Shown: positions 1-64,000 of the stretch, in pieces
Layout: each line of letters starts with the position of its first letter
Position numbering within the stretch: position 1 is the first letter of the stretch
NCBI GenBank assembly: GCA_947625125.1
Contig: CANQNF010000010.1
Span: 1 to 64,000 of the forward strand
DNA from: an uncultured Clostridia bacterium
Lineage (GTDB): Bacteria; Bacillota; Clostridia; Oscillospirales; Ruminococcaceae
DNA length: 64,000 bases
Reading direction: 5' to 3'
Position numbers and translations under genes: made by a program
The notes under the pieces: generated by a model
Seen by the model: only the letters and a program-made list of their open reading frames with translations
Told to the model about the DNA's origin: nothing
Databases searched by the model: none

Positions 1-77
1 CCTCGGCATGCCGAGGGTGATAATCCAAAAATTTTACTTCATTCTATGGGAATTTGCGAAAAATACTTGACATTACC

Positions 78-119
78 AAAAAGTCACTTCACGATCCTTT
101 GGATTTGAAGTGACTTTTT
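78..119. terminator. long bidirectional hairpin terminator
   Basis: AAAAAGTCACTTCA and TGAAGTGACTTTTT form a perfect 14 bp stem with a 14-base loop. A-tract and T-tract flank both sides, so it could end transcription in either direction: of an unseen gene to the left, or read-through from pyrG. Confidence 0.75.
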
Positions 120-263
120 CTTTGACGTGCTCGGTTTTCCAAGCTCCCAAGAAAGAACCCAGTTTAGGCGACTTAAAATAGCATTCGCGTAGCAAATACC
201 TTATCCACATTAGTCGTGTAAGCTCCTGCCCGCCCCCAAAAAATCGCTCCTCACCCGGCATGC

Positions 264-294
264 AAAAGCCGCCGACTATGAAGCCGGCGGCTTT
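264..294 (-). terminator. terminator of the gltB-glnA-pyrG operon
   Basis: On the minus strand a GC-rich stem (AAAGCCGCCG paired with CGGCGGCTTT) lies about 60 bases after the pyrG stop and runs into a short T tract. It is the first good hairpin after the leftward operon. Confidence 0.75.
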
Positions 295-355
295 GAGTCA
301 GATTATGCGGGCTTGTTTTCCCATTACAGAGAGGCTTACCGCAGCCCGCCCCACC

Positions 356-2565
<2,210 letters not shown>

Positions 2566-2601
2566 GCCCGCTCCTCCCATACATTAAGATTTTTTTCTTT
2601 T

Positions 2602-3834
2602 TCAGTCCTTGGGCACTCTTTTGCAGTAGCTTTCAAGAAGCTCCCCGGGGACGTATTCCGAAATGAATCCGGAATTTTTTGCAGCCCTTGCCGCTTCGTC
2701 GAGGTCTCTCGGCAGGGCTCTGTAATTCTTGAGAACGCTCTCGTCCGCGGAATAAAGATCTATATCCGCCGGCAGCGGAAGCTCCGCGCCCGTCTTCAGC
2801 CCCTCAAGTCCCGCGTATATCATCAGCCCGAAAACAAGATAGGGATTTGACAGCGAGTCGGGAGACCGAAGTTCTGCAAGGCTTTGGTCGGGGTCGTCGC
2901 TTATCGGCGCGGGTATTCTTATCAGCTGAGAGCGGTTTTCCGACGACCATGTTATATACTTCGGGGCCTTGTTCGCGCCGAGTCTTAAATAGCTCTCGGG
3001 CGAGCAGTTCGTGAAGAGGGTAATATCGCCGATTCGGTTTAAAATCCCTGCGATTATTTTCGGCAGAAGCTTGCCCATCTCGTTTTTCTCCACCGATACG
3101 CCGACGTGGAAGCCGTTTCCGGGGCAGGACTTGGTGGGCTTCGGGGAGAAATCCGCGACGAGACCGTTTCGCAGCGCTACCGTAGAAACGACCGAGCGGA
3201 AGGTCACCACGTCGTCGGCGGCTTTTAGGGGCGATGAGGATGTGAGGTCTATATCGTTCTGGCCGGGGCCCTCGGCATGGTATGAGCCTTTGGTGACGAC
3301 CCCCATGTTCTCAAGATACAGGCATATTTCCCGCCTTACGTTCTCGCCCCTGTCAAGCGGCGAAATATCCATGTACCCGGCGTCGTCGTAGGGTATGCCG
3401 GTGCTCTTTGACTGCTCATCCATCCCGAAAAGATAGAATTCGCTCTCGGAGGACATCCGAAAACTGTAGCCCTCCTTTTCGGCGGCCTTGACGGCGTTTA
3501 TGAGAAAGCTTCTCGTGTCGCCGTAAAAAGGCTTGCCGTCGGGATGAGTGACGGTGCAGAACATCCTAACGACTTTTCCGTGCTCCGGCCGCCATGGCAG
3601 TACGGCAAGGGTCGACGGGTCGGGATGTAAAAGCAGGTCGGAATGGACCACGCCGCCGAAGCCCTCTATCGCGGAGGCGTCGACCGCAATGCCGCGCTTA
3701 AAGGCATGCGGAAGCTCGTTAGGCATGATGGAGATATTTTTCTGTCTGCCGAATATATCGACAAAGGCGAGGCGTATAAACTTTACGTCCTCCTCCATCA
3801 CATACTGCAAGGTTTCTTCTACCGTGTAACCCAT
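2602..3834 (-). CDS. glnA: glutamine synthetase, GlnA family (type I-like)
   Basis: Makes glutamine from glutamate, ammonia and ATP in the cytosol. 410 residues, shorter than the usual 440-470 of type I enzymes. Recognisable blocks are the N-terminal beta-grasp region (VKFIRLAFVDIFGRQKNI), the metal/glutamate site around SSESEFYLF, the EGPGQNDIDL block, the metal-ligand region GFHVGVSV and the ELRSPDSLSNPYLVFG stretch. No typical adenylylation-loop tyrosine context is evident. ATG at 3834 follows GAGGTGAGGATGAT. It sits between the GXGXG subunit of glutamate synthase and the ANTAR regulator, completing a GS-GOGAT ammonia-assimilation module. A second, unrelated-class synthetase (glnN) is divergently transcribed 5 kb away. 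A role as a GlnA-like ligase for another amine cannot be excluded. Confidence 0.88.
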   Translation of the reverse strand: MGYTVEETLQYVMEEDVKFIRLAFVDIFGRQKNISIMPNELPHAFKRGIAVDASAIEGFGGVVHSDLLLHPDPSTLAVLPWRPEHGKVVRMFCTVTHPDGKPFYGDTRSFLINAVKAAEKEGYSFRMSSESEFYLFGMDEQSKSTGIPYDDAGYMDISPLDRGENVRREICLYLENMGVVTKGSYHAEGPGQNDIDLTSSSPLKAADDVVTFRSVVSTVALRNGLVADFSPKPTKSCPGNGFHVGVSVEKNEMGKLLPKIIAGILNRIGDITLFTNCSPESYLRLGANKAPKYITWSSENRSQLIRIPAPISDDPDQSLAELRSPDSLSNPYLVFGLMIYAGLEGLKTGAELPLPADIDLYSADESVLKNYRALPRDLDEAARAAKNSGFISEYVPGELLESYCKRVPKD

Positions 3835-3888
3835 ATCATCCTCACCTCATAAAATATTCGCTTTAAGCCGAGTTTAAAACCCGGGTCG

Positions 3889-4617
3889 TCAGTTCTGAAC
3901 GTACATCTGCTTATAAGGGTTTTTAGAGTCGGGCGTGACGACGGTGAAGCTTCCCGCCATCACCGACTTATAATCCGCCCGGAATATCTCGCAGTATTTT
4001 TTGACATACTGCTCTATTTCTTTCAGGTCGTCTTTATCGGTGGGCTTTATGTTCACCTGCTTCGGGAAGATGAGGTTTTTGCAGTCCGAGCGCAAAAACA
4101 TCTTTCCGCCGTGCATGCCGGTGCAGGGGAAGTTGCCGACTATAGGTCTTTCCGATTCGGTCAGCCCGAGGACGACGATTATCCCGCCGGCCTGGTATTC
4201 CCCGAGGAAGCTGCCGGTCCTGCCGCCTATGACCATCACCGGGACCTTTTCCTTATAGGCTTTCATATGTATCCCGGCACGGTATCCCGCGTCGGTCTTG
4301 ACGTATATCTCTCCGCCTCTCATGGCGTATCCGGCGGCGTCGCCTATCGAGCCGTGGATTATTATCGAGCCGTCGTTCATCGTGTCTCCGACGGCGTCCT
4401 GGGCGTTTCCGAACACCTCGATGGAGCCGCCGTTTAGGTATGCTCCGAGGGCGTTTCCGGGAGTGCCGTGGATCTTCAGATCCCTATAGCTCATTCCCGC
4501 CGCTATAAATCTCTGGCCGCATGCGTTTTCAATGACGCAGTCGCCCGACTCTCTTATTATAGCATTTAATTCCGAAAATTCCAAGCCCCCGGCGTCGATA
4601 TTTTTAATTTTTTTCAT
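3889..4617 (-). CDS. glutamate synthase GXGXG (alpha-subunit domain 3) protein
   Basis: 242 residues forming the right-handed beta-helix that in classical GltB is the C-terminal domain. The repeated glycine pattern is clear (GTPGNALGAYLNGG, GNAQDAVGDTMNDG, GSIGDAAGYAMRGG, spaced about 19 residues). Here it is a separate polypeptide, as in archaeal-type split glutamate synthases. It presumably holds together the glutaminase and FMN subunits encoded upstream. ATG at 4617 follows GGGGAGG; the gene is two bases from the FAD subunit and 54 bases before glnA, so the set is one operon. Confidence 0.9.
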   Translation of the reverse strand: MKKIKNIDAGGLEFSELNAIIRESGDCVIENACGQRFIAAGMSYRDLKIHGTPGNALGAYLNGGSIEVFGNAQDAVGDTMNDGSIIIHGSIGDAAGYAMRGGEIYVKTDAGYRAGIHMKAYKEKVPVMVIGGRTGSFLGEYQAGGIIVVLGLTESERPIVGNFPCTGMHGGKMFLRSDCKNLIFPKQVNIKPTDKDDLKEIEQYVKKYCEIFRADYKSVMAGSFTVVTPDSKNPYKQMYVQN

Positions 4618-4618
4618 G

Positions 4619-5851
4619 TTATACCGCCTCCCCTAACTTCTTAAGACGATAGCCTTTGCCGAAAGGCGCAAGAGCAGGGCTTATTTTCAATGCCTCGAAA
4701 TCGACCTCGGAAAGGGGAGTCCTGTTTCTAATCAGGGATGTGTATATTCCCGCTCTGTCGCATTTTCCGATGAGTATGAAGCCCTTTAAAAGGCCGTCCT
4801 CGGTATAGAGCCGCTTTATGGAGCGCTCGCCCTTTTCCTCGTAGCACTCGCCCGTGTAGCTTCCCGCGCTCATGCAGTGCAGCCCGAAGAAGCCTATGGA
4901 GTTCATCGGCAGGCCGTTGTCGATTTTTTCATCGCCGCCCGCCATGTTCACGCCGGCGCAGTGCCCCTGCATATATGCAAGCGGCATTATCGCCATGACC
5001 TTTTTGGTGCCGGAAGTTATGTCGAAGCTCTCTGCGCAGTCGCCTGCGGCATAGATATCCTTAAGGCTCGTTTTCATCCTTTCGTCCACGATAATCCCGC
5101 GGTTTACCTCTCCGCCGGCGTTTTTGACTAAGGATGTGTTTGCCCTAACACCCACGGCCGTCACCAAAACGTCGAATTCTACAATGCTTCCGCTCTGCAT
5201 AAAAGCTTTATTTCCCGAGAATTCCGAGACCGTGTCCCCGAGCAGGAATTTCACGCCATGCTCCTCAAGGCATGTCTGCATAAGCTTTGCGCAGTCGCCG
5301 TCAAGTATCGAGGACAGCACCCTCGGCGCCAAGTCGCATACCGTCACCGATTTGACCCTTTCAAGTATTCCCTCGGCGCATTTTAATCCTATAAGACCTG
5401 CGCCGACTATGAATACCCTCGTCTCGGGGCTTAAGTCCTTTTCGAGGTCCATAGCGTCCGCAAGGGTCATGAAGCTGTGCGCTTTCGGCACGCTCTTGTA
5501 CCCTTTCATCGGCGGCAGGAACGGCGACGAACCCGACGCGTTCAGAAGCCTGCCGTAGGAAATCTCCTTTCCGGATTCAAGCTTTACCGTTTTGTTTTTT
5601 ACGTCTATTTCCGCGGCGGATTCTCCGTAGAGTACCTTTACGCCGTTTTTCTCATAAAAGTCCTCGGGACGGTAAAGCATTCTCTTAAGGTCTGTTTTAC
5701 CCTCCAAAAGATAGGATATAAGGGGTCTTGCGTAGACGTGGCAGGGTTCTTTTGATATGACCGTGATATCGCCCTTTTTATCGACGGAGCGTATGCCTTC
5801 TATCGCTCCGACGGCGGCTGCGCCGTTTCCTATAATAACATAGCTTTTCAT
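4619..5851 (-). CDS. FAD/NAD(P)-dependent oxidoreductase subunit of split glutamate synthase
   Basis: About 410 residues. Two Rossmann dinucleotide motifs are visible: GNGAAAVG at the N-terminus (FAD) and GAGLIGLKCAEG about 150 residues in (NAD(P)H), with the class I pyridine-nucleotide disulfide oxidoreductase layout seen in rubredoxin and nitrite reductase flavoproteins. A conserved ATG at 5851 sits 6 bases after GGGGTGAG, so it is preferred to the ATG at 5872, which would add seven unsupported residues and overlap the ferredoxin gene. It probably feeds electrons from NAD(P)H through the neighbouring four-cluster ferredoxin to the FMN subunit. Confidence 0.88.
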   Translation of the reverse strand: MKSYVIIGNGAAAVGAIEGIRSVDKKGDITVISKEPCHVYARPLISYLLEGKTDLKRMLYRPEDFYEKNGVKVLYGESAAEIDVKNKTVKLESGKEISYGRLLNASGSSPFLPPMKGYKSVPKAHSFMTLADAMDLEKDLSPETRVFIVGAGLIGLKCAEGILERVKSVTVCDLAPRVLSSILDGDCAKLMQTCLEEHGVKFLLGDTVSEFSGNKAFMQSGSIVEFDVLVTAVGVRANTSLVKNAGGEVNRGIIVDERMKTSLKDIYAAGDCAESFDITSGTKKVMAIMPLAYMQGHCAGVNMAGGDEKIDNGLPMNSIGFFGLHCMSAGSYTGECYEEKGERSIKRLYTEDGLLKGFILIGKCDRAGIYTSLIRNRTPLSEVDFEALKISPALAPFGKGYRLKKLGEAV

Positions 5852-5855
5852 ACGC

Positions 5856-6287
5856 TCACCCCCTGTCCTCATAGATAATTGCGCGGTTGGGGCAGCCCTT
5901 TACGCAGGCAGGCTCGCCGCAGGAATTCTCTAAACACAGTTCGCACTTCGTCACGGCTCCGTGCTCGCCCTCGCGAATGCAGCCGTAGGGGCAGCTCAAT
6001 ACGCAGGTCAGACAGCCGACGCACTTTTCATGATTTATTTTTACCGCGCCGTCCTCAATCGAGAGCGCTCCCGAAATGCAGGATTTAACGCATATCGGGT
6101 CTTTGCAGTGCCGGCAGGAAACCGCATAGTTTATATCTCCGTCCTGCTCTACGATTATATTCGGGGTAATTTTTTTGCCGCGAAGAGCTTTCGCCATACC
6201 CTCGATGCCTGAGTTTGCGTACGCGCAGTTATATTCGCAGAGGTGACACCCGAGACACCATTTTTCATTGACATATACTCTTTTCAT
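5856..6287 (-). CDS. four-cluster 4Fe-4S ferredoxin subunit
   Basis: 143 residues from ATG 6287; a GTG at 6296 inside the upstream gene is an alternative start. Four cysteine groups of the HycB/DmsB type are visible (CLGCHLCEYNC, CRHCKDPICVKSC, CVGCLTCVLSC, and CELC...CGEPACVKGC), enough for four [4Fe-4S] clusters. Soluble, no signal peptide. Its place between the FMN and FAD subunits of the split glutamate synthase suggests it is the electron wire between them. Its start overlaps the stop of the FMN gene (translational coupling). Confidence 0.9.
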   Translation of the reverse strand: MKRVYVNEKWCLGCHLCEYNCAYANSGIEGMAKALRGKKITPNIIVEQDGDINYAVSCRHCKDPICVKSCISGALSIEDGAVKINHEKCVGCLTCVLSCPYGCIREGEHGAVTKCELCLENSCGEPACVKGCPNRAIIYEDRG

Positions 6288-6288
6288 A

Positions 6289-7794
6289 TCACTCACCCGC
6301 GTGGGAGATGCCTAAGATCTCCAGTTCCTTTCCCGTAAGATCTACGCCCCTGAGCATGAGCCTGTTGCCCCGAAGAGCCTCTATCGAGTTTATGCCCATG
6401 CCGCCCATAAGCTCCATTATCTCGTGCCGCCATGCGGTCATGAGATTTATAAGTCTTTCGGAGCCGATGTCGGGGTTTAAGCGCTTCACAAGCTCTGGCC
6501 GCTGAGTCGCAATTCCCCAGTTGCACTTGCCGGTCTGGCATGTGCGGCAAAGATGGCACCCGAGCGCCAAGAGCGCCGCAGTCGCTATATAGCAGGCGTC
6601 CGCGCCTAACGCGACCGCTTTTACAACGTCCGAAGCCGAGCGGATAGAACCGCCGACAACAAGGCTTACGTTTCCTCTTATGCCCTCGTCGCGTAGTCTC
6701 TTGTCTACGGAAGCTAAAGCAAGCTCGATGGGGATTCCGACGTTGTCCCTTATTCTTGTCGGAGCAGCTCCCGTGCCGCCCCTGAAGCCGTCTATCGCGA
6801 TTATATCTGCGCCCGAGCGGGCAATGCCCGAGGCGATGGCCGCGATATTGTGAACGGCCGCGACCTTGACGATTATCGGCTTTTTGTATTCGGTAGCCTC
6901 TTTTAAGGAGTATACCAGCTGCCTTAAATCTTCAATCGAATAAATGTCATGGTGAGGAGCGGGGGAGATAGCGTCCGAGCCCTCGGGTATCATCCTCGTC
7001 CTTGAGACGTCGCCGACAATCTTAGCGCCCGGCAGGTGTCCGCCGATACCCGGCTTTGCGCCCTGACCCATCTTTATTTCAATTGCGGCTCCCGCGTTTA
7101 AGTAGCCCTCATGCACGCCGAAACGTCCCGAGGCGACCTGAACGACGGTGTTGGGACCGTATTTGTAAAAATCTTCATGCAGGCCGCCCTCGCCCGTGTT
7201 GTAATAAATACCTAATTCTGTGGCGGCACGCGCTAAGCTCTCGTGCGCGTTATAGCTTATCGAGCCGTAACTCATTGCCGAGAACATCACCGGCATAGAC
7301 AGCTCAAGCTGTGGGGCAAGCTCTGTCACAAGCATGCCGTTTTCATCGCGCTTCATCTGCGACGGCTTTTTTCCAAGGAACACTTTAGTCTCCATCGGCT
7401 CTCTGAGAGGGTCGATAGAGGGGTTTGTGACCTGCGAAGCGTTTATTAAAATCTTGTCCCAGTATACCGGCAGGGGATTCGGGTTTCCCATCGATGACAG
7501 CAGAACGCCGCCCGATGAAGCCTGCTTATATACTTCTTTAATCGTATCCTGCGACCAGTTGGCGTTAGGCCGAAGCGTGCAGTCGCTCTTGACTATTTTT
7601 AACGCTCTTGTCGGACAGAGCGCCACGCACCTCTGGCAGTCCACGCATTTTGTCTCGTCGGATATCATGCAGTCGCCGTCGGCGTCGTATGTATGAACGA
7701 GGTTCGAGCACTGCCTTTCGCAGACCCGGCATCTTATGCATCTTGAATCGTTTCTCACGACCTCGAATTCGGGGTAGATATATTCAATTCCCAT
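6289..7794 (-). CDS. glutamate synthase FMN-binding (GltB2) subunit with N-terminal ferredoxin domain
   Basis: 501 residues. The N-terminal 75 residues carry two 4Fe-4S motifs (CIRCRVCERQC and CVDCQRCVALCPT). The rest is the (beta/alpha)8 FMN-binding synthase domain, with the 3Fe-4S motif CHLCRTCQTGKCNWG near the C-terminus and typical AMSYGSISYNA and GFRGGTGAAPTRIRD segments. It reduces 2-iminoglutarate (2-oxoglutarate plus ammonia) to glutamate. ATG at 7794 overlaps the stop of the glutaminase gene (TAATG) and follows GGAGGG. This is the archaeal-type split form; bacterial GltB carries the same domain between its glutaminase and GXGXG domains. Confidence 0.93.
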   Translation of the reverse strand: MGIEYIYPEFEVVRNDSRCIRCRVCERQCSNLVHTYDADGDCMISDETKCVDCQRCVALCPTRALKIVKSDCTLRPNANWSQDTIKEVYKQASSGGVLLSSMGNPNPLPVYWDKILINASQVTNPSIDPLREPMETKVFLGKKPSQMKRDENGMLVTELAPQLELSMPVMFSAMSYGSISYNAHESLARAATELGIYYNTGEGGLHEDFYKYGPNTVVQVASGRFGVHEGYLNAGAAIEIKMGQGAKPGIGGHLPGAKIVGDVSRTRMIPEGSDAISPAPHHDIYSIEDLRQLVYSLKEATEYKKPIIVKVAAVHNIAAIASGIARSGADIIAIDGFRGGTGAAPTRIRDNVGIPIELALASVDKRLRDEGIRGNVSLVVGGSIRSASDVVKAVALGADACYIATAALLALGCHLCRTCQTGKCNWGIATQRPELVKRLNPDIGSERLINLMTAWRHEIMELMGGMGINSIEALRGNRLMLRGVDLTGKELEILGISHAGE

Positions 7795-8909
7795 TAAAAC
7801 GCGCCCTCCTTTACCTTAACTATGACAGGCTCGCCGCCTGCCGGAGCATAAAGCCTGTCGAGCGCCGGCTCCATGACCCTTATAGCGGCCTCCTCGGAGG
7901 CGACGTAGACCATGTCGTCCTTTTCGCCCACGACCATTGAGCGAAGCTTGAGCCGATCGTTTAAGGCCATCATCCCGCCCTCGAATCCTAAAACAATCGA
8001 GAACGGACCCGTCACCAAAAGGCTTGAATAGACGGTGCGGAGGAATTTAAGCTTCTTTTGTTCCTCGGGGGATTTTCTCTCTATCGTCGACCAGAACGGA
8101 GCCGCTATTACCGAGGCGGTCTCCTCGAGCGTGAGGCCCTGCTTTCTTAAAAGGTAGTCGGCGATGTAGGTGATGACTTCCGTGTCGGTCTGGAGCGTGC
8201 ATTTGTAGCCGAACATCTCAATAAAACGGCGGTTTGCGTCGTAAGAGGAGATCTCGCCGTTATGCACTATGGAATAATTTAATAGCGCAAAGGGATGAGC
8301 GCCTCCCCACCAGCCCGGGGTATTTGTCGGGTATCTGCCGTGAGCGGTCCAAAGATATGCCTCATACTCGTCAAGCTTATAGAATTTCCCGACGTCCTCC
8401 GGGAATCCCACGGCCTTGAACGCGCCCATGTTCTTGCCGCTGGAAAAGACGTACGCGCCCTTTAGCTCGGCGTTTATTCTTGTCACGCACCTCGCCGTGA
8501 ACTCGTCCGCCGTCAGCTGAGAGGCGACGAGGCGGTTGTGCTCGGGATAGACGAAGTAGCGCCAGATGAGCGGGCAGTCGGTTATCTCCGGCATTTTTCT
8601 CGTCGGGATGATTTCCGAGCGGACGATGTCGAAATGCCTCGAGAGAAATTTTTCGCACTCGAACCGGCAGTCGTTGTCGTCGTAAAACAGGTGGAACGCA
8701 TAGTAGTCCTTATAGTCGGGGTAGATGCCGTATGCCGCAAAACCGCCTCCCAGGCCGTTCGAGCGGTCGTGCATCGGCGCCATCGAATTGATTATCCCCT
8801 CGCCGGTGAATTTTTTGCCGGTGCGGGAGATGGCCGCCGATATGGCGCATCCGGAGGGTATCCTCACTTCGCCCTCCAAAAGGTTGAAGCTTTCGTCGGG
8901 TCTAATCAT
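7794..8909 (-). CDS. class II glutamine amidotransferase (GltB1) subunit of split glutamate synthase
   Basis: 371 residues from ATG 8909, which follows GAAAGGAAA; an in-frame start at 8945 has no ribosome site. This Ntn-hydrolase domain frees ammonia from glutamine. The likely nucleophile cysteine is not at position 2 but about residue 21 (IPSGCAIS), so an N-terminal propeptide probably has to be removed, as in this stand-alone family. MHDRSNGLGGGFAAYG and TAHGRYPTNTPGWWGG are typical substrate-loop blocks. It is the first gene of the leftward operon. The ammonia must pass to the separately encoded FMN subunit. Confidence 0.9.
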   Translation of the reverse strand: MIRPDESFNLLEGEVRIPSGCAISAAISRTGKKFTGEGIINSMAPMHDRSNGLGGGFAAYGIYPDYKDYYAFHLFYDDNDCRFECEKFLSRHFDIVRSEIIPTRKMPEITDCPLIWRYFVYPEHNRLVASQLTADEFTARCVTRINAELKGAYVFSSGKNMGAFKAVGFPEDVGKFYKLDEYEAYLWTAHGRYPTNTPGWWGGAHPFALLNYSIVHNGEISSYDANRRFIEMFGYKCTLQTDTEVITYIADYLLRKQGLTLEETASVIAAPFWSTIERKSPEEQKKLKFLRTVYSSLLVTGPFSIVLGFEGGMMALNDRLKLRSMVVGEKDDMVYVASEEAAIRVMEPALDRLYAPAGGEPVIVKVKEGAF

Positions 8910-8954
8910 AAGACCATTTCCTTTCACAAAAAAATGAGCGCGCATTACCTTTAA

Positions 8955-9037
8955 AAAGGACAGGTATCCCTTTTAAAGATGAAATGAACGCCTTTGCTCA
9001 TCGTTATAAAGAGCGGCAGCATTTAAGCTGCAACATC
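8955..9037 (-). promoter_or_regulatory. structured 5' leader of the glutamate synthase operon
   Basis: The leftward transcript should start near 9037. It first folds GCAGC-TTAAAT-GCTGC, then carries GCAAAGGCGTT (plus-strand 8987-8997), nearly identical to the glnN leader motif, and then CTTTAAAAGG paired with CCTTTTTAAAG. The AAAGG of the motif could alternatively pair with the CCTTT arm, so mutually exclusive folds are possible. Control by the ANTAR protein of the same operon is inference. Confidence 0.45.
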
Positions 9038-9043
9038 TTGGAT

Positions 9044-9072
9044 ATTTTATCATATAATAAGACGGTTGTCAA
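9044..9072 (-). promoter_or_regulatory. promoter of the glutamate synthase operon
   Basis: Minus strand: TTGACA (9067-9072), 17-base spacer, TAAAAT (9044-9049). It is a near-consensus vegetative promoter and places the start near 9037, about 130 bases before the first start codon. Confidence 0.8.
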
Positions 9073-9187
9073 GTTTTTTGCAGAAAAAATCTTAGTAAAA
9101 AATGAAAGAAAATTAAACCCGTCCTGCAAAATTATTTATGAAAAATGCAAAAATCGAAAAAAATCAGAATTTTTTGCAATTTTGGTA

Positions 9188-9216
9188 TTGACAAATCATC
9201 AAAACTGTGATAGACT
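9188..9216 (+). promoter_or_regulatory. promoter of glnN
   Basis: TTGACA (9188-9193), 17-base spacer, TAGACT (9211-9216). The start is expected near 9223, only about 10 bases before the leader hairpin. Confidence 0.75.
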
Positions 9217-9230
9217 TTAACGCGTTGAAG

Positions 9231-9276
9231 GCAAAGGTGTCTTTATGGGTAAAAACCCGTAAAGGCGCTTTTTCTC
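9231..9276 (+). terminator. leader terminator/attenuator of glnN
   Basis: AAAGGTGTCTTTATGGGT and its partner after an AAAA loop (ACCCGTAAAGGCGCTTT) form an 18 bp stem with G-T pairs, followed by TTTTTCTCTTTTTT. It lies between promoter and ribosome site, so it should stop most transcripts unless it is prevented from folding. The 5' arm contains GCAAAGGTGTC, matched in the divergent leader. ANTAR-type antitermination is a plausible but unproven release mechanism. Confidence 0.7.
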
Positions 9277-9307
9277 TTTTTTAAATCACTTACAGGAGGA
9301 AAACATC

Positions 9308-11395
9308 ATGTCAACAGTCACAGATATCTTCGGTTCAAACGTTTTTGACGACAGGGTGATGAAAGCCAACCTCTCGGCCTCGGTCTATAAGTCATTGAAA
9401 AAGACCATCGACGAGGGCGCAAGGCTGGATATTTCGGTGGCGAACGCCGTCGCCGAGGCAATGAAGGACTGGGCCGTGTCAAAGGGCGCAACCCACTATA
9501 CCCACTGGTTCCAGCCGCTTACCGGCATAACCGCCGAGAAGCACGACAGCTTTATCTCTCCGGCTCCGGACGGCAGAGTTATAATGGAATTTTCCGGCAA
9601 GGAACTCATCAAGGGCGAGCCGGACGCTTCAAGTTTCCCCTCGGGCGGCTTAAGAGCCACTTTCGAGGCCAGAGGCTACACTGCATGGGACCCGACCTCT
9701 TATGCTTTTATAAAGGGTAAGACGCTTTGCATTCCCACGGCTTTCTGCTCCTACGGCGGCGAAGCGCTCGACAAAAAGACCCCGCTTCTTCGCTCGATGG
9801 AAGCCCTCAATAAGCAGGCCATGAGGATACTTAAGCTCTTCGGCAACACCGACGTAAAATGCGTAAAAACATCCGTCGGACCCGAGCAGGAATACTTCCT
9901 TGTAGACAAGACCCTTTACGACCAGCGCCCCGACCTTATCTATACCGGCAGGACCCTTTTCGGCTGCCTGCCTCCTAAAGGTCAGGAGCTTGACGACCAC
10001 TACTTCGGCGTTATCAAGCCGAGAGTCGCGGCTTATATGTCCGATCTGAACGACGAGCTTTGGAAGTTAGGCATTTTAGCAAAGACCGAGCACAACGAAG
10101 TCGCTCCCGCACAGCACGAGCTCGCACCCATCTATTCCACCACCAACATTGCGACCGACCACAACCAGCTCACTATGGAAATCATGCAGAAAGTCGCCGC
10201 AAAACACGGTCTTGTATGCTTACTTCATGAAAAGCCCTTTGCGGGCGTGAACGGCTCCGGCAAGCACAACAACTGGTCCATCGCCACCGACACCGGCGTG
10301 AACCTGCTCTCCCCCGGCGACACCCCCTATGAGAACGCGCAGTTCCTGCTGTTCTTAGTCGCGGTCATCAAGGCCGTCGACGATTATCAGGATCTTCTGA
10401 GGCTCGCTGTCGCAACTGCCGGCAACGACCACAGATTAGGCGCTAACGAGGCTCCTCCGGCAGTCGTTTCTATGTTCTTGGGCGACGAATTGCAGGCCGT
10501 TCTGGACGCCATCGAGGAGGATAAACCCTACGGCGGTTCCGAAAAGACGACTATGAAACTCGGCGTGCATGTCCTGCCTCGTTTCCAGCGCGACAACACC
10601 GACCGTAACCGCACATCCCCGTTTGCATTCACCGGCAACAAGTTTGAATTCAGAATGCTCGGCTCCTCGAACTCCATCGCCTGCGCGAACATCATGCTCA
10701 ACTCCGCCGTCGCAGAGTCCTTGAAGCAGTTTGCCGACGAGCTTGAGGGCGCTTCCGACTTCAACGCTGCGCTCCACGACCTCATCAAAAAGACCGTCAA
10801 GGAGCATAAGAGGATAATCTTCAACGGCAACGGCTACGACGACAGCTGGATAGCCGAGGCCGAAAAGAGAGGACTTCTGAATCTCAAGACCACTCCGGAC
10901 GCAATGCCGAGGCTTTTGGATAAAAAGAACGTCGATATGCTGACCGCTCACAAGGTCTATTCTAAGGCAGAGATCGAGTCGCGTACCGAGATCATGCTTG
11001 AAAACTACGTCAAGACCGTCAACATCGAGGCTCTCACGATGTCCGATATGTCTAAAAAGATGATCATGCCCGCCGTCGAGGACTACATCGCTTCTCTGGC
11101 AAAGACCGCGAAGAACAAAAAGGAGATCGGCGTCGAGGCCAAGTACGAAAAGAAGCTCATCGAAAAGCTTTCCTCGCTTCTTGACGGCATAGAGACCGCC
11201 ACCGATACTCTTGACGAAAAGATCGCCGAGTACAAGAAGATCTCCGACGTAACCGAGGCCTCTTACTTCATCCGCGACGAGATTATCCCGGCCATGGACG
11301 CTTTAAGAGCTCCCGCCGACGAGGCCGAAGCCATTACGGATGAGAAATTCTGGAGGTATCCCACCTACGGCAAGCTTCTTTTCGGCGTGAGATAA
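9308..11395 (+). CDS. glnN: glutamine synthetase type III
   Basis: 695 residues, the usual size of the large type III enzymes found in Bacteroidetes, cyanobacteria and many Clostridia. Recognisable blocks are THWFQPLTG and HDSFISP in the N-terminal region, [19 protein letters not shown], the glutamate/metal site [32 protein letters not shown], the catalytic loop region [18 protein letters not shown] and [16 protein letters not shown]. It makes glutamine from glutamate and ammonia in the cytosol. ATG at 9308 follows CAGGAGG. It lies divergent from the glutamate synthase/glnA operon and upstream of amt. Its leader holds a terminator hairpin, so expression is likely attenuated. Confidence 0.97.
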
Positions 11396-11613
11396 TCAAC
11401 AAACTAAACATTTAGTAGCTTAAAAAATAATATAACAACAAACTGCGGGTCCTTTGCGGGCAAGCGCTATCAGAAGACAGAAGACAGATGTCAGATCGTC
11501 AGAGGCAATATCTGATTTCTGACATCTGAAATCTCAATTCTGACGTGGGGTCAGGCTCTGGAGCGTAGTTATGAATATCATTAACATTTCTACTTAAAAG
11601 AAAGGTGAAATTT
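11396..11613. repeat. glnN-amt spacer with partial dispersed repeat
   Basis: No gene. An 11 bp perfect inverted repeat (CAGATGTCAGA at 11485-11495, TCTGACATCTG at 11518-11528) is built from the same TCTGACATCTG tract found in the dispersed repeat family at 13.3, 20.9, 31.9 and 56.1 kb. The other parts of that element are missing here, so this is a fragment or a diverged copy. Confidence 0.55.
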
Positions 11614-13338
11614 ATGACTATTGAATTCTGGTACCTGATAGGCGCCGCGCTCGTATTCTGGATGCAGGCCGGCTTTGCGATGGTCGAAACGGGCTTCACA
11701 AGAGCTAAAAACGCCGGCAACATCATCATGAAAAACCTTATGGACTTCTGTATCGGCACGGTCGTATTCTCGCTTTTGGGCTACACCCTTATGATGGGCG
11801 AGGACGCGCTGTTCGGGCTTATCGGCCTGCCGAACATGGACCTGTTCACTAACTTCAAAAACTTCATCGCCTCCCCCGAGGACGGCTTCACCGGCGCTTC
11901 GACGTTCGTCTTTAACCTCGTGTTCTGCGCCACCACCGCCACCATCGTCTCGGGCGCTATGGCCGAGAGAACGAAGTTTTCGGCATACTGCATTTACTCC
12001 GCAGTCATCTCCCTTATAGTTTACCCCATCGAGGCTCACTGGATCTGGGGCGGCGGCTGGCTCTCCCAAATCGGATTCCACGACTATGCAGGCTCCTGCG
12101 CCATTCACATGGTCGGCGGCATTGCAGCCCTCGTAGGCGCCATCTTCCTTGGCCCTCGTATCGGCAAATATGTCAGGGACAAGAGCGGCAAGGTAGTTAA
12201 GGTAAACGCCATCCCCGGCCACTCCATCACCTTGGGGGCTTTGGGCGTATTCATCCTCTGGCTCGGCTGGTACGGCTTCAACGGCGCTGCCGCCACCACC
12301 GTATCCGAGCTCGCCTCCATCTTTCTGACCACCACCGTAGCGCCGTCCGTCGCCACCTGCGTGACCATGATATTCACATGGATAAAGAACGGCAAGCCCG
12401 ATGTTTCGATGTGCCTTAACGCTTCGCTCGCGGGTCTTGTCGGCATCACCGCCGGCTGCGACGCCATGGACTGGATAGGCGCATGCGTCGTCGGTATCGT
12501 TTCCGGCATTTTGGTAGTAGTAGTCGTTGAGACCCTTGATATGAAGCTTCACATCGACGACCCCGTCGGCGCCGTCGGCGTTCACATGGCAAACGGTATC
12601 TGGGGCACCATCGCGGTCGGACTTCTGGCTAACCCCGACGCTCCCGCGGGTCTTTCGGGACTGTTCTACACCGGCAGCTTCAAGCAGCTCGGCATTCAGC
12701 TTTTGGGCTTTGCAACGGTCGCTCTCTATGCTGCGGTCATGATGTGCATATTCTTTGCGCTCATCAAGAAATTCCACGGCTTAAGAGTTACCGCCGAGGA
12801 AGAGATCATGGGTCTTGACATTCCCGAGCACGGTCTTCCGTCCGCATATCCCGACTTCATGCCCGCCGTCGACAAGTTCGTCACCTACGGCGACGTGGAT
12901 GTTCCGGTCGTTTCGGGAGATATCCCCGAGGCCGAAGCGGTCGAGGTCAAGAAAATGCCCTCCTTTGTTCCCGAGGGTCAGCCTAAGTTCACCAAAATCG
13001 AGATCATCTGCAAGGAAGCAAGATTCGACGCCCTTAAGAACGCTATGTCCAAGCTCGGCATTACCGGCATGACGGTATCGCATGTCATGGGCTTCGGCGC
13101 TCAGAAAGGCAAGCCCGAGTATTACAGAGGCGTTCCCGTAGAGACGAACCTGCTGCCCAAGGTGCAGGTAGATATCGTGGTATCCAAGATACCCGTCAGA
13201 ACGGTCATCGAGACCGCCAAAAAGGTGCTTTACACCGGTCATATCGGCGACGGCAAGATCTTTGTCTATGACGTTGAGAACGTCGTCAAGGTAAGGACCG
13301 GCGAGGAGGGCTACGACGCCCTGCAAGACGTGGAATAA
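11614..13338 (+). CDS. amt: ammonium transporter fused to a PII signalling domain
   Basis: 574 residues; the ATG at 11614 follows AGAAAGGTG. Residues 1 to about 400 are an Amt/MEP channel with about 11 membrane helices (WYLIGAALVFWMQAGFAMVETGF at the start, HMVGGIAALVGA and GVHMANGIWGT in the pore region). After a linker of about 50 residues a full PII (GlnB/GlnK) domain follows, with the T-loop PEYYRGVPVE keeping the tyrosine that is uridylylated in some PII proteins, and the nucleotide-binding GDGKIFVYDVENVVKVRTGE. In most bacteria GlnK is separate and plugs Amt; here the regulator is tethered. The last codons (DVE and stop) lie inside the hairpin of a dispersed repeat. Confidence 0.93.
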   Translation: MTIEFWYLIGAALVFWMQAGFAMVETGFTRAKNAGNIIMKNLMDFCIGTVVFSLLGYTLMMGEDALFGLIGLPNMDLFTNFKNFIASPEDGFTGASTFVFNLVFCATTATIVSGAMAERTKFSAYCIYSAVISLIVYPIEAHWIWGGGWLSQIGFHDYAGSCAIHMVGGIAALVGAIFLGPRIGKYVRDKSGKVVKVNAIPGHSITLGALGVFILWLGWYGFNGAAATTVSELASIFLTTTVAPSVATCVTMIFTWIKNGKPDVSMCLNASLAGLVGITAGCDAMDWIGACVVGIVSGILVVVVVETLDMKLHIDDPVGAVGVHMANGIWGTIAVGLLANPDAPAGLSGLFYTGSFKQLGIQLLGFATVALYAAVMMCIFFALIKKFHGLRVTAEEEIMGLDIPEHGLPSAYPDFMPAVDKFVTYGDVDVPVVSGDIPEAEAVEVKKMPSFVPEGQPKFTKIEIICKEARFDALKNAMSKLGITGMTVSHVMGFGAQKGKPEYYRGVPVETNLLPKVQVDIVVSKIPVRTVIETAKKVLYTGHIGDGKIFVYDVENVVKVRTGEEGYDALQDVE

Positions 13339-13425
13339 ATCCACGTCAGAAGACAGAGAACAGAAATCAGATATCAGATTTACAAGGCGTCGCCTGACGG
13401 CGAGATTAAAAAAACGCAGCCGACT
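13326..13425 (-). repeat. dispersed repeat family copy overlapping the amt stop
   Basis: Read on the minus strand: a T-run, a CGCC...GGCG hairpin, GCCTTG, a tract of TCTGAT/TCTGT units, then a hairpin GACGTGG-ATTTATT-CCACGTC. The same order of parts is found at 20868-20936, 31881-31992 and 56050-56161. The terminal hairpin spans the amt stop codon. Confidence 0.6.
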
Positions 13426-13668
13426 TCCGAATTCTGAATTTCTACATCTGTCATCCAACCGGCTTACTAATGCTATGACGTGGAGTAAATCCACGCGTTA
13501 CGACGGAGATCCCGCTTCTGAATTCCGAATTCTGATTTCTGTCGTCTGATCGGCCTTCTTCTCCTGTTATAAAGAGTGACGGAGCGTCCCGGGAGCTTAA
13601 AAACTCCCGGGGGAAAGCTCCGCTTTTAGAGGTTAGAAGATAGAAGATAGAGGATAGAGCCGGGCTCG

Positions 13669-14150
13669 TGCGGGTTCTGACTTTTGTGAATTATAAGCAC
13701 AATAAGCACAATAAGGCTTATAGTGTCTAAAATGCTTATTGTCCATGGAAGTGAAAGCCCGAAAAAGTGATATTTGCTTTTATAATTTAAATTGCTAAAG
13801 TGCTTTTCGGCATTTATAGGGTCATGCATTTTCGGCACTATCCGCCCGAAAATGTCGAAAATGTCGATTATTCATGAAAGTGCAAGATAAAAATCTCAAG
13901 ATTGCTTTTACACTGTAATATAATAAAGTGTTTTTTGGTATATATACTACCCCGCATAATCGACATAATCAGCATAATCGACCCGAAAATGTCGAAAATG
14001 TCGATTGTGCATGCAAACAGATAAAAAAATCAGAGCCGTCGGCGGGCATGCACGGGTCCTGACTTTTGTGAATTATAAGCACAATAAGCACAATAAGGCT
14101 TATAGTGTCTAAAATGCTTATTGTTCATGCAAACAGACTTTCTGAAAATC
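13669..14150. repeat. arrays of 9-base-periodic palindromic units
   Basis: A 66-base block (13677-13742) recurs without change at 14059-14124. It reads as consecutive 9-mers: AAGCACAAT, AAGCACAAT, AAGGCTTAT, AGTGTCTAA, AATGCTTAT, with the last pairing back to the first as a hairpin. Two diverged units between them (about 13797-13880 and 13930-14012) use other 9-mers in the same way (CATAATCGA, CATAATCAG, CATAATCGA; then GTCGAAAAT twice). Each unit ends in a CATG-containing word. Function unknown. Confidence 0.6.
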
Positions 14151-14163
14151 GGATTTTACTTTC

Positions 14164-14755
14164 ATGAACTTTCAGCATTTTCAGCACAATAGAAAGACAA
14201 TCGCCAAAAAATGTACGCGGCAGGAGGACATTTCCCGCAGCTCTATCTTCTACCCTCTATTCTCTAACAGCATGAACTTTCAGCATTTTCAGCACAATAG
14301 AAAGACAATCGCCAAAAATTGTGCGCGGCAGGAGGACATTTCCCGCAGCTCTATCTTCTACCCTCTAACCCTCTATTCTCTAACAGCATGAACTTTCAGC
14401 ATTTTCAGCACAATAGAAAGACAATCGCCAAAAAATGTGCGTGGCAGGAGGACATTTCCCGCAGCTCTATCTTCTACCCTCTAACCCTCTATTCTCTAAC
14501 AGCATGAACTTTCAGCATTTTCAGCACAATAGAAAGACAATTGCCAAAAAATGTGCGCGGCAGGAGGACATCTCCCGCAGCTCTATCTTCTACCATCTAA
14601 CCCTCTATTCTCTAACAGCATGAACTTTCAGCATTTTCAGCACAATAGAAAGACAATCGCCAAAAAATGTACGCGGCAGGAGGACATTTCCCGCAGCTCT
14701 ATCTTCTACCATCTAACCCTCTATTCTCTAACAGCATGAACTTTCATCATTTTCG
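14164..14755. repeat. tandem array of five 108-116 bp units plus a partial sixth
   Basis: Units start at 14164, 14272, 14388, 14504 and 14620, with a truncated copy at 14736. The first is 108 bp and the others 116 bp; the difference is one copy of the 8-base word CTCTAACC. Each begins ATGAACTTTCAGCATTTTCA, contains a GGAGGACATTTCCCGC segment that can fold back on GCGG, and ends in a pyrimidine tract (CTATCTTCTACC...CTCTAAC). Units differ at only a few bases, so the array is recent. Because 116 is not a multiple of 3, no frame is kept across units and it is not coding. Confidence 0.85.
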
Positions 14756-14840
14756 GCACAATCGGAAACGCAGCAGGTAAAATCTGCCGACACTAACAAC
14801 TAACAACTATTCTCTAACAACTATCAGCGGAGGTAATCTT

Positions 14841-16418
14841 ATGTGTTCAATAATCGGAATAACCGGCGAGCTTGACGAGGCGAAATTCCGCGCAGGTTTT
14901 CAAAGGACAAAATCCCGCGGACCCGACGACACCAAGGTCGTAAACGTCGGAAAGGGAGTCCTCGGCTTTCACCGTCTCGCTATAATGGGACTCACGCCCG
15001 AGGGCATGCAGCCCTTTGACATGGGCGGGTCATATCTTGTCTGCAACGGCGAGATATACGGCTTCGAGCCCATCAAGGCCGAGCTGTCGAAAAAATATTC
15101 CTTTAAGTCCGGCTCCGACTGCGAGATACTTCTGCCGCTGTGGTTTGAGCACGGCGTAGATATGTTTAAAATGCTCGACGCGGAATATGCGCTCGTTCTA
15201 TACGACGGCAAGTCGGGAGAGTTTGTCGCCGCACGCGACCCGATAGGCATACGCCCTCTCTACTACGGCTACAGCCCTGCCGGGGATATATGCTTCGCTT
15301 CCGAGCCGAAGAACCTCGTCGGCATTTGCGACAAAATAATGCCGTTCCCTCCGGGACATTACTACAAAGACGGAAAATTCGTGTGCTACCGCGACATAGC
15401 GGCTGTCGAAAAATATTCAAAGGACGGCATTGAAACGGTCTGCAAAAAAATCCACGATCTCTTGGTCCGGGGCATTGAAAAGAGACTTGTCGCCGACGCC
15501 AAGGTCGGGTATCTTCTCTCCGGCGGGCTTGATTCGTCGCTTGTCTGCGCGGTCGCTCAGAAATGCTCAAAAGAACCTATAAAGACCTTTTCCATCGGCA
15601 TGAGCGGCGACGCCATCGATTTGAAATACGCCAAGCAGGTCGCCGACTACATAGGCTCCGACCACACCGAGGTCATCATCTCAAAAGAGGACGTCTTGAA
15701 CGCCCTCGAGCCTGTAATAGCGCTTTTGGGCACATTTGACATAACCACCATCCGCGCCTCAATCGGCATGTATCTTGTCTGCAAGGCCATACACGAGACC
15801 ACCGATATACGGGTGCTCCTGACCGGCGAAATATCCGACGAGCTGTTCGGCTACAAGTACACTGACTTCGCACCGTCCGCCGAGGAATTCCAGAAAGAGG
15901 CTCAGAAGCGCGTCCGCGAGCTTCATATGTACGACGTCTTAAGGGCGGACCGCTGCATTTCCGTCAACAGCCTCGAGGCGAGAGTCCCGTTCGGAGACCT
16001 CGATTTTGTCGAGTACGTCATGTCGATAGACCCCGAGATGAAGATGAACAAATACAACAAGGGCAAGTACCTTTTGAGAAAGGCGTTCGAGGAGGGCAAT
16101 TATCTCCCGCATGATATTTTGTACCGTGAAAAGGCTGCGTTTTCCGACGCGGTCGGTCATTCGATGGTCGACTATCTCAAGGAGTATGCCGCGGAAAAAT
16201 ACACCGACGAGGAATTCGAGCTCTTGCGGAAAAAATACTCCCACGCGCAGCCGTTCACCAAGGAATCGCTTTTATACCGTGAGATATTCGAGAAATACTA
16301 CCCCGGCCAGTCGCAGATGATAAAGGACTTCTGGATGCCCAACAAGGAATGGGAGGGCTGCAACGTCGACGACCCGTCGGCGAGAGTGCTCTCGAACTAC
16401 GGCCAGTCCGGGGTGTGA
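14841..16418 (+). CDS. asnB: asparagine synthase (glutamine-hydrolysing)
   Basis: 525 residues. The class II glutaminase begins MCSIIGITG with the nucleophile Cys2, and RGPDD and CNGEIYG line its pocket. The synthetase half has the pyrophosphate loop LLSGGLDSSLV (about residue 230) and the C-terminal EARVPFGD/REKAAFSDAVG blocks. It makes asparagine from aspartate, glutamine and ATP in the cytosol. ATG follows GCGGAGGTAATCTT. It belongs by theme to the nitrogen island but is separated from amt by 1.5 kb of repeats and probably has its own promoter, which I could not identify with confidence. Confidence 0.95.
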   Translation: MCSIIGITGELDEAKFRAGFQRTKSRGPDDTKVVNVGKGVLGFHRLAIMGLTPEGMQPFDMGGSYLVCNGEIYGFEPIKAELSKKYSFKSGSDCEILLPLWFEHGVDMFKMLDAEYALVLYDGKSGEFVAARDPIGIRPLYYGYSPAGDICFASEPKNLVGICDKIMPFPPGHYYKDGKFVCYRDIAAVEKYSKDGIETVCKKIHDLLVRGIEKRLVADAKVGYLLSGGLDSSLVCAVAQKCSKEPIKTFSIGMSGDAIDLKYAKQVADYIGSDHTEVIISKEDVLNALEPVIALLGTFDITTIRASIGMYLVCKAIHETTDIRVLLTGEISDELFGYKYTDFAPSAEEFQKEAQKRVRELHMYDVLRADRCISVNSLEARVPFGDLDFVEYVMSIDPEMKMNKYNKGKYLLRKAFEEGNYLPHDILYREKAAFSDAVGHSMVDYLKEYAAEKYTDEEFELLRKKYSHAQPFTKESLLYREIFEKYYPGQSQMIKDFWMPNKEWEGCNVDDPSARVLSNYGQSGV

Positions 16419-16438
16419 AAAATACATACTTTATTAAG

Positions 16439-16466
16439 GCAGCTCGTTAAAATCGGGCTGCTTTTT
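16439..16466 (+). terminator. asnB terminator
   Basis: GCAGC...GCTGC stem with an inner CG/CG pair, followed by five T, 20 bases after the asnB stop. Confidence 0.8.
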
Positions 16467-16515
16467 ATGTCACAATATGTCATTTTTTACAGCAAAAATC
16501 TATTTTCAAAATCCC

Positions 16516-16544
16516 TTTACATCCCCCGAAAAATGTTGTATAAT
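16516..16544 (+). promoter_or_regulatory. promoter of the DUF1349 gene
   Basis: TTTACA (16516-16521), 17-base spacer, TATAAT (16539-16544). It lies downstream of the longest possible in-frame start (16467), which rules that start out and supports ATG 16569. Confidence 0.8.
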
Positions 16545-16568
16545 ATAAAAAAATCCCCGGAGGTCAGT

Positions 16569-17162
16569 ATGAAATTTGACGTAAAAAGGCTCAGCTGGAC
16601 AAGACAGCCCGCCGATTTTTCGATTTCTGAGCAAAAAATCGAGATCGTCACAAGCCCGCGCACCGACCTTTGGCAGCGCACCTACTACGGTTTTGTAAAC
16701 GACAACGCGCCCGTTTTGCAGCTTGAAACCGATGAAAAATTCTTCTCGTTCACCGTAAAGACCGATTTTGAGAGCAAGGTCCGCTTCGACCAGTGCGGAG
16801 TCGTTATGTATCTTGACGGCGAAAACTGGCTCAAGGCGTCCATCGAGTACGAAAACGAGCGCTTCCAGCACCTCGGCAGCGTTGTCACAAACGACGGCTG
16901 GTCGGACTGGGCGACGACCGAAATAGACGCCTCTGTCAAATCGATGTGGTACCGTTTCAGCCGCAGAGAGGACGACTACTGCCTCGAATGTTCCGACGAC
17001 GGAATTGTTTTTAAGCAGATGAGAATATGCCATATGCTCAAAGGCGGCGGCGTTATTAAATTCGGCGTATACGCGTGCAGCCCCGGCGATTCCTCGTTTA
17101 AGGCGACGTTTACGCAGATGGAGCTCACGCCCTGCAAATGGCTTGCCTACGGCGAAGAATGA
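16569..17162 (+). CDS. DUF1349-family concanavalin-like protein
   Basis: 197 residues from ATG 16569 with ribosome site CCGGAGG and its own promoter 25 bases upstream. The fold pattern is the jelly-roll DUF1349 family: DLWQRTYYGF near the N-terminus, CGVVMYLDGENWLKASIEYEN and FGVYACSPGDSSFKATF near the end. No signal peptide or membrane helix, so it is cytosolic. The family is named after a weak link to yeast enolase regulation; the bacterial role is not known and is often guessed to be sugar binding. It is a single-gene transcript closed by a strong terminator. Confidence 0.85.
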   Translation: MKFDVKRLSWTRQPADFSISEQKIEIVTSPRTDLWQRTYYGFVNDNAPVLQLETDEKFFSFTVKTDFESKVRFDQCGVVMYLDGENWLKASIEYENERFQHLGSVVTNDGWSDWATTEIDASVKSMWYRFSRREDDYCLECSDDGIVFKQMRICHMLKGGGVIKFGVYACSPGDSSFKATFTQMELTPCKWLAYGEE

Positions 17163-17168
17163 CCCCTG

Positions 17169-17192
17169 CCCCTCCCATGCGGAGGGGTTTTT
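17169..17192 (+). terminator. terminator of the DUF1349 gene
   Basis: CCCCTCC-CATGC-GGAGGGG followed by TTTTT, 7 bases after the stop codon. Confidence 0.93.
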
Positions 17193-17246
17193 AATATCTT
17201 TACCCTATCTTAACTTTTTGCTGCTGCAAATTTTATTTTAGGCATG

Positions 17247-17364
17247 ATATAATAATCGTAGACGATTATTATATTTTTATTTTAATCGCCCTTTTGCTCC
17301 CCGACTTCGTCGGGAACCGCAAAAGATGGCTAATTATATCACAAAGCTTCGCTTTATGATATAA
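17247..17364. repeat. three consecutive palindromes before an ABC operon
   Basis: Three hairpins stand side by side: a 12 bp AT stem with TAGA loop (17247-17274), a nested hairpin with CCCGAC-TTC-GTCGGG inside TTTTGC...GCAAAA (17288-17330), and TTATATCA...TGATATAA around AAAGC-TTC-GCTTT (17334-17364). None has the T-run of a terminator on the plus strand. The last overlaps a possible -10 (TATAAT, 17360-17365) for the ABC genes. They resemble short interspersed palindromes. Confidence 0.5.
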
Positions 17365-17403
17365 TATGCACATGAAAAAATACTTCTCATTGGGGGCAGA
17401 TTT

Positions 17404-18306
17404 ATGGAATACGTTTTAAAGACAAATAATCTTTACAAGGACTACGGCCGTTTCAAGGCGCTCACCGGGCTGACGATGAACGTGCCCAAGGGTTCGATTT
17501 ACGGCTTTATCGGCAAAAACGGCGCCGGCAAGACCACGCTCATACGCATTATCTGCGGCTTGCAGCCTCCCACGGCCGGGGACTATACCCTTTACGGCGA
17601 GCTGAGCAGGTCGGGCAGGATAGTAAAAATGCGCAAAAGAATGGGCGCGGTCGTCGAGACCCCGTCGGTGTATCTTGACATGTCCGCCGAGGAAAATCTT
17701 AAACAGCAGTATAAGATCCTCGGCATGCCCTCCTACGACGGAATAGCCGAGCTTTTGGACCTCGTCGGGCTGTCGGACGCCGGAAAAAAGAAAGCCAAGA
17801 GCTTTTCTCTGGGCATGAAGCAGCGCTTGGGCATCGCCATCGCCCTCTGTGGAGAGCCGGACTTTTTGGTGCTGGACGAGCCTGTGAACGGCCTCGACCC
17901 GCAGGGCATCGTCGAGATACGCGAGCTTATAATCAGACTGAACCGGGACAAGAACATCACTGTTTTGATTTCCAGCCATATTTTAGACGAACTCTCAAGG
18001 CTCGCCACCCACTACGGCTTCATCGACGGCGGCAGGATGGTAAAGGAGATGTCCGCCGAGGAATTGGAGGCCGCGTGCAGAAAATGCCAGAGGCTTGAGG
18101 TGAGCGACGTCAGGGCGCTGGCCCGCGTCCTTGACGGCATGGGGCTTGAGTACAAAATCCTCTCCGACAGCACGGCCGACGTCTACGGCAAACCCTCGGT
18201 GACGGCGCTGACCGAAGCGCTCTCGAAGCAGGGCTGCGAGCTTCTGAGCATAAAAGAGCACGACGAGACCTTGGAGAGCTACTTCATCAGTCTTGTGGGG
18301 GCGTGA
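17404..18306 (+). CDS. ABC transporter ATP-binding protein
   Basis: 300 residues, BcrA/CcmA-like class. Walker A GKNGAGKTTL, signature SFSLGMKQRLGIA, Walker B FLVLDEPVNGLDPQG and switch His in ISSHILDEL are intact, followed by an 85-residue C-terminal extension common in drug/peptide exporters. ATG 17404 follows GGGGGCAG. Its stop overlaps the next gene, and three membrane subunits follow, so it should power an exporter built from them. The substrate cannot be read from sequence; bacitracin/lantibiotic-type self-protection systems have this layout. Confidence 0.92.
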   Translation: MEYVLKTNNLYKDYGRFKALTGLTMNVPKGSIYGFIGKNGAGKTTLIRIICGLQPPTAGDYTLYGELSRSGRIVKMRKRMGAVVETPSVYLDMSAEENLKQQYKILGMPSYDGIAELLDLVGLSDAGKKKAKSFSLGMKQRLGIAIALCGEPDFLVLDEPVNGLDPQGIVEIRELIIRLNRDKNITVLISSHILDELSRLATHYGFIDGGRMVKEMSAEELEAACRKCQRLEVSDVRALARVLDGMGLEYKILSDSTADVYGKPSVTALTEALSKQGCELLSIKEHDETLESYFISLVGA

Positions 18307-19145
18307 GTATGGGAAATCTTATGCGCGCGAATCTTCAGCGCATCTTCAAAAACAAATTTTATCTCGCTTTTTTGGCATTCGTCCTTGTTTTCAGCCTCTG
18401 GTTTTTGTTATACAACTATGAGGAGCTCTCCTATTATGAAAACGCTGTTCCCGAAGGGCATTTCTTCGAGGCGCTTTCCTGCGCTCCGTTTGTCTTTGCA
18501 GCGTTCGTCCCGCTTTATGTTGGCAGAGAATTTTCCGACAACACTATCCGCAACAAAATTTTGGCGGGGCATACCCGTCTTGCGATATTTTCGGCAGCAG
18601 TGCTTTCCTCCGCCATCGGATGTATAACAATGCCTCTCGTCTATGCAGTCCCGCAGGTAACTCTCGGGTTCATGCTTTTAGGTCTGCCGACAATGCCGGA
18701 AAAGCTTGCGCTGTCCTTTTTGGGGCTTGTGATACTCTCCGTCTTTTGGGCGGTGCTTCTTACCGCCGCCGTGTATCTTGTGCAAAACAAGTCGGTGTGC
18801 GCGATAGCGTCCTTTATTCTGGTCACAATCATGATATTTGTCGGCGCGGGCATAAACGACGCGCTAAGTCAGCCGGAAACTTTCCGGACGCCTGCTATGG
18901 ACGACGACTTTATAATGAATACCGAGCCGTCGGAGCTTGTCGAAACGGAAAATCCCTATTACGTCGGCGGATACGAGAGAAGAAAGCTTGAATTTCTCAG
19001 CCGTACAGACCCGGCGGGACAGTTTTTCCTGCTCGGAAGTCTTGAAAACGACAGGCCGGAGCTTACCTGCCTTGCGGGCTGTGCGGAGAGCATAATTGTA
19101 TACGCCCTCGGAGCTCTGATGTTTAAAAAGCGAAATATATCCTGA
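18303..19145 (+). CDS. ABC transporter membrane subunit 1
   Basis: 278-280 residues (GTG 18303 overlapping the ATPase stop as GTGA, or ATG 18309). About six membrane helices and a larger external loop before the last helix. The loop after helix 2 carries REFSDNTIRNK, the coupling-type motif of ABC-2 exporters, found again in both following genes. It is one of three consecutive paralogues of nearly the same length, which share the FSDxxxRNK motif and a basic last segment (KKRN-type). Confidence 0.85.
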   Translation: MSMGNLMRANLQRIFKNKFYLAFLAFVLVFSLWFLLYNYEELSYYENAVPEGHFFEALSCAPFVFAAFVPLYVGREFSDNTIRNKILAGHTRLAIFSAAVLSSAIGCITMPLVYAVPQVTLGFMLLGLPTMPEKLALSFLGLVILSVFWAVLLTAAVYLVQNKSVCAIASFILVTIMIFVGAGINDALSQPETFRTPAMDDDFIMNTEPSELVETENPYYVGGYERRKLEFLSRTDPAGQFFLLGSLENDRPELTCLAGCAESIIVYALGALMFKKRNIS

Positions 19146-19161
19146 AAGAGAGGTTGAAAAA

Positions 19162-20004
19162 ATGAAAAGACTTATAGCGGCCGACCTTTCGAGAATGGCA
19201 AAATCGAAGCTCTTTATTTTCCTCTGCGCCCTGTTTTTCGCGTTCGGCGGAGCGGTATACGCCCTGAACGGATATAACCTGAGACAATTAGGCGAGGGAT
19301 ATTTTAACATGACGTATAATATGTACCTGTTCCTGCCGGTCATCTGTTCCGGCTTTGCAGGTTCGGTTTTCTGCGCATTTTTCATCGGCACCGATTTTTC
19401 CGACGGCACCGTGAGAAACAAAATCACCGTCGGTATGACAAAAAAGAAAATATACCTTGCTAATCTCGCCGTCTCGTTCACTGCTATGGCGCTCTTTGTG
19501 CTGTCCTATATTCTTGCGGCGGCGGTTATAGGCATACCCTGCTTCGGCCTGCGGACGTTTACAAAGGCCGTGCACCTGCCGATGTCCATAGTCGGAGCAT
19601 TGCTCGTGACGCTGTCTTTTTCGGCGATATATACCTTTATTTCGATGGCAACGGCCGACAAGGCGAGGGCGTTGATAGTCGGAATCATCGCGTTTGCGGT
19701 CATCATGTTTGCCGGCATGTCGGTATTTTCAAGGCTTGAAGCAAGCGAGTACCGCACCTATAACGTCATCGGCGGCGACGGGCTTCGGCAGGAAATAACC
19801 GAGAAAAATCCCAAATATCTGCCCGAAAATAAGCGGGAGCCGTTTCTTTGGGCAGACGCGGTTATTCCGTCAGGGGTATGGCTTGAAATAAGCGACCCCG
19901 AGCCAAACGGTCTCGGTCTCAGGGCGGTTATAATGCAGCTGTCGCTTGCCGTCATTACAACGGCGGCCGGAGCGATGATATTCGAGAGAAAAAATGTAAG
20001 ATAA
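19162..20004 (+). CDS. ABC transporter membrane subunit 2
   Basis: 280 residues, ABC-2-type membrane protein with the motif TDFSDGTVRNKITVG and a C-terminal ERKNVR tail. It is diverged from its neighbours outside the motif and membrane pattern. ATG at 19162 follows AGAGAGGTTG; the gap to the previous gene is 16 bases, so it is in the same operon. Confidence 0.85.
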   Translation: MKRLIAADLSRMAKSKLFIFLCALFFAFGGAVYALNGYNLRQLGEGYFNMTYNMYLFLPVICSGFAGSVFCAFFIGTDFSDGTVRNKITVGMTKKKIYLANLAVSFTAMALFVLSYILAAAVIGIPCFGLRTFTKAVHLPMSIVGALLVTLSFSAIYTFISMATADKARALIVGIIAFAVIMFAGMSVFSRLEASEYRTYNVIGGDGLRQEITEKNPKYLPENKREPFLWADAVIPSGVWLEISDPEPNGLGLRAVIMQLSLAVITTAAGAMIFERKNVR

Positions 20005-20020
20005 AAAGGAGTGTTAATAT

Positions 20021-20863
20021 ATGTCAAATCTTTTGCGGGCGGGTCTTTGGCGCCTGAAAAAATCCGTCCCGTATAAATTAGCGCTGGTTCTTACCGCGCT
20101 GACGGCCCTCTATTCGGTGCACTACGGGAAATTAGTTTCGAGCTACTCCGGCACGGCCTATCCTTTGGAGCATTACGCCTATGACGCAGGGCCGTTTCTT
20201 GCGCTTATAATCCCGGTCTTTACCGGCCTGTTCATCGGCACGGAATATTCGGACGGCGCTATAAGAAACAAGCTTGTCGTGGGCTGTCCCCGCCGTTCGG
20301 TTTACCTGAGCACGTTTCTGACGGTGTGCATTGCCGATTTGGGGCTTGTGGCGGCGTGGTTTTTGTGCATACTGACCGGTATCCCGAAATTCGGAATGCC
20401 GAAACAGGGCATAGCGGGGTTGGCGCTCTCGCTTCTTTTGGCGGTTTTGTTCACGCTCTCGCTCTCGGCGATTTTTACGCTTTTGGGCATGCTTATAACC
20501 CAGAAAGCTGTCGGAGCGGTGGCGGGGATTATGCTGGGGCTTGTCATGATTTTTGCGGGCAGTTTTTTGTATAACAACCTTTGCGAGCCGGAAACGGTCT
20601 CGCAGGGGGTAATTATAAACGGCGAGTTTACGCTTACGGAGCCGACTCCGAACCCGCACTATGTGGGCGAGCCGAAGAGGTCGGCGTACAGGGCGATTTT
20701 AAATTCCCTGCCGACGGGCGAGGCGATACTCATGGCGAATTTCGACGATGACAACACCCCGGAGATCGCCGACCCTAAAATAATGCTCCTCGCCCCCTGC
20801 ATAGAAACTCTCCTCCTCACCGCCGCAGGAATCGCTGTATTCGGAAAAAAGGATCTGAGGTAG
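20021..20863 (+). CDS. ABC transporter membrane subunit 3
   Basis: 280 residues, third paralogue, with TEYSDGAIRNKLVVG in the same position and GKKDLR at the end. ATG 20021 follows AAAGGAG. A large external loop near residues 185-245 includes NPHYVGEPKR, echoing NPYYVGGYERR of subunit 1, so subunits 1 and 3 look closest. It is the last gene of the operon; the next 75 bases are a dispersed repeat ending in a terminator hairpin. Confidence 0.85.
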   Translation: MSNLLRAGLWRLKKSVPYKLALVLTALTALYSVHYGKLVSSYSGTAYPLEHYAYDAGPFLALIIPVFTGLFIGTEYSDGAIRNKLVVGCPRRSVYLSTFLTVCIADLGLVAAWFLCILTGIPKFGMPKQGIAGLALSLLLAVLFTLSLSAIFTLLGMLITQKAVGAVAGIMLGLVMIFAGSFLYNNLCEPETVSQGVIINGEFTLTEPTPNPHYVGEPKRSAYRAILNSLPTGEAILMANFDDDNTPEIADPKIMLLAPCIETLLLTAAGIAVFGKKDLR

Positions 20864-20867
20864 GGGC

Positions 20868-20936
20868 ATATTGAAATTCTGACTTCTGACATCTGACTTC
20901 TGTATTCTTGATGCGGTCGCTTCGGCCGCATCTTTT
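20868..20936 (+). repeat. dispersed repeat copy acting as operon terminator
   Basis: TTGAAATTCTGAC, a TCTGAC/TCTGACAT tract, then GATGCGG...CCGCATC (20910-20932) followed by TTTT. It has the same order of parts as the copies at 31.9 and 56.1 kb but lacks their 5' CGCC...GGCG hairpin. The final hairpin is the only terminator between the ABC operon and prfB. Confidence 0.65.
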
Positions 20937-20949
20937 CTGCTTCAGCCAC

Positions 20950-20978
20950 TTGCCATTTTCGGAAAACTGTGCTATACT
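20950..20978 (+). promoter_or_regulatory. prfB promoter
   Basis: TTGCCA (20950-20955), 17-base spacer, TATACT (20973-20978), about 30 bases before the start codon. Confidence 0.75.
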
Positions 20979-21007
20979 GTATGTGAATAACTTTTTCGGA
21001 GGATGCA

Positions 21008-22126
21008 ATGATACTGATAGACGAACTTAAACAGCGGCTTTCCGACGCGCTCCCTAAGCTTAAGGAGCTTCACTCCGTCCTGAATATAGAGGCTGCCAAG
21101 GAGGAGATAGAGCAGCTTCATCTTAAAGCTGCCGAGCCGGGCTTTTGGGACGACGCGGAAAAATCGCAGAAGATCCTGCAAAGAACAAAATCTCTCGAAA
21201 CAAGGGTCGAGGACGACCGCAAGCTCGCTTCCTCTGCCGACGATATCGCCACGCTCATCGAAATGTATAACGAGGACCCCGACGACTCCATCATCGACGA
21301 CATCAAGAGCGAACTCGACGCGCTCGAGAGCAAAATCGACAGCCTGACCCTGAAAACGCTTTTAAAGGGCGAATACGACAGCTCAAACGCCATTCTTAAC
21401 TTCCATGCCGGAGCCGGCGGTACCGAGGCCCAGGACTGGACCGAGATGCTTTTGAGAATGTATATCCGTTGGGGAGAAGCCCACGGCTATAAGGTTTCGG
21501 TCCTCGACACGCTCGACGGCGGCGACGCGGGCATAAAATCCGCCTCAATGATAATCGAGGGCGAGAACGCCTACGGCTACTTAAAGAGCGAATCGGGCAT
21601 CCACAGGCTCGTGAGGATATCCCCGTTCGACGCTTCAGGTTCGCGCCACACGTCTTTCTCGGCGGTCGAGGTCATGCCCGAAATAAACGAGGACATGAGC
21701 GTTGAAATTCGTCCCGAGGATATAAAAATGGACGTTTTCCGTTCGTCCGGAGCCGGCGGCCAGCATATCAACAAGACGTCGTCCGCCGTAAGACTTACCC
21801 ACATCCCGACCGGCATCGTCACGTCCTGCCAGACCCAGCGCAGCCAGGTACAGAACCGCGACTATGCCATGAAAATGCTAATAGCAAAGCTTGTCGAGAT
21901 AAAAGAGCGCGAGCACCTGTCGAAAATCGAGGACATAAAGGGCGTTCAGAAAGAGATAGCCTGGGGCTCGCAGATACGCTCATATGTTTTCATGCCCTAC
22001 ACGCTCGTCAAGGACCACCGCACCGGCTATGAAAACGGCAACGTCCACGCGGTCATGGACGGCGATTTGGACGGCTTCATCAACGCTTATCTCAAGGCGC
22101 TCTCGAACGGCGAGATCGAAAGATAA
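21008..22126 (+). CDS. prfB: peptide chain release factor 2
   Basis: 372 residues. It reads UGA and UAA stop codons and triggers peptide release on the ribosome. The peptidyl-transferase GGQ motif is in SGAGGQHINKTSSAVR, and the stop-codon-reading tripeptide is SPF in RISPFDASGSRHTS, which assigns it to RF2 rather than RF1. The frame is continuous from the ATG (ribosome site CGGAGG), with no in-frame TGA near codon 25, so the programmed +1 frameshift that autoregulates RF2 in many bacteria is absent here. Confidence 0.97.
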   Translation: MILIDELKQRLSDALPKLKELHSVLNIEAAKEEIEQLHLKAAEPGFWDDAEKSQKILQRTKSLETRVEDDRKLASSADDIATLIEMYNEDPDDSIIDDIKSELDALESKIDSLTLKTLLKGEYDSSNAILNFHAGAGGTEAQDWTEMLLRMYIRWGEAHGYKVSVLDTLDGGDAGIKSASMIIEGENAYGYLKSESGIHRLVRISPFDASGSRHTSFSAVEVMPEINEDMSVEIRPEDIKMDVFRSSGAGGQHINKTSSAVRLTHIPTGIVTSCQTQRSQVQNRDYAMKMLIAKLVEIKEREHLSKIEDIKGVQKEIAWGSQIRSYVFMPYTLVKDHRTGYENGNVHAVMDGDLDGFINAYLKALSNGEIER

Positions 22127-22188
22127 AGTTAAACTGCATAAAATATGCCGTTGAACTTAAGCATATATAACAAATTTACTAAATGCCC

Positions 22189-22217
22189 TTGACAAATATT
22201 TATCAATGTGGTATATT
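22189..22217 (+). promoter_or_regulatory. promoter of candidate small RNA 1
   Basis: TTGACA (22189-22194), 17-base spacer, TATATT (22212-22217): a near-consensus promoter with no coding region behind it. Confidence 0.75.
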
Positions 22218-22287
22218 AACTTTAGTAAAGTTATGCTTTACAGCGCTAAAACTCGTCTCATATCCGGCTGATGTGGGCGAGTTTTTT
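22218..22287 (+). ncRNA. candidate small RNA 1 (about 65 nt)
   Basis: Directly after the promoter comes GTAAAG-TTATG-CTTTAC (22225-22241), then a terminator with stem AAAACTCG/CGAGTTTT extended by CTCATAT/ATGTGGG around a 7-base loop, ending in TTTTTT (22248-22287). Promoter, hairpin and terminator fit a stand-alone 60-70 nt RNA. The nearest downstream plus-strand gene is 1.7 kb away, so it is unlikely to be a leader. No known RNA family was recognised. Confidence 0.5.
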
Positions 22288-22959
22288 CGTCGGCATTTTT
22301 TGCATGGCGCCCGAGGGAATGCTTGAAAAGGCCGTCCCGGCTATGCGATTTACTCCCACGCCTCTGAATCGGTATATTACGGAAACAGGGGAGATGTGCG
22401 GTTTTGGTTGGGCATGCCCTGTTTTTCAGGGCATGCAAAATTTAGTCCGGGATAGCCCGGAATCGGGGCAGTGTGTGCGGCGGTTGGTCATGCGGCAAGA
22501 CCGGACAAGGCGTGCGCTTTTTGGGCGGGATAGTTTCCGACGGCCGGGGGGTGAGACCCCGGTATTTAAACGTGCGGGGTTAAAAATCGGCCGGTTTTAT
22601 GCATAGGCTCGGCTGAGAATGTGCGGTTTTTGGGGGATGGTATCCGGTTGTGTGGCATGCCCCGTTTTCAGGGTTTAATCCGGGTAGTCAGAATTCTGGT
22701 CAGTGTGGGCGGCGGTTGGTCATGCGGATGTGCTTTTTGCTCGGGCATGCTCCCCCTTTTTTCATATTTCAAAAATTGCCCCCCGAAAAGGTCGGGGAGA
22801 GGAAATTTTCAGGGCAGCGCGGATGCCATAAATTAACAAATAATCATGTAAAATTTATCTATACTTTAGCAATTTACCACTTTTATGCTTTAAATTCCGT
22901 TATTATGAACAAGAAATCGGCTCCGGATTATAGAAAACGCTGAAAATGTCGAAAACGAC

Positions 22960-22988
22960 TTGACAAACGGGAAATTTTGCGGTAAAAT
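22960..22988 (+). promoter_or_regulatory. promoter of candidate small RNA 2
   Basis: TTGACA (22960-22965), 17-base spacer, TAAAAT (22983-22988). It is preceded by CTGAAAATGTCGAAAACG, similar to the 9-base words of the 13.8 kb arrays. Confidence 0.7.
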
Positions 22989-22994
22989 TTAAGA

Positions 22995-23067
22995 AACTAA
23001 AGTGCTAAACTGTTAGTTCTCCTTGACAAAGAGACCCCCCGAGCCCCAGGCCGGGAGGTCTTTTTTT
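22995..23067 (+). ncRNA. candidate small RNA 2 (about 73 nt)
   Basis: After the promoter lies a weak hairpin AACTAA...TTAGTT (22995-23018), then AGACC/CCCG paired with CGGG/GGTCT (23032-23061) and seven T. The terminator also faces the 3' end of the convergent membrane-protein gene. Same layout as candidate 1 but different sequence. It could instead be an abortive remnant leader. Confidence 0.4.
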
Positions 23068-23086
23068 GCGGGGGGGTTCGGCGGAT

Positions 23087-23542
23087 TCAAATGCTCTCTC
23101 GCTTAGCTTCCTCATGCCGCTTAAATTTCACCCCGAGCCTCGGCCTAACGAATTTTTCCCCGAACATGGCCGTGCGCAGGACCCTTGCCGCCAAAAGCGC
23201 CGGGAACGACAGCGCCAGCCATATCGCCGAAAACGGCAGGCAGATCTGCCCCATGAAATTCAGCGGCAGCTCCGAATAATCCCACACCCCGAGCCCCATC
23301 GCACGGTTCACGACCTCCCCGAAAGCAAGCTCCACCGCCGTTATCACCATGGCGCAAAACGGGGCCTGCAACAGCATCGACCCGCCGAAAAGCCCGCTCT
23401 CGTCCGTCAGATATATTGCCAAAAAACAGAGCCCGCCCGCAAAGAACATCGAAATGTGAGTCTCGGATCTCCAAAGAATTTCCAGCGCGCCGTAGCATAG
23501 CCCGCCGAAACAAAATGCCGCCATCCATTTTAAAAATTTCAT
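23087..23542 (-). CDS. CmpB-like small membrane protein (putative ABC transporter permease family)
   Basis: 151 residues with four predicted membrane helices. The segment WDYSELPLNFMGQICLPFSAIW is typical of the family annotated as putative ABC transporter permease (PF06541, CmpB-like), whose transport role has not been shown. ATG 23542 follows a weak site (GGGAGATTTCAC). It is a lone gene converging on candidate small RNA 2, with a basic C-terminal tail. Confidence 0.75.
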   Translation of the reverse strand: MKFLKWMAAFCFGGLCYGALEILWRSETHISMFFAGGLCFLAIYLTDESGLFGGSMLLQAPFCAMVITAVELAFGEVVNRAMGLGVWDYSELPLNFMGQICLPFSAIWLALSFPALLAARVLRTAMFGEKFVRPRLGVKFKRHEEAKRESI

Positions 23543-23624
23543 GTGAAATCTCCCAAAATTTTTCTTTTCAAGATATTATTGCCTGTTTATCAGGCAAAAT
23601 ACTGAAATTTTCAAAAAATTTTTG

Positions 23625-23653
23625 TTGACATTTCCGAAAAAGTGTGCTATAGT
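23625..23653 (+). promoter_or_regulatory. valS promoter
   Basis: TTGACA (23625-23630), 17-base spacer, TATAGT (23648-23653); the start is near 23660, at the base of the T-box. Confidence 0.8.
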
Positions 23654-23659
23654 TTCTTA

Positions 23660-23935
23660 AAGGCGTTTTATGGGAAGTGTGCCGCGAGATGACGCTCGGA
23701 AAGAGAGGCGGGCAAGGTGAAAGCCGTCGGGCAGTCAGCGAGGTATCTGTCGTCCCAAAGCCGGGAGGAAGAACGGGAAGCCAAGTAGACCCTCCTCGTG
23801 CAAGCACGTTACAGCTTATGAAAGTGAGAGGCTGATTCTGATTTCTGACATCTCAATTCTGTCCTCTAATTTGAGTGGTACCGCGGGAAATTTCTCGTCT
23901 CAAAGCAATGTCTTTGGGGCGGTTTTTTATTATCG
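23660..23935 (+). promoter_or_regulatory. valine T-box leader
   Basis: A tRNA-sensing leader about 275 nt long. Stem I parts are visible (GAGATGACGC, the distal GGAAAGAGAGG and GGTGAAAGCC elements), with a candidate specifier GTA (Val) at 23743-23745. The conserved T-box is GAGTGGTACCGCGGG (23873-23887), with terminator arms GTCTCAAAG/CTTTGGGGC and a T-run to 23928. Uncharged tRNA-Val should favour read-through into valS. A TCTGATTTCTGACATCTCAA tract from the dispersed repeat family lies between the upper stems and the antiterminator. Confidence 0.93.
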
Positions 23936-23971
23936 CCCCGAGGGAAAAATCTTTAAGAAAGAGGTACACAA

Positions 23972-26593
23972 ATGAAAAAAGAACTTGAAAAGCTCTATGA
24001 GCCGAAAGCGGTGGAGGACCGTATCTACAAATACTGGGTCGACAACAACTGCTTTCACGCCGAGGTAAACCCCGACAAGAAGCCGTACTGCATCGTCATG
24101 CCGCCGCCGAACATCACGGGGCAGCTGCACATGGGCCATGCCCTTGACGAAACTCTTCAGGATATTCTTATCCGCTATAAGAGGATGTCCGGATTCGAGA
24201 CGCTCTGGCTGCCGGGAACCGACCACGCTTCAATAGCTACCGAGGCGAAGATAGTCGCCGATATGCGCAAGGACGGCGTTACAAAGGACGATATCGGCCG
24301 TGACGGATTTCTCAAGAGAGCCTGGGCATGGAAAGAAAAATACGGTTCGACGATAATAAGTCAGCTAAAAAAGTTAGGCTCGTCCTGCGACTGGGAGCGC
24401 GAGCGCTTCACGATGGACGAGGGCTGCTCAAAGGCCGTAAAAGAGGTCTTTGTCAGGTATTATGAAAAGGGCCTCATCTATCGCGGCGAGCGCATCATAA
24501 ACTGGTGCCCGCACTGCTTAACGTCGATATCCAACGCCGAGGTCAATTACGAGGAGCAGGCCGGTCATTTCTGGCATTTAAGATACCCCCTGACGGACGG
24601 TTCGGGCTGGCTTGAACTCGCCACCACAAGGCCCGAAACGCTCCTCGGAGATACCGCCGTCGCGGTCAATCCCAAGGATGAAAGATATAAGGAATACGTC
24701 GGCAAGACGGTCACGCTTCCCCTTGTCGGGCGCGAGATACCCGTCGTCGCGGACAGCTATGTCGATATGGAATTCGGCACCGGCGTTGTAAAAATCACAC
24801 CTGCGCACGACCCGAACGACTTTGAAGTAGGGCTTCGGCACAGCCTCCCGGTCATCAACGTCATGACCGACGACGCAAAAATCACCGAGGATTATCCGAA
24901 GTATGCCGGAATGGACAGATTTGAGGCAAGAAAAGCCATCGTCAAGGACCTTGAAGAGGGCGGATTCTTGGTAAAGACGGAGGATCACGTCCACAACGTC
25001 GGCACCTGCTACCGCTGCGGGACCACTATCGAGCCGAGAGTTTCTTTACAGTGGTTCGTCAAGATGGCGGACCTTGCAAAGCCTGCAATCGAGGCCGTTC
25101 GCTCCGGCAGGACGAAATTCGTCCCCGAGAGATTTGAAAAAAATTACTTCAACTGGATGGAGGACATCCGCGACTGGTGCGTTTCACGTCAGCTTTGGTG
25201 GGGCCATAGGATACCGGCGTTTTACTGCGACGACTGCGGCGAAACGGTCGTGACCAAGGAAGACAGCGCGGTCTGCCCGAAGTGCGGTAAGCCGATGAGG
25301 CAGGACCCCGACACCCTCGACACATGGTTCTCATCCGCTCTCTGGCCGTTTTCGACCCTCGGCTGGCCCGACAAGACTCCCGAGCTTGAATATTTCTACC
25401 CGACGAACACCCTCGTCACCGGCTGGGACATCATCACGTTCTGGGTCTCGAGGATGATGGTCGCGGGCATGGAATTCATGAACGAGCAGCCGTTTGAAAC
25501 CGTTCTTATCCATGGTCTTATGAGAGACCCGAACGGCTTGAAGATGTCGAAATCCCTCGGCAACGGCGTCGACCCGCTCGACGTCATCGACAAATACGGC
25601 GCTGACGCTTTAAGATTCATGGTCGCCTCCGGCACATCCCCCGGAAACGATATGAGATATTCCGAGGACAAGGTCAAGGCATGCCGAAACTTTGCAAATA
25701 AACTCTGGAACGCCACGAGATTTATCATGATGAATCTTCCCGAGGACTTCGCCGTACCCGAGAAGCTGCCCGAAAATTTGGCATTGGAGGACAAGTGGGT
25801 AGTCTCAAAGGTAAACGCCCTCGCGAAAGAGGTCTGCGACAATATCGACAGATATGAGCTCGGAGTCGCCGCACAAAAGGTCTACGACTTTATCTGGGAC
25901 ATCTACTGCGACTGGTATATAGAGCTGACGAAGCCGAGGATAAACGCCGGCGGAGAGACCGCCCTTACCGCTCAGACGGTGCTCGTCTGGGTCATGGTCA
26001 GGATATTGAAGCTTCTCCATCCGTTCATGCCGTTTATCACCGAGGAGATCTGGCAGGCTCTCGACGGAAGCGGCAAGCCCCTCATGCTCGAAGCTTTCCC
26101 GACGTATGACAAGGCGCTCGACTTCCCTGCCGAGGAAAACGACTTCGAGAAGATAATCGAGGCGATAAAGGCCATAAGAAACCGTCGTTCCGAGATGAAC
26201 GTGCCGCCGTCCAAAAAGGCGGAGGTCTATATCGAAACCGCCTTTAAAGACGTGTTTGAAAAGGGCGCTATGTTCTTTGAAAGGCTCGCCTCGGCTTCAG
26301 CGGTCATCATCAGGGAAAAGGTCGAGCTTTCCGACGCGGTCAACGCCGTGACGGGTTCGGCAAGACTGTTCATACCCCTGGCGGAGCTTATCGACCGCGA
26401 AAAGGAGCTTGCAAGGCTCATCAAGGAGAAAACGTCCGCGGAAAAGGATATAACCGTCATAAGCTCAAAGCTTTCAAACGAGGGCTTTTTGGCAAAGGCT
26501 CCCGCCCAAGTCGTCGAGGCCGAAAGGGCGAAGCTCACCGCCGTCAAGGAAAAGCTTGAAAAAATAGAGAAGTCTCTCAAGGCTCTCGGATGA
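23972..26593 (+). CDS. valS: valyl-tRNA synthetase
   Basis: 873 residues, class I synthetase that charges tRNA-Val. The ATP-binding HIGH-type motif is PPNITGQLHMGHA (about residue 48) and the KMSKS loop is GLKMSKSLGNGVDP; the CP1 editing domain lies between (TTRPETLLGDTAV). The C-terminal 65 residues form the coiled coil typical of ValRS (LIDREKELARLIKEK...EKLEKIEKSLKALG). ATG follows AAAGAGGTACACAA and the T-box leader. The CPBP protease gene begins 39 bases after its stop, so the two are probably co-transcribed. Confidence 0.98.
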   Translation: MKKELEKLYEPKAVEDRIYKYWVDNNCFHAEVNPDKKPYCIVMPPPNITGQLHMGHALDETLQDILIRYKRMSGFETLWLPGTDHASIATEAKIVADMRKDGVTKDDIGRDGFLKRAWAWKEKYGSTIISQLKKLGSSCDWERERFTMDEGCSKAVKEVFVRYYEKGLIYRGERIINWCPHCLTSISNAEVNYEEQAGHFWHLRYPLTDGSGWLELATTRPETLLGDTAVAVNPKDERYKEYVGKTVTLPLVGREIPVVADSYVDMEFGTGVVKITPAHDPNDFEVGLRHSLPVINVMTDDAKITEDYPKYAGMDRFEARKAIVKDLEEGGFLVKTEDHVHNVGTCYRCGTTIEPRVSLQWFVKMADLAKPAIEAVRSGRTKFVPERFEKNYFNWMEDIRDWCVSRQLWWGHRIPAFYCDDCGETVVTKEDSAVCPKCGKPMRQDPDTLDTWFSSALWPFSTLGWPDKTPELEYFYPTNTLVTGWDIITFWVSRMMVAGMEFMNEQPFETVLIHGLMRDPNGLKMSKSLGNGVDPLDVIDKYGADALRFMVASGTSPGNDMRYSEDKVKACRNFANKLWNATRFIMMNLPEDFAVPEKLPENLALEDKWVVSKVNALAKEVCDNIDRYELGVAAQKVYDFIWDIYCDWYIELTKPRINAGGETALTAQTVLVWVMVRILKLLHPFMPFITEEIWQALDGSGKPLMLEAFPTYDKALDFPAEENDFEKIIEAIKAIRNRRSEMNVPPSKKAEVYIETAFKDVFEKGAMFFERLASASAVIIREKVELSDAVNAVTGSARLFIPLAELIDREKELARLIKEKTSAEKDITVISSKLSNEGFLAKAPAQVVEAERAKLTAVKEKLEKIEKSLKALG

Positions 26594-26632
26594 TAAATAA
26601 GCCTGAAAACAATTTTCACGGGAGGTAGTTAT

Positions 26633-27970
26633 ATGCGAAAGGCTGCTGTAAGGCATCCGATATTCACATCTGTGATAGTCACTGTGATATTCTTCATTTT
26701 AATGCAGTTGGGCGGATTGCTGCTGTTCTTTTCACCGTCGTTCTTTAAGTCCAACGGACAGCTTTTGCAGCAGACCGTCGCCGACGCCGTAGCCGCTCTC
26801 GGCGGGATCTTACTGGCGCTGATTTTCGGGTATGCGAATAAATTTTACCGCACCGAAAAATTCTGGACCGGGGTATGCTGTTCGGGATTCTTCATCGTAA
26901 TTTACACTATCTCGGGCGTGGCTTCGGTCATGGCGGAGATAGAGACCATGGGCGCGCAGGCGGCCGCTTCAAGGGTACTGCCCTTTTACAGGCTGCTCAT
27001 CTGGCCGCTCTGCACCCTTATGATAGGAATTGCCGAGGAGACGTTCTTTCGGGGCATTGTCGCTAATCTGTTCTGGGACAAGCATGCCAAGGACCCGGCA
27101 GGCGTGTGGACCGCGACCATATATTCCGGCATGATATTCGGCTGCATGCACCTTATGAACCTTTTGGGCGCAGAACCGAGCGGAGTATTTTCACAGGTAG
27201 TCGCGGCCTGCGCTCTCGGCATAGCTATGACCGCCGTCTATTATCGCTGCCGGAATCTTTGGGTCATGATACTCCTGCACGCTTTCATGGACTTCTGCGG
27301 GCTTTCCTCCGTGGGGATTTTCGGCGGCTCCATCCAAAGCGAGATAAGCGGCTATAACATTTTCAGCACGATCGTCGGCGGCCTGCCCTATATCATAGTC
27401 GCGCTGGTGCTCCTAAGAAAGAAAAAGGTGATAGCGCTTCTATCCGGCGAAAACGCGGTGGGGTATATCCCTCAGCAGCCCGGACAGCTTATCCTGGGCG
27501 TGGATATGCCGTCGTCGGACAGCAGCAAGAGATCTTTGAGGCGTGCCATAGTGGTTTACATCGTCGCCACGGTCCTGCTTCTTACGGCAGGAATCGCCAC
27601 CGACCCGGCTGTAAGGGAGATGGTAGACGACGCGACAGGCTCATATATCGTCGATTACGAGGATTCGGGGGAGTGGACGGCTGATTCGGACGTCACGTTT
27701 GCCCACGGCATAAAATTTGACGTAGACGAGGCCGGGACGTATGAAATAAACGTGATAACGAACCCGTCGAGCTCGCTCACGGACATGGTCGTGCAGATAG
27801 TCAAGGACGGCGAGACGGTCTATCAGTCGAGCTACGGCGGCAAAAACAACACGAATTTCGGCGTAAAGCTCGACGCGGGCGAGCACGAAATAAAGGTCGC
27901 GTACAGCTTTGCGAACGTCAAGGACGACACGGCGACCTACAGCACAAGGGTAAGGATAAAAAAGGATTAA
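26633..27970 (+). CDS. CPBP-family intramembrane metalloprotease with C-terminal beta domain
   Basis: 445 residues. Eight or so helices hold the CPBP (Rce1-like) signature: EETFFRG in one helix, then a His in FGCMHLMNL and a second in ILLHAFMDF. After a further helix near residue 310 (VVYIVATVLLLTAG) the last 115 residues look like an external beta-sandwich (GTYEINVITNP, GVKLDAGEHEIKVAY). Family members cleave or modify membrane peptides, including in bacteriocin immunity; the substrate here is unknown. ATG follows CGGGAGG. The stop codon overlaps the left end of a MITE-like element by two bases. Confidence 0.88.
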   Translation: MRKAAVRHPIFTSVIVTVIFFILMQLGGLLLFFSPSFFKSNGQLLQQTVADAVAALGGILLALIFGYANKFYRTEKFWTGVCCSGFFIVIYTISGVASVMAEIETMGAQAAASRVLPFYRLLIWPLCTLMIGIAEETFFRGIVANLFWDKHAKDPAGVWTATIYSGMIFGCMHLMNLLGAEPSGVFSQVVAACALGIAMTAVYYRCRNLWVMILLHAFMDFCGLSSVGIFGGSIQSEISGYNIFSTIVGGLPYIIVALVLLRKKKVIALLSGENAVGYIPQQPGQLILGVDMPSSDSSKRSLRRAIVVYIVATVLLLTAGIATDPAVREMVDDATGSYIVDYEDSGEWTADSDVTFAHGIKFDVDEAGTYEINVITNPSSSLTDMVVQIVKDGETVYQSSYGGKNNTNFGVKLDAGEHEIKVAYSFANVKDDTATYSTRVRIKKD

Positions 27971-28144
27971 GGCACCACCGCGCAATTAGCGGCTAACGCC
28001 TTTTTGGCGCATCTACTTGCATATTTTTCGTCATATTTCACAAAAATCCTCGCGAATACACAAAGTATTAGCTCCGGTTTTTGTTTCATCTGACAAAAAA
28101 TCTGACTGCGTATCTGCACCAAAATAATTGTGCGGTGGCGCCTT
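27969..28144. mobile_element. MITE-like element with 20 bp terminal inverted repeats
   Basis: The ends AAGGCACCACCGCGCAATTA (27969-27988) and TAATTGTGCGGTGGCGCCTT (28125-28144) are inverted copies with two mismatches. The 176 bp body has no gene and includes an internal AACGCC-TTTTT-GGCG hairpin. It lies exactly at the 3' end of the protease gene and before a terminator. I recall similar elements from gut Clostridia, but cannot name the family. Confidence 0.75.
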
Positions 28145-28151
28145 AAAAAAG

Positions 28152-28176
28152 AGCAGGCTGAAAAAGCCTGCTTTTT
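28152..28176. terminator. terminator between converging genes
   Basis: AGCAGGCT-GAAAA-AGCCTGCT followed by TTTT on the plus strand, with A-tract on the other side. It can serve the valS-protease transcript and the leftward membrane-protein gene. Confidence 0.85.
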
Positions 28177-28220
28177 GTATATTTAAGATTCATTCGGCAG
28201 ATAAGCCGGGGCTTCCCGTA

Positions 28221-28670
28221 TTACTCCTTGACCCACTTTATGATATACGCCAAGTCTGCAATCAACACCGCAGACCAGTGCACGGCTGCAAGAAACGTGA
28301 GGGCTTCAATTGCGTAGTTAGGGTCGCTCAAAACAAGAATCAGCACCGCAGGAAGCAAGCATACCATAACTATCCCGGAAACAATAAAGCCCTTTTCTAA
28401 AATGCCGATTTGATATTCGTCATAGTTTTGCTTTCTGAAGACGGACAGAATCACGATAGCGGCCGCCAACACAATATAAGCATAGCCGATGTACTTCAAA
28501 TTGCCCTGTATCAAAAAAGCTGACCATCCGTTCCAAAAAGCACTGTTCAGCGTTTCGGCATGCCCTGACATACGTTCAAACTCAACATGCCCCGAGGTCA
28601 GAATAAAAATCGGCGAGTAAAACGCTGTAATGATTAAAATAATTGCGGCATTTGCCTTTGGATTTCGCAT
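28221..28670 (-). CDS. four-helix membrane protein paired with an XRE regulator
   Basis: 149 residues with four predicted helices (AAIILIITAFYSPIFIL, IGYAYIVLAAAIVILSVF, GFIVSGIVMVCLLPAVLILVL, FLAAVHWSAVLIADLAYII). The start overlaps the stop of the upstream regulator as TAATG, so the two are translationally coupled. XRE-regulator/small membrane protein pairs are frequent in Firmicutes; their role is mostly unknown. No conserved catalytic motif is seen. Confidence 0.75.
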   Translation of the reverse strand: MRNPKANAAIILIITAFYSPIFILTSGHVEFERMSGHAETLNSAFWNGWSAFLIQGNLKYIGYAYIVLAAAIVILSVFRKQNYDEYQIGILEKGFIVSGIVMVCLLPAVLILVLSDPNYAIEALTFLAAVHWSAVLIADLAYIIKWVKE

Positions 28671-28882
28671 TATTTTCGTTTTCGTGCGCTCCCCTCAAAA
28701 TTGAAAAGTTCTTCGATGCGCATATCGAAATAGTTGGCAAGGTCATACGCAAGCCAAATTGATGGGTCAAACTTACCCGTTTCGATTGCATTAACGGCTT
28801 GACGGGAAACGCCGACTTTTTCTCCCAGTTCTTTTTGGGTCAAGCCCGTCGCTTCCCTCAGCTCCCTTACCCTGTTTTTCAC
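28670..28882 (-). CDS. XRE-family helix-turn-helix regulator
   Basis: 70 residues from GTG 28882, which follows GGAG at 7 bases; GTG 28897 is possible but has a poor ribosome site. Nearly the whole protein is the Cro/CI-type HTH (RVRELREATGLTQKELGEKV, GVSRQAVNAIETGKFDPS), ending in the compact-YozG-like segment DMRIEELFNFEG. It should bind DNA as a dimer. The promoter in front is flanked by a perfect 13 bp inverted repeat, the probable operator, implying autoregulation. Confidence 0.88.
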   Translation of the reverse strand: MKNRVRELREATGLTQKELGEKVGVSRQAVNAIETGKFDPSIWLAYDLANYFDMRIEELFNFEGSARKRK

Positions 28883-28898
28883 AACATCACTCCGCACC

Positions 28899-28964
28899 GT
28901 GTCAGGTTTACCTTACTCTGTTATTATATAAGATTCCGCGGAATATGTCAAGTAAACCTGACAC
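28899..28964 (-). promoter_or_regulatory. autoregulated promoter with paired operators
   Basis: Minus strand TTGACA (28946-28951), 17-base spacer, TATAAT (28923-28928): a full consensus promoter. GTGTCAGGTTTAC (28899-28911) and its exact inverse GTAAACCTGACAC (28952-28964) flank it, and the spacer itself contains the palindrome ATTCCGCGGAAT (28933-28944). This suits a strong promoter held off by a dimeric repressor, most likely the XRE protein it drives. Confidence 0.75.
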
Positions 28965-29049
28965 AAAAATGTAAAATTTCTTTTAATAAAGTGTAAAATT
29001 TTTAAATGCCCGCGTTTTTGCGCTTTACCCTCCGTCCTGCTCCGGCCTC

Positions 29050-29133
29050 GGGCGCAGCCCCCGTCGGGCTTCGCCCGACTCGGCTCCGGCTTCCGCCGGA
29101 GCGCCCCAACGGAGTTGGGGCGGGGCTGCGCCC
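29050..29133. repeat. cloverleaf-like GC-rich palindromic element
   Basis: A 12 bp outer stem (GGGCGCAGCCCC at 29050-29061, GGGGCTGCGCCC at 29122-29133) encloses three perfect hairpins: GTCGGGC-TTC-GCCCGAC, CTCCGGC-TTCC-GCCGGAG and CGCCCCAAC-GGA-GTTGGGGCG. Much richer in GC than its surroundings. It follows the tmcAL stop and may end that operon. Confidence 0.7.
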
Positions 29134-29150
29134 CCGCAGAAAGCCGGCTC

Positions 29151-30281
29151 TCAGCATACCCTCGGGCTTTTTTCGTATTCCGAGACGCCCTCGCCGGAGG
29201 CTGTCCCGAGGTCTCTTAAGCGTGACGCGGCCTCGATGAGCCGTGCCTGCCTTTTCGCCTCATCCGACCCCTCCGAGAGCTTTATAAGCGATCCGCCGAC
29301 CGCAATGCCGGCGCGCTTTTTTATGACCCGTAAAATCTCCGCGCCCCTTTCGTTAAGCGCCAAAACCCGCGTAAATTCGGGGTATAAGCTGTCCTCGGCC
29401 CGAAGCCCTATCGCAGCCGATACCACCGTCCGCCGAAGCTTTGAGAGCGTGAAATTCCGGGATTTTGCCGCCGAAAAAACCTCCTCCAAGGATTCAGCCC
29501 GCCTTGAAGCCTTATACAGCCTCGGCGCCAGTTCATCGCAGTACGGCAGCGCCGAAAAGTCATCCTCATTCATCATCGAAAGCCGAAAAAGCAGCGCCCT
29601 TTCGCAGTTTTCCAAAAACGCCGCCTCGCTTTTTTTCGGCATGTTTTCTGCATAATCTTCTACGGACTTTCCCTCTTTTAAAAGCCTGCGGATATACCCT
29701 GCCGAGGCAAAACCACCGGTCGGTTCGCCGTCGTGGTCGGACGTCCTTTGAACGGCTTCCGGCTGCACCCTCGACCCCGCTTCCCGAAGCGCGCGGATAT
29801 ATTCAAGCGCCAGAGTGTTATTCTGACCTGTGAGAGCGGCTGCGGCAGATTCTCCGAGGACTTCGGAGGCCGCCTGCGGGTAGGTTTTTCCCCTTGAGAC
29901 GGCGGCTTTTATTTTAAGCTCGTTTTCCTCTATCTGCCGGGAAAGTCCCGAAAGAACGCCTATATCCGGCGCCTCGGCGCCGAACGATAGCACGTCGACT
30001 GTCCCGAGGCGGTCGATTATATTGACTGCGCCCCTCGCAAAATCCCTCGCAGGCGACAGCGAGACCCTTGGCGGGAGTTCTAAAACAAGGTCCGCTCCGC
30101 CTTTTATAGCGGCCTCGGCACGCTCGTGCGCCGTAAAAACGGCGATATCCCCGCGCTGGACTACGCTCCCGCTCATAAGGCAGATTATATGCGTAGCTCC
30201 CTGCTCGCGGGTTTTTTCGAGGTGATAGCGGTGCCCCGAATGAAAGGGGTTATATTCCGAAATTACCACCGCCGTTTTCAA
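29151..30281 (-). CDS. tmcAL: tRNA(Met) cytidine acetate ligase
   Basis: 376 residues, YlbM/DUF795 family. It uses ATP and acetate to acetylate the wobble cytidine (position 34) of elongator tRNA-Met. The nucleotidyltransferase-like motifs are ISEYNPFHSGHRYHLEKT (HxGH type) and IICLMSGSVVQRGDIAVF. The start is TTG at 30281, after AAGGAGAGGACAGGC. The upstream ogg gene ends about 30 bases away, so the two form one leftward transcript with the DUF6062 gene. Confidence 0.9.
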   Translation of the reverse strand: MKTAVVISEYNPFHSGHRYHLEKTREQGATHIICLMSGSVVQRGDIAVFTAHERAEAAIKGGADLVLELPPRVSLSPARDFARGAVNIIDRLGTVDVLSFGAEAPDIGVLSGLSRQIEENELKIKAAVSRGKTYPQAASEVLGESAAAALTGQNNTLALEYIRALREAGSRVQPEAVQRTSDHDGEPTGGFASAGYIRRLLKEGKSVEDYAENMPKKSEAAFLENCERALLFRLSMMNEDDFSALPYCDELAPRLYKASRRAESLEEVFSAAKSRNFTLSKLRRTVVSAAIGLRAEDSLYPEFTRVLALNERGAEILRVIKKRAGIAVGGSLIKLSEGSDEAKRQARLIEAASRLRDLGTASGEGVSEYEKSPRVC

Positions 30282-30311
30282 GCCTGTCCTCTCCTTTTTT
30301 AATTTTTTTCA

Positions 30312-31118
30312 TCATTCCGTCCGGGCTTTTCTTATGTAGTTGAAAAGATACAGCTGCGCTATGCCCCGTGTTTCGTAAAGATTTTCCGGGAAGCCGTCGG
30401 GGTAGTATTCCTCGAGCACCCGCTTCATCCACACGTCCACCGGAAAAGCCTCGGTCTTTGCAAATCCGCTCAGCAAAACGCAGTCTGCGACCTTGGGACC
30501 CACTCCCTTTATTTTCATGAGCGTTTCCTTGGCCTCGCCGTACGGCAGCTTCTCGACCGCTTTAAGGTCTATCTCGCCGCCCGAGATTTTTTTGGCCGCG
30601 TCGAGGACGTACTTGGCCCTGAACCCCGAGCGCAGATACCCAAGGCTCTCCTCGGTTTCCACGGCCAGCTCATCCGGCGTGGGGAAATGCCCGTAATGCT
30701 CAAAAAGCCTCGCCACGATGCCCTTTATGCGGGTAATATTGTTGTTCGAGGAGAAGATAAAGCTGACGAGCGCTTCCCAGCCGTCCTGCCTAAGAAGCCG
30801 AACGCCGCTTGAAAATTCGCAGGCGCTTTTTAACGCGCTGTCCCCGGAATAAATCTTTCTCAGCGACGAGTAGTCCCTCTCAAGGTCGAAATATGGCGAC
30901 CAGACCTTTAAAAACGTCTCCTCGTCGGTGTCCTTGAAGATAAATTCACCGTTTGATTCGGTGATGTCAAGGGGCGTGTCGAGGCAGTAGCCGAAGTATC
31001 GTCCCTCCCCGATCTTATTCCACCGAAACGCCTGACCGGTGTCCAAAACGTCGTCAAGCTTAAGGTCGGGCTGTCTAAGGATTATATCGCTCCCCGAGAC
31101 CCTGTAATCTATGTTCAT
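30312..31118 (-). CDS. 8-oxoguanine DNA glycosylase (OGG1-like)
   Basis: 268 residues. The N-terminal TBP-like domain has DTGQAFRW; the helix-hairpin-helix-GPD region is MKIKGVGPKVADCVLLSGFAK followed by the catalytic Asp in EAFPVDVWMKRVL, and the lysine nucleophile is expected in the MKIKGVG hairpin area. It removes oxidised guanine opposite C and nicks the strand. ATG 31118 lies 4 bases after the DUF6062 stop (overlapping expression). Family calls sometimes say DNA-3-methyladenine glycosylase, but the QAFRW and PVDVWM blocks favour OGG1 type. Confidence 0.88.
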   Translation of the reverse strand: MNIDYRVSGSDIILRQPDLKLDDVLDTGQAFRWNKIGEGRYFGYCLDTPLDITESNGEFIFKDTDEETFLKVWSPYFDLERDYSSLRKIYSGDSALKSACEFSSGVRLLRQDGWEALVSFIFSSNNNITRIKGIVARLFEHYGHFPTPDELAVETEESLGYLRSGFRAKYVLDAAKKISGGEIDLKAVEKLPYGEAKETLMKIKGVGPKVADCVLLSGFAKTEAFPVDVWMKRVLEEYYPDGFPENLYETRGIAQLYLFNYIRKARTE

Positions 31119-31122
31119 TCGC

Positions 31123-31812
31123 TCACGGCTTTCTTGAGGTCAGAAATTCTACGGCGCGCTCCACCGAGTCGCGTGAATTTCCCCAGTCAGCGTTCTCGCC
31201 GTTGTTACGGTAGTCAAACATCGAACAGAAGCGGCTCACGTCCTTATATAACGTCTCGATATACTTCCCGCTGAGCTCTAAAACGTCGTCCCTGAAATCC
31301 GGCGCAGTCCTCTTGTCAAGGGCGTCCGGCGCCATCGACAAAAGCATTTCGGCATGTGGCATGCAGATAAACGGCTGCTCCTTAATGAGCGCCTTGAATT
31401 CCTTGGAATTTTTATACATGTCAAAGACCGTCACCATCAGCCTCTCCATCGCCCAGTCCACCTTTGAGCAGACAAAGCAGGTCTCGTTTGTCTTGGCGAG
31501 ATTTTTAGCGCGCTTTGTCTTGTTGTCGATAAGCCCCTGCTTGGTAAAGACCTCGCGCTTTACGGTCTCAAGCCGGGTCTGGAGCATGAGCGCGAGAGAA
31601 AGGCGGTTTTTCTGCTTGAGCATCTGGTCGAAATGGGTCTTGCAGAAGCCGAGGCGGTTGGTCTCTATCCTCACGTCCGGCTCCATCATCGCGGCGCCCA
31701 TTATGTATTCGACGGTCCTCTTTTCGAGCATGTCGCGCATTCGGCATATCGGGCAGCCGTCCCTCGGTTCAAATATCTCGTTTACGGGAATTGTAAGTAT
31801 AGATTCGCGCAT
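31123..31812 (-). CDS. DUF6062-family cysteine-rich protein
   Basis: 229 residues from ATG 31812, which follows AAAGGAG by 7 bases; the more distant start at 31869 lacks a ribosome site. Three Cys/His groups could bind metal: CPICRM near the N-terminus, LGFCKTHFDQML, and TCFVCSKVDW followed by FICMPHAEMLL. Mostly helical, no membrane segment. It matches DUF6062, common in Clostridia and of unknown function. It is first in a DUF6062-ogg-tmcAL operon, so a link to nucleic-acid maintenance is possible but unproven. Confidence 0.82.
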   Translation of the reverse strand: MRESILTIPVNEIFEPRDGCPICRMRDMLEKRTVEYIMGAAMMEPDVRIETNRLGFCKTHFDQMLKQKNRLSLALMLQTRLETVKREVFTKQGLIDNKTKRAKNLAKTNETCFVCSKVDWAMERLMVTVFDMYKNSKEFKALIKEQPFICMPHAEMLLSMAPDALDKRTAPDFRDDVLELSGKYIETLYKDVSRFCSMFDYRNNGENADWGNSRDSVERAVEFLTSRKP

Positions 31813-31880
31813 AGCTATTCTCCTTTGCGTTGATAATTTCATTATAGCAAATCCCGATAAAAAATTCAAGACCGCCCGGC

Positions 31881-31992
31881 AAATTGATGTGTCCTAATCG
31901 GCCACATCAAGAAAACAGATGTCAGAAGTCGGATGTCAGAATTTCAAGGCGTCGCCTATGGCGATGATTTTAAAATTAGTGAATAGTGCGGA
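31881..31992 (-). repeat. full copy of the dispersed repeat
   Basis: Minus strand: CGCACTATTCACTA, ATTTTAAAATCATCGCC-ATA-GGCGAC, GCCTTGAAATTCTGACATC, GACTTCTGACATCTG, then GATGTGGCC-GATTAG-GACACATC. It aligns over about 105 bases with 56050-56161, with roughly one difference in seven. It lies in the upstream region of the DUF6062 gene, so its end hairpin could attenuate that transcript. Confidence 0.75.
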
Positions 31993-32296
31993 CGATTTGG
32001 ACACTACCCTGCAAATTAACGCGGCATTTTTGCTTTTGTGCATAAGCGTCCGAAAAATTGTACTCATATGAATTTTGCCCCCAAAAATGCGGGAAATGCC
32101 CGTGACGCTTAACCTCCTTAAATTTTCCTGAAACAGGTAAATCGGTCGGCAGGATTCCCTATTTTTCGACATTATTCGCACCCGCGTCTTGCAAATTTTT
32201 TACACTTCATGAATAGAAAAATTTCTACCCCAAGTATATGTAAAATTATGGATGTGTTAAAAGCCGACTCCCCAAAAAAGGGGACTTTTCCAACTT
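31993..32296. other. AT-rich spacer, no gene seen
   Basis: About 300 bases between the dispersed repeat and the TTCAAC sites. No open frame with a ribosome site is seen. A small CCCC-AAAAAA-GGGG hairpin lies near 32271-32284, followed by TTTT. Confidence 0.5.
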
Positions 32297-32403
32297 TTCA
32301 ACCGAGTTTTCAACGTCCGGCCGGATGAAAAAGATGAGTTTTTAACAGTTTCAACGCAATATTCAACAATTGAGTTGAAAATCGGTTTTACAGAGCGTAT
32401 ATA
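32297..32403 (+). promoter_or_regulatory. promoter with five 12-base-phased TTCAAC sites
   Basis: TTCAAC occurs at 32297, 32309, 32350 and 32362, and inverted (GTTGAA) at 32374, mostly 12 bases apart. The inverted site overlaps a -35 (TTGAAA, 32375-32380), followed by a 17-base spacer and TATATA (32398-32403). Regular spacing at about one helical turn suggests cooperative binding of a regulator that controls the following small gene. Confidence 0.5.
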
Positions 32404-32468
32404 TTTTGCCGGACGGGGTTATAATTATCATAGTAAAATTTGGGATTTTCCCCGGAAAGAGGCAGGAA

Positions 32469-32741
32469 ATGTTAAAGGGAGTAACAAGAAGGATAGTCGA
32501 GGTCAAAAGCCCGGGCAACCCGTCCGTCGAGAGGGCGGTGCTTTATCTTAGGCCGGAGGCGCCCGCACCGAAAAAGAGCGAGGTCTCGGCCATGGCTGAG
32601 GACTATTTGGACGGAATATATGTGCCGGACGGGCAGGGGACTGCCAAGGGCCTTAAACTCACCGTGGCGGTTTTGGCCTTAAGTCTTGGGGCCGCGCTGA
32701 CCGCCCTCACGGTTTTATTGTTTCTTTATACAAAAATGTAG
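32469..32741 (+). CDS. small single-pass membrane protein of unknown function
   Basis: 90 residues from ATG 32469, with GAGG six bases upstream; the in-frame codon at 32406 overlaps the promoter region. The N-terminal half is basic then mixed (VTRRIVEVKSPGNPSVERAVLYLRP), followed by a probable C-terminal membrane helix (LTVAVLALSLGAALTALTVL). It would be tail-anchored with the N-terminus inside. I do not recognise the family; VEVKSP and the tail anchor recall small Firmicutes proteins with no assigned role. Confidence 0.7.
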   Translation: MLKGVTRRIVEVKSPGNPSVERAVLYLRPEAPAPKKSEVSAMAEDYLDGIYVPDGQGTAKGLKLTVAVLALSLGAALTALTVLLFLYTKM

Positions 32742-32775
32742 ATAATTTTTTGGCGATGTTTCCCGAAAAAAAGTC

Positions 32776-32804
32776 TTTTCAAAACCGCAAAAGTGTGCTA
32801 TAAT
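32776..32804 (+). promoter_or_regulatory. rlmB promoter
   Basis: TTTTCA (32776-32781), 17-base spacer, TATAAT (32799-32804). The -10 is strong, the -35 weak. Confidence 0.6.
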
Positions 32805-32858
32805 ATAAAATGAATAATAATATTTTACTTTACAGTTATTTTTACGGTAAGGAGAGAC

Positions 32859-33623
32859 ATGGACAACAAAGCTAAGCGCCAGGGCGGCGGCGGACTTATA
32901 GTCGGCAGGAACCCCGTTTTGGAGGCGTTAAAGTCCGGCAGACCCATCGACTGCGTGTATATCTGCGGCGAGGGCGGGTCTGTGGGCCTGATAAAAAAGC
33001 TCGCCAAGGAAAGCGGCGCCGTCATCAAGCAGGTCAGCCGCCAAAAGCTTGACGAGATGGCGGGGGGAGCATCCCACCAGGGGGTCGCCGCCTCGGGAGC
33101 GTGCGCCGAGTATTGCGGGATAAGCGATATTTTAAGGCATGCCGAGGAAAAGGGCGAGAAGCCGTTTGTCATCATCTGCGACGAGATAGAGGATCCCCAC
33201 AATTTGGGAGCGATAATACGGACCGCCGAGTGTGCGGGCGCGCACGGGGTGATAATCCCGAAACGGCGTTCGGCGTCATTGAATGAGACCGTTTTTAAGA
33301 CGTCGGCAGGGGCTGCCGCGTGGGTCCCGGTGGCAAGGGTATCGAATCTTGCGGCGGCCATAGACGAGCTTAAAAGCGCGGGACTTTGGATATACGGCAC
33401 CGACGCGTCGGGGGAGGACTACTCAAAAACCGACCTGCGCGGGCCCATCGGGCTGGTCATCGGCTCCGAGGGCTTCGGCATAGGAAAACTCATCGCGGAA
33501 AAGTGCGATTTTATGCTTAAACTCCCGCTGAACGGAAAGATAACCTCGCTGAACGCCTCTGTGGCGGCGGGAATATTCATGTACGAGGCAGTCCGCCAGA
33601 GGTCTGCCGAGGAACAGATATAA
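32859..33623 (+). CDS. rlmB: 23S rRNA (guanosine-2'-O-)-methyltransferase, SpoU family
   Basis: 254 residues. The N-terminal substrate-binding domain begins LIVGRNPVLEALKSGRPID. The knotted SPOUT domain has the three family motifs: DEIEDPHNLGAIIRTAECAG, GLVIGSEGFGIGKLI and LPLNGKITSLNASVAAGI. It methylates G2251 in the peptidyl-transferase P loop in well-studied relatives, using S-adenosylmethionine. ATG follows AAGGAGAGAC. The pseudo-P-type ATPase gene begins 36 bases after its stop and is probably co-transcribed. TrmH-type tRNA enzymes are related, but the N-terminal domain fits RlmB. Confidence 0.92.
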   Translation: MDNKAKRQGGGGLIVGRNPVLEALKSGRPIDCVYICGEGGSVGLIKKLAKESGAVIKQVSRQKLDEMAGGASHQGVAASGACAEYCGISDILRHAEEKGEKPFVIICDEIEDPHNLGAIIRTAECAGAHGVIIPKRRSASLNETVFKTSAGAAAWVPVARVSNLAAAIDELKSAGLWIYGTDASGEDYSKTDLRGPIGLVIGSEGFGIGKLIAEKCDFMLKLPLNGKITSLNASVAAGIFMYEAVRQRSAEEQI

Positions 33624-33659
33624 GGCTGTCATCCAGCCCGGATTTTTGGAGGAAATTTT

Positions 33660-36392
33660 ATGGACAAGAACTTCACCGTCGACGACATCATAAACGAATA
33701 CTCCGGCAAGACCACCGGCAGAAAGGTGAGCGACGAATCGCTCGACCTTGACGGTATAATTTCGAGTCTCGGGCATTCCGACGAGACCCCCTCGGGCGGT
33801 CAGAAGCCGAGCCCTAAGACGGAGATAATAGAGGACGTCCTTGAGATAGGCAGCAACAAATACGCCGTGGACGATTTTTCCGAAACCGACGGTGAGCCGG
33901 CGCCCGAGCCTGTGCAGGAGTCTGCGCCTGCGCCCACCTATACCCACGTCGACGAGCCGGGCGTTTATCTTCCCAAGGAGGACAGCGGAGCGTCGGAGCT
34001 CACAAACACCCAGATAATCGCCGAGCTTTTGTCTGCGGCCGAGCTTAGGGAGAAGCCCGCCGAGAAGCCTGCCGAGCCGGTGATTGATGAAGATTTCGGC
34101 TTGAGGCATGCCAAGGACACCGAACAGGGCACCGACGTTATAGAGCGGGTCCTTGAGGAGCAGGAGATACATAATCCTCCCGAGCCCGAGCCGGTCCCCA
34201 AGGAGCAGGAGCATGTTCCCGAACCGGAACCCGTGCCCGAGCCCGTGCATGAGCCCGAGCCTGCTATTGATACCGACCCCGACAAGGTCGTACCGGTGGA
34301 GGAGACGGTCCACCGTTCCGAACCCGGAATAAGACCCCTTAAGGAGAACGGCTCCAACACGGCGATAATGGAGGGCCTATTAAAGCTCAAAAAAGAGCGC
34401 GGCACCGTCAAGCACCGCGACCCCAAGGTCGACCCGGTGAACAGGGCGACGATAGATAACGTTGATTTAAACATAGATTCAAAGATACTCCCGAACACCG
34501 AGATAGGTCTTGAAGAGAACGCGACCGAGGAGGAGCGCCTTGCCTACCTGAACGCAAAGAGGCGGGAGCGCGTAAAGCAGTTCGTCATCTCCGGCGAGGA
34601 GGAAGAGGAGGAGCCGAAAAAGGACGACGTGCCCGATTTTATGAGCTTTGAGCAGGCGAGGGACATGGCCTCGAACATCTCCTCCCTTAAGGCGAGCCTT
34701 GTGGTGAGACTCTGCGTGCTTCTTATAGCCTCCGTCGTCAGCGCTTACGTCGCCATAGCGAACGACCTCGGGCTTCCCCTTATCGGCATACTTTCAAAGG
34801 CCGAGAACCAGGGCATGCCGTATCTGTTTATAAATGTGGTCATCGGTCTTATGGCATGCTTTGTAAGCTATACCGTTCTGGCAGTAGGTCTGAAGAAGCT
34901 CTTCACGCTTAAGGCGGACAGCGATTCCTTGGCGGCTGTGGCGGCATTGCTGTCGATAGGCTCCGGCATTGCGCTTCTTACCGACACCGAGCTTGTGCAG
35001 CTTTCCGTCGCGAACGTCTACATCAGCGCCGCCGTCATAGGACTGCTGATAAACACTTTCGGAAAGCTTCTTATCGTGACAAGGACCGAGCGCAACTTCG
35101 AGTATGTTTCGGGCGGGTATTCAAAATACGCCGTCATGCACATCGACGACGAGGACCTTGCCTCAAAATTCACAAAGGGCGCGCTGACCGATTTCCCGTC
35201 GCTCACGACTTCAAGAAAGACCGAATTCGTCAGCGATTTCATTAAAAACAGCTATTCCGCCGACCTGACGGATTCGTTCTGCCGCTACTTCGTGCCGATA
35301 ATAACCCTTATTTCCCTTGTTGTTGGCATAATCACGGCGTTTTTACACCCTGCCGAGATAAACACCGCTACGAGAATGCTTCTGTTCGGGCTTTCCTGCG
35401 CGGCCGGGACATACGCCATGTGCTCCTGCGCCGGCATGATGCTTGTCACTAACATTCCTCTTGCCAAGGGCTCAAGAAAATATATGCAGCAGTCGGCGGT
35501 CATGCTCGGATACTCCGCCGTTGAAAAATTCAACGACACGAACTCGATTCTGATAGACGCGGTAGATCTTTTCCCCGACGGAATGGTGGAGATAATAAAC
35601 ATCAAACCGACCAAAAAGACCCCCATCGAGGACGGCATAATCTATGCGGCGTCGCTCTGCTGTCAGACCGAATCGATTTTAAGACCGACGTTTTACAAGA
35701 TGATAAAGGGCAAGACCGAGATGCTCTTCCCTGTCGAAAGCTATATTTATGAGGACGGCCTCGGGCTTTCGGGCTGGATACAGAACAAAAGAGTGCTCTT
35801 CGGCAACCGCGCGCTTATGGAGGCGCACTCCATCGACGGGCTGCCGACTCCCGAAAAAGAGGCGCAGTATCTCAAGGAGGACACCAGCCTGCAATATCTG
35901 TCGATAGGCGGCTCCTTGGCAATGATATTCGTCGTGAAGCTGAAAGCGTCGGTCACTGTCGCAAAGGCGCTCAGGGACTGCGAAAACCAGAATCTCACGA
36001 TAATTCTTCGCTCCGTCGATTCGCTTCTGTCGATAACGAGGATAGCGGAGCTGTTTCGGGTAGCGCCGAACATGTTCAAACTCCTGCCGTTCAGGCTTCA
36101 CAGCGAGTACGATTCCTGCACGTCGTATGTTGAAAAAATGTCCTCGCCGATGATATATTCCGGGCATTTTGCCTCGCTTGCGATGCTCCTGACGGGCGTC
36201 AAGAGGCTCCAGAAGTCGGCGATAGTGGGCGTGGCGCTGCAAACGCTGTCGGCCGTTTTGGGAGTAATTTTGGCGGTAGTTTTAGCGCTCGTCGGCATTT
36301 TCCCGCAGGTCTTGGGAGCAACGGCGGTAATATCCTACGTCGTCGCGTTCGCAATAATCACGGCGATAATCCAGGCAATTGCAAAGACTTAA
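33660..36392 (+). CDS. P-type-ATPase-like membrane protein lacking catalytic motifs
   Basis: 910 residues. Residues 1 to about 310 are a soluble, acidic, Pro/Glu-rich region (repeated EPEPVP words, probably disordered). From about 340 the layout follows a P1B-type ATPase: membrane helices, then CSC (588-590) where heavy-metal pumps have CPC, then AVEKFNDTNSILIDAVDLFPDG where they have the phosphorylation site. Asp633 aligns with the phosphorylated Asp but KTGTLT is replaced by AVDLFP. The nucleotide-domain segment VLFGNRALMEAHSI is recognisable. TGDN is replaced by RSVDS (about 784), and no GDGxNDxP is present. Two or three C-terminal helices follow. It therefore cannot be an ordinary pump; a sensor or scaffold role is inference. 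ATG follows TGGAGG. Confidence 0.8.
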   Translation: MDKNFTVDDIINEYSGKTTGRKVSDESLDLDGIISSLGHSDETPSGGQKPSPKTEIIEDVLEIGSNKYAVDDFSETDGEPAPEPVQESAPAPTYTHVDEPGVYLPKEDSGASELTNTQIIAELLSAAELREKPAEKPAEPVIDEDFGLRHAKDTEQGTDVIERVLEEQEIHNPPEPEPVPKEQEHVPEPEPVPEPVHEPEPAIDTDPDKVVPVEETVHRSEPGIRPLKENGSNTAIMEGLLKLKKERGTVKHRDPKVDPVNRATIDNVDLNIDSKILPNTEIGLEENATEEERLAYLNAKRRERVKQFVISGEEEEEEPKKDDVPDFMSFEQARDMASNISSLKASLVVRLCVLLIASVVSAYVAIANDLGLPLIGILSKAENQGMPYLFINVVIGLMACFVSYTVLAVGLKKLFTLKADSDSLAAVAALLSIGSGIALLTDTELVQLSVANVYISAAVIGLLINTFGKLLIVTRTERNFEYVSGGYSKYAVMHIDDEDLASKFTKGALTDFPSLTTSRKTEFVSDFIKNSYSADLTDSFCRYFVPIITLISLVVGIITAFLHPAEINTATRMLLFGLSCAAGTYAMCSCAGMMLVTNIPLAKGSRKYMQQSAVMLGYSAVEKFNDTNSILIDAVDLFPDGMVEIINIKPTKKTPIEDGIIYAASLCCQTESILRPTFYKMIKGKTEMLFPVESYIYEDGLGLSGWIQNKRVLFGNRALMEAHSIDGLPTPEKEAQYLKEDTSLQYLSIGGSLAMIFVVKLKASVTVAKALRDCENQNLTIILRSVDSLLSITRIAELFRVAPNMFKLLPFRLHSEYDSCTSYVEKMSSPMIYSGHFASLAMLLTGVKRLQKSAIVGVALQTLSAVLGVILAVVLALVGIFPQVLGATAVISYVVAFAIITAIIQAIAKT

Positions 36393-36402
36393 ATAATAAT
36401 GT

Positions 36403-36430
36403 AACTCCCCCGGGACCCTCGGGGGAGTTT
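36403..36430 (+). terminator. terminator after the P-type-ATPase-like gene
   Basis: AACTCCCCCG paired with CGGGGGAGTT, followed by a short T-rich stretch, 10 bases after the stop codon. Confidence 0.85.
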
Positions 36431-36669
36431 ATATGCCTATTTGTGTGAGAGATATACATTATTATATATATGATCCGCGGCATATCAATAGAGGCGTCCA
36501 CTCGGCAGGAAGGACTATCTTTTGCATTGCACATTTTGTCCGCCTGCACAATTTTATGATGGCAAATTTATTAAAATCGCTGAAAATATGAAACATTAAA
36601 AAATTCTGCAATATTTTGCCCTCCCGATTCGTTTTATTATTAAACGAAAAATTTTGGGAGGGCGATTTT

Positions 36670-37233
36670 ATGATGTCAAAACAATTTAACGCCATGAAAA
36701 AAATATTTATTTTTATTTTCAGCGTTATTTTCGCATCAGTTTTTCTGACATCGCAGGCTGCTGCAAATGCTACCGGCGGTTCAATCGGCGAAACGATAGA
36801 ATTTGAAAGCATCGGGAGCATGCTCGAATATGTAAAAAATGAGCAGTGGCAAGGCGAGCGCTGGTACGACCCCTCGCAGGATTATACAAAAATCGAATAT
36901 TTGAAGCGAATGCCCGAGGAGTTGTTTCTCCCGACCGGGTACGCAGAGGATGACATCGAAAAAATAAAAATCGACGACGTGATGGTCTGGGTCTATCTTT
37001 CGGACGGAAAGCTGCTGAATTACTGGTTCACGGAGTATGTTCCGAATCAAAAGCCGACGAGCGTCTGCACGCCGACTGAATTCCGGCTTCTGCCCGGAAC
37101 AAACGACGTGTGGGACATCCCGATGGTCTATAATTTTTTTGAGCAGGACAAAGCGCCGCCGACCGCGACCGTCCCCCAACCGGCCGAGATGGCGAGGAAC
37201 AGGGCCGGGAACGAAGAAGTCAAAGAAGCGTAA
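36670..37233 (+). CDS. small secreted protein of unknown function
   Basis: 187 residues from ATG 36670 (a second ATG follows at once), 8 bases after GGGAGG. A signal peptide is clear: basic start, hydrophobic IFIFIFSVIFASVFL, and an Ala-rich cleavage site (SQAAANA). The mature part of about 150 residues has many aromatics (YVKNEQWQGERWYDPSQDY; VMVWVYLSDGKLLNYWFTEY) and ends in a Pro-rich tail. No lipobox, membrane helix or catalytic motif. I do not recognise the family. It lies alone between two terminators. Confidence 0.75.
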   Translation: MMSKQFNAMKKIFIFIFSVIFASVFLTSQAAANATGGSIGETIEFESIGSMLEYVKNEQWQGERWYDPSQDYTKIEYLKRMPEELFLPTGYAEDDIEKIKIDDVMVWVYLSDGKLLNYWFTEYVPNQKPTSVCTPTEFRLLPGTNDVWDIPMVYNFFEQDKAPPTATVPQPAEMARNRAGNEEVKEA

Positions 37234-37237
37234 AAAT

Positions 37238-37268
37238 ATCCCCCAAGGCAGATGGACTTGGGGGATTT
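37238..37268 (+). terminator. terminator of the secreted-protein gene
   Basis: ATCCCCCAAG paired with CTTGGGGGAT, followed by TT, directly after the stop codon. The other side carries AAAAAT, so it may also stop the leftward transcript. Confidence 0.8.
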
Positions 37269-37317
37269 AAAATATTTTTTTCCGGTTAAGATGGGAAATG
37301 TTTTTCTATTTATTACA

Positions 37318-38790
37318 TCACGGATACTGCGCTTCGACTTCTCCGCCGGAGGCGATAAAGTCGTCTATCGTCTTATTCAGCTCGTCTATCGAATACTGCA
37401 AGGTATCTCCGTACGCCTCCTTGACCTGCGCCCAGGACTGAACGTCGGCCGAGTGGCTGAAGCCCTCGATGTTCGCGACTGCCGAATCAACGCTGTTGCC
37501 CATTCCGGCGTCGTAGCTCATTATCACGTTGTCGGAGTTATTTACAAGATCTATCAGATAGTCGTGCATCTCAAGCATCTCCTGAGTCCAGAGATACTTT
37601 TCCTCCAAAAGCCTGCGGTCGATATCGACGACCGTCGGGTCGAGGACCTTAAATCTCATGCAGGAAACCAAGAGCGCAACGCCGTCGGGGTTCTTGCAGC
37701 TCTTTATGATGCAGTAACCGTTCGGATATGATTCAAGATAATAATTTCCGTCGCCGCTCGGGTCTCTCGGCAGGGGAACATACATAAGCTCGCCCGCGGT
37801 CATATCTCCCCATACGGCGGATATCTCGTCGACGGTGCCGGTGAAGCCCCATTCGGCGACCGGCCAGAACAGGCAAAGTCCCTCTTTTACGCCCGCTCCG
37901 TTTGTGGAGGAGTTTCTCGTCGCCCAGCCGTTAGAGTACCAGGGGTACATGCAGGTGTTGGTGCCGAGGTCGTAAAGCAGAGTGGCGGCGCGGTCGAATC
38001 CCGGCTCGTCAAGGTTTGAAACGAAGTGTCTTGTTTCGGTGTCATAGCTTACGATGGTGTTGCCGGTGCCTCTGAGAAGCCCGCCGTAGAAGTACCATCC
38101 GTCAAGGGCGTAGCGGTCTGCGTCGGGGTCGGTGAAGTCCATGCACATCTCCTCGAACACATCCCACGTCCACTCGTCGTTTGCAAAGAGTTCGGCGGGG
38201 TCGTCGTAGCCGTATTCTTATATGACTCTCTTGTTATAGGGGCAGACGGTGCCGAAAGTGCGGTCTGTGACCATCATATAAACATTGTCGCCGAGGGAGA
38301 AGTATTTATATGCGTAATCTTTCATGCCCGCCCAAAGCGGATCGTCGTAATTTATGTACTTGTTTACGGCGTCATAGAGTCCCTTTATAGCAAAGTTCGG
38401 GAAAGTGTTGGCCTCGCCGGGGTACAGGTCCGGGGGAGTGCCGCCCATTATAAGGTTGGCGACGCCGTCGTATCTCTGGCCCCACTCGACCTCTACCCAT
38501 TCTACCTTTCCGCCGTATTTTTCCTGGAACGTATAGTAGCCGGTGTTTATCATTTCGTCGTCGCTGTAGTTCTGGAACGGGTCGTACCAGGAGAACCACT
38601 GCACCGTCGAGTTGGCTCCGGGAGCGGTCGCCTCATCCGGCAGAGCTATGCCCGCGGCTCTTAAGATGGCTTCCGAGTCCTCAGTGGAGAGGGTCAGCTG
38701 CACTACCTGTCTCTTCTTATTTCCGCAGCCCACGAGGGCGACGATCATAAGAATGACGAGCGCGATGGCAAGCAGTCTTTTTAGCTTCAT
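37318..38790 (-). pseudogene. extracellular solute-binding lipoprotein gene with one in-frame stop
   Basis: Read as one frame it would give about 490 residues of a family 1 (sugar-type) binding lipoprotein: signal peptide with lipobox IVALVGCG, then YDPFQNYSDDEM, GGTPPDLYPGEANTFP, and after the break FANDEWTWDVFEEMC and ADRYALDGWYFYGG. A TAA at 38218-38220 interrupts it between NKRVI and EYGYDD, with no frame change, so a single base change (for example GAA to TAA) explains it. The second part has no ribosome site. No permease genes accompany it. Either recently inactivated or a sequence error; the two halves are otherwise well preserved. Confidence 0.85.
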
Positions 38791-38836
38791 AGTTATTCCT
38801 CGCTTTCTTTGTGAACGGCAGCGCCGTCATAATAAT

Positions 38837-38865
38837 ATGATAACTTTTTTCCGACAAATAATCAA
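38837..38865 (-). promoter_or_regulatory. promoter of the broken binding-protein gene
   Basis: Minus strand TTGATT (38860-38865), 17-base spacer, TATCAT (38837-38842), about 45 bases before the start codon. Confidence 0.55.
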
Positions 38866-38948
38866 TTGTATTTTTGCAACAAAAAATCCCGGCTTTTGTG
38901 TGCAAGATGACAAAACTGCGGAAAAATCATATCCTTAAATAATCGGGC

Positions 38949-39779
38949 CTACTTGTTTCCCACGCTGCTCCGGTACTCGGCAGGCGTCATGCCCTCGAGC
39001 TTTTTAAATACGGTGCTGAAATAGCCGGCGTTCGGAAATCCGCATTCCGAGGCGATCTCCGAGATCTGCTTCTCGGTCCTGAGCATCATCCTCTTTGCCT
39101 CTCTGACCCTCTTTTTCACAAGATATTCGTTCGGCCTCATGTTCATCGCAGCCTTGAATATCCGGCAGAGATGCTGAGGAGTGACCCCGGCTACATCTGC
39201 AAGGTCTGTCAGCGGGAAGTCCTTTTGATAGTTTTCGTCTATGTATTCAAGCACGTTCGTGATGACCCGGCTGCGCTCGTTTCTCGACTTGCTGCTCTTG
39301 TCGTCCATGCAGCGGTGAAACTCTATGAGATAGTCGTAAATAAGTCCAGAGCATGTGAAGTCGCAGTACAGCTTATCTTCCCTCTGGGATTTGAACATCC
39401 TGTCGAATATCCTTTCAAGCTCGAGCGGGCTCTCCGGCTTGACGACGACCGGCTTCGTCATCCCGAGCAGGCTTAAGATATGGTTTGCGGAATACCCGTC
39501 GAACGCCACCCATCTTACATCCCAGCGGTCGTCCTTGGGCAGATACTCGTGCGGATACTCCGCAGGCAGGAAGAAAAACGTGCCTTCTCCGACGGTCACG
39601 GCAGAGTTGTCGAATTTAAGGTACCCCGTTCCCGAGGCGCTGTAAAGAATTTGGTGCCACTTATAGCCCTGTGGGCGTGAAATGGGGTTCTGCCACTCGC
39701 TCCCGCCTATCCCGGTCAGGTGTATCGGCAGCTTCCTCGCCTCAATGTTATATGGGTACATATGGCAGTTAATGCTCAA
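38949..39779 (-). CDS. AraC-family transcriptional regulator
   Basis: 276 residues. The N-terminal cupin-like sensing domain (SAVTVGEGTFFFLPAEYPHEY) is followed by the double HTH of AraC proteins (DFPLTDLADVAGVTPQHLCR and KQISEIASECGFPNAGYFS, then FKKLEGMTPAEYR). Such proteins usually sense a sugar and activate adjacent transport or hydrolase genes. The start is probably TTG 39779 after GGGTGAT; ATG 39761 is possible. It reads in the same direction as the broken binding-protein gene downstream and divergently from the family 5 ABC/GH3 operon, either of which may be its target. Confidence 0.9.
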   Translation of the reverse strand: MSINCHMYPYNIEARKLPIHLTGIGGSEWQNPISRPQGYKWHQILYSASGTGYLKFDNSAVTVGEGTFFFLPAEYPHEYLPKDDRWDVRWVAFDGYSANHILSLLGMTKPVVVKPESPLELERIFDRMFKSQREDKLYCDFTCSGLIYDYLIEFHRCMDDKSSKSRNERSRVITNVLEYIDENYQKDFPLTDLADVAGVTPQHLCRIFKAAMNMRPNEYLVKKRVREAKRMMLRTEKQISEIASECGFPNAGYFSTVFKKLEGMTPAEYRSSVGNK

Positions 39780-39815
39780 AATATCACCCGCTTAATACTT
39801 TTTTGTTTCATATTT

Positions 39816-39844
39816 ATAATACCACACCCTTTTTGATATGTCAA
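39816..39844 (-). promoter_or_regulatory. promoter of the AraC regulator
   Basis: Minus strand TTGACA (39839-39844), 17-base spacer, TATTAT (39816-39821). Confidence 0.7.
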
Positions 39845-40410
39845 CGGCATTTTTAAATTTAACATTTCACGATTTTCAGAACATGTTTATACAGCGAAAT
39901 TTCTGTGTTTTAGTTTTTATTTTTGAATATATTATATTTTAAAATTTGAAAATCATGTTCACAATTTTAACCCGGCGGTTTTTTTAAATCGGTGTTAAAA
40001 TTCCGAAACCGGGGACTGAAGTCCCGGGCTCGGCACTGTACATATAAAAAGGTAAAATTGCACAAAAATCAGCAAAATCCACACGCCCGCCGTTGTAAAG
40101 CACTATCGCTTTACCGTAATTTATAAAAATAATTTTGTCCCTTTAAAATCCCGAAAACAGGGGTTTGCAAATGCTCAAAAGAAATTGATGAATCATCATT
40201 TGAAAAATCATATTTTCATGGAAATTCGCAATTTGCACAAAACCTTAGAAAAAATGTGAATATTTTCATTTTGATATTGACAAAATGTTTTTGACATGGT
40301 ACAATTTATGTTGTAAACGCCGCATTATGGCGGCAAAAATATATGTATGAACAGCCAGACAGGTGGCTTTTCAGAAATAAAAAAACGACAAGAAATTGGA
40401 GGTATGCTTT
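39845..40410. other. AT-rich divergent control region
   Basis: No gene. About 560 bases between the AraC regulator and the ABC operon. It holds one GC-rich hairpin (CCGGGGAC-TGAA-GTCCCGGG, 40009-40028, one mismatch) and the ABC promoter at 40277-40305. Otherwise it is A/T-rich. AraC sites would be expected here but I cannot point to a clear direct-repeat pair. Confidence 0.6.
40277..40305 (+). promoter_or_regulatory. promoter of the family 5 ABC operon
   Basis: TTGACA (40277-40282), 17-base spacer, TACAAT (40300-40305). The leader is about 100 nt and includes a small GCCGC...GCGGC hairpin (about 40319-40334). Confidence 0.75.
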
Positions 40411-42324
40411 ATGAAAAAGCTGATTGCGCTGCTTCTCGCGGTTGTGATGATGTTCAGCCTCGTCGCATGCGGCGACACACCCGCCGATGAGAACAGCGGT
40501 AACAATGACGGCAACGTCGTAGCGGATAACAACGACGCCAACACCGACGATAACGCCGGCGAAGTCGGCGACGGAACCGCCGATGACAACAACGAAGTTG
40601 CACCCGTCGGAAACGACGACGTTCTCCCGAGAGAAGAGACTCTCTACTTCGCGGGACAGCAGTGGGGCGCTGTCAACAGCTGGAACCCCATCGGAACCAA
40701 CCAGAATAACGCCATGGCTATAGCTTCCGGTGTAGGCTGGAGAGAGACCATGTTCGAGACCCTTTACATGTGGAACGCTCTCGACGGCAAGCTCTACGGC
40801 CTTTTAGCCAACGACGACTATGCCTGGAACGACGACATGACCCAGCTCACCCTTACCATCAAGGACGCTGCCAAGTGGTCTGACGGCACCGCTGTCACCG
40901 CCGCCGACGTCAAGAGAACCTTTGACGTAGGTATCGAGATCGGCAACGGCGTTGCAGGCTCCTACGGCGCTTATATCGACAGCATGGAAGCCGACGGCAA
41001 CAAGCTGACCATCAACGCCAAGCTCAACGACGCCGGTCAGCCCGTCAACCCGCTCAAGATCCTTGACTTCCTCGTACTTCAGGCCATCGCTCAGGAAAAG
41101 TGGATCGACACCTGCTATGAAAGAAACAACGGCGACGCCACCGCTATCCTCAACGACCCTGCCGACGATGTAGTATGGTCCGGCCCGTACACCAAGTACT
41201 TCTCCGACGACCAGAAAGTCGTTTTGGTACGCGACGACAACTACTGGGGCCAGGACGCTTCGATGTGGGGCTCTCTCCCTGTTCCGAAGTATCTTGCTCA
41301 TAACATCTACGCCGATAACGCCGCGGGCGAAGTAGCCCTCAAGGCCGGCGAAGTCGACGTCTGCCAGCAGTTCATCGGCAACGTTCAGAACCTCTGGCTC
41401 GAGGACGGTCTCCCGATCTCGACCTACTATGATGAGGCTCCTTACGGCATCTGCCTGACCATGCCTACCGCTTGGTTCAACATGAACATCCCCGTCATTG
41501 CCGAGAACGCCGCTTTAAGAAGAGCTATCGCAATGGCCGTTGACTATGACTCCATCATCGCCAACGCGATGACCAATCAGTCTCCGTCATTCTCCGAGGT
41601 CCCGCGTTCTCTCATGAACCCGACCGCCGGTGAGCAGGCTCTTTACAACCAGTCCGAGGTTGCCGACCTCCAGTTTGCCGGCAACGACGTCGAGGGCGCC
41701 AAGGCTCTCCTTGACGAGGCCGGTATCGTTGATACCGACGGCGACGGCTGGCGTGAATACAACGGCGAGAAGATCTCCCTTAACGCCGTTTGCCCGAACG
41801 GCTGGTCCGACTGGCAGGCTTCTATGGAAATAGTCGCCGCTGCCGGCGAGAAGATCGGCGTTGAGATCACCACTCTCTACCCCGAGTACGATATCTACCA
41901 GACCGTTTTCGTAGATCCTAACCAGACCGAGTACGCCATCTTCATGTGGTCGCCCGACGCCTCCACTCCGTCCAATCCTTGGACTCGTGTAAACCAGTTC
42001 ATGGGCATGGACTATGTAGGCATCCAGAACAACTGGTCCGGTAACTGGGGTCAGTACAAGAACGAAGAGGCTGACGCTCTTATCAAGCAGATCCCTCTGA
42101 CCACCGACGAGACCGAGCTTAAGAGACTCTACACCGAGCTTACCAGGATCTACCTCACCGAGGTTCCGTCCTTCTCGCTCATGTATCGTCCCTCCATGTT
42201 CCACACCGTCAACGAATCCGTCTGGACTAACTATCCTGCGGACGACGGCAGAAACATTCCTCCGGCAGACTGCACAGACGGCTACGGAATCCGTGCCCTC
42301 TATGAGCTGCAACTGGTCGGCTAA
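40411..42324 (+). CDS. family 5 extracellular solute-binding lipoprotein
   Basis: 637 residues from ATG 40411 (ribosome site TTGGAGG). Signal peptide and lipobox FSLVAC, then a 50-residue Asn/Asp-rich linker, which suits a long tether through the cell wall. The SBP_bac_5 fold shows TIKDAAKWSDGTAVTAADVKRT (the family signature), ALRRAIAMAVDYDSI and the late EYAIFMWSPD region. Classical members bind oligopeptides or dipeptides; close relatives in cellulolytic anaerobes and Thermotoga bind cello- and other beta-oligosaccharides. The GH3 gene at the end of this operon favours sugar binding here, which is inference. Confidence 0.92.
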   Translation: MKKLIALLLAVVMMFSLVACGDTPADENSGNNDGNVVADNNDANTDDNAGEVGDGTADDNNEVAPVGNDDVLPREETLYFAGQQWGAVNSWNPIGTNQNNAMAIASGVGWRETMFETLYMWNALDGKLYGLLANDDYAWNDDMTQLTLTIKDAAKWSDGTAVTAADVKRTFDVGIEIGNGVAGSYGAYIDSMEADGNKLTINAKLNDAGQPVNPLKILDFLVLQAIAQEKWIDTCYERNNGDATAILNDPADDVVWSGPYTKYFSDDQKVVLVRDDNYWGQDASMWGSLPVPKYLAHNIYADNAAGEVALKAGEVDVCQQFIGNVQNLWLEDGLPISTYYDEAPYGICLTMPTAWFNMNIPVIAENAALRRAIAMAVDYDSIIANAMTNQSPSFSEVPRSLMNPTAGEQALYNQSEVADLQFAGNDVEGAKALLDEAGIVDTDGDGWREYNGEKISLNAVCPNGWSDWQASMEIVAAAGEKIGVEITTLYPEYDIYQTVFVDPNQTEYAIFMWSPDASTPSNPWTRVNQFMGMDYVGIQNNWSGNWGQYKNEEADALIKQIPLTTDETELKRLYTELTRIYLTEVPSFSLMYRPSMFHTVNESVWTNYPADDGRNIPPADCTDGYGIRALYELQLVG

Positions 42325-42334
42325 TTCCTGAATC

Positions 42335-42373
42335 AAAAGCGGCCATGCTCCTGTAAGCGTGGCCGCTTTTATT
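42335..42373 (+). terminator. partial terminator after the binding protein
   Basis: AAAAGCGGCCATGC pairs with GCGTGGCCGCTTTT around an 8-base loop, followed by ATTATT rather than a long T-run. Lying between binding protein and permease, it fits a stabilising or leaky terminator that keeps binding protein in excess. Confidence 0.8.
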
Positions 42374-42399
42374 ACTACACCGTTAAAAAGGAGGAAAAT

Positions 42400-43407
42400 A
42401 TGAAAGGTTACCGCAAATATTTCGGCAAAAAGATCCTGTGGTTCATAATCACGTTCATAGTCGCCGTGATCTTAAACTTCATTCTCCCGAGGCTGATGCC
42501 GGTTGACCCCGTCGCGGCAATCACCGGTAAGCTTGCGGGCCAGGGCGCGACCGACGCTTCCGCCGTTCAAAGGATTTATGAGCATTATACTCAGGAATTC
42601 GGCCTCGACAAGCCCACCTATGTGCAGTTCGGATTATTCGTCAAAAACGCTCTGCACGGCAATTTCGGCATTTCGTTCAGTCAGTACCCGAGACCCGTCA
42701 GCGAGATAATAAGCTCCGCTATCGTCTGGACCATAGCCTTGCAGCTCCCTGCGATTTTACTCGGCTGGCTCATAGGAAACCTCCTCGGAGCGCTTGCCGC
42801 CTACATAAAGAAAGGCTTCGACAAGGTGCTCCTCCCGATTTCCCTGTTCCTGTCTAACGTCCCCGCGTTCGGAATGGCGGTAATCATGCTCGTCGTCTTC
42901 GGCGTCACGCTGAAGATAGCGCCTATAGCCGGCGGATATGCCTACGACATGATCCCCCACCTCAGCTGGGACTTCATAAAATCCGTCATAAGCCACTATC
43001 AGCTGCCGTTCTGGTCGATAGTTTTGGTATCGATAGGCGGCCAGGCGGTCGGTATGCGCTCAATGTCGATATACGAGCTCAACGCCGACTATGTTAAATA
43101 TGCAAGATTTCTCGGCATCAAGGACAGAAAGATCGTCGGCTACGTTTTCAGAAACGCCATGCTTCCCCAGGTCACCGGCCTCGCGCTCTCTATAGGCACG
43201 ATGATAGGCGGAGCGTTAGTCGCTGAGATCGTATTCAGCTACCCCGGCCTCGGCAGCACCATGTACTCCGCGGTCACGGCGGCCGACTATCCTCTTATAT
43301 CCGCCACGACTCTCATTATAACCGTGATGGTCCTTATCGTGACGTTCGTTCTCGACATCATCTACGGCCTCATCGACCCGAGAGTCAAGGCTGCCCAGTT
43401 TGAATAA
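42400..43407 (+). CDS. ABC transporter permease (DppB/OppB-like)
   Basis: 335 residues, about six membrane helices. The cytoplasmic coupling loop [26 protein letters not shown] and the following [20 protein letters not shown] are the binding-protein-dependent permease signature of the oligopeptide class. N-terminal helix [23 protein letters not shown] is typical of DppB types. ATG follows AAGGAGG. First of the two inner-membrane subunits of the uptake system. Confidence 0.92.
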
Positions 43408-43420
43408 GGAGGTATGACAG

Positions 43421-44668
43421 ATGAAAAACACATTAAGGCAGGTCTTTCATTCCCCCAAATTTGTGGCAGGGTTCGTTATCTTCGCGCTGATCCTCCTCAC
43501 GATGATAATTTACCCTCTGTTCAATCCCGGAAATCCCCTTGAGCAGATAGGCGTCGGCACGTTCGCCAAGCCCGGCACCTACGTCTCCTTATATGACGCG
43601 GCGAAATCCCCGACCGAGACCTTAAGGCTTGCGGACGCCAACGACAAGAGAATAGCCTCAAGGCTCTCCGATTCCGACAGAGTCGAGATGGTAGAGTGGT
43701 TCAAGATCATGAACGTGAGCGTCGAGGGTCTCGACATCTCCGACACCGACGCGCTTATCGACCTCTGGAGCGCAAACTACGACCCGTCGGTCCGTCCCCA
43801 GGGGATGACCAACGCCAAGGTCAACTACTACAAGAGGCTCAACAACCAGATAAACGAGCTCCGTTCCGGCGACAGCATACTCATCGCCGACTACGACGAC
43901 GAGGGCAATCTCATAGAATCCAAGAAGATATCCTCCGAGGACTATGTGAATACCAAGTCGGTCGCCAACGTCAAATTCCTGCCACTCGGCACTGATAACT
44001 TCGGCCGCGACGTGCTCAAGGAGTTAGTCAGCGCCACCGGCACGTCCATCCGCATCGGCCTTATCGCCGGTATCGTCGCCACGCTAATCGGCCTTACGTT
44101 CGGCCTTTTGGCGGGATACGTCGGCGGAGTCCTGGACGACGTCATAATGTTTGTAACGAACATCTTCACCGTCATCCCGAGCTTCGTGCTCCTCATCCTT
44201 ATTACATATTCTCTGGGTCAGGAGCAGCGCGGAGCTACGGTAGTCGCGACGGTCATAGGCTTCACGAGCTGGACATGGACGGCGCGTTCGGTGCGCTCTC
44301 AGGTCATATCCTTAAGAAACCGCGACCACGTCAACCTCTCCAAACTCTCCGGCCACAGCCTGTTGAGAATAGTTTTAATGGACATTCTCCCTTACATCGC
44401 TTCCTACGTCGTCATGGCGTTCATCCTCCAGGTCTCCTCGGGCATTTTGGCAGAGGCTCAGCTGTCGCTCTTAGGCCTCGGACCCAAGACGACCCAGGTC
44501 CCGACTCTGGGACTTATGATGAACTGGGCGATGCTCTACTCCGCTCACACCAACGGCTCATGGTGGGCATACTTCCCGGTCATCCTGGTCATCTCGCTGA
44601 TTTCGTTCTCGCTGAACCTTATGAATACCGGCCTTGACCAGGTGTTCAACCCGACGCTGAGAGATTAA
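43421..44668 (+). CDS. ABC transporter permease (DppC/OppC-like) with long extracytoplasmic insert
   Basis: 415 residues, about 110 longer than usual DppC proteins. The extra length lies between helix 1 and the core (about residues 50-180: [20 protein letters not shown] and on to [12 protein letters not shown]), and is predicted to be outside the membrane. It precedes the typical [20 protein letters not shown] block. The coupling loop [20 protein letters not shown] has the EAA-like pattern. ATG follows AAGGAGG. It pairs with the preceding permease; such inserts occur in some Clostridial sugar-type relatives. Confidence 0.9.
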
Positions 44669-44678
44669 GGAGGTCGCT

Positions 44679-45686
44679 ATGGGAAAAGCAATGCTTGAGG
44701 TCAGGAACCTCAAAACAAAATATGTCACCCGCTTCCACGAGGACGTTTACGCCGTCGACGGCGTGTCGTTCACCATCGAGGAAGGCAAGAGCCTCGGCAT
44801 AGCGGGCGAATCCGGCTGCGGAAAATCAACTCTTGCGCTGTCCATGATGGGCTACTACTTCCCGCCTCTGCACTATATCAGCGGCGATATAATCATCGAC
44901 GGCAAAAACATCTCCGGCATGAAGCCCGACGACGTCAGAAAGACGATCCTGGGCAGCGAGATAGCCTATATCCCGCAGGCCGCTATGAACGCCCTGAACC
45001 CGACTCAGAAGATAATCCGCTTTATCGAGGACGTCATCAGGGCGCACGACCCCAAAAAGGACAAAAAAGAGATACGCGAGATTGCGGCGGCAAGATTCAA
45101 GGAGCTGGGACTTCCTCCCGAGACCCTTGATAAGCACGCGGTCGAGCTTTCGGGAGGCATGAAGCAGAGAACGGTCATCGCCGTCTCTACGATCCTCAAT
45201 CCGAAAGTCCTCATCGCCGACGAGCCATCGTCCGCCCTCGACGTCACGAGCCAGAAGATGGTCATAAAGATGATGAAAGAGCTTATGGAAAAGGGCTATA
45301 TCAAGTCGATGCTCTTCATCACCCACGAGCTCCCGCTTCTTTACAACGTCACCGACGACATCATGGTCATGTACGCCGGGCAGATAGTTGAAAAGGGCAC
45401 CGCACAGGAAATGGTATTCGACCCCGTTCACCCCTACGCCCACGGTCTTATGGACTCCATCCTCGTCCCCGAGGAGGGCACAAGGGGCCAGAAGCTCGGT
45501 GCGATACCCGGAGCTCCCCCGAACCTTAAAAAGCCCCCGGACGGCTGCCGGTTTGCCGAGCGCTGCAAATACGCCTGCGCAGACTGCCGCTATACCGCCA
45601 TCCCCGAAAAGCCTTTCGGCGACGGAAGAATGTACCGCTGCCTGAAAGACGTCGACGAACTCAAGGAGGTGTACGCAAATGAGTGA
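44679..45686 (+). CDS. ABC transporter ATP-binding protein (DppD/OppD-like)
   Basis: 335 residues. Walker [14 protein letters not shown], signature [13 protein letters not shown], Walker [14 protein letters not shown] and the switch His in FITHELPLL are intact. The C-terminal oligopeptide-transporter extension has the cysteine cluster [12 protein letters not shown]...RCL that in relatives can hold an Fe-S cluster. ATG 44679 follows AAGGAGG. It ends inside the start of the next ATPase gene (8-base overlap). Confidence 0.93.
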
Positions 45687-46536
45687 GGAAGTCCGCAATA
45701 ATACCGACTTTGAAAATAAGCCTCTTTGCCTTTCGGGCAGGGGAGTGACCAAGATCTTCGGCTTCGGCGACAAGAAGACCGTGGCGGTCGATCACGTCGA
45801 CTTTGACTTCCATGAGGGCGAATTCGTCTCGATAGTCGGCGAATCCGGCTCGGGAAAGACCACGCTCTCAAAGATGCTCCTCGGATTATCCAATCAGACC
45901 GAGGGCCAGATCCTCTTCCAGGGCAAGCCCCGCGACATCTCCTCCGGAAGAAAGAAAAAGGAGTACTGGAAAGGCATCCAGGCCATCTTCCAGGACCCGT
46001 TCTCGTCGTTCAACACGTTCCAAAAAGTCGACAACGTTCTTTTGGACTGCATTAACATGAGAGGCGGCAAGAGCCTGTCCAAAAAGGAAAAATTCGACAT
46101 GATGACCGAGGCATGCAACTTCGTCAACTTAAAGTTTGCCGAGCTTACGAACAAGTACCCGTTTGAGCTTTCCGGCGGACAGATGCAGAGGCTGATGATA
46201 GCGAGGATATTCCTCCTAAAGCCGAAGATACTTTTGGCGGATGAGCCCACCTCGATGGTCGACGCCTGCTCAAGGGCGACCATACTTGACATGCTCTTAA
46301 ACTTAAGAGACGAGACCGGCATGACGGTTATCTTCATCACCCACGACATAGGCCTTGCGTACTACATCTCCGACACGGTCTATATCATGGAGCACGGCAA
46401 ATTCGTCGAATACGGCAAGGCCGACGAGGTCATTTTACAGCCCAAGGCCGCCTATACCAAGAGGCTGATAAGCGACGTTCCGAAGATCCACGAGGAATGG
46501 GATCTCTCTACCGTCGACCAGCTCAGCGAAAACTGA
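45679..46536 (+). CDS. ABC transporter ATP-binding protein (DppF/OppF-like)
   Basis: 285 residues, second ATPase of the family 5 uptake system. Walker [14 protein letters not shown], signature [13 protein letters not shown], Walker [16 protein letters not shown], switch His in [14 protein letters not shown] lies within the last codons of the upstream gene (ribosome site AAGGAGGTG). It forms a heterodimer with the preceding ATPase in related systems. The GH3 gene starts 14 bases after its stop. Confidence 0.93.
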
Positions 46537-46550
46537 CACAGGAGAAGATT

Positions 46551-48815
46551 ATGGATATAAAGGCGTTAGTGAAAAGAATGACGCTGGAGGAAAAGGCCGG
46601 ACTCTGTTCCGGCTTTGACTTCTGGCATACCAAGGGCGTTGAACGCCTCGGGATACCGTCGGTGATGGTATCCGACGGCCCTCACGGCTTAAGAAAGCAG
46701 GATCAGGAGGGCGACCACCTCGGCATAAACGACAGCATCAAGGCGGTATGCATGCCGGCGGCGTGCGCGACCGCAGCCTCTTTTGACAGAGACCTTATAA
46801 GGACCATGGGCGAGGCCATCGGCAGGTCCTGCCAACACGAGGAAGTCAGCGTGGTCTTAGGCCCCGCGGTCAATATAAAGAGGTCTCCTCTTTGCGGCAG
46901 GAATTTCGAGTATCTCTCCGAGGACCCCTATCTTGCAGGAGAGATGGCCGCGGCCTATATTAACGGCGTGCAGTCAAATAACGTAGGCACATCGATAAAG
47001 CACTTTGCCGCCAACAACCAGGAGCACCGCAGAATGAGCTCATCCTCAAATATCGATGAAAGAACGCTTCGGGAGATCTATCTTCCGGCCTTTGAGACTG
47101 CCGTAAAGAAGTCTCAGCCCTGGACGGTGATGTGCTCATACAACCGCATCAACGGGGTATTTGCCTCGGAAAACAAGTGGCTCCTGACGGACGTTTTAAG
47201 AGGGGAGTGGGGCTTTAAAGGCTTTGTAGTCAGCGACTGGGGAGCCGCCGCCGACCGCGTTAAGGGCGTAGAAGCGGGACTTGACCTTGAGATGCCGTCA
47301 TCCGGCGGAGAAAACGACAAAAGAATAGTCGAAGCCGTGAAGTCCGGCAGTCTCGACGAAGCCTGCGTAGACCTTGCCTGCGAAAGAATTCTTGAAATTG
47401 TTTTTAAGTATACCGAAAACGCCAAGCCCGAGACCCCATGGGACAAGGAAGCCGACCACGAGCTCTCCGCAAAAATCGCCTCCGAGTGCATGGTGCTCCT
47501 TAAAAACAACGGCGTGCTTCCTCTTTCAAAGACCGATAAAACGGCGTTCATCGGGGAATTCGCCGAAAAACCGAGATTCCAGGGCGGCGGTTCGTCCCAC
47601 ATAAACAGCTTCAAGACAACCTCTGCTCTTGAGGCGGCCGACGGACTTGACGTCATATATGCAAAGGGCTACGACGTGGCGTCAGATCAGGCCACCGACG
47701 AGATGATAGCTAAGGCGTGCAACGCCGCCAAAGAAGCAAAAACCGCCGTTATCTTTGCGGGACTTCCCGACGCATACGAGTCCGAGGGCTACGACCGCAC
47801 GCATATGAGGCTTCCCGACTGCCAGAACAGGCTCATCGAAGCCGTCGCAGCCGCCAACCCGAACACCGTTGTAGTTTTGCATAACGGCTCACCGGTCGAG
47901 ATGCCTTGGGTAGATAAAGTCGGTGCGGTCGTAGAGGCGTACCTCGGCGGTCAGGCCGTAGGAAACGCCGTCGTAAAGGTGCTTTACGGCGATGTAAACC
48001 CCTCGGGACATCTCGCCGAGAGCTTCCCGAAAAAGCTTTCCGACAACCCGTCATACCTCTTCTACGGGGGCGAGGGCAACGAAGCCGACTACCGCGAGGG
48101 AGTGTTCGTCGGCTACCGTTACTACGACAAAAAGGAAGCCGAGGTCCTGTTCCCGTTCGGCCACGGCCTCAGCTACACCGATTTCGAGTTCAGCGGCTTA
48201 AAGCTTTCAGCCGGTGAAATATCCGACAATGACGAGCTTACCGTCACGGTCACCGCCAAAAACGTCGGCAGCCGTCCCGGAAAGACGGTCGTGCAGCTCT
48301 ACATCGGCGAGAAGAACCCCGTCGTGATGAGACCCGTCCGCGAGCTGAGGGGTTTTGAAAAGGTTTATCTTGAGCCGGGCGAGTCTAAAGAGGTCACGTT
48401 TAAGCTTTCCAAGCGCGACTTCGCCTACTGGAACGTCGACATCCACGACTGGCACGTCCACACCGGCGACTTCACAGTCGAAATAGGTAAGTCCTCCCGC
48501 GACATATGCTGCCGTGAGACTGTAAAGGTAAATTCCACGGTCAAAATTAAGCGCCGCTATACCGAGAACACGATAATGATGGACATTATGGATGATCCCG
48601 AGGCGATGGCGAAACTCCGCCCCATCATGGGTGATTTCATGAGCGATTTTGCGGCCACCGGGGACAACAACTCCGAGCAGGCCAACGAAGCCATGAACGA
48701 GGACATGGGAAAAGCCATGCTCAACTATATGCCCCTGCGAGGCGGGCTTATGTTCTCGGGCGGAAAGATAACCCGCGAAATGATAGACAAAATAGTCGCG
48801 CTCTTAAATTCATAA
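46551..48815 (+). CDS. glycoside hydrolase family 3 beta-glucosidase
   Basis: 754 residues from ATG 46551 (ribosome site CAGGAGA). No signal peptide, so it acts in the cytosol on imported sugars. The GH3 N-terminal barrel has SVVLGPAVNIKRSPLCGRNFEY-type and SIKHFAANNQEHRR blocks, and the nucleophile Asp in FVVSDWGAA (about residue 230). The C-terminal sandwich follows (VLFPFGHGLSYTDFEFS), then a fibronectin-III-like domain and an unusual Met/Asp-rich tail of about 75 residues. As last gene of the ABC operon it probably splits imported beta-gluco-oligosaccharides. Exact substrate (beta-glucoside or xyloside) cannot be fixed from sequence. Confidence 0.93.
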   Translation: MDIKALVKRMTLEEKAGLCSGFDFWHTKGVERLGIPSVMVSDGPHGLRKQDQEGDHLGINDSIKAVCMPAACATAASFDRDLIRTMGEAIGRSCQHEEVSVVLGPAVNIKRSPLCGRNFEYLSEDPYLAGEMAAAYINGVQSNNVGTSIKHFAANNQEHRRMSSSSNIDERTLREIYLPAFETAVKKSQPWTVMCSYNRINGVFASENKWLLTDVLRGEWGFKGFVVSDWGAAADRVKGVEAGLDLEMPSSGGENDKRIVEAVKSGSLDEACVDLACERILEIVFKYTENAKPETPWDKEADHELSAKIASECMVLLKNNGVLPLSKTDKTAFIGEFAEKPRFQGGGSSHINSFKTTSALEAADGLDVIYAKGYDVASDQATDEMIAKACNAAKEAKTAVIFAGLPDAYESEGYDRTHMRLPDCQNRLIEAVAAANPNTVVVLHNGSPVEMPWVDKVGAVVEAYLGGQAVGNAVVKVLYGDVNPSGHLAESFPKKLSDNPSYLFYGGEGNEADYREGVFVGYRYYDKKEAEVLFPFGHGLSYTDFEFSGLKLSAGEISDNDELTVTVTAKNVGSRPGKTVVQLYIGEKNPVVMRPVRELRGFEKVYLEPGESKEVTFKLSKRDFAYWNVDIHDWHVHTGDFTVEIGKSSRDICCRETVKVNSTVKIKRRYTENTIMMDIMDDPEAMAKLRPIMGDFMSDFAATGDNNSEQANEAMNEDMGKAMLNYMPLRGGLMFSGGKITREMIDKIVALLNS

Positions 48816-48819
48816 GCTT

Positions 48820-48848
48820 AAAGCTCTCCCGAAAAGGAGAGCTTTTTT
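48820..48848 (+). terminator. terminator of the ABC/GH3 operon
   Basis: AAAGCTCTCC paired with GGAGAGCTTT, followed by TTT, 5 bases after the stop codon. Confidence 0.93.
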
Positions 48849-48873
48849 ATGAGCGCTGTTTTCCGATTGCGTC

Positions 48874-48902
48874 TTGCTTTTTTTCATCCCGTATGCTATA
48901 AT
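48874..48902 (+). promoter_or_regulatory. promoter of the SEDS-family gene
   Basis: TTGCTT (48874-48879), 17-base spacer, TATAAT (48897-48902). It covers the upstream in-frame TTG codon and so fixes the true start further down. Confidence 0.8.
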
Positions 48903-48933
48903 ACAAATATCTATCCGAAAAGGGGGCCGAGGC

Positions 48934-50106
48934 TTGGTCAAAAAAATATTTTCCCTGATTTGGCAGTATTTCCGTCGCCTTGACAAGCTGCTCCTTTTGC
49001 TGACAGTCCTCATTTGCTCGTTCAGCGTCATCCTCCTCTACTCCCTCGTTCAGAACAACATGACCCAGTCGATAACCTCTGTCGACGTGACCTTAGACTA
49101 CACCGACTACCGCAACCAGGCCATCGCGGCTCTGATGGGATTGGCTTTTTCTATCGTCGTCGCGGTATGGGATTACCGAAAATTTTCTAAGCTTTGGTTC
49201 ATCTATCTCCCCCTGACCGTGGGGCTCACCTGCCTGACGTTCACATCCTTGGGCGAGACCGGACTTGAGGGCGCCGACGACCGCGCGTGGATAATGCTCG
49301 GGGGCTTTTCATTGCAGCCGGCGGAATTTTTAAAGCTCGGATTCATTCTGAGCTTTGCATACCACTGCCACAAGACCCGTGAAATTTTCAATAACCCCCT
49401 TAACATTTTAGGGCTCTGCGTACACGCGGCAATCCCCGTCGGCCTTGTAATGCTCCAGGGCGACGACGGGACTGCGATAGTTTTTCTCGCCATTTTTATA
49501 GCGGTAATCTTCGCGGCGGGGATCTCCTGGAAATACATACTCGGCGCGGGAATTTTATCCCCGATAGCTATTTTTATAATGTGGAACTATTATTTGCAGC
49601 CCGTCCACAAAAACCGTATCCTTGCCATTCTTGACCCCGAAAAATACGCTACCAAGGACATTTTATACCAGACAAATCTTGCCAAAATTGCCCTCGGCTC
49701 GGGACAGCTTCGGGGAAAGGGCCTGTTCGGGGGAGACTACTCCTACGTCCCGGTCTGCCACAACGACTTTATCTTCAGCTACGTCGGCCAGACCCTCGGC
49801 TTTATAGGCTGCCTCGGGCTGGTCATCCTGATAGCGCTCATCTGCCTAAGGACCTTGGGCAACAGCCTGCGCTCGTCCGACCCGCTCGGCCGCTATATCT
49901 GCGTGGGAGTTTTCGCATACATCTTCTCCCAGTCGGTCCTCAATATCGGCATGGTCATGGGCGTCACCCCGGTAATCGGCATAACCCTGCCGTTTGTGTC
50001 CGCAGGCGGCAGCTCGATGCTCTCGGCGACGGCGTCGATGGGGCTCGTCATGTCGGTCTACTACCACTCCTCAAAATTCGACACGTTATTTGCAAAGAAA
50101 AAATAA
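48934..50106 (+). CDS. SEDS peptidoglycan polymerase (RodA/FtsW-like)
   Basis: 390 residues from TTG 48934 behind GGGGGCCGAGG; the promoter excludes the longer reading. About ten membrane helices. Family blocks are QPAEFLKLGFILSFAYH, LQGDDGTAIVF, the KGLFGGDYSYVPVCHNDFIFS loop containing the HNDFIF signature, and GITLPFVSAGGSSMLS. SEDS proteins polymerise lipid II into glycan strands with a class B PBP partner. RodA (elongation) fits better than FtsW because of the order of the HNDF and GITLPF loops, but no PBP or mre gene is nearby to decide. Confidence 0.9.
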   Translation: MVKKIFSLIWQYFRRLDKLLLLLTVLICSFSVILLYSLVQNNMTQSITSVDVTLDYTDYRNQAIAALMGLAFSIVVAVWDYRKFSKLWFIYLPLTVGLTCLTFTSLGETGLEGADDRAWIMLGGFSLQPAEFLKLGFILSFAYHCHKTREIFNNPLNILGLCVHAAIPVGLVMLQGDDGTAIVFLAIFIAVIFAAGISWKYILGAGILSPIAIFIMWNYYLQPVHKNRILAILDPEKYATKDILYQTNLAKIALGSGQLRGKGLFGGDYSYVPVCHNDFIFSYVGQTLGFIGCLGLVILIALICLRTLGNSLRSSDPLGRYICVGVFAYIFSQSVLNIGMVMGVTPVIGITLPFVSAGGSSMLSATASMGLVMSVYYHSSKFDTLFAKKK

Positions 50107-50122
50107 TAATGGAGGATAAATT

Positions 50123-51343
50123 ATGAAAAAAGTGACAGTTAAACAGCTCGGCGGCTCCATTGAGCGCTTTGACGGCCTTGTGAATATGTTTAAGGAGCAT
50201 TTCGGCGCAGCCCCAGTCCGCTTCTTCTCAGCCCCCGGCAGGACCGAGGTCTGCGGCAACCACACCGACCACAACTGCGGCAAGGTAGTCGCGGCGGCGG
50301 TCGACCTCGACGTCATTGCGGCAGTCCTCCCGACCGACGACGGGCAAGTGACCGTAAAATCCGAGGGCTATCCCGAGGACAGCATAAGCCTTTCCGACCT
50401 TAATGTTCACGATGACGAAAAAAACAGCTCGGCCGCCCTCATCAGAGGCGTTCTGGCAGGTCTTAAAAATCGCGGATACAACGTCTGCGGCTTTAAGGCA
50501 TACACCCGCTCCAACGTCTTAAAGGGCTCGGGTCTTTCGAGTTCCGCGGCGTTCGAGGTGCTCATCGGAACGGTTTTAAACGGCCTTTGCAACGGCGGGG
50601 AGATCTCCGACGTCGAAATTGCCCAAATCGCTCAGTACGCCGAAAACGTCTACTTCGGCAAGCCCTCCGGACTCATGGACCAGATGGCGAGTTCTGTCGG
50701 CGGCTTCACCGGCATCGATTTCAAGGACCCCGAAAACCCGGTCATCGAGCCGATGGAGTTCGACCCGAAAAAATACGGCTATCGGCTCTGCATCGTCGAC
50801 ACCAAGGGCAGCCATGCCGACCTCACGCCCGATTATGCGGCTATACCCGACGAGATGAAAGCGGTCGCAAAACTCTTGGGCAAAAGCTGTCTTCGCGAGA
50901 CTTCCCGCGATGAGATACTTAAAAATCTCCCAGAAATAAGGTCTGCTTTAGGGGACAGGGCCGTGCTTCGGGCGCTTCACTTCTTTGACGAAAACGACCG
51001 CGTCGACGAGCTAAAAAGCGCCATTAAATTCGGCAGCATTGACGGCTTCCTCTCGGTCATAGACCGCTCCGGCGACAGCTCTTATAAATATTTGCAGAAC
51101 GTCTACTCAAATGCCCACCCCGAAAATCAGGGCGTGTCGCTTGCCCTATACTGCGCTTCGAGAATTTTAGGCCGCATGGGAGCATGCCGTGTTCACGGCG
51201 GAGGCTTTGCCGGAACTATTCAGGCGTTCGTCCCCGAAGATCTGCTTGACGGCTTCGTCGAGGGCATGGAGTCGGTATTCGGCCGCGGCAGCTGCTATGT
51301 ATTGAACATCCGTCCCTACGGAGGGGCCGAGGTGAGCCTATGA
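50123..51343 (+). CDS. galK: galactokinase
   Basis: 406 residues, GHMP kinase family. The galactose-binding signature is FFSAPGRTEVCGNHTDHN, the ATP-binding glycine/serine loop is VLKGSGLSSSAAFEVLIG, and the C-terminal motif is RVHGGGFAGTIQAF. It phosphorylates galactose at C1, first step of the Leloir pathway. ATG follows ATGGAGG, 17 bases after the SEDS gene. No galT or galE is seen here, although a GH2 beta-galactosidase-type enzyme lies 8 kb away. Confidence 0.95.
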   Translation: MKKVTVKQLGGSIERFDGLVNMFKEHFGAAPVRFFSAPGRTEVCGNHTDHNCGKVVAAAVDLDVIAAVLPTDDGQVTVKSEGYPEDSISLSDLNVHDDEKNSSAALIRGVLAGLKNRGYNVCGFKAYTRSNVLKGSGLSSSAAFEVLIGTVLNGLCNGGEISDVEIAQIAQYAENVYFGKPSGLMDQMASSVGGFTGIDFKDPENPVIEPMEFDPKKYGYRLCIVDTKGSHADLTPDYAAIPDEMKAVAKLLGKSCLRETSRDEILKNLPEIRSALGDRAVLRALHFFDENDRVDELKSAIKFGSIDGFLSVIDRSGDSSYKYLQNVYSNAHPENQGVSLALYCASRILGRMGACRVHGGGFAGTIQAFVPEDLLDGFVEGMESVFGRGSCYVLNIRPYGGAEVSL

Positions 51344-52017
51344 GGATGAGACGAAAGGCCAACCTCGACGGCAGGATAGCCGACGCCGAAAAGACCGGCA
51401 GACTGCTCATTTTAAACGTCGAGGACAGGCATTTTGAGCGCGCCGTCCTTGAAAAAGAGTACATTGACTTTGAAAAGATTTTCGGAAATAAAAACCCCGT
51501 TGTCCTTGAGATAGGCTGCGGAAAGGGCCAATTTTGCACTGAGCTTGCAAAGCGCGAGCCGGGGCTTAACATCATAGCGGTCGAAAAATCCTCAAACGTG
51601 ATAATCGACGCCGCAGAAAAGGCGATTGCCATGGGCCTTAAGAACCTGATAACGATCCGGTGCGACGCCGAATATCTCGCAAGATACATCCCCGAGGGCT
51701 CGGTTTCAAGGATATATCTCAATTTCAGCTGCCCGTTCCCGAAAAAATCCTACGAGGAGCACCGCCTTACCCACCGCAGATTTCTGGAGACCTATAAAAA
51801 GCTCCTCGCCCCCGGCGCTGACATCTGCCAAAAAACCGACAACCGAAAGTTCTTTGAATTCTCGGTTCAGGAGTTCACGCAGTCGGGGTTTGCGCTTAAA
51901 AACGTGAGCCTCGATCTTCACGCCGACGACTGCAAGGACAATATCGAGACCGAGTACGAGCGGAAATTCGTCGCCGAGGGTCTCAGGATATACAGGTTAG
52001 AGGCCTATTTATTGTAG
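51340..52017 (+). CDS. trmB: tRNA (guanine-N7-)-methyltransferase
   Basis: 225 residues. Methylates G46 of tRNAs with S-adenosylmethionine. The cofactor-binding loop is VVLEIGCGKGQFCTELA, followed by FIGVEKS-like NIIAVEKSSNVI and the catalytic-site stretch RIYLNFSCPFPKKSYEEHRLTHRRF. Start ATG overlaps the galK stop (ATGA), so translation is coupled. Family members usually have NFPDPWPK at the active site; here it is NFSCPFPK. Confidence 0.92.
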   Translation: MRMRRKANLDGRIADAEKTGRLLILNVEDRHFERAVLEKEYIDFEKIFGNKNPVVLEIGCGKGQFCTELAKREPGLNIIAVEKSSNVIIDAAEKAIAMGLKNLITIRCDAEYLARYIPEGSVSRIYLNFSCPFPKKSYEEHRLTHRRFLETYKKLLAPGADICQKTDNRKFFEFSVQEFTQSGFALKNVSLDLHADDCKDNIETEYERKFVAEGLRIYRLEAYLL

Positions 52018-52042
52018 AAATTCACAAAAATTTGCAAAACTA

Positions 52043-52071
52043 TTGAAAATTTTACGGTATCATGCTATAAT
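52043..52071 (+). promoter_or_regulatory. promoter of the unknown 203-residue protein
   Basis: TTGAAA (52043-52048), 17-base spacer, TATAAT (52066-52071). Confidence 0.75.
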
Positions 52072-52101
52072 ATTCCTATATTATTTCAAGAGGTGTTATA
52101 C

Positions 52102-52710
52102 ATGAAATCGATGATAACCATTTTGTGGGAGCGCTCCATGCGTAAAAAGCAGGTAGAGCAGCGCTTGAGGGAGTCCTCCCGCGAAGAGCATAAGCCCGAC
52201 GGCAGCTGCCGTTTCGGGATAGAAAAAGACGGAGCATGCGTAAAAGGCAGCTTTGTGCTCGGCGACGACACGTCTTTGGCTTTTGAGAGCGCGCACGTCT
52301 CCGATTACGGAGTCTATATCGCCGGCAACTGGCGGTTTGAACTCGGGGTCGACGCTTCTTCCGGCCGCTGCATATGCCTCACGGCTTTCATGTCCCAGCT
52401 GACCGCAAAAAAGCGGGCTTTGGAGCTCCCCGACGCCTCCGACGGCAGTCTCATCTTCGGCTCGGATTCGATGGGCTCGGGTCTCTGCGACTATGCGGGC
52501 TCTCCCGACAATTCGGTGTATTTTGACCCTGCGGAAAAGATTTTGTGCGTGGGCGACCCGGACGCTTTGGGCGAATCGGTCAGGTTCTGCGAGAATATTT
52601 TTGCGACGGTCTCGGACGAAAGGCTGATAGCGCTTTATCTCGATCTGAGCGGCTTAAGGTCGGCTCCCGATTCGGGGATAACCCTCAGCGACTGCATAAA
52701 TCTGGTATAA
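52102..52710 (+). CDS. cytosolic protein of unknown function
   Basis: 202 residues from ATG 52102 after AAGAGGTG, with its own promoter. The N-terminal 35 residues are basic and helical (MRKKQVEQRLRESSREEHKP); the rest alternates short strands and turns (GSFVLGDDTSLAFESAHVSDYG; DGSLIFGSDSMGSG), suggesting a compact alpha/beta or beta fold. No signal peptide, membrane helix or catalytic motif. I do not recognise it; coding is supported by codon usage and ribosome site. Confidence 0.7.
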   Translation: MKSMITILWERSMRKKQVEQRLRESSREEHKPDGSCRFGIEKDGACVKGSFVLGDDTSLAFESAHVSDYGVYIAGNWRFELGVDASSGRCICLTAFMSQLTAKKRALELPDASDGSLIFGSDSMGSGLCDYAGSPDNSVYFDPAEKILCVGDPDALGESVRFCENIFATVSDERLIALYLDLSGLRSAPDSGITLSDCINLV

Positions 52711-52713
52711 AAA

Positions 52714-52750
52714 CCTCCCCCGAGAGGACGTCTCCTTTTGGGGGCATATT
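52714..52750 (+). terminator. possible terminator of the unknown gene
   Basis: CCCCC ... GGGGG with a partly paired interior (GAGA/TCTC) and a T-rich tail (CATATTTTT). The stem is imperfect. Confidence 0.5.
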
Positions 52751-52782
52751 TTTATCCGGCATGATTTCTGCATGGGAATTAC

Positions 52783-52811
52783 TTTACAAATTCCTCAAAA
52801 TATGCTATACT
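52783..52811 (+). promoter_or_regulatory. promoter of the NfeD-SPFH operon
   Basis: TTTACA (52783-52788), 17-base spacer, TATACT (52806-52811). Confidence 0.75.
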
Positions 52812-52846
52812 ATAATCATCCGCAAAATTCGATCGGAGGTGTTTTT

Positions 52847-53293
52847 ATGACGGCAGCGCTGTCGGCGTTTTGGTTCGTCATCCTTATCTTTGCGATAATC
52901 ATTGAGCTGAGCACGACCCAGTTCGTCTCTATCTGGTTCGGGGCGGCGGCCCTCATCACCCTGATTATCTCATTTTTCGGCACGCCGTTCTGGCTTCAGA
53001 TAATCGTCTTTGTCATCATGACTGCCCTGCTTCTTATCTTCACCCGGCCAATCGTGCGAAAGCTCGGAGGTACGGCCGAACGCACGAATGCAGATATGAA
53101 CATCGGCATGAACGCCGTTATAACCGAAAGCGTCGACAACACGCGCTCACTCGGCAGAGCTACCCTCGGGGGAGTGTCCTGGAAAGCCGTGAGTGAGGAC
53201 GGAAGCAAAATCGAGGCGGGCGAGACGGTCGTCGTCAAGGACGTCCAAGGGGCAAAGCTTATAGTTTCAAAATGCGGGCCAGAAAACCGATGA
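52847..53293 (+). CDS. NfeD-family membrane protein (short form)
   Basis: 148 residues from ATG 52847 (ribosome site TCGGAGGTG); the earlier in-frame ATG at 52772 lies before the promoter. Three membrane helices (FWFVILIFAIIIELS, FVSIWFGAAALITLIISFF, FWLQIIVFVIMTALLLIF) are followed by an OB-fold domain (MNAVITESVDN to GETVVVKDVQGAKLIV). Short NfeD proteins work with an SPFH partner in organising membrane microdomains; the SPFH gene starts 35 bases downstream. Confidence 0.92.
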   Translation: MTAALSAFWFVILIFAIIIELSTTQFVSIWFGAAALITLIISFFGTPFWLQIIVFVIMTALLLIFTRPIVRKLGGTAERTNADMNIGMNAVITESVDNTRSLGRATLGGVSWKAVSEDGSKIEAGETVVVKDVQGAKLIVSKCGPENR

Positions 53294-53328
53294 CCCGTGT
53301 AAAAATATTTTTTCAGGAGGCATAAAAA

Positions 53329-54297
53329 ATGATATCAATGGTCCCGGTAATTATTTTCGCAGTTATTCTTGTGATCTTCTTCTTGATAATCTCAAACTTC
53401 AAGATCGTCCCGCAGGCTCAGGTCTATGTTGTCGAAAGACTCGGAGCATTCAGCCGCGAACTCCACACCGGCCCGCATCTCCTTGTTCCGTTTATCGACA
53501 GGATAGCCAAAAAGGTCTCGATAAAGGAGCAGGTCGCGGACTTCCAGCCGCAGCCTGTTATCACTAAGGATAACGTCACCATGCAGATAGACACCGTCGT
53601 GTTCTTCCAGATAACGAACGCGAAACTCTATACCTACGGAGTCGAGCGCCCTATTGCCGCTATTGAAAATCTCACCGCCACGACTTTAAGAAACATAATC
53701 GGCGAGATGGAACTCGACGCGACTCTGACTTCACGCGACACCATCAACACCAAAATAACCGTCATCTTAGATGAGGCGACGGACCGCTGGGGAATAAAGG
53801 TCAACAGAGTCGAGCTTAAGAACATTCTTCCTCCCCGTGAGATTCAGGACGCGATGGAGAAGCAGATGAAGGCCGAGCGCGAGCGCCGTGAAAAGATCTT
53901 ACAGGCCGAGGGCGATAAGAAGTCCCAGATTTTAGTGGCAGAGGGCGAAAAGGAATCCAAGATCCTTAAGGCAGAGGCTGATAAGCAGGCCGAGATACTG
54001 CATGCCGAGGCCGAGAAAGAGGCGATGGTCCTTAGAGCGAACGCCGTCAGGGAGCAGAAGATTTTAGAGGCACAGGGCGAAGCAGAGGCTATAGCTCAGG
54101 TCCAGGAAGCGGTCGCCGAGAGTATCAAGAAATTGAACGCCGCCAATCCGAACGAGCAGGTCATCGCGCTCAAATCGCTTGAAGCGTTCGGCAAGGCTGC
54201 CGACGGCAAAGCCACGAAGATAATCATTCCGAGCGAGATACAGGGCCTTGCAGGCCTCGCCTCAAGCATAAAGGGAATCGTCTCGGATAAGGAATAA
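53329..54297 (+). CDS. SPFH/stomatin-family membrane protein (QmcA-like)
   Basis: 322 residues. A single N-terminal membrane helix (VPVIIFAVILVIFFLIISNF) is followed by the SPFH (band 7) domain (VVERLGAFSRELHTGPHLLVPFIDRI; DNVTMQIDTVVFFQITN) and a long Glu/Ala coiled coil (about 180-270, repeated AEGEKES-type units). Such proteins oligomerise on the membrane as rings or rafts, with NfeD as partner. ATG follows CAGGAGG. It is the last gene of a two-gene operon. Confidence 0.93.
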   Translation: MISMVPVIIFAVILVIFFLIISNFKIVPQAQVYVVERLGAFSRELHTGPHLLVPFIDRIAKKVSIKEQVADFQPQPVITKDNVTMQIDTVVFFQITNAKLYTYGVERPIAAIENLTATTLRNIIGEMELDATLTSRDTINTKITVILDEATDRWGIKVNRVELKNILPPREIQDAMEKQMKAERERREKILQAEGDKKSQILVAEGEKESKILKAEADKQAEILHAEAEKEAMVLRANAVREQKILEAQGEAEAIAQVQEAVAESIKKLNAANPNEQVIALKSLEAFGKAADGKATKIIIPSEIQGLAGLASSIKGIVSDKE

Positions 54298-54875
54298 GGC
54301 AAAACTCAGGCGAGAAAAAACTGAAAAGTTCGCCAGCCTTTCAAGGCTGCGGGGGTCTCGGGGGCGGAGCCACCGAGTCGCAGCCCGCAGGCTGCGAAAT
54401 CCCCCGAGAGAACGCCGACAGGCGTTCTCGAGGGATAAGCGTAAGCGAGCGCAGGAAAGGGAGCAAAAACAGTCCAGTGGACGGGTTATTATATCATTAC
54501 TCTGGCGAAGACGAAGTCTTCGCAAAGCGACACTAACTAAGGGAAAAGTTCTGCAGAAAGTAAAGAGTGTCGCTTGAAACCACTCTCCGGGGGTTTCCCC
54601 GACCCGACGGCATTTCATGCCGTCGGGCTTCGCAAAAGGGGTTCGGGGAAAACCCGTAGGGTTGTCCCCGAAAGGTAGCGGTCATCGCACAAGCCCCGAG
54701 CGAGCGAACGCGGCAGCGTTCGCGAGCGAGGGGGCGGCAGGGGCGCAAAGGCAAAAGCCAGCACCAACGCCCCCTCCCAAAAATATTTTCAGAAACACTT
54801 GATTTTTTCTGAAAATATGTTATAATCATGTTGGAGAATACCAAGCTCTAAAATCTCTTAAGGAGGATACATACT
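54298..54875. repeat. gene-free region with clustered GC-rich palindromes
   Basis: No gene is supported. Two groups of hairpins lie here. Near 54340-54432: CTCGG...CCGAG, TCGCAGCC-CGCA-GGCTGCGA and GAGAACGCC-GACA-GGCGTTCTC inside a GGGGG...CCCCC outer pair. Near 54603-54721: CCCGACGGCAT-TTC-ATGCCGTCGGG, TTCGGGG...CCCCGAA and GAACGC-GGCA-GCGTTC. They resemble the cloverleaf element at 29.1 kb in style, not in exact sequence. The ferredoxin promoter is at the right end. Confidence 0.6.
54799..54826 (+). promoter_or_regulatory. promoter of the small ferredoxin
   Basis: TTGATT (54799-54804), 16-base spacer, TATAAT (54821-54826). Confidence 0.7.
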
Positions 54876-55046
54876 ATGGCTTTTAAGATTTCCGACGAGT
54901 GCATCAAGTGCGGCGCCTGCGCTGCCGAGTGCCCTGTAAGCGCTATCACCGAGGGCGACGACAAGTACGTCATCGATCCCGACACCTGCATCTCCTGCGG
55001 CAACTGCAACGCTGTCTGCCCTGTAGGAGCTCCTAACGAGGAGTAA
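54876..55046 (+). CDS. 2[4Fe-4S] ferredoxin
   Basis: A 56-residue clostridial-type ferredoxin, easily missed for its length. Two motifs are complete: CIKCGACAAECP and CISCGNCNAVCP, with the usual pseudo-twofold layout and DPDTC between them. It is a low-potential one-electron carrier for hydrogenase, pyruvate:ferredoxin oxidoreductase and similar enzymes. ATG follows AAGGAGG by 8 bases; own promoter and terminator, so a single-gene, probably abundant transcript. Codons are strongly biased to C-ending ones, as in highly expressed genes. Confidence 0.95.
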   Translation: MAFKISDECIKCGACAAECPVSAITEGDDKYVIDPDTCISCGNCNAVCPVGAPNEE

Positions 55047-55065
55047 TTTTCGATTTTAAAGAGGG

Positions 55066-55091
55066 TCCCCGCCGTATAAGCGGGGATTTTT
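55066..55091 (+). terminator. ferredoxin terminator
   Basis: TCCCCGC-CGTATAA-GCGGGGA followed by TTTTT. Confidence 0.93.
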
Positions 55092-55153
55092 CTTTTTTCA
55101 CATTGTTTTTTCAAATGTTAATAATTTTTTCATAACTTTTTCAGAATTTTATA

Positions 55154-55182
55154 TTGCCTTTTTGCATTTTTTTTGGTAAAAT
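55154..55182 (+). promoter_or_regulatory. promoter of the VTC-domain gene
   Basis: TTGCCT (55154-55159), 17-base spacer, TAAAAT (55177-55182). Confidence 0.7.
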
Positions 55183-55219
55183 AGAGTGAGTTCGATATTT
55201 ACTTGGAAGGATCATTAAA

Positions 55220-56014
55220 GTGCCGATCTATACTTTTGAAAGGTATGAGAAGAAATTTCTCGTCTCTGCCGAGCAGGAAAAGCGCCTGACCGCCTTTTTG
55301 ACGGAAAATATGGACATGGAATTCGACGCCTACTGCCGGGACGGCAAGGTCTACGCCATCCATAACGTCTACTTCGACGATGAAAACAACTCGGTCATCA
55401 ACGCCTCGCTCGCAAGGCCGAAGTTCAAGGAAAAGCTTCGGCTTCGCAGCTATGAATGCCCCAAAACAGGCGAAGAACAGGTCTTTTTGGAGCTTAAACG
55501 AAAGGTCAAGGGCATAGTTACCAAGCGCCGTGCTACTTTAAGCTACAACGCCGCCATGGACTTCGTCGTCAGGGGCATAAGACCCAAGACCGATTCATAC
55601 TCCAAAAACAGGATGTATGACGAGATAGCCTATTTTTTGGAGCGCAAAAAGGTCGCCCCAAAGGTCGTTATTTCATATGAGCGCGAGGCCCTGTTCTCAA
55701 AGACCGACCCGTCTTTGAGAGTGACGTTCGACAGAAATATCATCACCCGCCGGGAACAGGTCGACCTTATGGCGGGGGCGTGGGGAGAGCCTCTTCTGCA
55801 CGACGGCGAGAGGCTGATGGAGGTAAAATTCCTGCACGCGCCGCCGAAAGTTCTCTGCGATTTTCTGACGGATGAAAAAATTTTCATGCAGAGCTTTTCA
55901 AAATACGGAAACGAATATTCGCGCTATCGCGGCAGAGAATTTCTGCATCTTAGCGACCGCCGGGCTTTGGAAGCCAAGTGTAAAACCGCATGTCAACAAG
56001 CAAGGAATACATAA
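55220..56014 (+). CDS. VTC-domain protein (polyphosphate polymerase-like)
   Basis: 264 residues from GTG 55220 (ribosome site GGAAGGATC). The triphosphate-tunnel fold of the yeast VTC complex is visible: FERYEKKFLVS at the N-terminus, then YFDDENNSVI, KEKLRLRSY, QVFLELKRKVKGIVTKRR and LMEVKFLHAPP, a pattern of alternating Lys/Arg/Glu facing the tunnel. Related proteins make polyphosphate from nucleoside triphosphates; in bacteria activity is mostly inferred. Such genes usually sit beside a DUF4956 membrane protein; here that partner lies 1.4 kb downstream, after two other genes. Confidence 0.9.
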   Translation: MPIYTFERYEKKFLVSAEQEKRLTAFLTENMDMEFDAYCRDGKVYAIHNVYFDDENNSVINASLARPKFKEKLRLRSYECPKTGEEQVFLELKRKVKGIVTKRRATLSYNAAMDFVVRGIRPKTDSYSKNRMYDEIAYFLERKKVAPKVVISYEREALFSKTDPSLRVTFDRNIITRREQVDLMAGAWGEPLLHDGERLMEVKFLHAPPKVLCDFLTDEKIFMQSFSKYGNEYSRYRGREFLHLSDRRALEAKCKTACQQARNT

Positions 56015-56049
56015 GCTTTATTTTGGAGCAGCCGGGGAGTGTCCATTCC

Positions 56050-56161
56050 GCCCGCATTATTCACTATTTTTAAAATCGTCGCCGCAGGCGACCCCCTTGA
56101 AATTCTGACATCTGATTTCTGACCCCTGTCTTTTTGATGTGGTCGTTTCGGCCACATCAAG
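56050..56161 (+). repeat. full copy of the dispersed repeat, fused to a truncated gene
   Basis: CGCATTATTCACTA, TTTTTAAAATCGTCGCC-GCA-GGCGAC, CCCTTGAAATTCTGACATC, TGATTTCTGACCCCTG, then GATGTGGTC-GTTTC-GGCCACATC. It aligns with 31881-31992 (minus). Immediately after its end the reading frame of the TfoX-like gene begins in mid-domain. Confidence 0.75.
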
Positions 56162-56422
56162 CAGCTGTCTTCTCTTGACGGGATATCCTGCCGCAGGATG
56201 ATGGGGGAATACTTGATATATTACCGCGGCAAGGTCGCCGCATATCTGTGCGACGGGCGATTTTTGATAAAGCCCGTCCCGTCGGCATTAAAAATGCCGC
56301 CGGATGCCGAATATGATTCAATAAGCGAGGGCGGCCGAAAGAAGCTGCTTCGGGTCGACGGCGTCGACGATAAAGAGCTTCTGACAGATTTATTTACGGC
56401 AATGTATGACGAACTGCCGTAG
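56162..56422 (+). pseudogene. N-terminally truncated TfoX-like gene
   Basis: From 56162 the frame encodes QLSSLDGISCRRMMGEY, LIYYRGKVAAYLCDGRFLIK and on to LFTAMYDELP: most of the TfoX/Sxy N-terminal domain (about 86 residues), but the first 15 or so residues, including the usual start, are missing. In their place is the end of a dispersed repeat. An ATG at 56198 (ATGATG) could start a 74-residue protein but has no good ribosome site. TfoX-type proteins affect competence in Proteobacteria; the single-domain Firmicutes form has no known role. Confidence 0.75.
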
Positions 56423-56489
56423 GAAAAGCAGAAAAAGAGTTTCATCTGAATCGCAAAGAGCGGAGATATATTTTTCGGAGGTGAAATCA

Positions 56490-57158
56490 TTGAATATTGC
56501 GAACAACATTCTTAAGCACTATCTGAAAAATGTATATTTCATCACGGGCACGGCCTATGCCGGGAAGTCGACGACGGTAAAAATGCTTGCGGATAGATTT
56601 GACATGATTTTTTGCGGCGAAAACTATCACAGCGCAGTCTCCGACATTGTGGCGTCTCCGGAACTACAGCCAGATATTTGTTATCTCAATGGCCTTACCG
56701 ACTTCAGGGATTTTGTGACCCGTTCTCCCGAGGAATATGAGAGATGGGTCTTCAGCGTAGGCAGAGAAGCCGCAGAATTTGAAGTGGCCGAGCTGATCTC
56801 AATATCAAAAGATAAGAAAGTTATCGTGGACACGAACATCCCAATAGATTTACTGAAAGAAATATCCGATTACGACCACGTCGCAGTTATGGTCTGTCCG
56901 CAGTCGATGAGCGTCGAGCGTTTCTTTGACCGTGACGACCCCGAGAAGCGGTTTATTTTGGACGTCATAAAAAGCTGCGACGACCCCGAAGCCGTCATGG
57001 AAAACTATCGGCGCGGACTTGCCCTTATAAACAGTCAGAAGAACTATGACGAATTAGTCGGCAGCGGCTTCTTCACGGTAGTCAGAGAGGATGACGGTAC
57101 AGATACCAGAGAAGAAGTCTGCGATTTAATTGCAAAGCATTTCGGATTATGCAAATAA
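56490..57158 (+). CDS. P-loop NTPase/kinase-like protein of unknown role
   Basis: 222 residues from TTG 56490 with a strong GGAGGTG site; ATG 56406 would overlap the TfoX-like frame without a site. Walker A is VYFITGTAYAGKSTT (about residue 20). KKVIVDTNIP may be the Walker B-like strand, followed by DYDHVAVMVCPQSM and a lid-like FFDRDDPEKR. Size and order resemble small-molecule kinases or AAA-like NTPases. No partner domain or signal. I cannot name the substrate. Confidence 0.75.
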   Translation: MNIANNILKHYLKNVYFITGTAYAGKSTTVKMLADRFDMIFCGENYHSAVSDIVASPELQPDICYLNGLTDFRDFVTRSPEEYERWVFSVGREAAEFEVAELISISKDKKVIVDTNIPIDLLKEISDYDHVAVMVCPQSMSVERFFDRDDPEKRFILDVIKSCDDPEAVMENYRRGLALINSQKNYDELVGSGFFTVVREDDGTDTREEVCDLIAKHFGLCK

Positions 57159-57417
57159 TCGCTGTTCAGCGGGAAAAGAAAGGGAAAACGTAAGATTTAT
57201 ATTTCGGCAGGCATTTATGCACAAAAACGGAAAATGGGCAAATCCGTCAACGACAAGCTGTATTTTCCGCTTTCCGACGATTGAAAAAAGGTCTCGGAGA
57301 AAATGACTGCACGGAGCGAATCGAAAAGATCCTGCACAGTATTTCTTAATCATGCTGATAAAGCGTTGAATTTTTACCCGCACCACCCCCGCAAAGAACC
57401 AAGAAAGGAAGTTTCAT
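57159..57417. other. possible gene remnant, no intact gene
   Basis: About 260 bases. Two short stretches keep coding-like composition (MGKSVNDKLYFPLSDD then a stop, then KKVSEKMTARSESK in the same frame), which suggests a decayed gene, but no family is recognised. The DUF4956 ribosome site (AAGGAAG) closes the stretch. Confidence 0.35.
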
Positions 57418-58107
57418 ATGTCTGAATTTTTATTTCCATCAATAGGCGGAGTGCCGCTTAACGCTCAGGGCGTGCTCACATCCGTGGGCATCGCTTTCCT
57501 GCTCGGTCTTTGTCTGAGCGCCGTCTATCTCTTTACCAACCGCCGCCGCGGCTACACCTCCGATTTTCCGGCGGCAGTGGTCCTGCTTGCGCCTTTGATG
57601 GCCGCGGTCATTTTCCTTGTCAATTCCTCCGTGGCGGTCGCGGTTTCATTGGGCGGCGCGCTTGCCCTCCTGAGAATAAGAAGCAACCCCCGCGACACGA
57701 TGGAGATAACGACTCTTCTCTTCGCCATCGTCATCGGCATCGGCTGCGGCACCGGCTATTACGGCATTACCATAGTCATCACCGCCATTTTGTGCGCAGT
57801 CACGGCTATACTCTCCGTCGTAAAATTCGGCGTTCCCAAAAATAACCGTGTCACGATAAAGATCTCCGTCCCCGAGGATCTTAATTTCGAGGGGACGTTC
57901 GACGAGACCCTCGACAAGTACACCTTGGGATTCGATCTTCAGCAGATCCGCACCGCCGACTTCGGCTCGGTCTATGAACTGAAATACATAGCTACTATAG
58001 CCGAGAACGCCGACCGCAGGGCGCTTCTTGACGAGATAAGGACGAAAAACGGCAATCTCGACGTCTCGATAACCATGCGGGACTACGACTCTATTCCTCA
58101 GAAATAA
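57418..58107 (+). CDS. DUF4956-family membrane protein
   Basis: 229 residues. Four helices in the N-terminal 130 residues, with the conserved cytoplasmic segment VSLGGALALLRIRSNPRDTMEI between helices, typical of DUF4956. The soluble C-terminal domain of about 90 residues alternates strands and helices (VTIKISVPEDLN; SVYELKYIATIAE; NLDVSITMRDYDS), like an ACT/ferredoxin-like regulatory fold. These proteins are usual neighbours of VTC-domain enzymes and are thought to act with them at the membrane. ATG follows AAGGAAG. Confidence 0.9.
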   Translation: MSEFLFPSIGGVPLNAQGVLTSVGIAFLLGLCLSAVYLFTNRRRGYTSDFPAAVVLLAPLMAAVIFLVNSSVAVAVSLGGALALLRIRSNPRDTMEITTLLFAIVIGIGCGTGYYGITIVITAILCAVTAILSVVKFGVPKNNRVTIKISVPEDLNFEGTFDETLDKYTLGFDLQQIRTADFGSVYELKYIATIAENADRRALLDEIRTKNGNLDVSITMRDYDSIPQK

Positions 58108-58112
58108 TTTGA

Positions 58113-58137
58113 GGGCGGTATTTTGCCGCCCTTTTTT
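58113..58137 (+). terminator. terminator between DUF4956 and GH2 genes
   Basis: GGGCGG-TATTTTG-CCGCCC followed by TTTTTT. The GH2 ribosome site starts only four bases later, so some read-through is likely needed for GH2 expression unless a promoter lies within the upstream gene. Confidence 0.85.
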
Positions 58138-58158
58138 CATGAAAGGAGACATAAAAAA

Positions 58159-61100
58159 ATGATAAAGCTGTTTAACGACGGCTGGAAATTTGCCGAAATG
58201 AAATTGGGAGAGCTTCCCAAGGAGGAGGATTTCCGACCCGTCGACATCCCCCACGACTGGCAGATATGGCATGTCAAGGACCTCTACAGGACCTCCGACG
58301 GCTGGTACAAGAAAAAATTCACCGTCTCGGAAACTTCGGGCAGGGTCTTTTCGCTTCGCTTCGAGGGAGTGTACATGGATTCCGAAATATACTTAAACGG
58401 CGAGAAGATATTTGAGTGGAAGTACGGCTACACGACCTTCGACGTTCCGCTGAATCCTGTTCAGGGCGAGAATGAAATATCCGTTCGTGTAAGATACCAA
58501 AACCCCAACACGAGATGGTACTCGGGAGCAGGCATTTACCGAAACGTCTGGCTCAGAGAGACGGGCCAAAGCCGCATAAAGGACGACGGGACATATGTTG
58601 TCAGCTATCCCGAGGGGGACAGCTGGCGCCTTGAGATAGATACCGAGATTACAGCCGAGACCGACTGCCTTATAAAGCATACCATTATAAACGCCGACGG
58701 CGACGAGACCGCGTCCGTGAAGATACCCGTCCCGGCCGGAAACGACAAAATTTCCAAGAGCATTGAAATTTACAAGCCCGAGCTTTGGAGCGTCGACAGG
58801 CCCTATCTCTATTCCCTTCTGACCGAAATGTATATAGGGGATGAGCGCGTCGACGAGCGCTATGAGCGCATAGGCTTCAAATACGTCCGCTTCGACAAGG
58901 ACAAGGGATTTTTCTTAAACGGCGAGAATATAAAGCTCAACGGCGTATGCATGCACCACGACCTCGGCGCCCTCGGTTCGGCCTTTAACAAGGCTGCCGC
59001 AAGACGTCAGCTCGAAAAGCTCAAGGAGATGGGGGTCAACGCCATCCGCACATCCCACAACCCGCCCGCGCCCGAATTCATGGACCTCTGCGACGAGATG
59101 GGATTTTTGGTCGACAGCGAAATTCTGGATATGTGGCAGGACAGAAAGACCGACTACGACTATGCGAGATTTTTCGACGGTTGGCATGAAAGAGACGTCC
59201 GCAGCTGGATAAGGCGCGACCGCAACCGGGTCAGCGTGATAATGTGGAGCCTCGGAAACGAGATAGGCGACACAAACGCCATCCCGAGGGGAGCAGAGCT
59301 TACAAGAGAGCTTCGCAGATGCGTGAGAATAGACGACTACAAGAGCTCCAAGCCCGTGACTATAGGTTCTAACCACATGCGTTGGCAGGGCGCTCAGGAC
59401 TGTGCCGAGGAGCTCGGGGCGGTGGGCTATAACTACCTCGAATCCATCTACGACGACCACCACAAAAAGCACCCGAACTGGGTCATCTACGGCTCCGAGA
59501 CCGCCTCCACGATACAGTCAAGGGGAGTCTATCACTTCCCGGCTTCGGTTCAGACCACCACCCACGACGACCTGCAATGCTCGTCGCTTCTCAACTGCGC
59601 AACGGGTTGGGGCGCTCCGAGCGCCGAATATAACATCACCGCCGACCGCAACAGAAAATACTCCCTCGGGCAGTTTATCTGGACGGGCTGGGACTACATC
59701 GGCGAGCCCACCCCCTACAGGACCAAAAATTCCTATTTTGGGCACATCGACACGGCGGGCTTCCCGAAAGATTCGTTCTATGCCTATAAGGCGGAGTGGA
59801 ACAGGACTGCGGCGCCGTTTGTCCACCTGTTCCCGCACTGGGACTGGAACCCCGGCCAGATCATCGATATATTTGCATTTTCAAACTGCGACGAGGTAGA
59901 GGTATTCGTAAACGGCAGGTCTCTCGGCCGTGAAAAATACAACCACACCGACGGCGATAGGCTTACCGGACGCTGGCAGGCCGAGTATGAGAGGGGAGAG
60001 GTCACGGCGGTCGGCTACGACTCTATGGGCAGGGAGGTCTGCCGTGAAACCAAAAAGAGTTTCTCCGACCCCGAAAAAATAGTTTTGGAATCTTCCCGCA
60101 GGACTATCTCCGCAAACGGCGCAGACATGGCGTTTATAGAGGTCTCTGCAGTTGACAAGGACGGCAATACCGTTGAAAACGCACGCTCGAGGATAAACGT
60201 CGAGGTGAGCGGTCCTGCAAGGCTCATGGGCCTTGACAACGGCGACAGCACCGATTATGAGGAGTACAAGACGAATTCCCGCAGACTTTTCGGCGGCAGG
60301 CTCGTCATCATGCTCGCTTCTACATTCGAGCCGGGAGACGTAAAAGTAAGGGTAACGTCTCCGGGACTTGAGGACAGCGAAATATCCCTCAAATCGACGG
60401 CCGCAAGACCCGTCGAGGGCGTGTCCTGCATACAAAAAGTGACGGCGGACGAGCATAAAACCGACGTCTCGGTGAGAAAAATCGAGCTTTCTGTCCGGGA
60501 TAGGGTCATCACCCCCGAGATAGGCGAGATAAAGGCCGCGGTCAGAGTCTACCCCGAAAACAGCGGAGTAAAGCCCGAGGATATCATGCTCAAGGCGGTC
60601 ACGTCGGCGGGCGTCGAGACAAATCTTTTGGAGCTTTCGGGCGGCAGGCTCATCCCTAGGGGCGACGGCAGCTACCGCTTAAGGGCATACTTCCGCAACG
60701 GCTCCTATTGCGACGAGGTCATCTCCGAAATCGAGATGGAAAACCGCGGATTCGGGGCGGCGAGCTTTGAACCATACGGCGAGATCGTCCTCGGCTCCCT
60801 GGCTTCAAATTCATCCGAACTTCAGAGCGATATGGGCGGCGGAGTCCTTTTGAGAGGCTGCCGCAGGGCCGTCTTTAAAAAGACCGACTTCGGCAGTATC
60901 GGCTCTGATGAGGTCACCATAGGAATCTACACCTACAACGAAAACGTCATCCCGGTCGTCCTCAGGGTCGACGGCGAAGACTTCGCAACGCTTAATTATC
61001 AGGCCAAAAATGAGTGGAACACCTATAAATTCAATACGATAACGCTTCCCGAAAAGCTTACGGGGGAGCATGAGCTTTGCTTTGAATTCCCGGAGGAACT

Positions 61101-61491
61101 GAGATTTTTAGGCTTTAAATTCTCATATCCGAGACGTCTCGGCAGCGAGATAACGGCGGTCAAGAGCGACGCCGTCTATGGCGACAGCTTCACCCTCGGC
61201 AGCGAGATGATAGAAAAAATCGGAAACAACGTAAGCGTTGTATTTAAGGACGTCGATTTTGGGGACGGCGCCACGGTCATGGAAATAACCGGCAGGACCC
61301 GCAACCAAAAGGACCGCATTCGCCTCTCTATAAGCGGCATGGACGATCTGAACGTTGAATTCGACGGCACCGATGAAATCGTCACAAACAGGTATGACAT
61401 CCCCGAAATAAAGGGGGTACATGAGCTTACGGCGGTATTTCTGCCGGGAACCGACTTCGACTTTAAGTCGATAAAATTTACGAAAGGATGA
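58159..61491 (+). CDS. glycoside hydrolase family 2 enzyme (beta-galactosidase-like)
   Basis: 1110 residues from ATG 58159 (AAAGGAGA). Order: GH2 sugar-binding domain (VDIPHDWQIWHVKDLYR), immunoglobulin-like domain, catalytic barrel from about 265 (LNGVCMHHDLGALGSAFN; NAIRTSHNPPAPEFMDLCDE) with the acid/base Glu in IMWSLGNEIGD (about 373) and the nucleophile Glu in VIYGSETAST (about 447), then a DUF4982-like region, an Ig-like domain (ISANGADMAFIEVSAVDKDG) and two C-terminal beta domains resembling carbohydrate-binding modules. No signal peptide: cytosolic. Beta-galactosidase is most likely, but other GH2 activities share this plan. Confidence 0.92.
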   Translation: MIKLFNDGWKFAEMKLGELPKEEDFRPVDIPHDWQIWHVKDLYRTSDGWYKKKFTVSETSGRVFSLRFEGVYMDSEIYLNGEKIFEWKYGYTTFDVPLNPVQGENEISVRVRYQNPNTRWYSGAGIYRNVWLRETGQSRIKDDGTYVVSYPEGDSWRLEIDTEITAETDCLIKHTIINADGDETASVKIPVPAGNDKISKSIEIYKPELWSVDRPYLYSLLTEMYIGDERVDERYERIGFKYVRFDKDKGFFLNGENIKLNGVCMHHDLGALGSAFNKAAARRQLEKLKEMGVNAIRTSHNPPAPEFMDLCDEMGFLVDSEILDMWQDRKTDYDYARFFDGWHERDVRSWIRRDRNRVSVIMWSLGNEIGDTNAIPRGAELTRELRRCVRIDDYKSSKPVTIGSNHMRWQGAQDCAEELGAVGYNYLESIYDDHHKKHPNWVIYGSETASTIQSRGVYHFPASVQTTTHDDLQCSSLLNCATGWGAPSAEYNITADRNRKYSLGQFIWTGWDYIGEPTPYRTKNSYFGHIDTAGFPKDSFYAYKAEWNRTAAPFVHLFPHWDWNPGQIIDIFAFSNCDEVEVFVNGRSLGREKYNHTDGDRLTGRWQAEYERGEVTAVGYDSMGREVCRETKKSFSDPEKIVLESSRRTISANGADMAFIEVSAVDKDGNTVENARSRINVEVSGPARLMGLDNGDSTDYEEYKTNSRRLFGGRLVIMLASTFEPGDVKVRVTSPGLEDSEISLKSTAARPVEGVSCIQKVTADEHKTDVSVRKIELSVRDRVITPEIGEIKAAVRVYPENSGVKPEDIMLKAVTSAGVETNLLELSGGRLIPRGDGSYRLRAYFRNGSYCDEVISEIEMENRGFGAASFEPYGEIVLGSLASNSSELQSDMGGGVLLRGCRRAVFKKTDFGSIGSDEVTIGIYTYNENVIPVVLRVDGEDFATLNYQAKNEWNTYKFNTITLPEKLTGEHELCFEFPEELRFLGFKFSYPRRLGSEITAVKSDAVYGDSFTLGSEMIEKIGNNVSVVFKDVDFGDGATVMEITGRTRNQKDRIRLSISGMDDLNVEFDGTDEIVTNRYDIPEIKGVHELTAVFLPGTDFDFKSIKFTKG

Positions 61492-61495
61492 TACC

Positions 61496-61942
61496 GTGAA
61501 AGTAAAAGAGCTCGGGCATCTTGCGTTTAGGTGCCGCGATATTAAAAAAACCGAGGAGTTCTACACCGAGGTCTTGGGCTTTAAGAGGGCGTTTTCGCTG
61601 ACATACGGCGAGCGCGCAGACAAGACGGCGTTTCCTCCCGAACGCGAGTGGATAGTTTATCTCAAGGTCTCAGACAGGCTTTATCTGGAGCTTTTCGACC
61701 GTGAGAACGCCGCCGATTCTCCCGACCCGGGCTGGGACAGCTTAAACTACCAGCACCTCGCCCTCATAGTCGACGACATCCACGCGGCAAGGGACGAGCT
61801 TTCAAAACTTGGCGCGCCCATCGACGTCGAGCCATCTCTCGGAATAGACAACACCTGGCAGATGTGGTCCCACGACCCCGACGGCAACAAGATAGAATTC
61901 ATGCAGTACACCGAAAAATCCTACCAGATAGCCGGAAAATAA
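61496..61942 (+). CDS. VOC-family (glyoxalase-like) protein
   Basis: 148 residues, two beta-alpha-beta-beta-beta modules of the vicinal oxygen chelate fold. Metal-ligand candidates are His8 (ELGHLAFRC), Glu in YLELFDREN, His in YQHLALIVDD and Glu in GNKIEFMQYTEKS. The start is GTG 61496, 4 bases after the GH2 stop, with AAAGGATG as ribosome site inside the GH2 gene, so it is coupled to it. Often annotated lactoylglutathione lyase, but its place after a glycosidase leaves the substrate open. Confidence 0.88.
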   Translation: MKVKELGHLAFRCRDIKKTEEFYTEVLGFKRAFSLTYGERADKTAFPPEREWIVYLKVSDRLYLELFDRENAADSPDPGWDSLNYQHLALIVDDIHAARDELSKLGAPIDVEPSLGIDNTWQMWSHDPDGNKIEFMQYTEKSYQIAGK

Positions 61943-61948
61943 AAAATC

Positions 61949-61981
61949 TCCCGCACGGTCTTACGATCATGCGGGATTTTT
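61949..61981. terminator. bidirectional terminator between converging genes
   Basis: TCCCGCA...TGCGGGA with AAAAAAT before and TTTTTATTTTTT after; serves the GH2-VOC operon and the leftward glycosyltransferase gene. Confidence 0.9.
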
Positions 61982-61987
61982 ATTTTT

Positions 61988-63331
61988 TTACATATCTTCG
62001 CCTGTAAGCCCCGTCCTTTTTATCCGCCGTTCGATTCGTTTTAATTCGGAAATGATCAGCCTCTTTATATATTCCGGCGGTTCGGTGGCGCCCGACTCCC
62101 AGTTTTTAAGGGTTCTTAGGGGTATGCCCAGCATTTTTGAAAGCTCGGTCTGCGACAGCCCGCACCGCTCGCGCCAGTACACAAAATCGTTCCCGATGGG
62201 CTCGGCGGTCATCATAGGCTGCTCGCCGCTCAGCATAACGTCGGCAATTTTTTCGGCGGCAGATTTTCTCTCGGGCAGCCTTTCCCTCATCCTCTCAAGC
62301 ATTTCCTTATTTTTGAGCAGTTCCACGCACATGGCCGCTATGTCATCCTCGCCCTCGGCAGTGACGGCGGCGCCTATGCTGCAAAAATATTCAAGATTAT
62401 ACTGTTCGCAGCCGGAAACTGCGTTGTCAAGCAGCATGGGCAGGCGTTTGACGGCGGCCTCGGCAGTCGACAGCCCTCCCGGCTTGGTCAAAAACAGGTC
62501 CGCGGAGTCCATGAGCGTGGAAACGTCCTTGACAAACCCCTCGACGCGGACGTTTTCCCGGCCGGAAAACTGCTTTTCAAGCTTTTTCCTGATGACCTCG
62601 TTTGTGCCGCAGACGACCGTTAAAAAGCCGTTTTTCGGCATGTTTTCCGAAATCAGAGCCGTAAGCTTCGGCATATTCCCGCACCCCATCGAGCCGAACA
62701 TCATAAGCGCGTGCATGCAGTCCTCGCCGAGCCCGAGCATTCTTTTGGCCTCCCTTTTATCAAGGCGGGAATAGAAATCCGGCCTCACGGGTATGCCGTC
62801 CGTCGGAATGATTTTTTCGGCGGCAATGCCGATGTTCTCAAAATCGGGTATCAGCGACGGCGTGGGCAGGAAGTAGTAGTCGAGGTCCGATTCTTCGGCC
62901 ATCGGCGAGCATGTGTAATCGGTGGCGATAAAGGCGGTTTTCGGGATTGCCTCGGGGTATTGCCTCGTCATTTCCGTGACCATGAGCGCCGAGATAACAT
63001 GAGGGCAGATTATTATGTCATATTTTTCCTTTGCAACCAATTCAAAGAGCTTGTCGACGCCGAGATTCAAAAGCCTGTGGATAGGGGAGCGGCTGTCGAA
63101 AAGCTCGGGGTGCTGTTCAATAAAACTGTAGCTTGCGCCCGAGACTTTCGGAAAGTAGCGGTAGAGCCTGACGTGCCACTCGCATATAGTCTTAGAGGCC
63201 CATTCGGATAAAAAAGCGAGAGCGTCGGCGGTATCGGTCTTAACGCCTCTTTTTTTAAATGCCGAGGCCACGGACGCGGATACGGAGTTATGGCCCTGGC
63301 CGGTGTTGCAGCTGAGTATCAAAGCTTTCAA
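61988..63331 (-). CDS. MGDG-synthase-type glycosyltransferase with C-terminal helix-turn-helix
   Basis: 447 residues from TTG 63331 behind AAAGGAG; the further ATG at 63379 lies in the -10 box. The N-terminal MGDG-synthase domain (ALILSCNTGQGHNSVSASVA; HVISALMVTEM) and the GT28-type C-terminal Rossmann domain (MMFGSMGCGNMPK; LFLTKPGGLSTAEAAVKRLPML) are complete and typical of enzymes that put sugars on diacylglycerol or lipid carriers. After about 370 residues an XRE-type HTH follows (WRERCGLSQTELSKMLGIPL, RTLKNWESGATEPPEYIKR). A DNA-binding module on a membrane-lipid glycosyltransferase is unusual. The catalytic part seems intact. Confidence 0.9.
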   Translation of the reverse strand: MKALILSCNTGQGHNSVSASVASAFKKRGVKTDTADALAFLSEWASKTICEWHVRLYRYFPKVSGASYSFIEQHPELFDSRSPIHRLLNLGVDKLFELVAKEKYDIIICPHVISALMVTEMTRQYPEAIPKTAFIATDYTCSPMAEESDLDYYFLPTPSLIPDFENIGIAAEKIIPTDGIPVRPDFYSRLDKREAKRMLGLGEDCMHALMMFGSMGCGNMPKLTALISENMPKNGFLTVVCGTNEVIRKKLEKQFSGRENVRVEGFVKDVSTLMDSADLFLTKPGGLSTAEAAVKRLPMLLDNAVSGCEQYNLEYFCSIGAAVTAEGEDDIAAMCVELLKNKEMLERMRERLPERKSAAEKIADVMLSGEQPMMTAEPIGNDFVYWRERCGLSQTELSKMLGIPLRTLKNWESGATEPPEYIKRLIISELKRIERRIKRTGLTGEDM

Positions 63332-63378
63332 AACGATCTCTCCTTTGTTCGTCGAAACGACTAAATTTAACCGTTTCA

Positions 63379-63407
63379 AGTATACAACATTTTGCGCTAA
63401 AGTGCAA
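63379..63407 (-). promoter_or_regulatory. promoter of the glycosyltransferase-HTH gene
   Basis: Minus strand TTGCAC (63402-63407), 17-base spacer, TATACT (63379-63384). Confidence 0.7.
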
Positions 63408-63453
63408 TAGGGGAGTATGAAATAAAAAAATTAAATTTTTTTGCAAAAAAGGC

Positions 63454-63482
63454 TTGCATTTTTCTTTAAGATGTGATACAAT
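63454..63482 (+). promoter_or_regulatory. tRNA-Pro promoter
   Basis: TTGCAT (63454-63459), 17-base spacer, TACAAT (63477-63482), about 60 bases before the mature tRNA. Confidence 0.75.
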
Positions 63483-63544
63483 AATCTGCGGCACAAAAAG
63501 CAAAGCCGGCGCCCGAGACCCCGCGGGCGAAAAAACTAAAATAT

Positions 63545-63621
63545 CTGGGTGTAGCTCAGCTTGGTAGAGCGCTACCTTGGGGTGGTAGAGGCCGTGGGTT
63601 CAAGTCCCGTCACTCAGACCA
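63545..63621 (+). tRNA. tRNA-Pro (anticodon GGG)
   Basis: A 77-base cloverleaf. Acceptor arms CTGGGTG and CACTCAG pair over 7 bp with one G-T. D-arm contains AGCTCAGCTTGGTAGAGC. Anticodon stem CTACC/GGTAG holds loop TTGGGGT, giving anticodon GGG (63576-63578 region). T-arm is GTGGGTTCAAGTCCCGTC-like. The 3' CCA is encoded. Confidence 0.96.
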
Positions 63622-63623
63622 AG

Positions 63624-63655
63624 GCGTCGCAAGCTTCATATCGCTTGCGGCGCTT
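63624..63655 (+). terminator. tRNA terminator
   Basis: GCGTCGCAAGC and GCTTGCGGCGC form an 11-base stem (one T-G) followed by TTT, just after the tRNA. Confidence 0.75.
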
Positions 63656-63799
63656 TCTGCATGCTACGCATTTGAAATCGCCGCTGCACTCATTCCGCTG
63701 CTCCGCCTTTGCCCCACAAACGCAGGCGTTTGCGGGGACCCCAATAATCGCGGACTTCGTATCGTTCGCGGCGGCATATTTATAACAGGAGGCAAACAT

Positions 63800-64000
63800 A
63801 TGAAAAAATGGTACAATGAGGAATATGAGTTCAGCATTGAAGTCATAGGGTTTTCGCAAGGGGAGCGCACCGAGAATTATTGCCGCAACGGCGAGGAAAT
63901 AGGCGATATTTATCGCTGCACTTACGGATGCCCTGTAAACAGCGATGGATACGGCATTTGCAGCAAAACGATGATGATGCTCTTCCCCATTATGGAGGCA
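63800..64000 (+). CDS. TIGR04076-family protein, N-terminal part
   Basis: 67 codons from ATG 63800 (ribosome site CAGGAGG) run off the window's right edge without a stop. The visible part (MKKWYNEEYEFSIEVIGFSQ, RTENYCRNGEEIGD, RCTYGCPVNSDGYGICSKTM) matches the small cysteine-containing TIGR04076 family of about 85-95 residues, of unknown function. Three or four Cys (YCRNG, CTYGCP, GICSK) may bind metal. Most of the protein is present. Confidence 0.85.
   Translation, partial: MKKWYNEEYEFSIEVIGFSQGERTENYCRNGEEIGDIYRCTYGCPVNSDGYGICSKTMMMLFPIMEA

Follow-up and report, generated by a model that had tools for sequence, protein, structure and literature searches.

The DKTGT motif is what defines P-type ATPases, a textbook enzyme group, and inactive pseudoenzymes that are kept as scaffolds form a general class. 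In the literature that we searched, which covered few subscription papers, we found no described bacterial pseudo-P-type ATPase. A clade that lacks DKTGT and the rest of the catalytic cycle, and that is still kept by most of the members sampled in an order, would be an unusual case of a transporter turned structural protein.

Here, we follow up a gene in a 64,000-nucleotide stretch of DNA from an uncultured Clostridia bacterium, the whole of which we call the window. An initial annotation, made from the letters of the DNA, had read this gene as a pseudo-P-type ATPase with a long acidic head. The observation as a whole was confirmed, and the interpretation that came with it, either a metal or nucleotide sensor or a membrane scaffold, was partly supported.

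An Intact Gene Related to Heavy-Metal Pumps

The pseudo-P1B-ATPase gene (33,660..36,392, + strand; 910 aa) is called on its intact frame and its homologues. As had been claimed, the frame runs over 910 codons without interruption from ATG to stop. GGAGG precedes the ATG, which follows the stop codon of rlmB after a gap of 36 nt. Directly past the stop of the pseudo-pump gene, at 36,403-36,429, lies an inverted repeat of 10 pairs, seven of them G-C, for which a terminator-like call was obtained on the minus strand only. When the own genome was searched with the window protein at E 1e-3, the sole match was the protein itself.

Kinship becomes visible once sequences are pooled into profiles. A profile of 42 core sequences matches Legionella CopA (3rfu) with an E value of 5e-29, and a profile-profile alignment of the core with 23 true pumps covers 480 columns that run from the start of the membrane part, at its first segments, as far as the GDGI position (E 1e-32, probability 99.9). 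Together, these two values place the likeness to P1B pumps far above chance. Two of the true pumps come from the own genome; the other 21 are the best loci outside the order (L109-L129). Each was taken as the frame containing DKTGT, and such a frame was present at all 21 outside loci. The single window protein gives a weak match to the NCBIfam CopA model (6.2e-10, residues 535-792), meets no Pfam family above the cut-off and has no Pfam domain in its N-terminal part. A search of the own genome with Pfam E1-E2_ATPase returned three places over the cut-off, each with a frame that has DKTGT, TGE, and GDGxND; the window gene falls under that cut-off.

Mean hydropathy of the 42 sequences indicates about eight membrane segments in a P1B layout. 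The first four lie at 34,692..35,084 (+), with centers near residues 358, 399, 434, and 462, and the last two at 36,207..36,389 (+). Judged by its sequence, the window protein is a member of the P-type ATPase superfamily by descent, with homology across the membrane and the P/N parts, and it would presumably share the fold. The profile alignments bear out the earlier statement that domain order and local similarity follow heavy-metal P-type ATPases, and a fold unrelated to these enzymes, the alternative raised at the time, is contradicted at the level of sequence profiles.

What Is Lost and What Is Kept

We aligned 50 members, which represent 23 families, with the pumps. Of these, 21 were hand-picked for spread among the 74 sequences of the family set, and 29 are order-wide loci in 22 further families; for one of the 29 (L175), where the gene is split, only the C-terminal piece was included. 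Not one of the 50 has an intact DKTGT, TGES, TGDN, or CPC. In the window protein, alignments with pumps put DAVDLFPDG (residues 633-641; 35,556..35,582, +) at the DKTGTLTEG position. DKTGT has become DAVDL, in which the aligned catalytic Asp is present (D633) and the rest is gone; the initial annotation had given LIDAVDLFPDG for FDKTGTLT, and this is what is found around residue 633. The first DKTGT column holds an Asp in 18 of the 50 members, and the next column does so in 28.

The A (actuator) domain (35,085..35,279, +) is shrunken, with long gaps in the profile alignment and no TGE, and the TGES columns are gaps in all 50 members. In the window protein, SVDS occupies the TGDN position (36,012..36,023, +); in the 50-member alignment, the Asp of TGD is retained in 48 of 50. 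At the GDGI(ND) position, the profile alignment with pumps places YSGH (36,156..36,167, +), so that GDGxND reads YSGHFA in the window protein; the pattern is absent from L102-L108, and it was left uncounted in the 50-member alignment because the site lies outside the trimmed columns. SEHPL is replaced by ESILR, again by profile alignment. The reported loss of the KTGTLT, TGDN, and GDGxNDxP motifs holds, by alignment, for the window protein. As a working pump, the protein fails every catalytic-motif test made on the aligned sequences, and it would presumably have no ATPase activity.

In membrane segment 6, the alignments show CSCA at the CPC position (residues 588-591; 35,421..35,432, +). The earlier reading of CSC for CPC was right in that CSC is present at 588-590, but SCA (589-591) is what aligns to CPC in both pump alignments. 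The region varies from member to member, with CSA, AAS, CAP, and GAA in four of them (L003, L013, L048, and L058, respectively). The CPC proline is found in 32 of the 50 members, the window protein not among them, and most of the cysteines have given way to other residues, as though a helix kink had been kept without the metal site.

The best-kept stretch of the N domain is VLFGNRALM (35,793..35,819, +), in which, across 42 members, the G is invariant and the R and M are nearly so. The nucleotide-domain stretch that had been singled out before, VLFGNRALMEAH, was located as described, at residues 712-723.

These kept and lost residues bear directly on the suggestion that the dead pump binds a metal or a nucleotide and passes the signal to its head. 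The GNRxLM stretch and the Asp of TGD are kept, and the window protein has its CSC, all of which such a sensor could use. However, the CPC-region residues, cysteines included, vary among members, and the window protein has other residues in place of SEHPL and of the DKTGT lysine and no longer has a GDG site. Variable cysteines and replaced nucleotide-binding positions disfavor metal or nucleotide sensing, and we consider it unlikely.

Genomic Context

The upstream gene (32,859..33,623, +) encodes an rlmB-like SpoU methylase (Pfam SpoU_methylase, 1.4e-43) and is itself preceded by a gene for a small membrane protein with no Pfam match (32,406..32,741, +). An rlmB gene lies upstream on the same strand at 42 of 45 family-set loci, the window included, and at 23 of 29 loci of other families, the latter being a lower bound because some loci are cut by contig ends. 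Other neighbors are more local. The small membrane protein is found nearby at 20 of the 45 family-set loci and, by BLAST, at one of the 29 order-wide loci, an OGG-type glycosylase at 25 and one, and an EF-G-like gene at 15 and six; DUF6062 occurs near 15 of the 45 and was not found at the 29 order-wide loci. The order-wide neighbor link is to rlmB only. In the window, the DUF6062 protein is encoded at 31,123-31,869 and the OGG-type glycosylase at 30,312-31,118, and each turns up again close to rlmB at some of the family-set loci.

The steady company of rlmB, with the less frequent EF-G-like gene, could be taken to reflect a role for a translation-linked membrane protein at membrane-bound ribosomes. 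Yet rlmB is a housekeeping gene, whose lasting adjacency may be mere co-transcription, and no RNA-binding or ribosome-binding family was matched in the one protein scanned (Pfam and NCBIfam). We regard a translational role as quite unlikely.

Distribution and Constraint

Nine columns are invariant, of which six fall within the P/N module and not the membrane part, and the pseudo-pumps have acquired replacement constraints of their own: LFPxG, a YED-x-x-GL-x-GW stretch, and GNRxLM. In the membrane part, an invariant proline (P600) follows downstream of the CPC region. That residue, the CPC proline in 32 of 50 members, and the retention of about eight membrane segments are what one might expect of a passive channel or altered transporter, the membrane part of which conducts an ion without ATP. 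Since the CPC cysteines are not kept and the invariant columns lie mostly outside the membrane, such a function seems to us improbable.

In the host order, 183 of 197 genomes (manual table count) match the core profile better than 8.4e-32. That value is the strongest match obtained when 236 genomes from the other orders of the class were searched; no genome among the 236 surpasses it. Fourteen genomes of the order fall short, and because six of these are at least 90% complete, loss or divergence does occur. Within the own taxonomic family, 196 of 197 genomes match the single protein at 1e-3, a count that may include ordinary pumps. A phylum sample (n = 159) contains 16 genomes that match the core profile at 1e-25. 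Two of them belong to the order, with matches of 1.3e-53 or better, and the other 14 do not, their best value being 3.0e-29; for the 123 genomes of this sample without a match, kinship is not listed.

Homologues with intact motifs were sought, and the intact ones lie only outside the clade. The best matches outside the order lie in frames of the kind typical for CopA and span positions 211-493 of the profile, all 21 best outside loci of the class search carry DKTGT, and in five outside loci (L109, L110, L128, L323, and L324) DKTGT, TGE, and GDGxND are all present. A FastTree phylogeny of 572 columns splits the 50 members from the 23 pumps with a support of 1.0 and a branch of 1.32.

Selection was gauged in nine comparisons of close relatives. 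The core gave dN/dS values of 0.068-0.133 in eight of these, the ninth being without dS, and the P/N module gave 0.057-0.136 in the same eight; the head is looser, at 0.144-0.250 in the six comparisons yielding an estimate. All of these figures are rough, as synonymous distances exceed 1, but they speak against neutrality. An assembly artefact was rejected, as the same state recurs in independent genomes.

The claim that the dead-pump form is maintained is therefore supported: motif loss is shared by 50 of 50 members, these form one clade with no intact member, purifying selection acts on it, and the gene is near-universal in the sampled genomes of the order. A decaying pseudogene would explain why the catalytic motifs are all missing, but the frame is intact, dN/dS is low, most of the order's sampled genomes carry the gene, and long-diverged members of 23 families, found to be under purifying selection, have the same losses in common; its probability is negligible.

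The Acidic Head and Its Start

Composition and hydropathy mark roughly residues 1-340 (33,660..34,679, +) as an acidic, proline-rich, presumably disordered cytosolic head, with 52 E, 33 P, and 25 D among 320 residues. The initial annotation had described a 310-residue Pro/Glu-rich head; it is indeed acidic and rich in E and P, but its length up to the first membrane segment is nearer 340. Over 103 members the median head length is 284 residues, and the 101 heads longer than 60 residues average 22% acidic and 15% basic residues. The head is not indispensable, as the listed members of family f10 (e.g., L168) have frames of only about 540-565 aa, in which the head is missing, as is part of the first membrane segments.

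A scan of the head also found a repeat, [KN]T-x-I-[IM]-x2-[LV]L, which is present three times, at residues 53, 116, and 233, and once more in a looser form, at 158 (33,816..34,382, +). It occurs 36 times in 103 heads, compared with a shuffled mean of 1.04 (maximum 5). As a conserved head feature, the [KN]TxII repeats were rejected: they are real in close relatives, but are present in only 23 of the 103 members.

The start of the head has a conserved consensus, [FY]-S-[VIL]-D-D-I-L-x-E-[YFI], and in the window protein the corresponding stretch is FTVDDIINEY (residues 5-14; 33,672..33,701, +). A motif expression for it is found within the first 90 residues of 69 of 74 family-set members and 12 of 29 order-wide members, and several further order-wide members show looser forms. 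A similar expression, applied to the first 60 residues, matches 40 of 45 and nine of 26 members versus one of 640 and one of 350 neighboring ORFs; the single match among the 350 is a detached N-terminal piece of a member. We propose that this N-terminal motif is a newly found feature and a candidate docking site. Our literature search, with few subscription papers covered, found nothing on a VDDIL motif or on short linear motifs in connection with MltG and intrinsic disorder.

One ortholog, L175 (genome G218, family f23), is interrupted by one in-frame TGA, and the N-terminal motif lies on the piece before it; a mutation would account for this, as would recoding of TGA in the lineage concerned.

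A Similar Motif on Some Envelope Enzymes

Of 100 family genomes, 54 had places that fit a DNA pattern for the motif, 82 in all, and a reversed control pattern fit eight. By coordinates, 31 of the places belong to the pseudo-pump gene, plus one probable case (G083). The other 50 divide into 32 that were read in frame, 17 that were not fetched and one with a short frame only. Among the 32 read, five are N-terminal: an MltG (L215), two class B sortases (L217 and L228), a signal peptidase I (L221), and a 160-residue protein (L230). The first four each have an acidic head before the first membrane-like segment. By our own estimate, which supposes an even spread in ORFs of about 300 codons, some three of 32 places would be N-terminal by chance, and so the pattern matches alone prove little. 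The G092 sortase start, KKYTVDDILDEYSGK, and that of the window protein, NFTVDDIINEYSGK, nevertheless agree beyond what the pattern demands. In the window's own genome, no second N-terminal copy of the pattern was found; a looser pattern, which cannot match the Tyr ending of the window gene's motif, hit eight places there, six of them in frames longer than 80 aa and none N-terminal.

MltG offers a fairer test of sharing, since its loci were not selected for the motif: they were picked by protein family in 30 genera and scored by a weight matrix built on the motif as it occurs in the pseudo-pump family. Nine of the heads are short; the other 21 have at least 35 residues, and in two of them no membrane segment is clear. 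Eight of the 21 score above shuffled sequences of matched composition at p < 0.05 (Fisher 9e-12, for which independence is assumed although the genera are related), and all eight are within the top 1% of 704 neighboring ORFs. The motif was not seen in the other 13 heads, that of the own genome's MltG included (L253, p 0.48).

Sortases in general were rejected as carriers, as the 30 best loci yielded 26 candidate ORFs, some perhaps in the wrong frame, and no match. Short-headed sortases at the scored sortase loci did not score for the motif. Those with the motif are three head-bearing sortases, two of which had been found by the motif. The third, L303, was picked by length alone and scores p 0.0003; of the others picked by length, L305 has p 0.32, and L309, which has a charged head, gave no match and was unscored. 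L311 and L312 (the same sortases as L217 and L228) also reach p 0.0003 but are not independent, having been found by the motif pattern itself, as were MltG L215 and signal peptidase I L221. L311 and L312 belong to class B sortase clusters in which one member has a long acidic cytosolic head, a VDDI-type start, and a Thr/Lys-rich C-terminal tail.

Proposed Role

We envisage a single origin, no later than the ancestor of the order, for a dead relative of the P1B copper-type pumps, which may since have been kept as a structural protein. Its eight membrane segments and cytosolic P/N module would form a membrane-anchored platform. The long acidic head would hang in the cytosol, where the amphipathic start motif would dock a cytosolic partner, and the pseudo-pump would thereby recruit, position, or titrate a partner common to envelope-building enzymes. 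A membrane scaffold acting through the head was the better of the two options put forward initially; it gains some support from the N-terminal motif. That the protein is a structural membrane scaffold, with a head motif docking a partner shared with envelope enzymes, is in our estimation somewhat short of an even bet.

A shared partner is suggested by the similar motif on part of the MltG heads, on single class B sortases, and on one signal peptidase I. In some genera, the heads of these unrelated envelope enzymes begin much as that of the pseudo-pump does, which makes an organizer of the envelope or of division a possible partner. In streptococci, EloR and DivIVA both bind MltG (PMC10269899); the passages of that article from which we cite do not state which part of MltG is bound. 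This makes counterparts of EloR/Jag and DivIVA the first candidates for the partner of the pseudo-pump, by analogy and as a lead only.

It is tempting to go further and suppose that, in an order of gut Clostridia, a copper pump has become a near-universal, non-enzymatic membrane hub, and that its N-terminal motif is one instance of an undescribed docking code through which MltG, sortase B, and signal peptidase I would find a common cytosolic organizer. We would call this broader picture possible but doubtful. Whatever its fate, the recurring N-terminal motif is a cheap and concrete handle for a partner search, and it may expose an envelope organizer in gut bacteria of little-studied cell biology.

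Comparison with Known Systems

With the P1B pumps CopA and ZntA, the window protein has in common about eight membrane segments, the P/N module, and the GNxxLM stretch. It differs from them in having no DKTGT, TGE, TGDN, GDGxND, CPC, or SEHPL, in its shrunken A domain, and in the long acidic head at its N-terminus. MltG (YceG), a protein with one membrane segment, carries a similar motif near the start of its acidic head in eight of the 21 heads tested, whereas its catalytic domain is unrelated to the pseudo-pump. With pseudoenzymes that are kept as scaffolds, the window protein shares the pattern of a family kept, catalytic residues lost, and selection retained.
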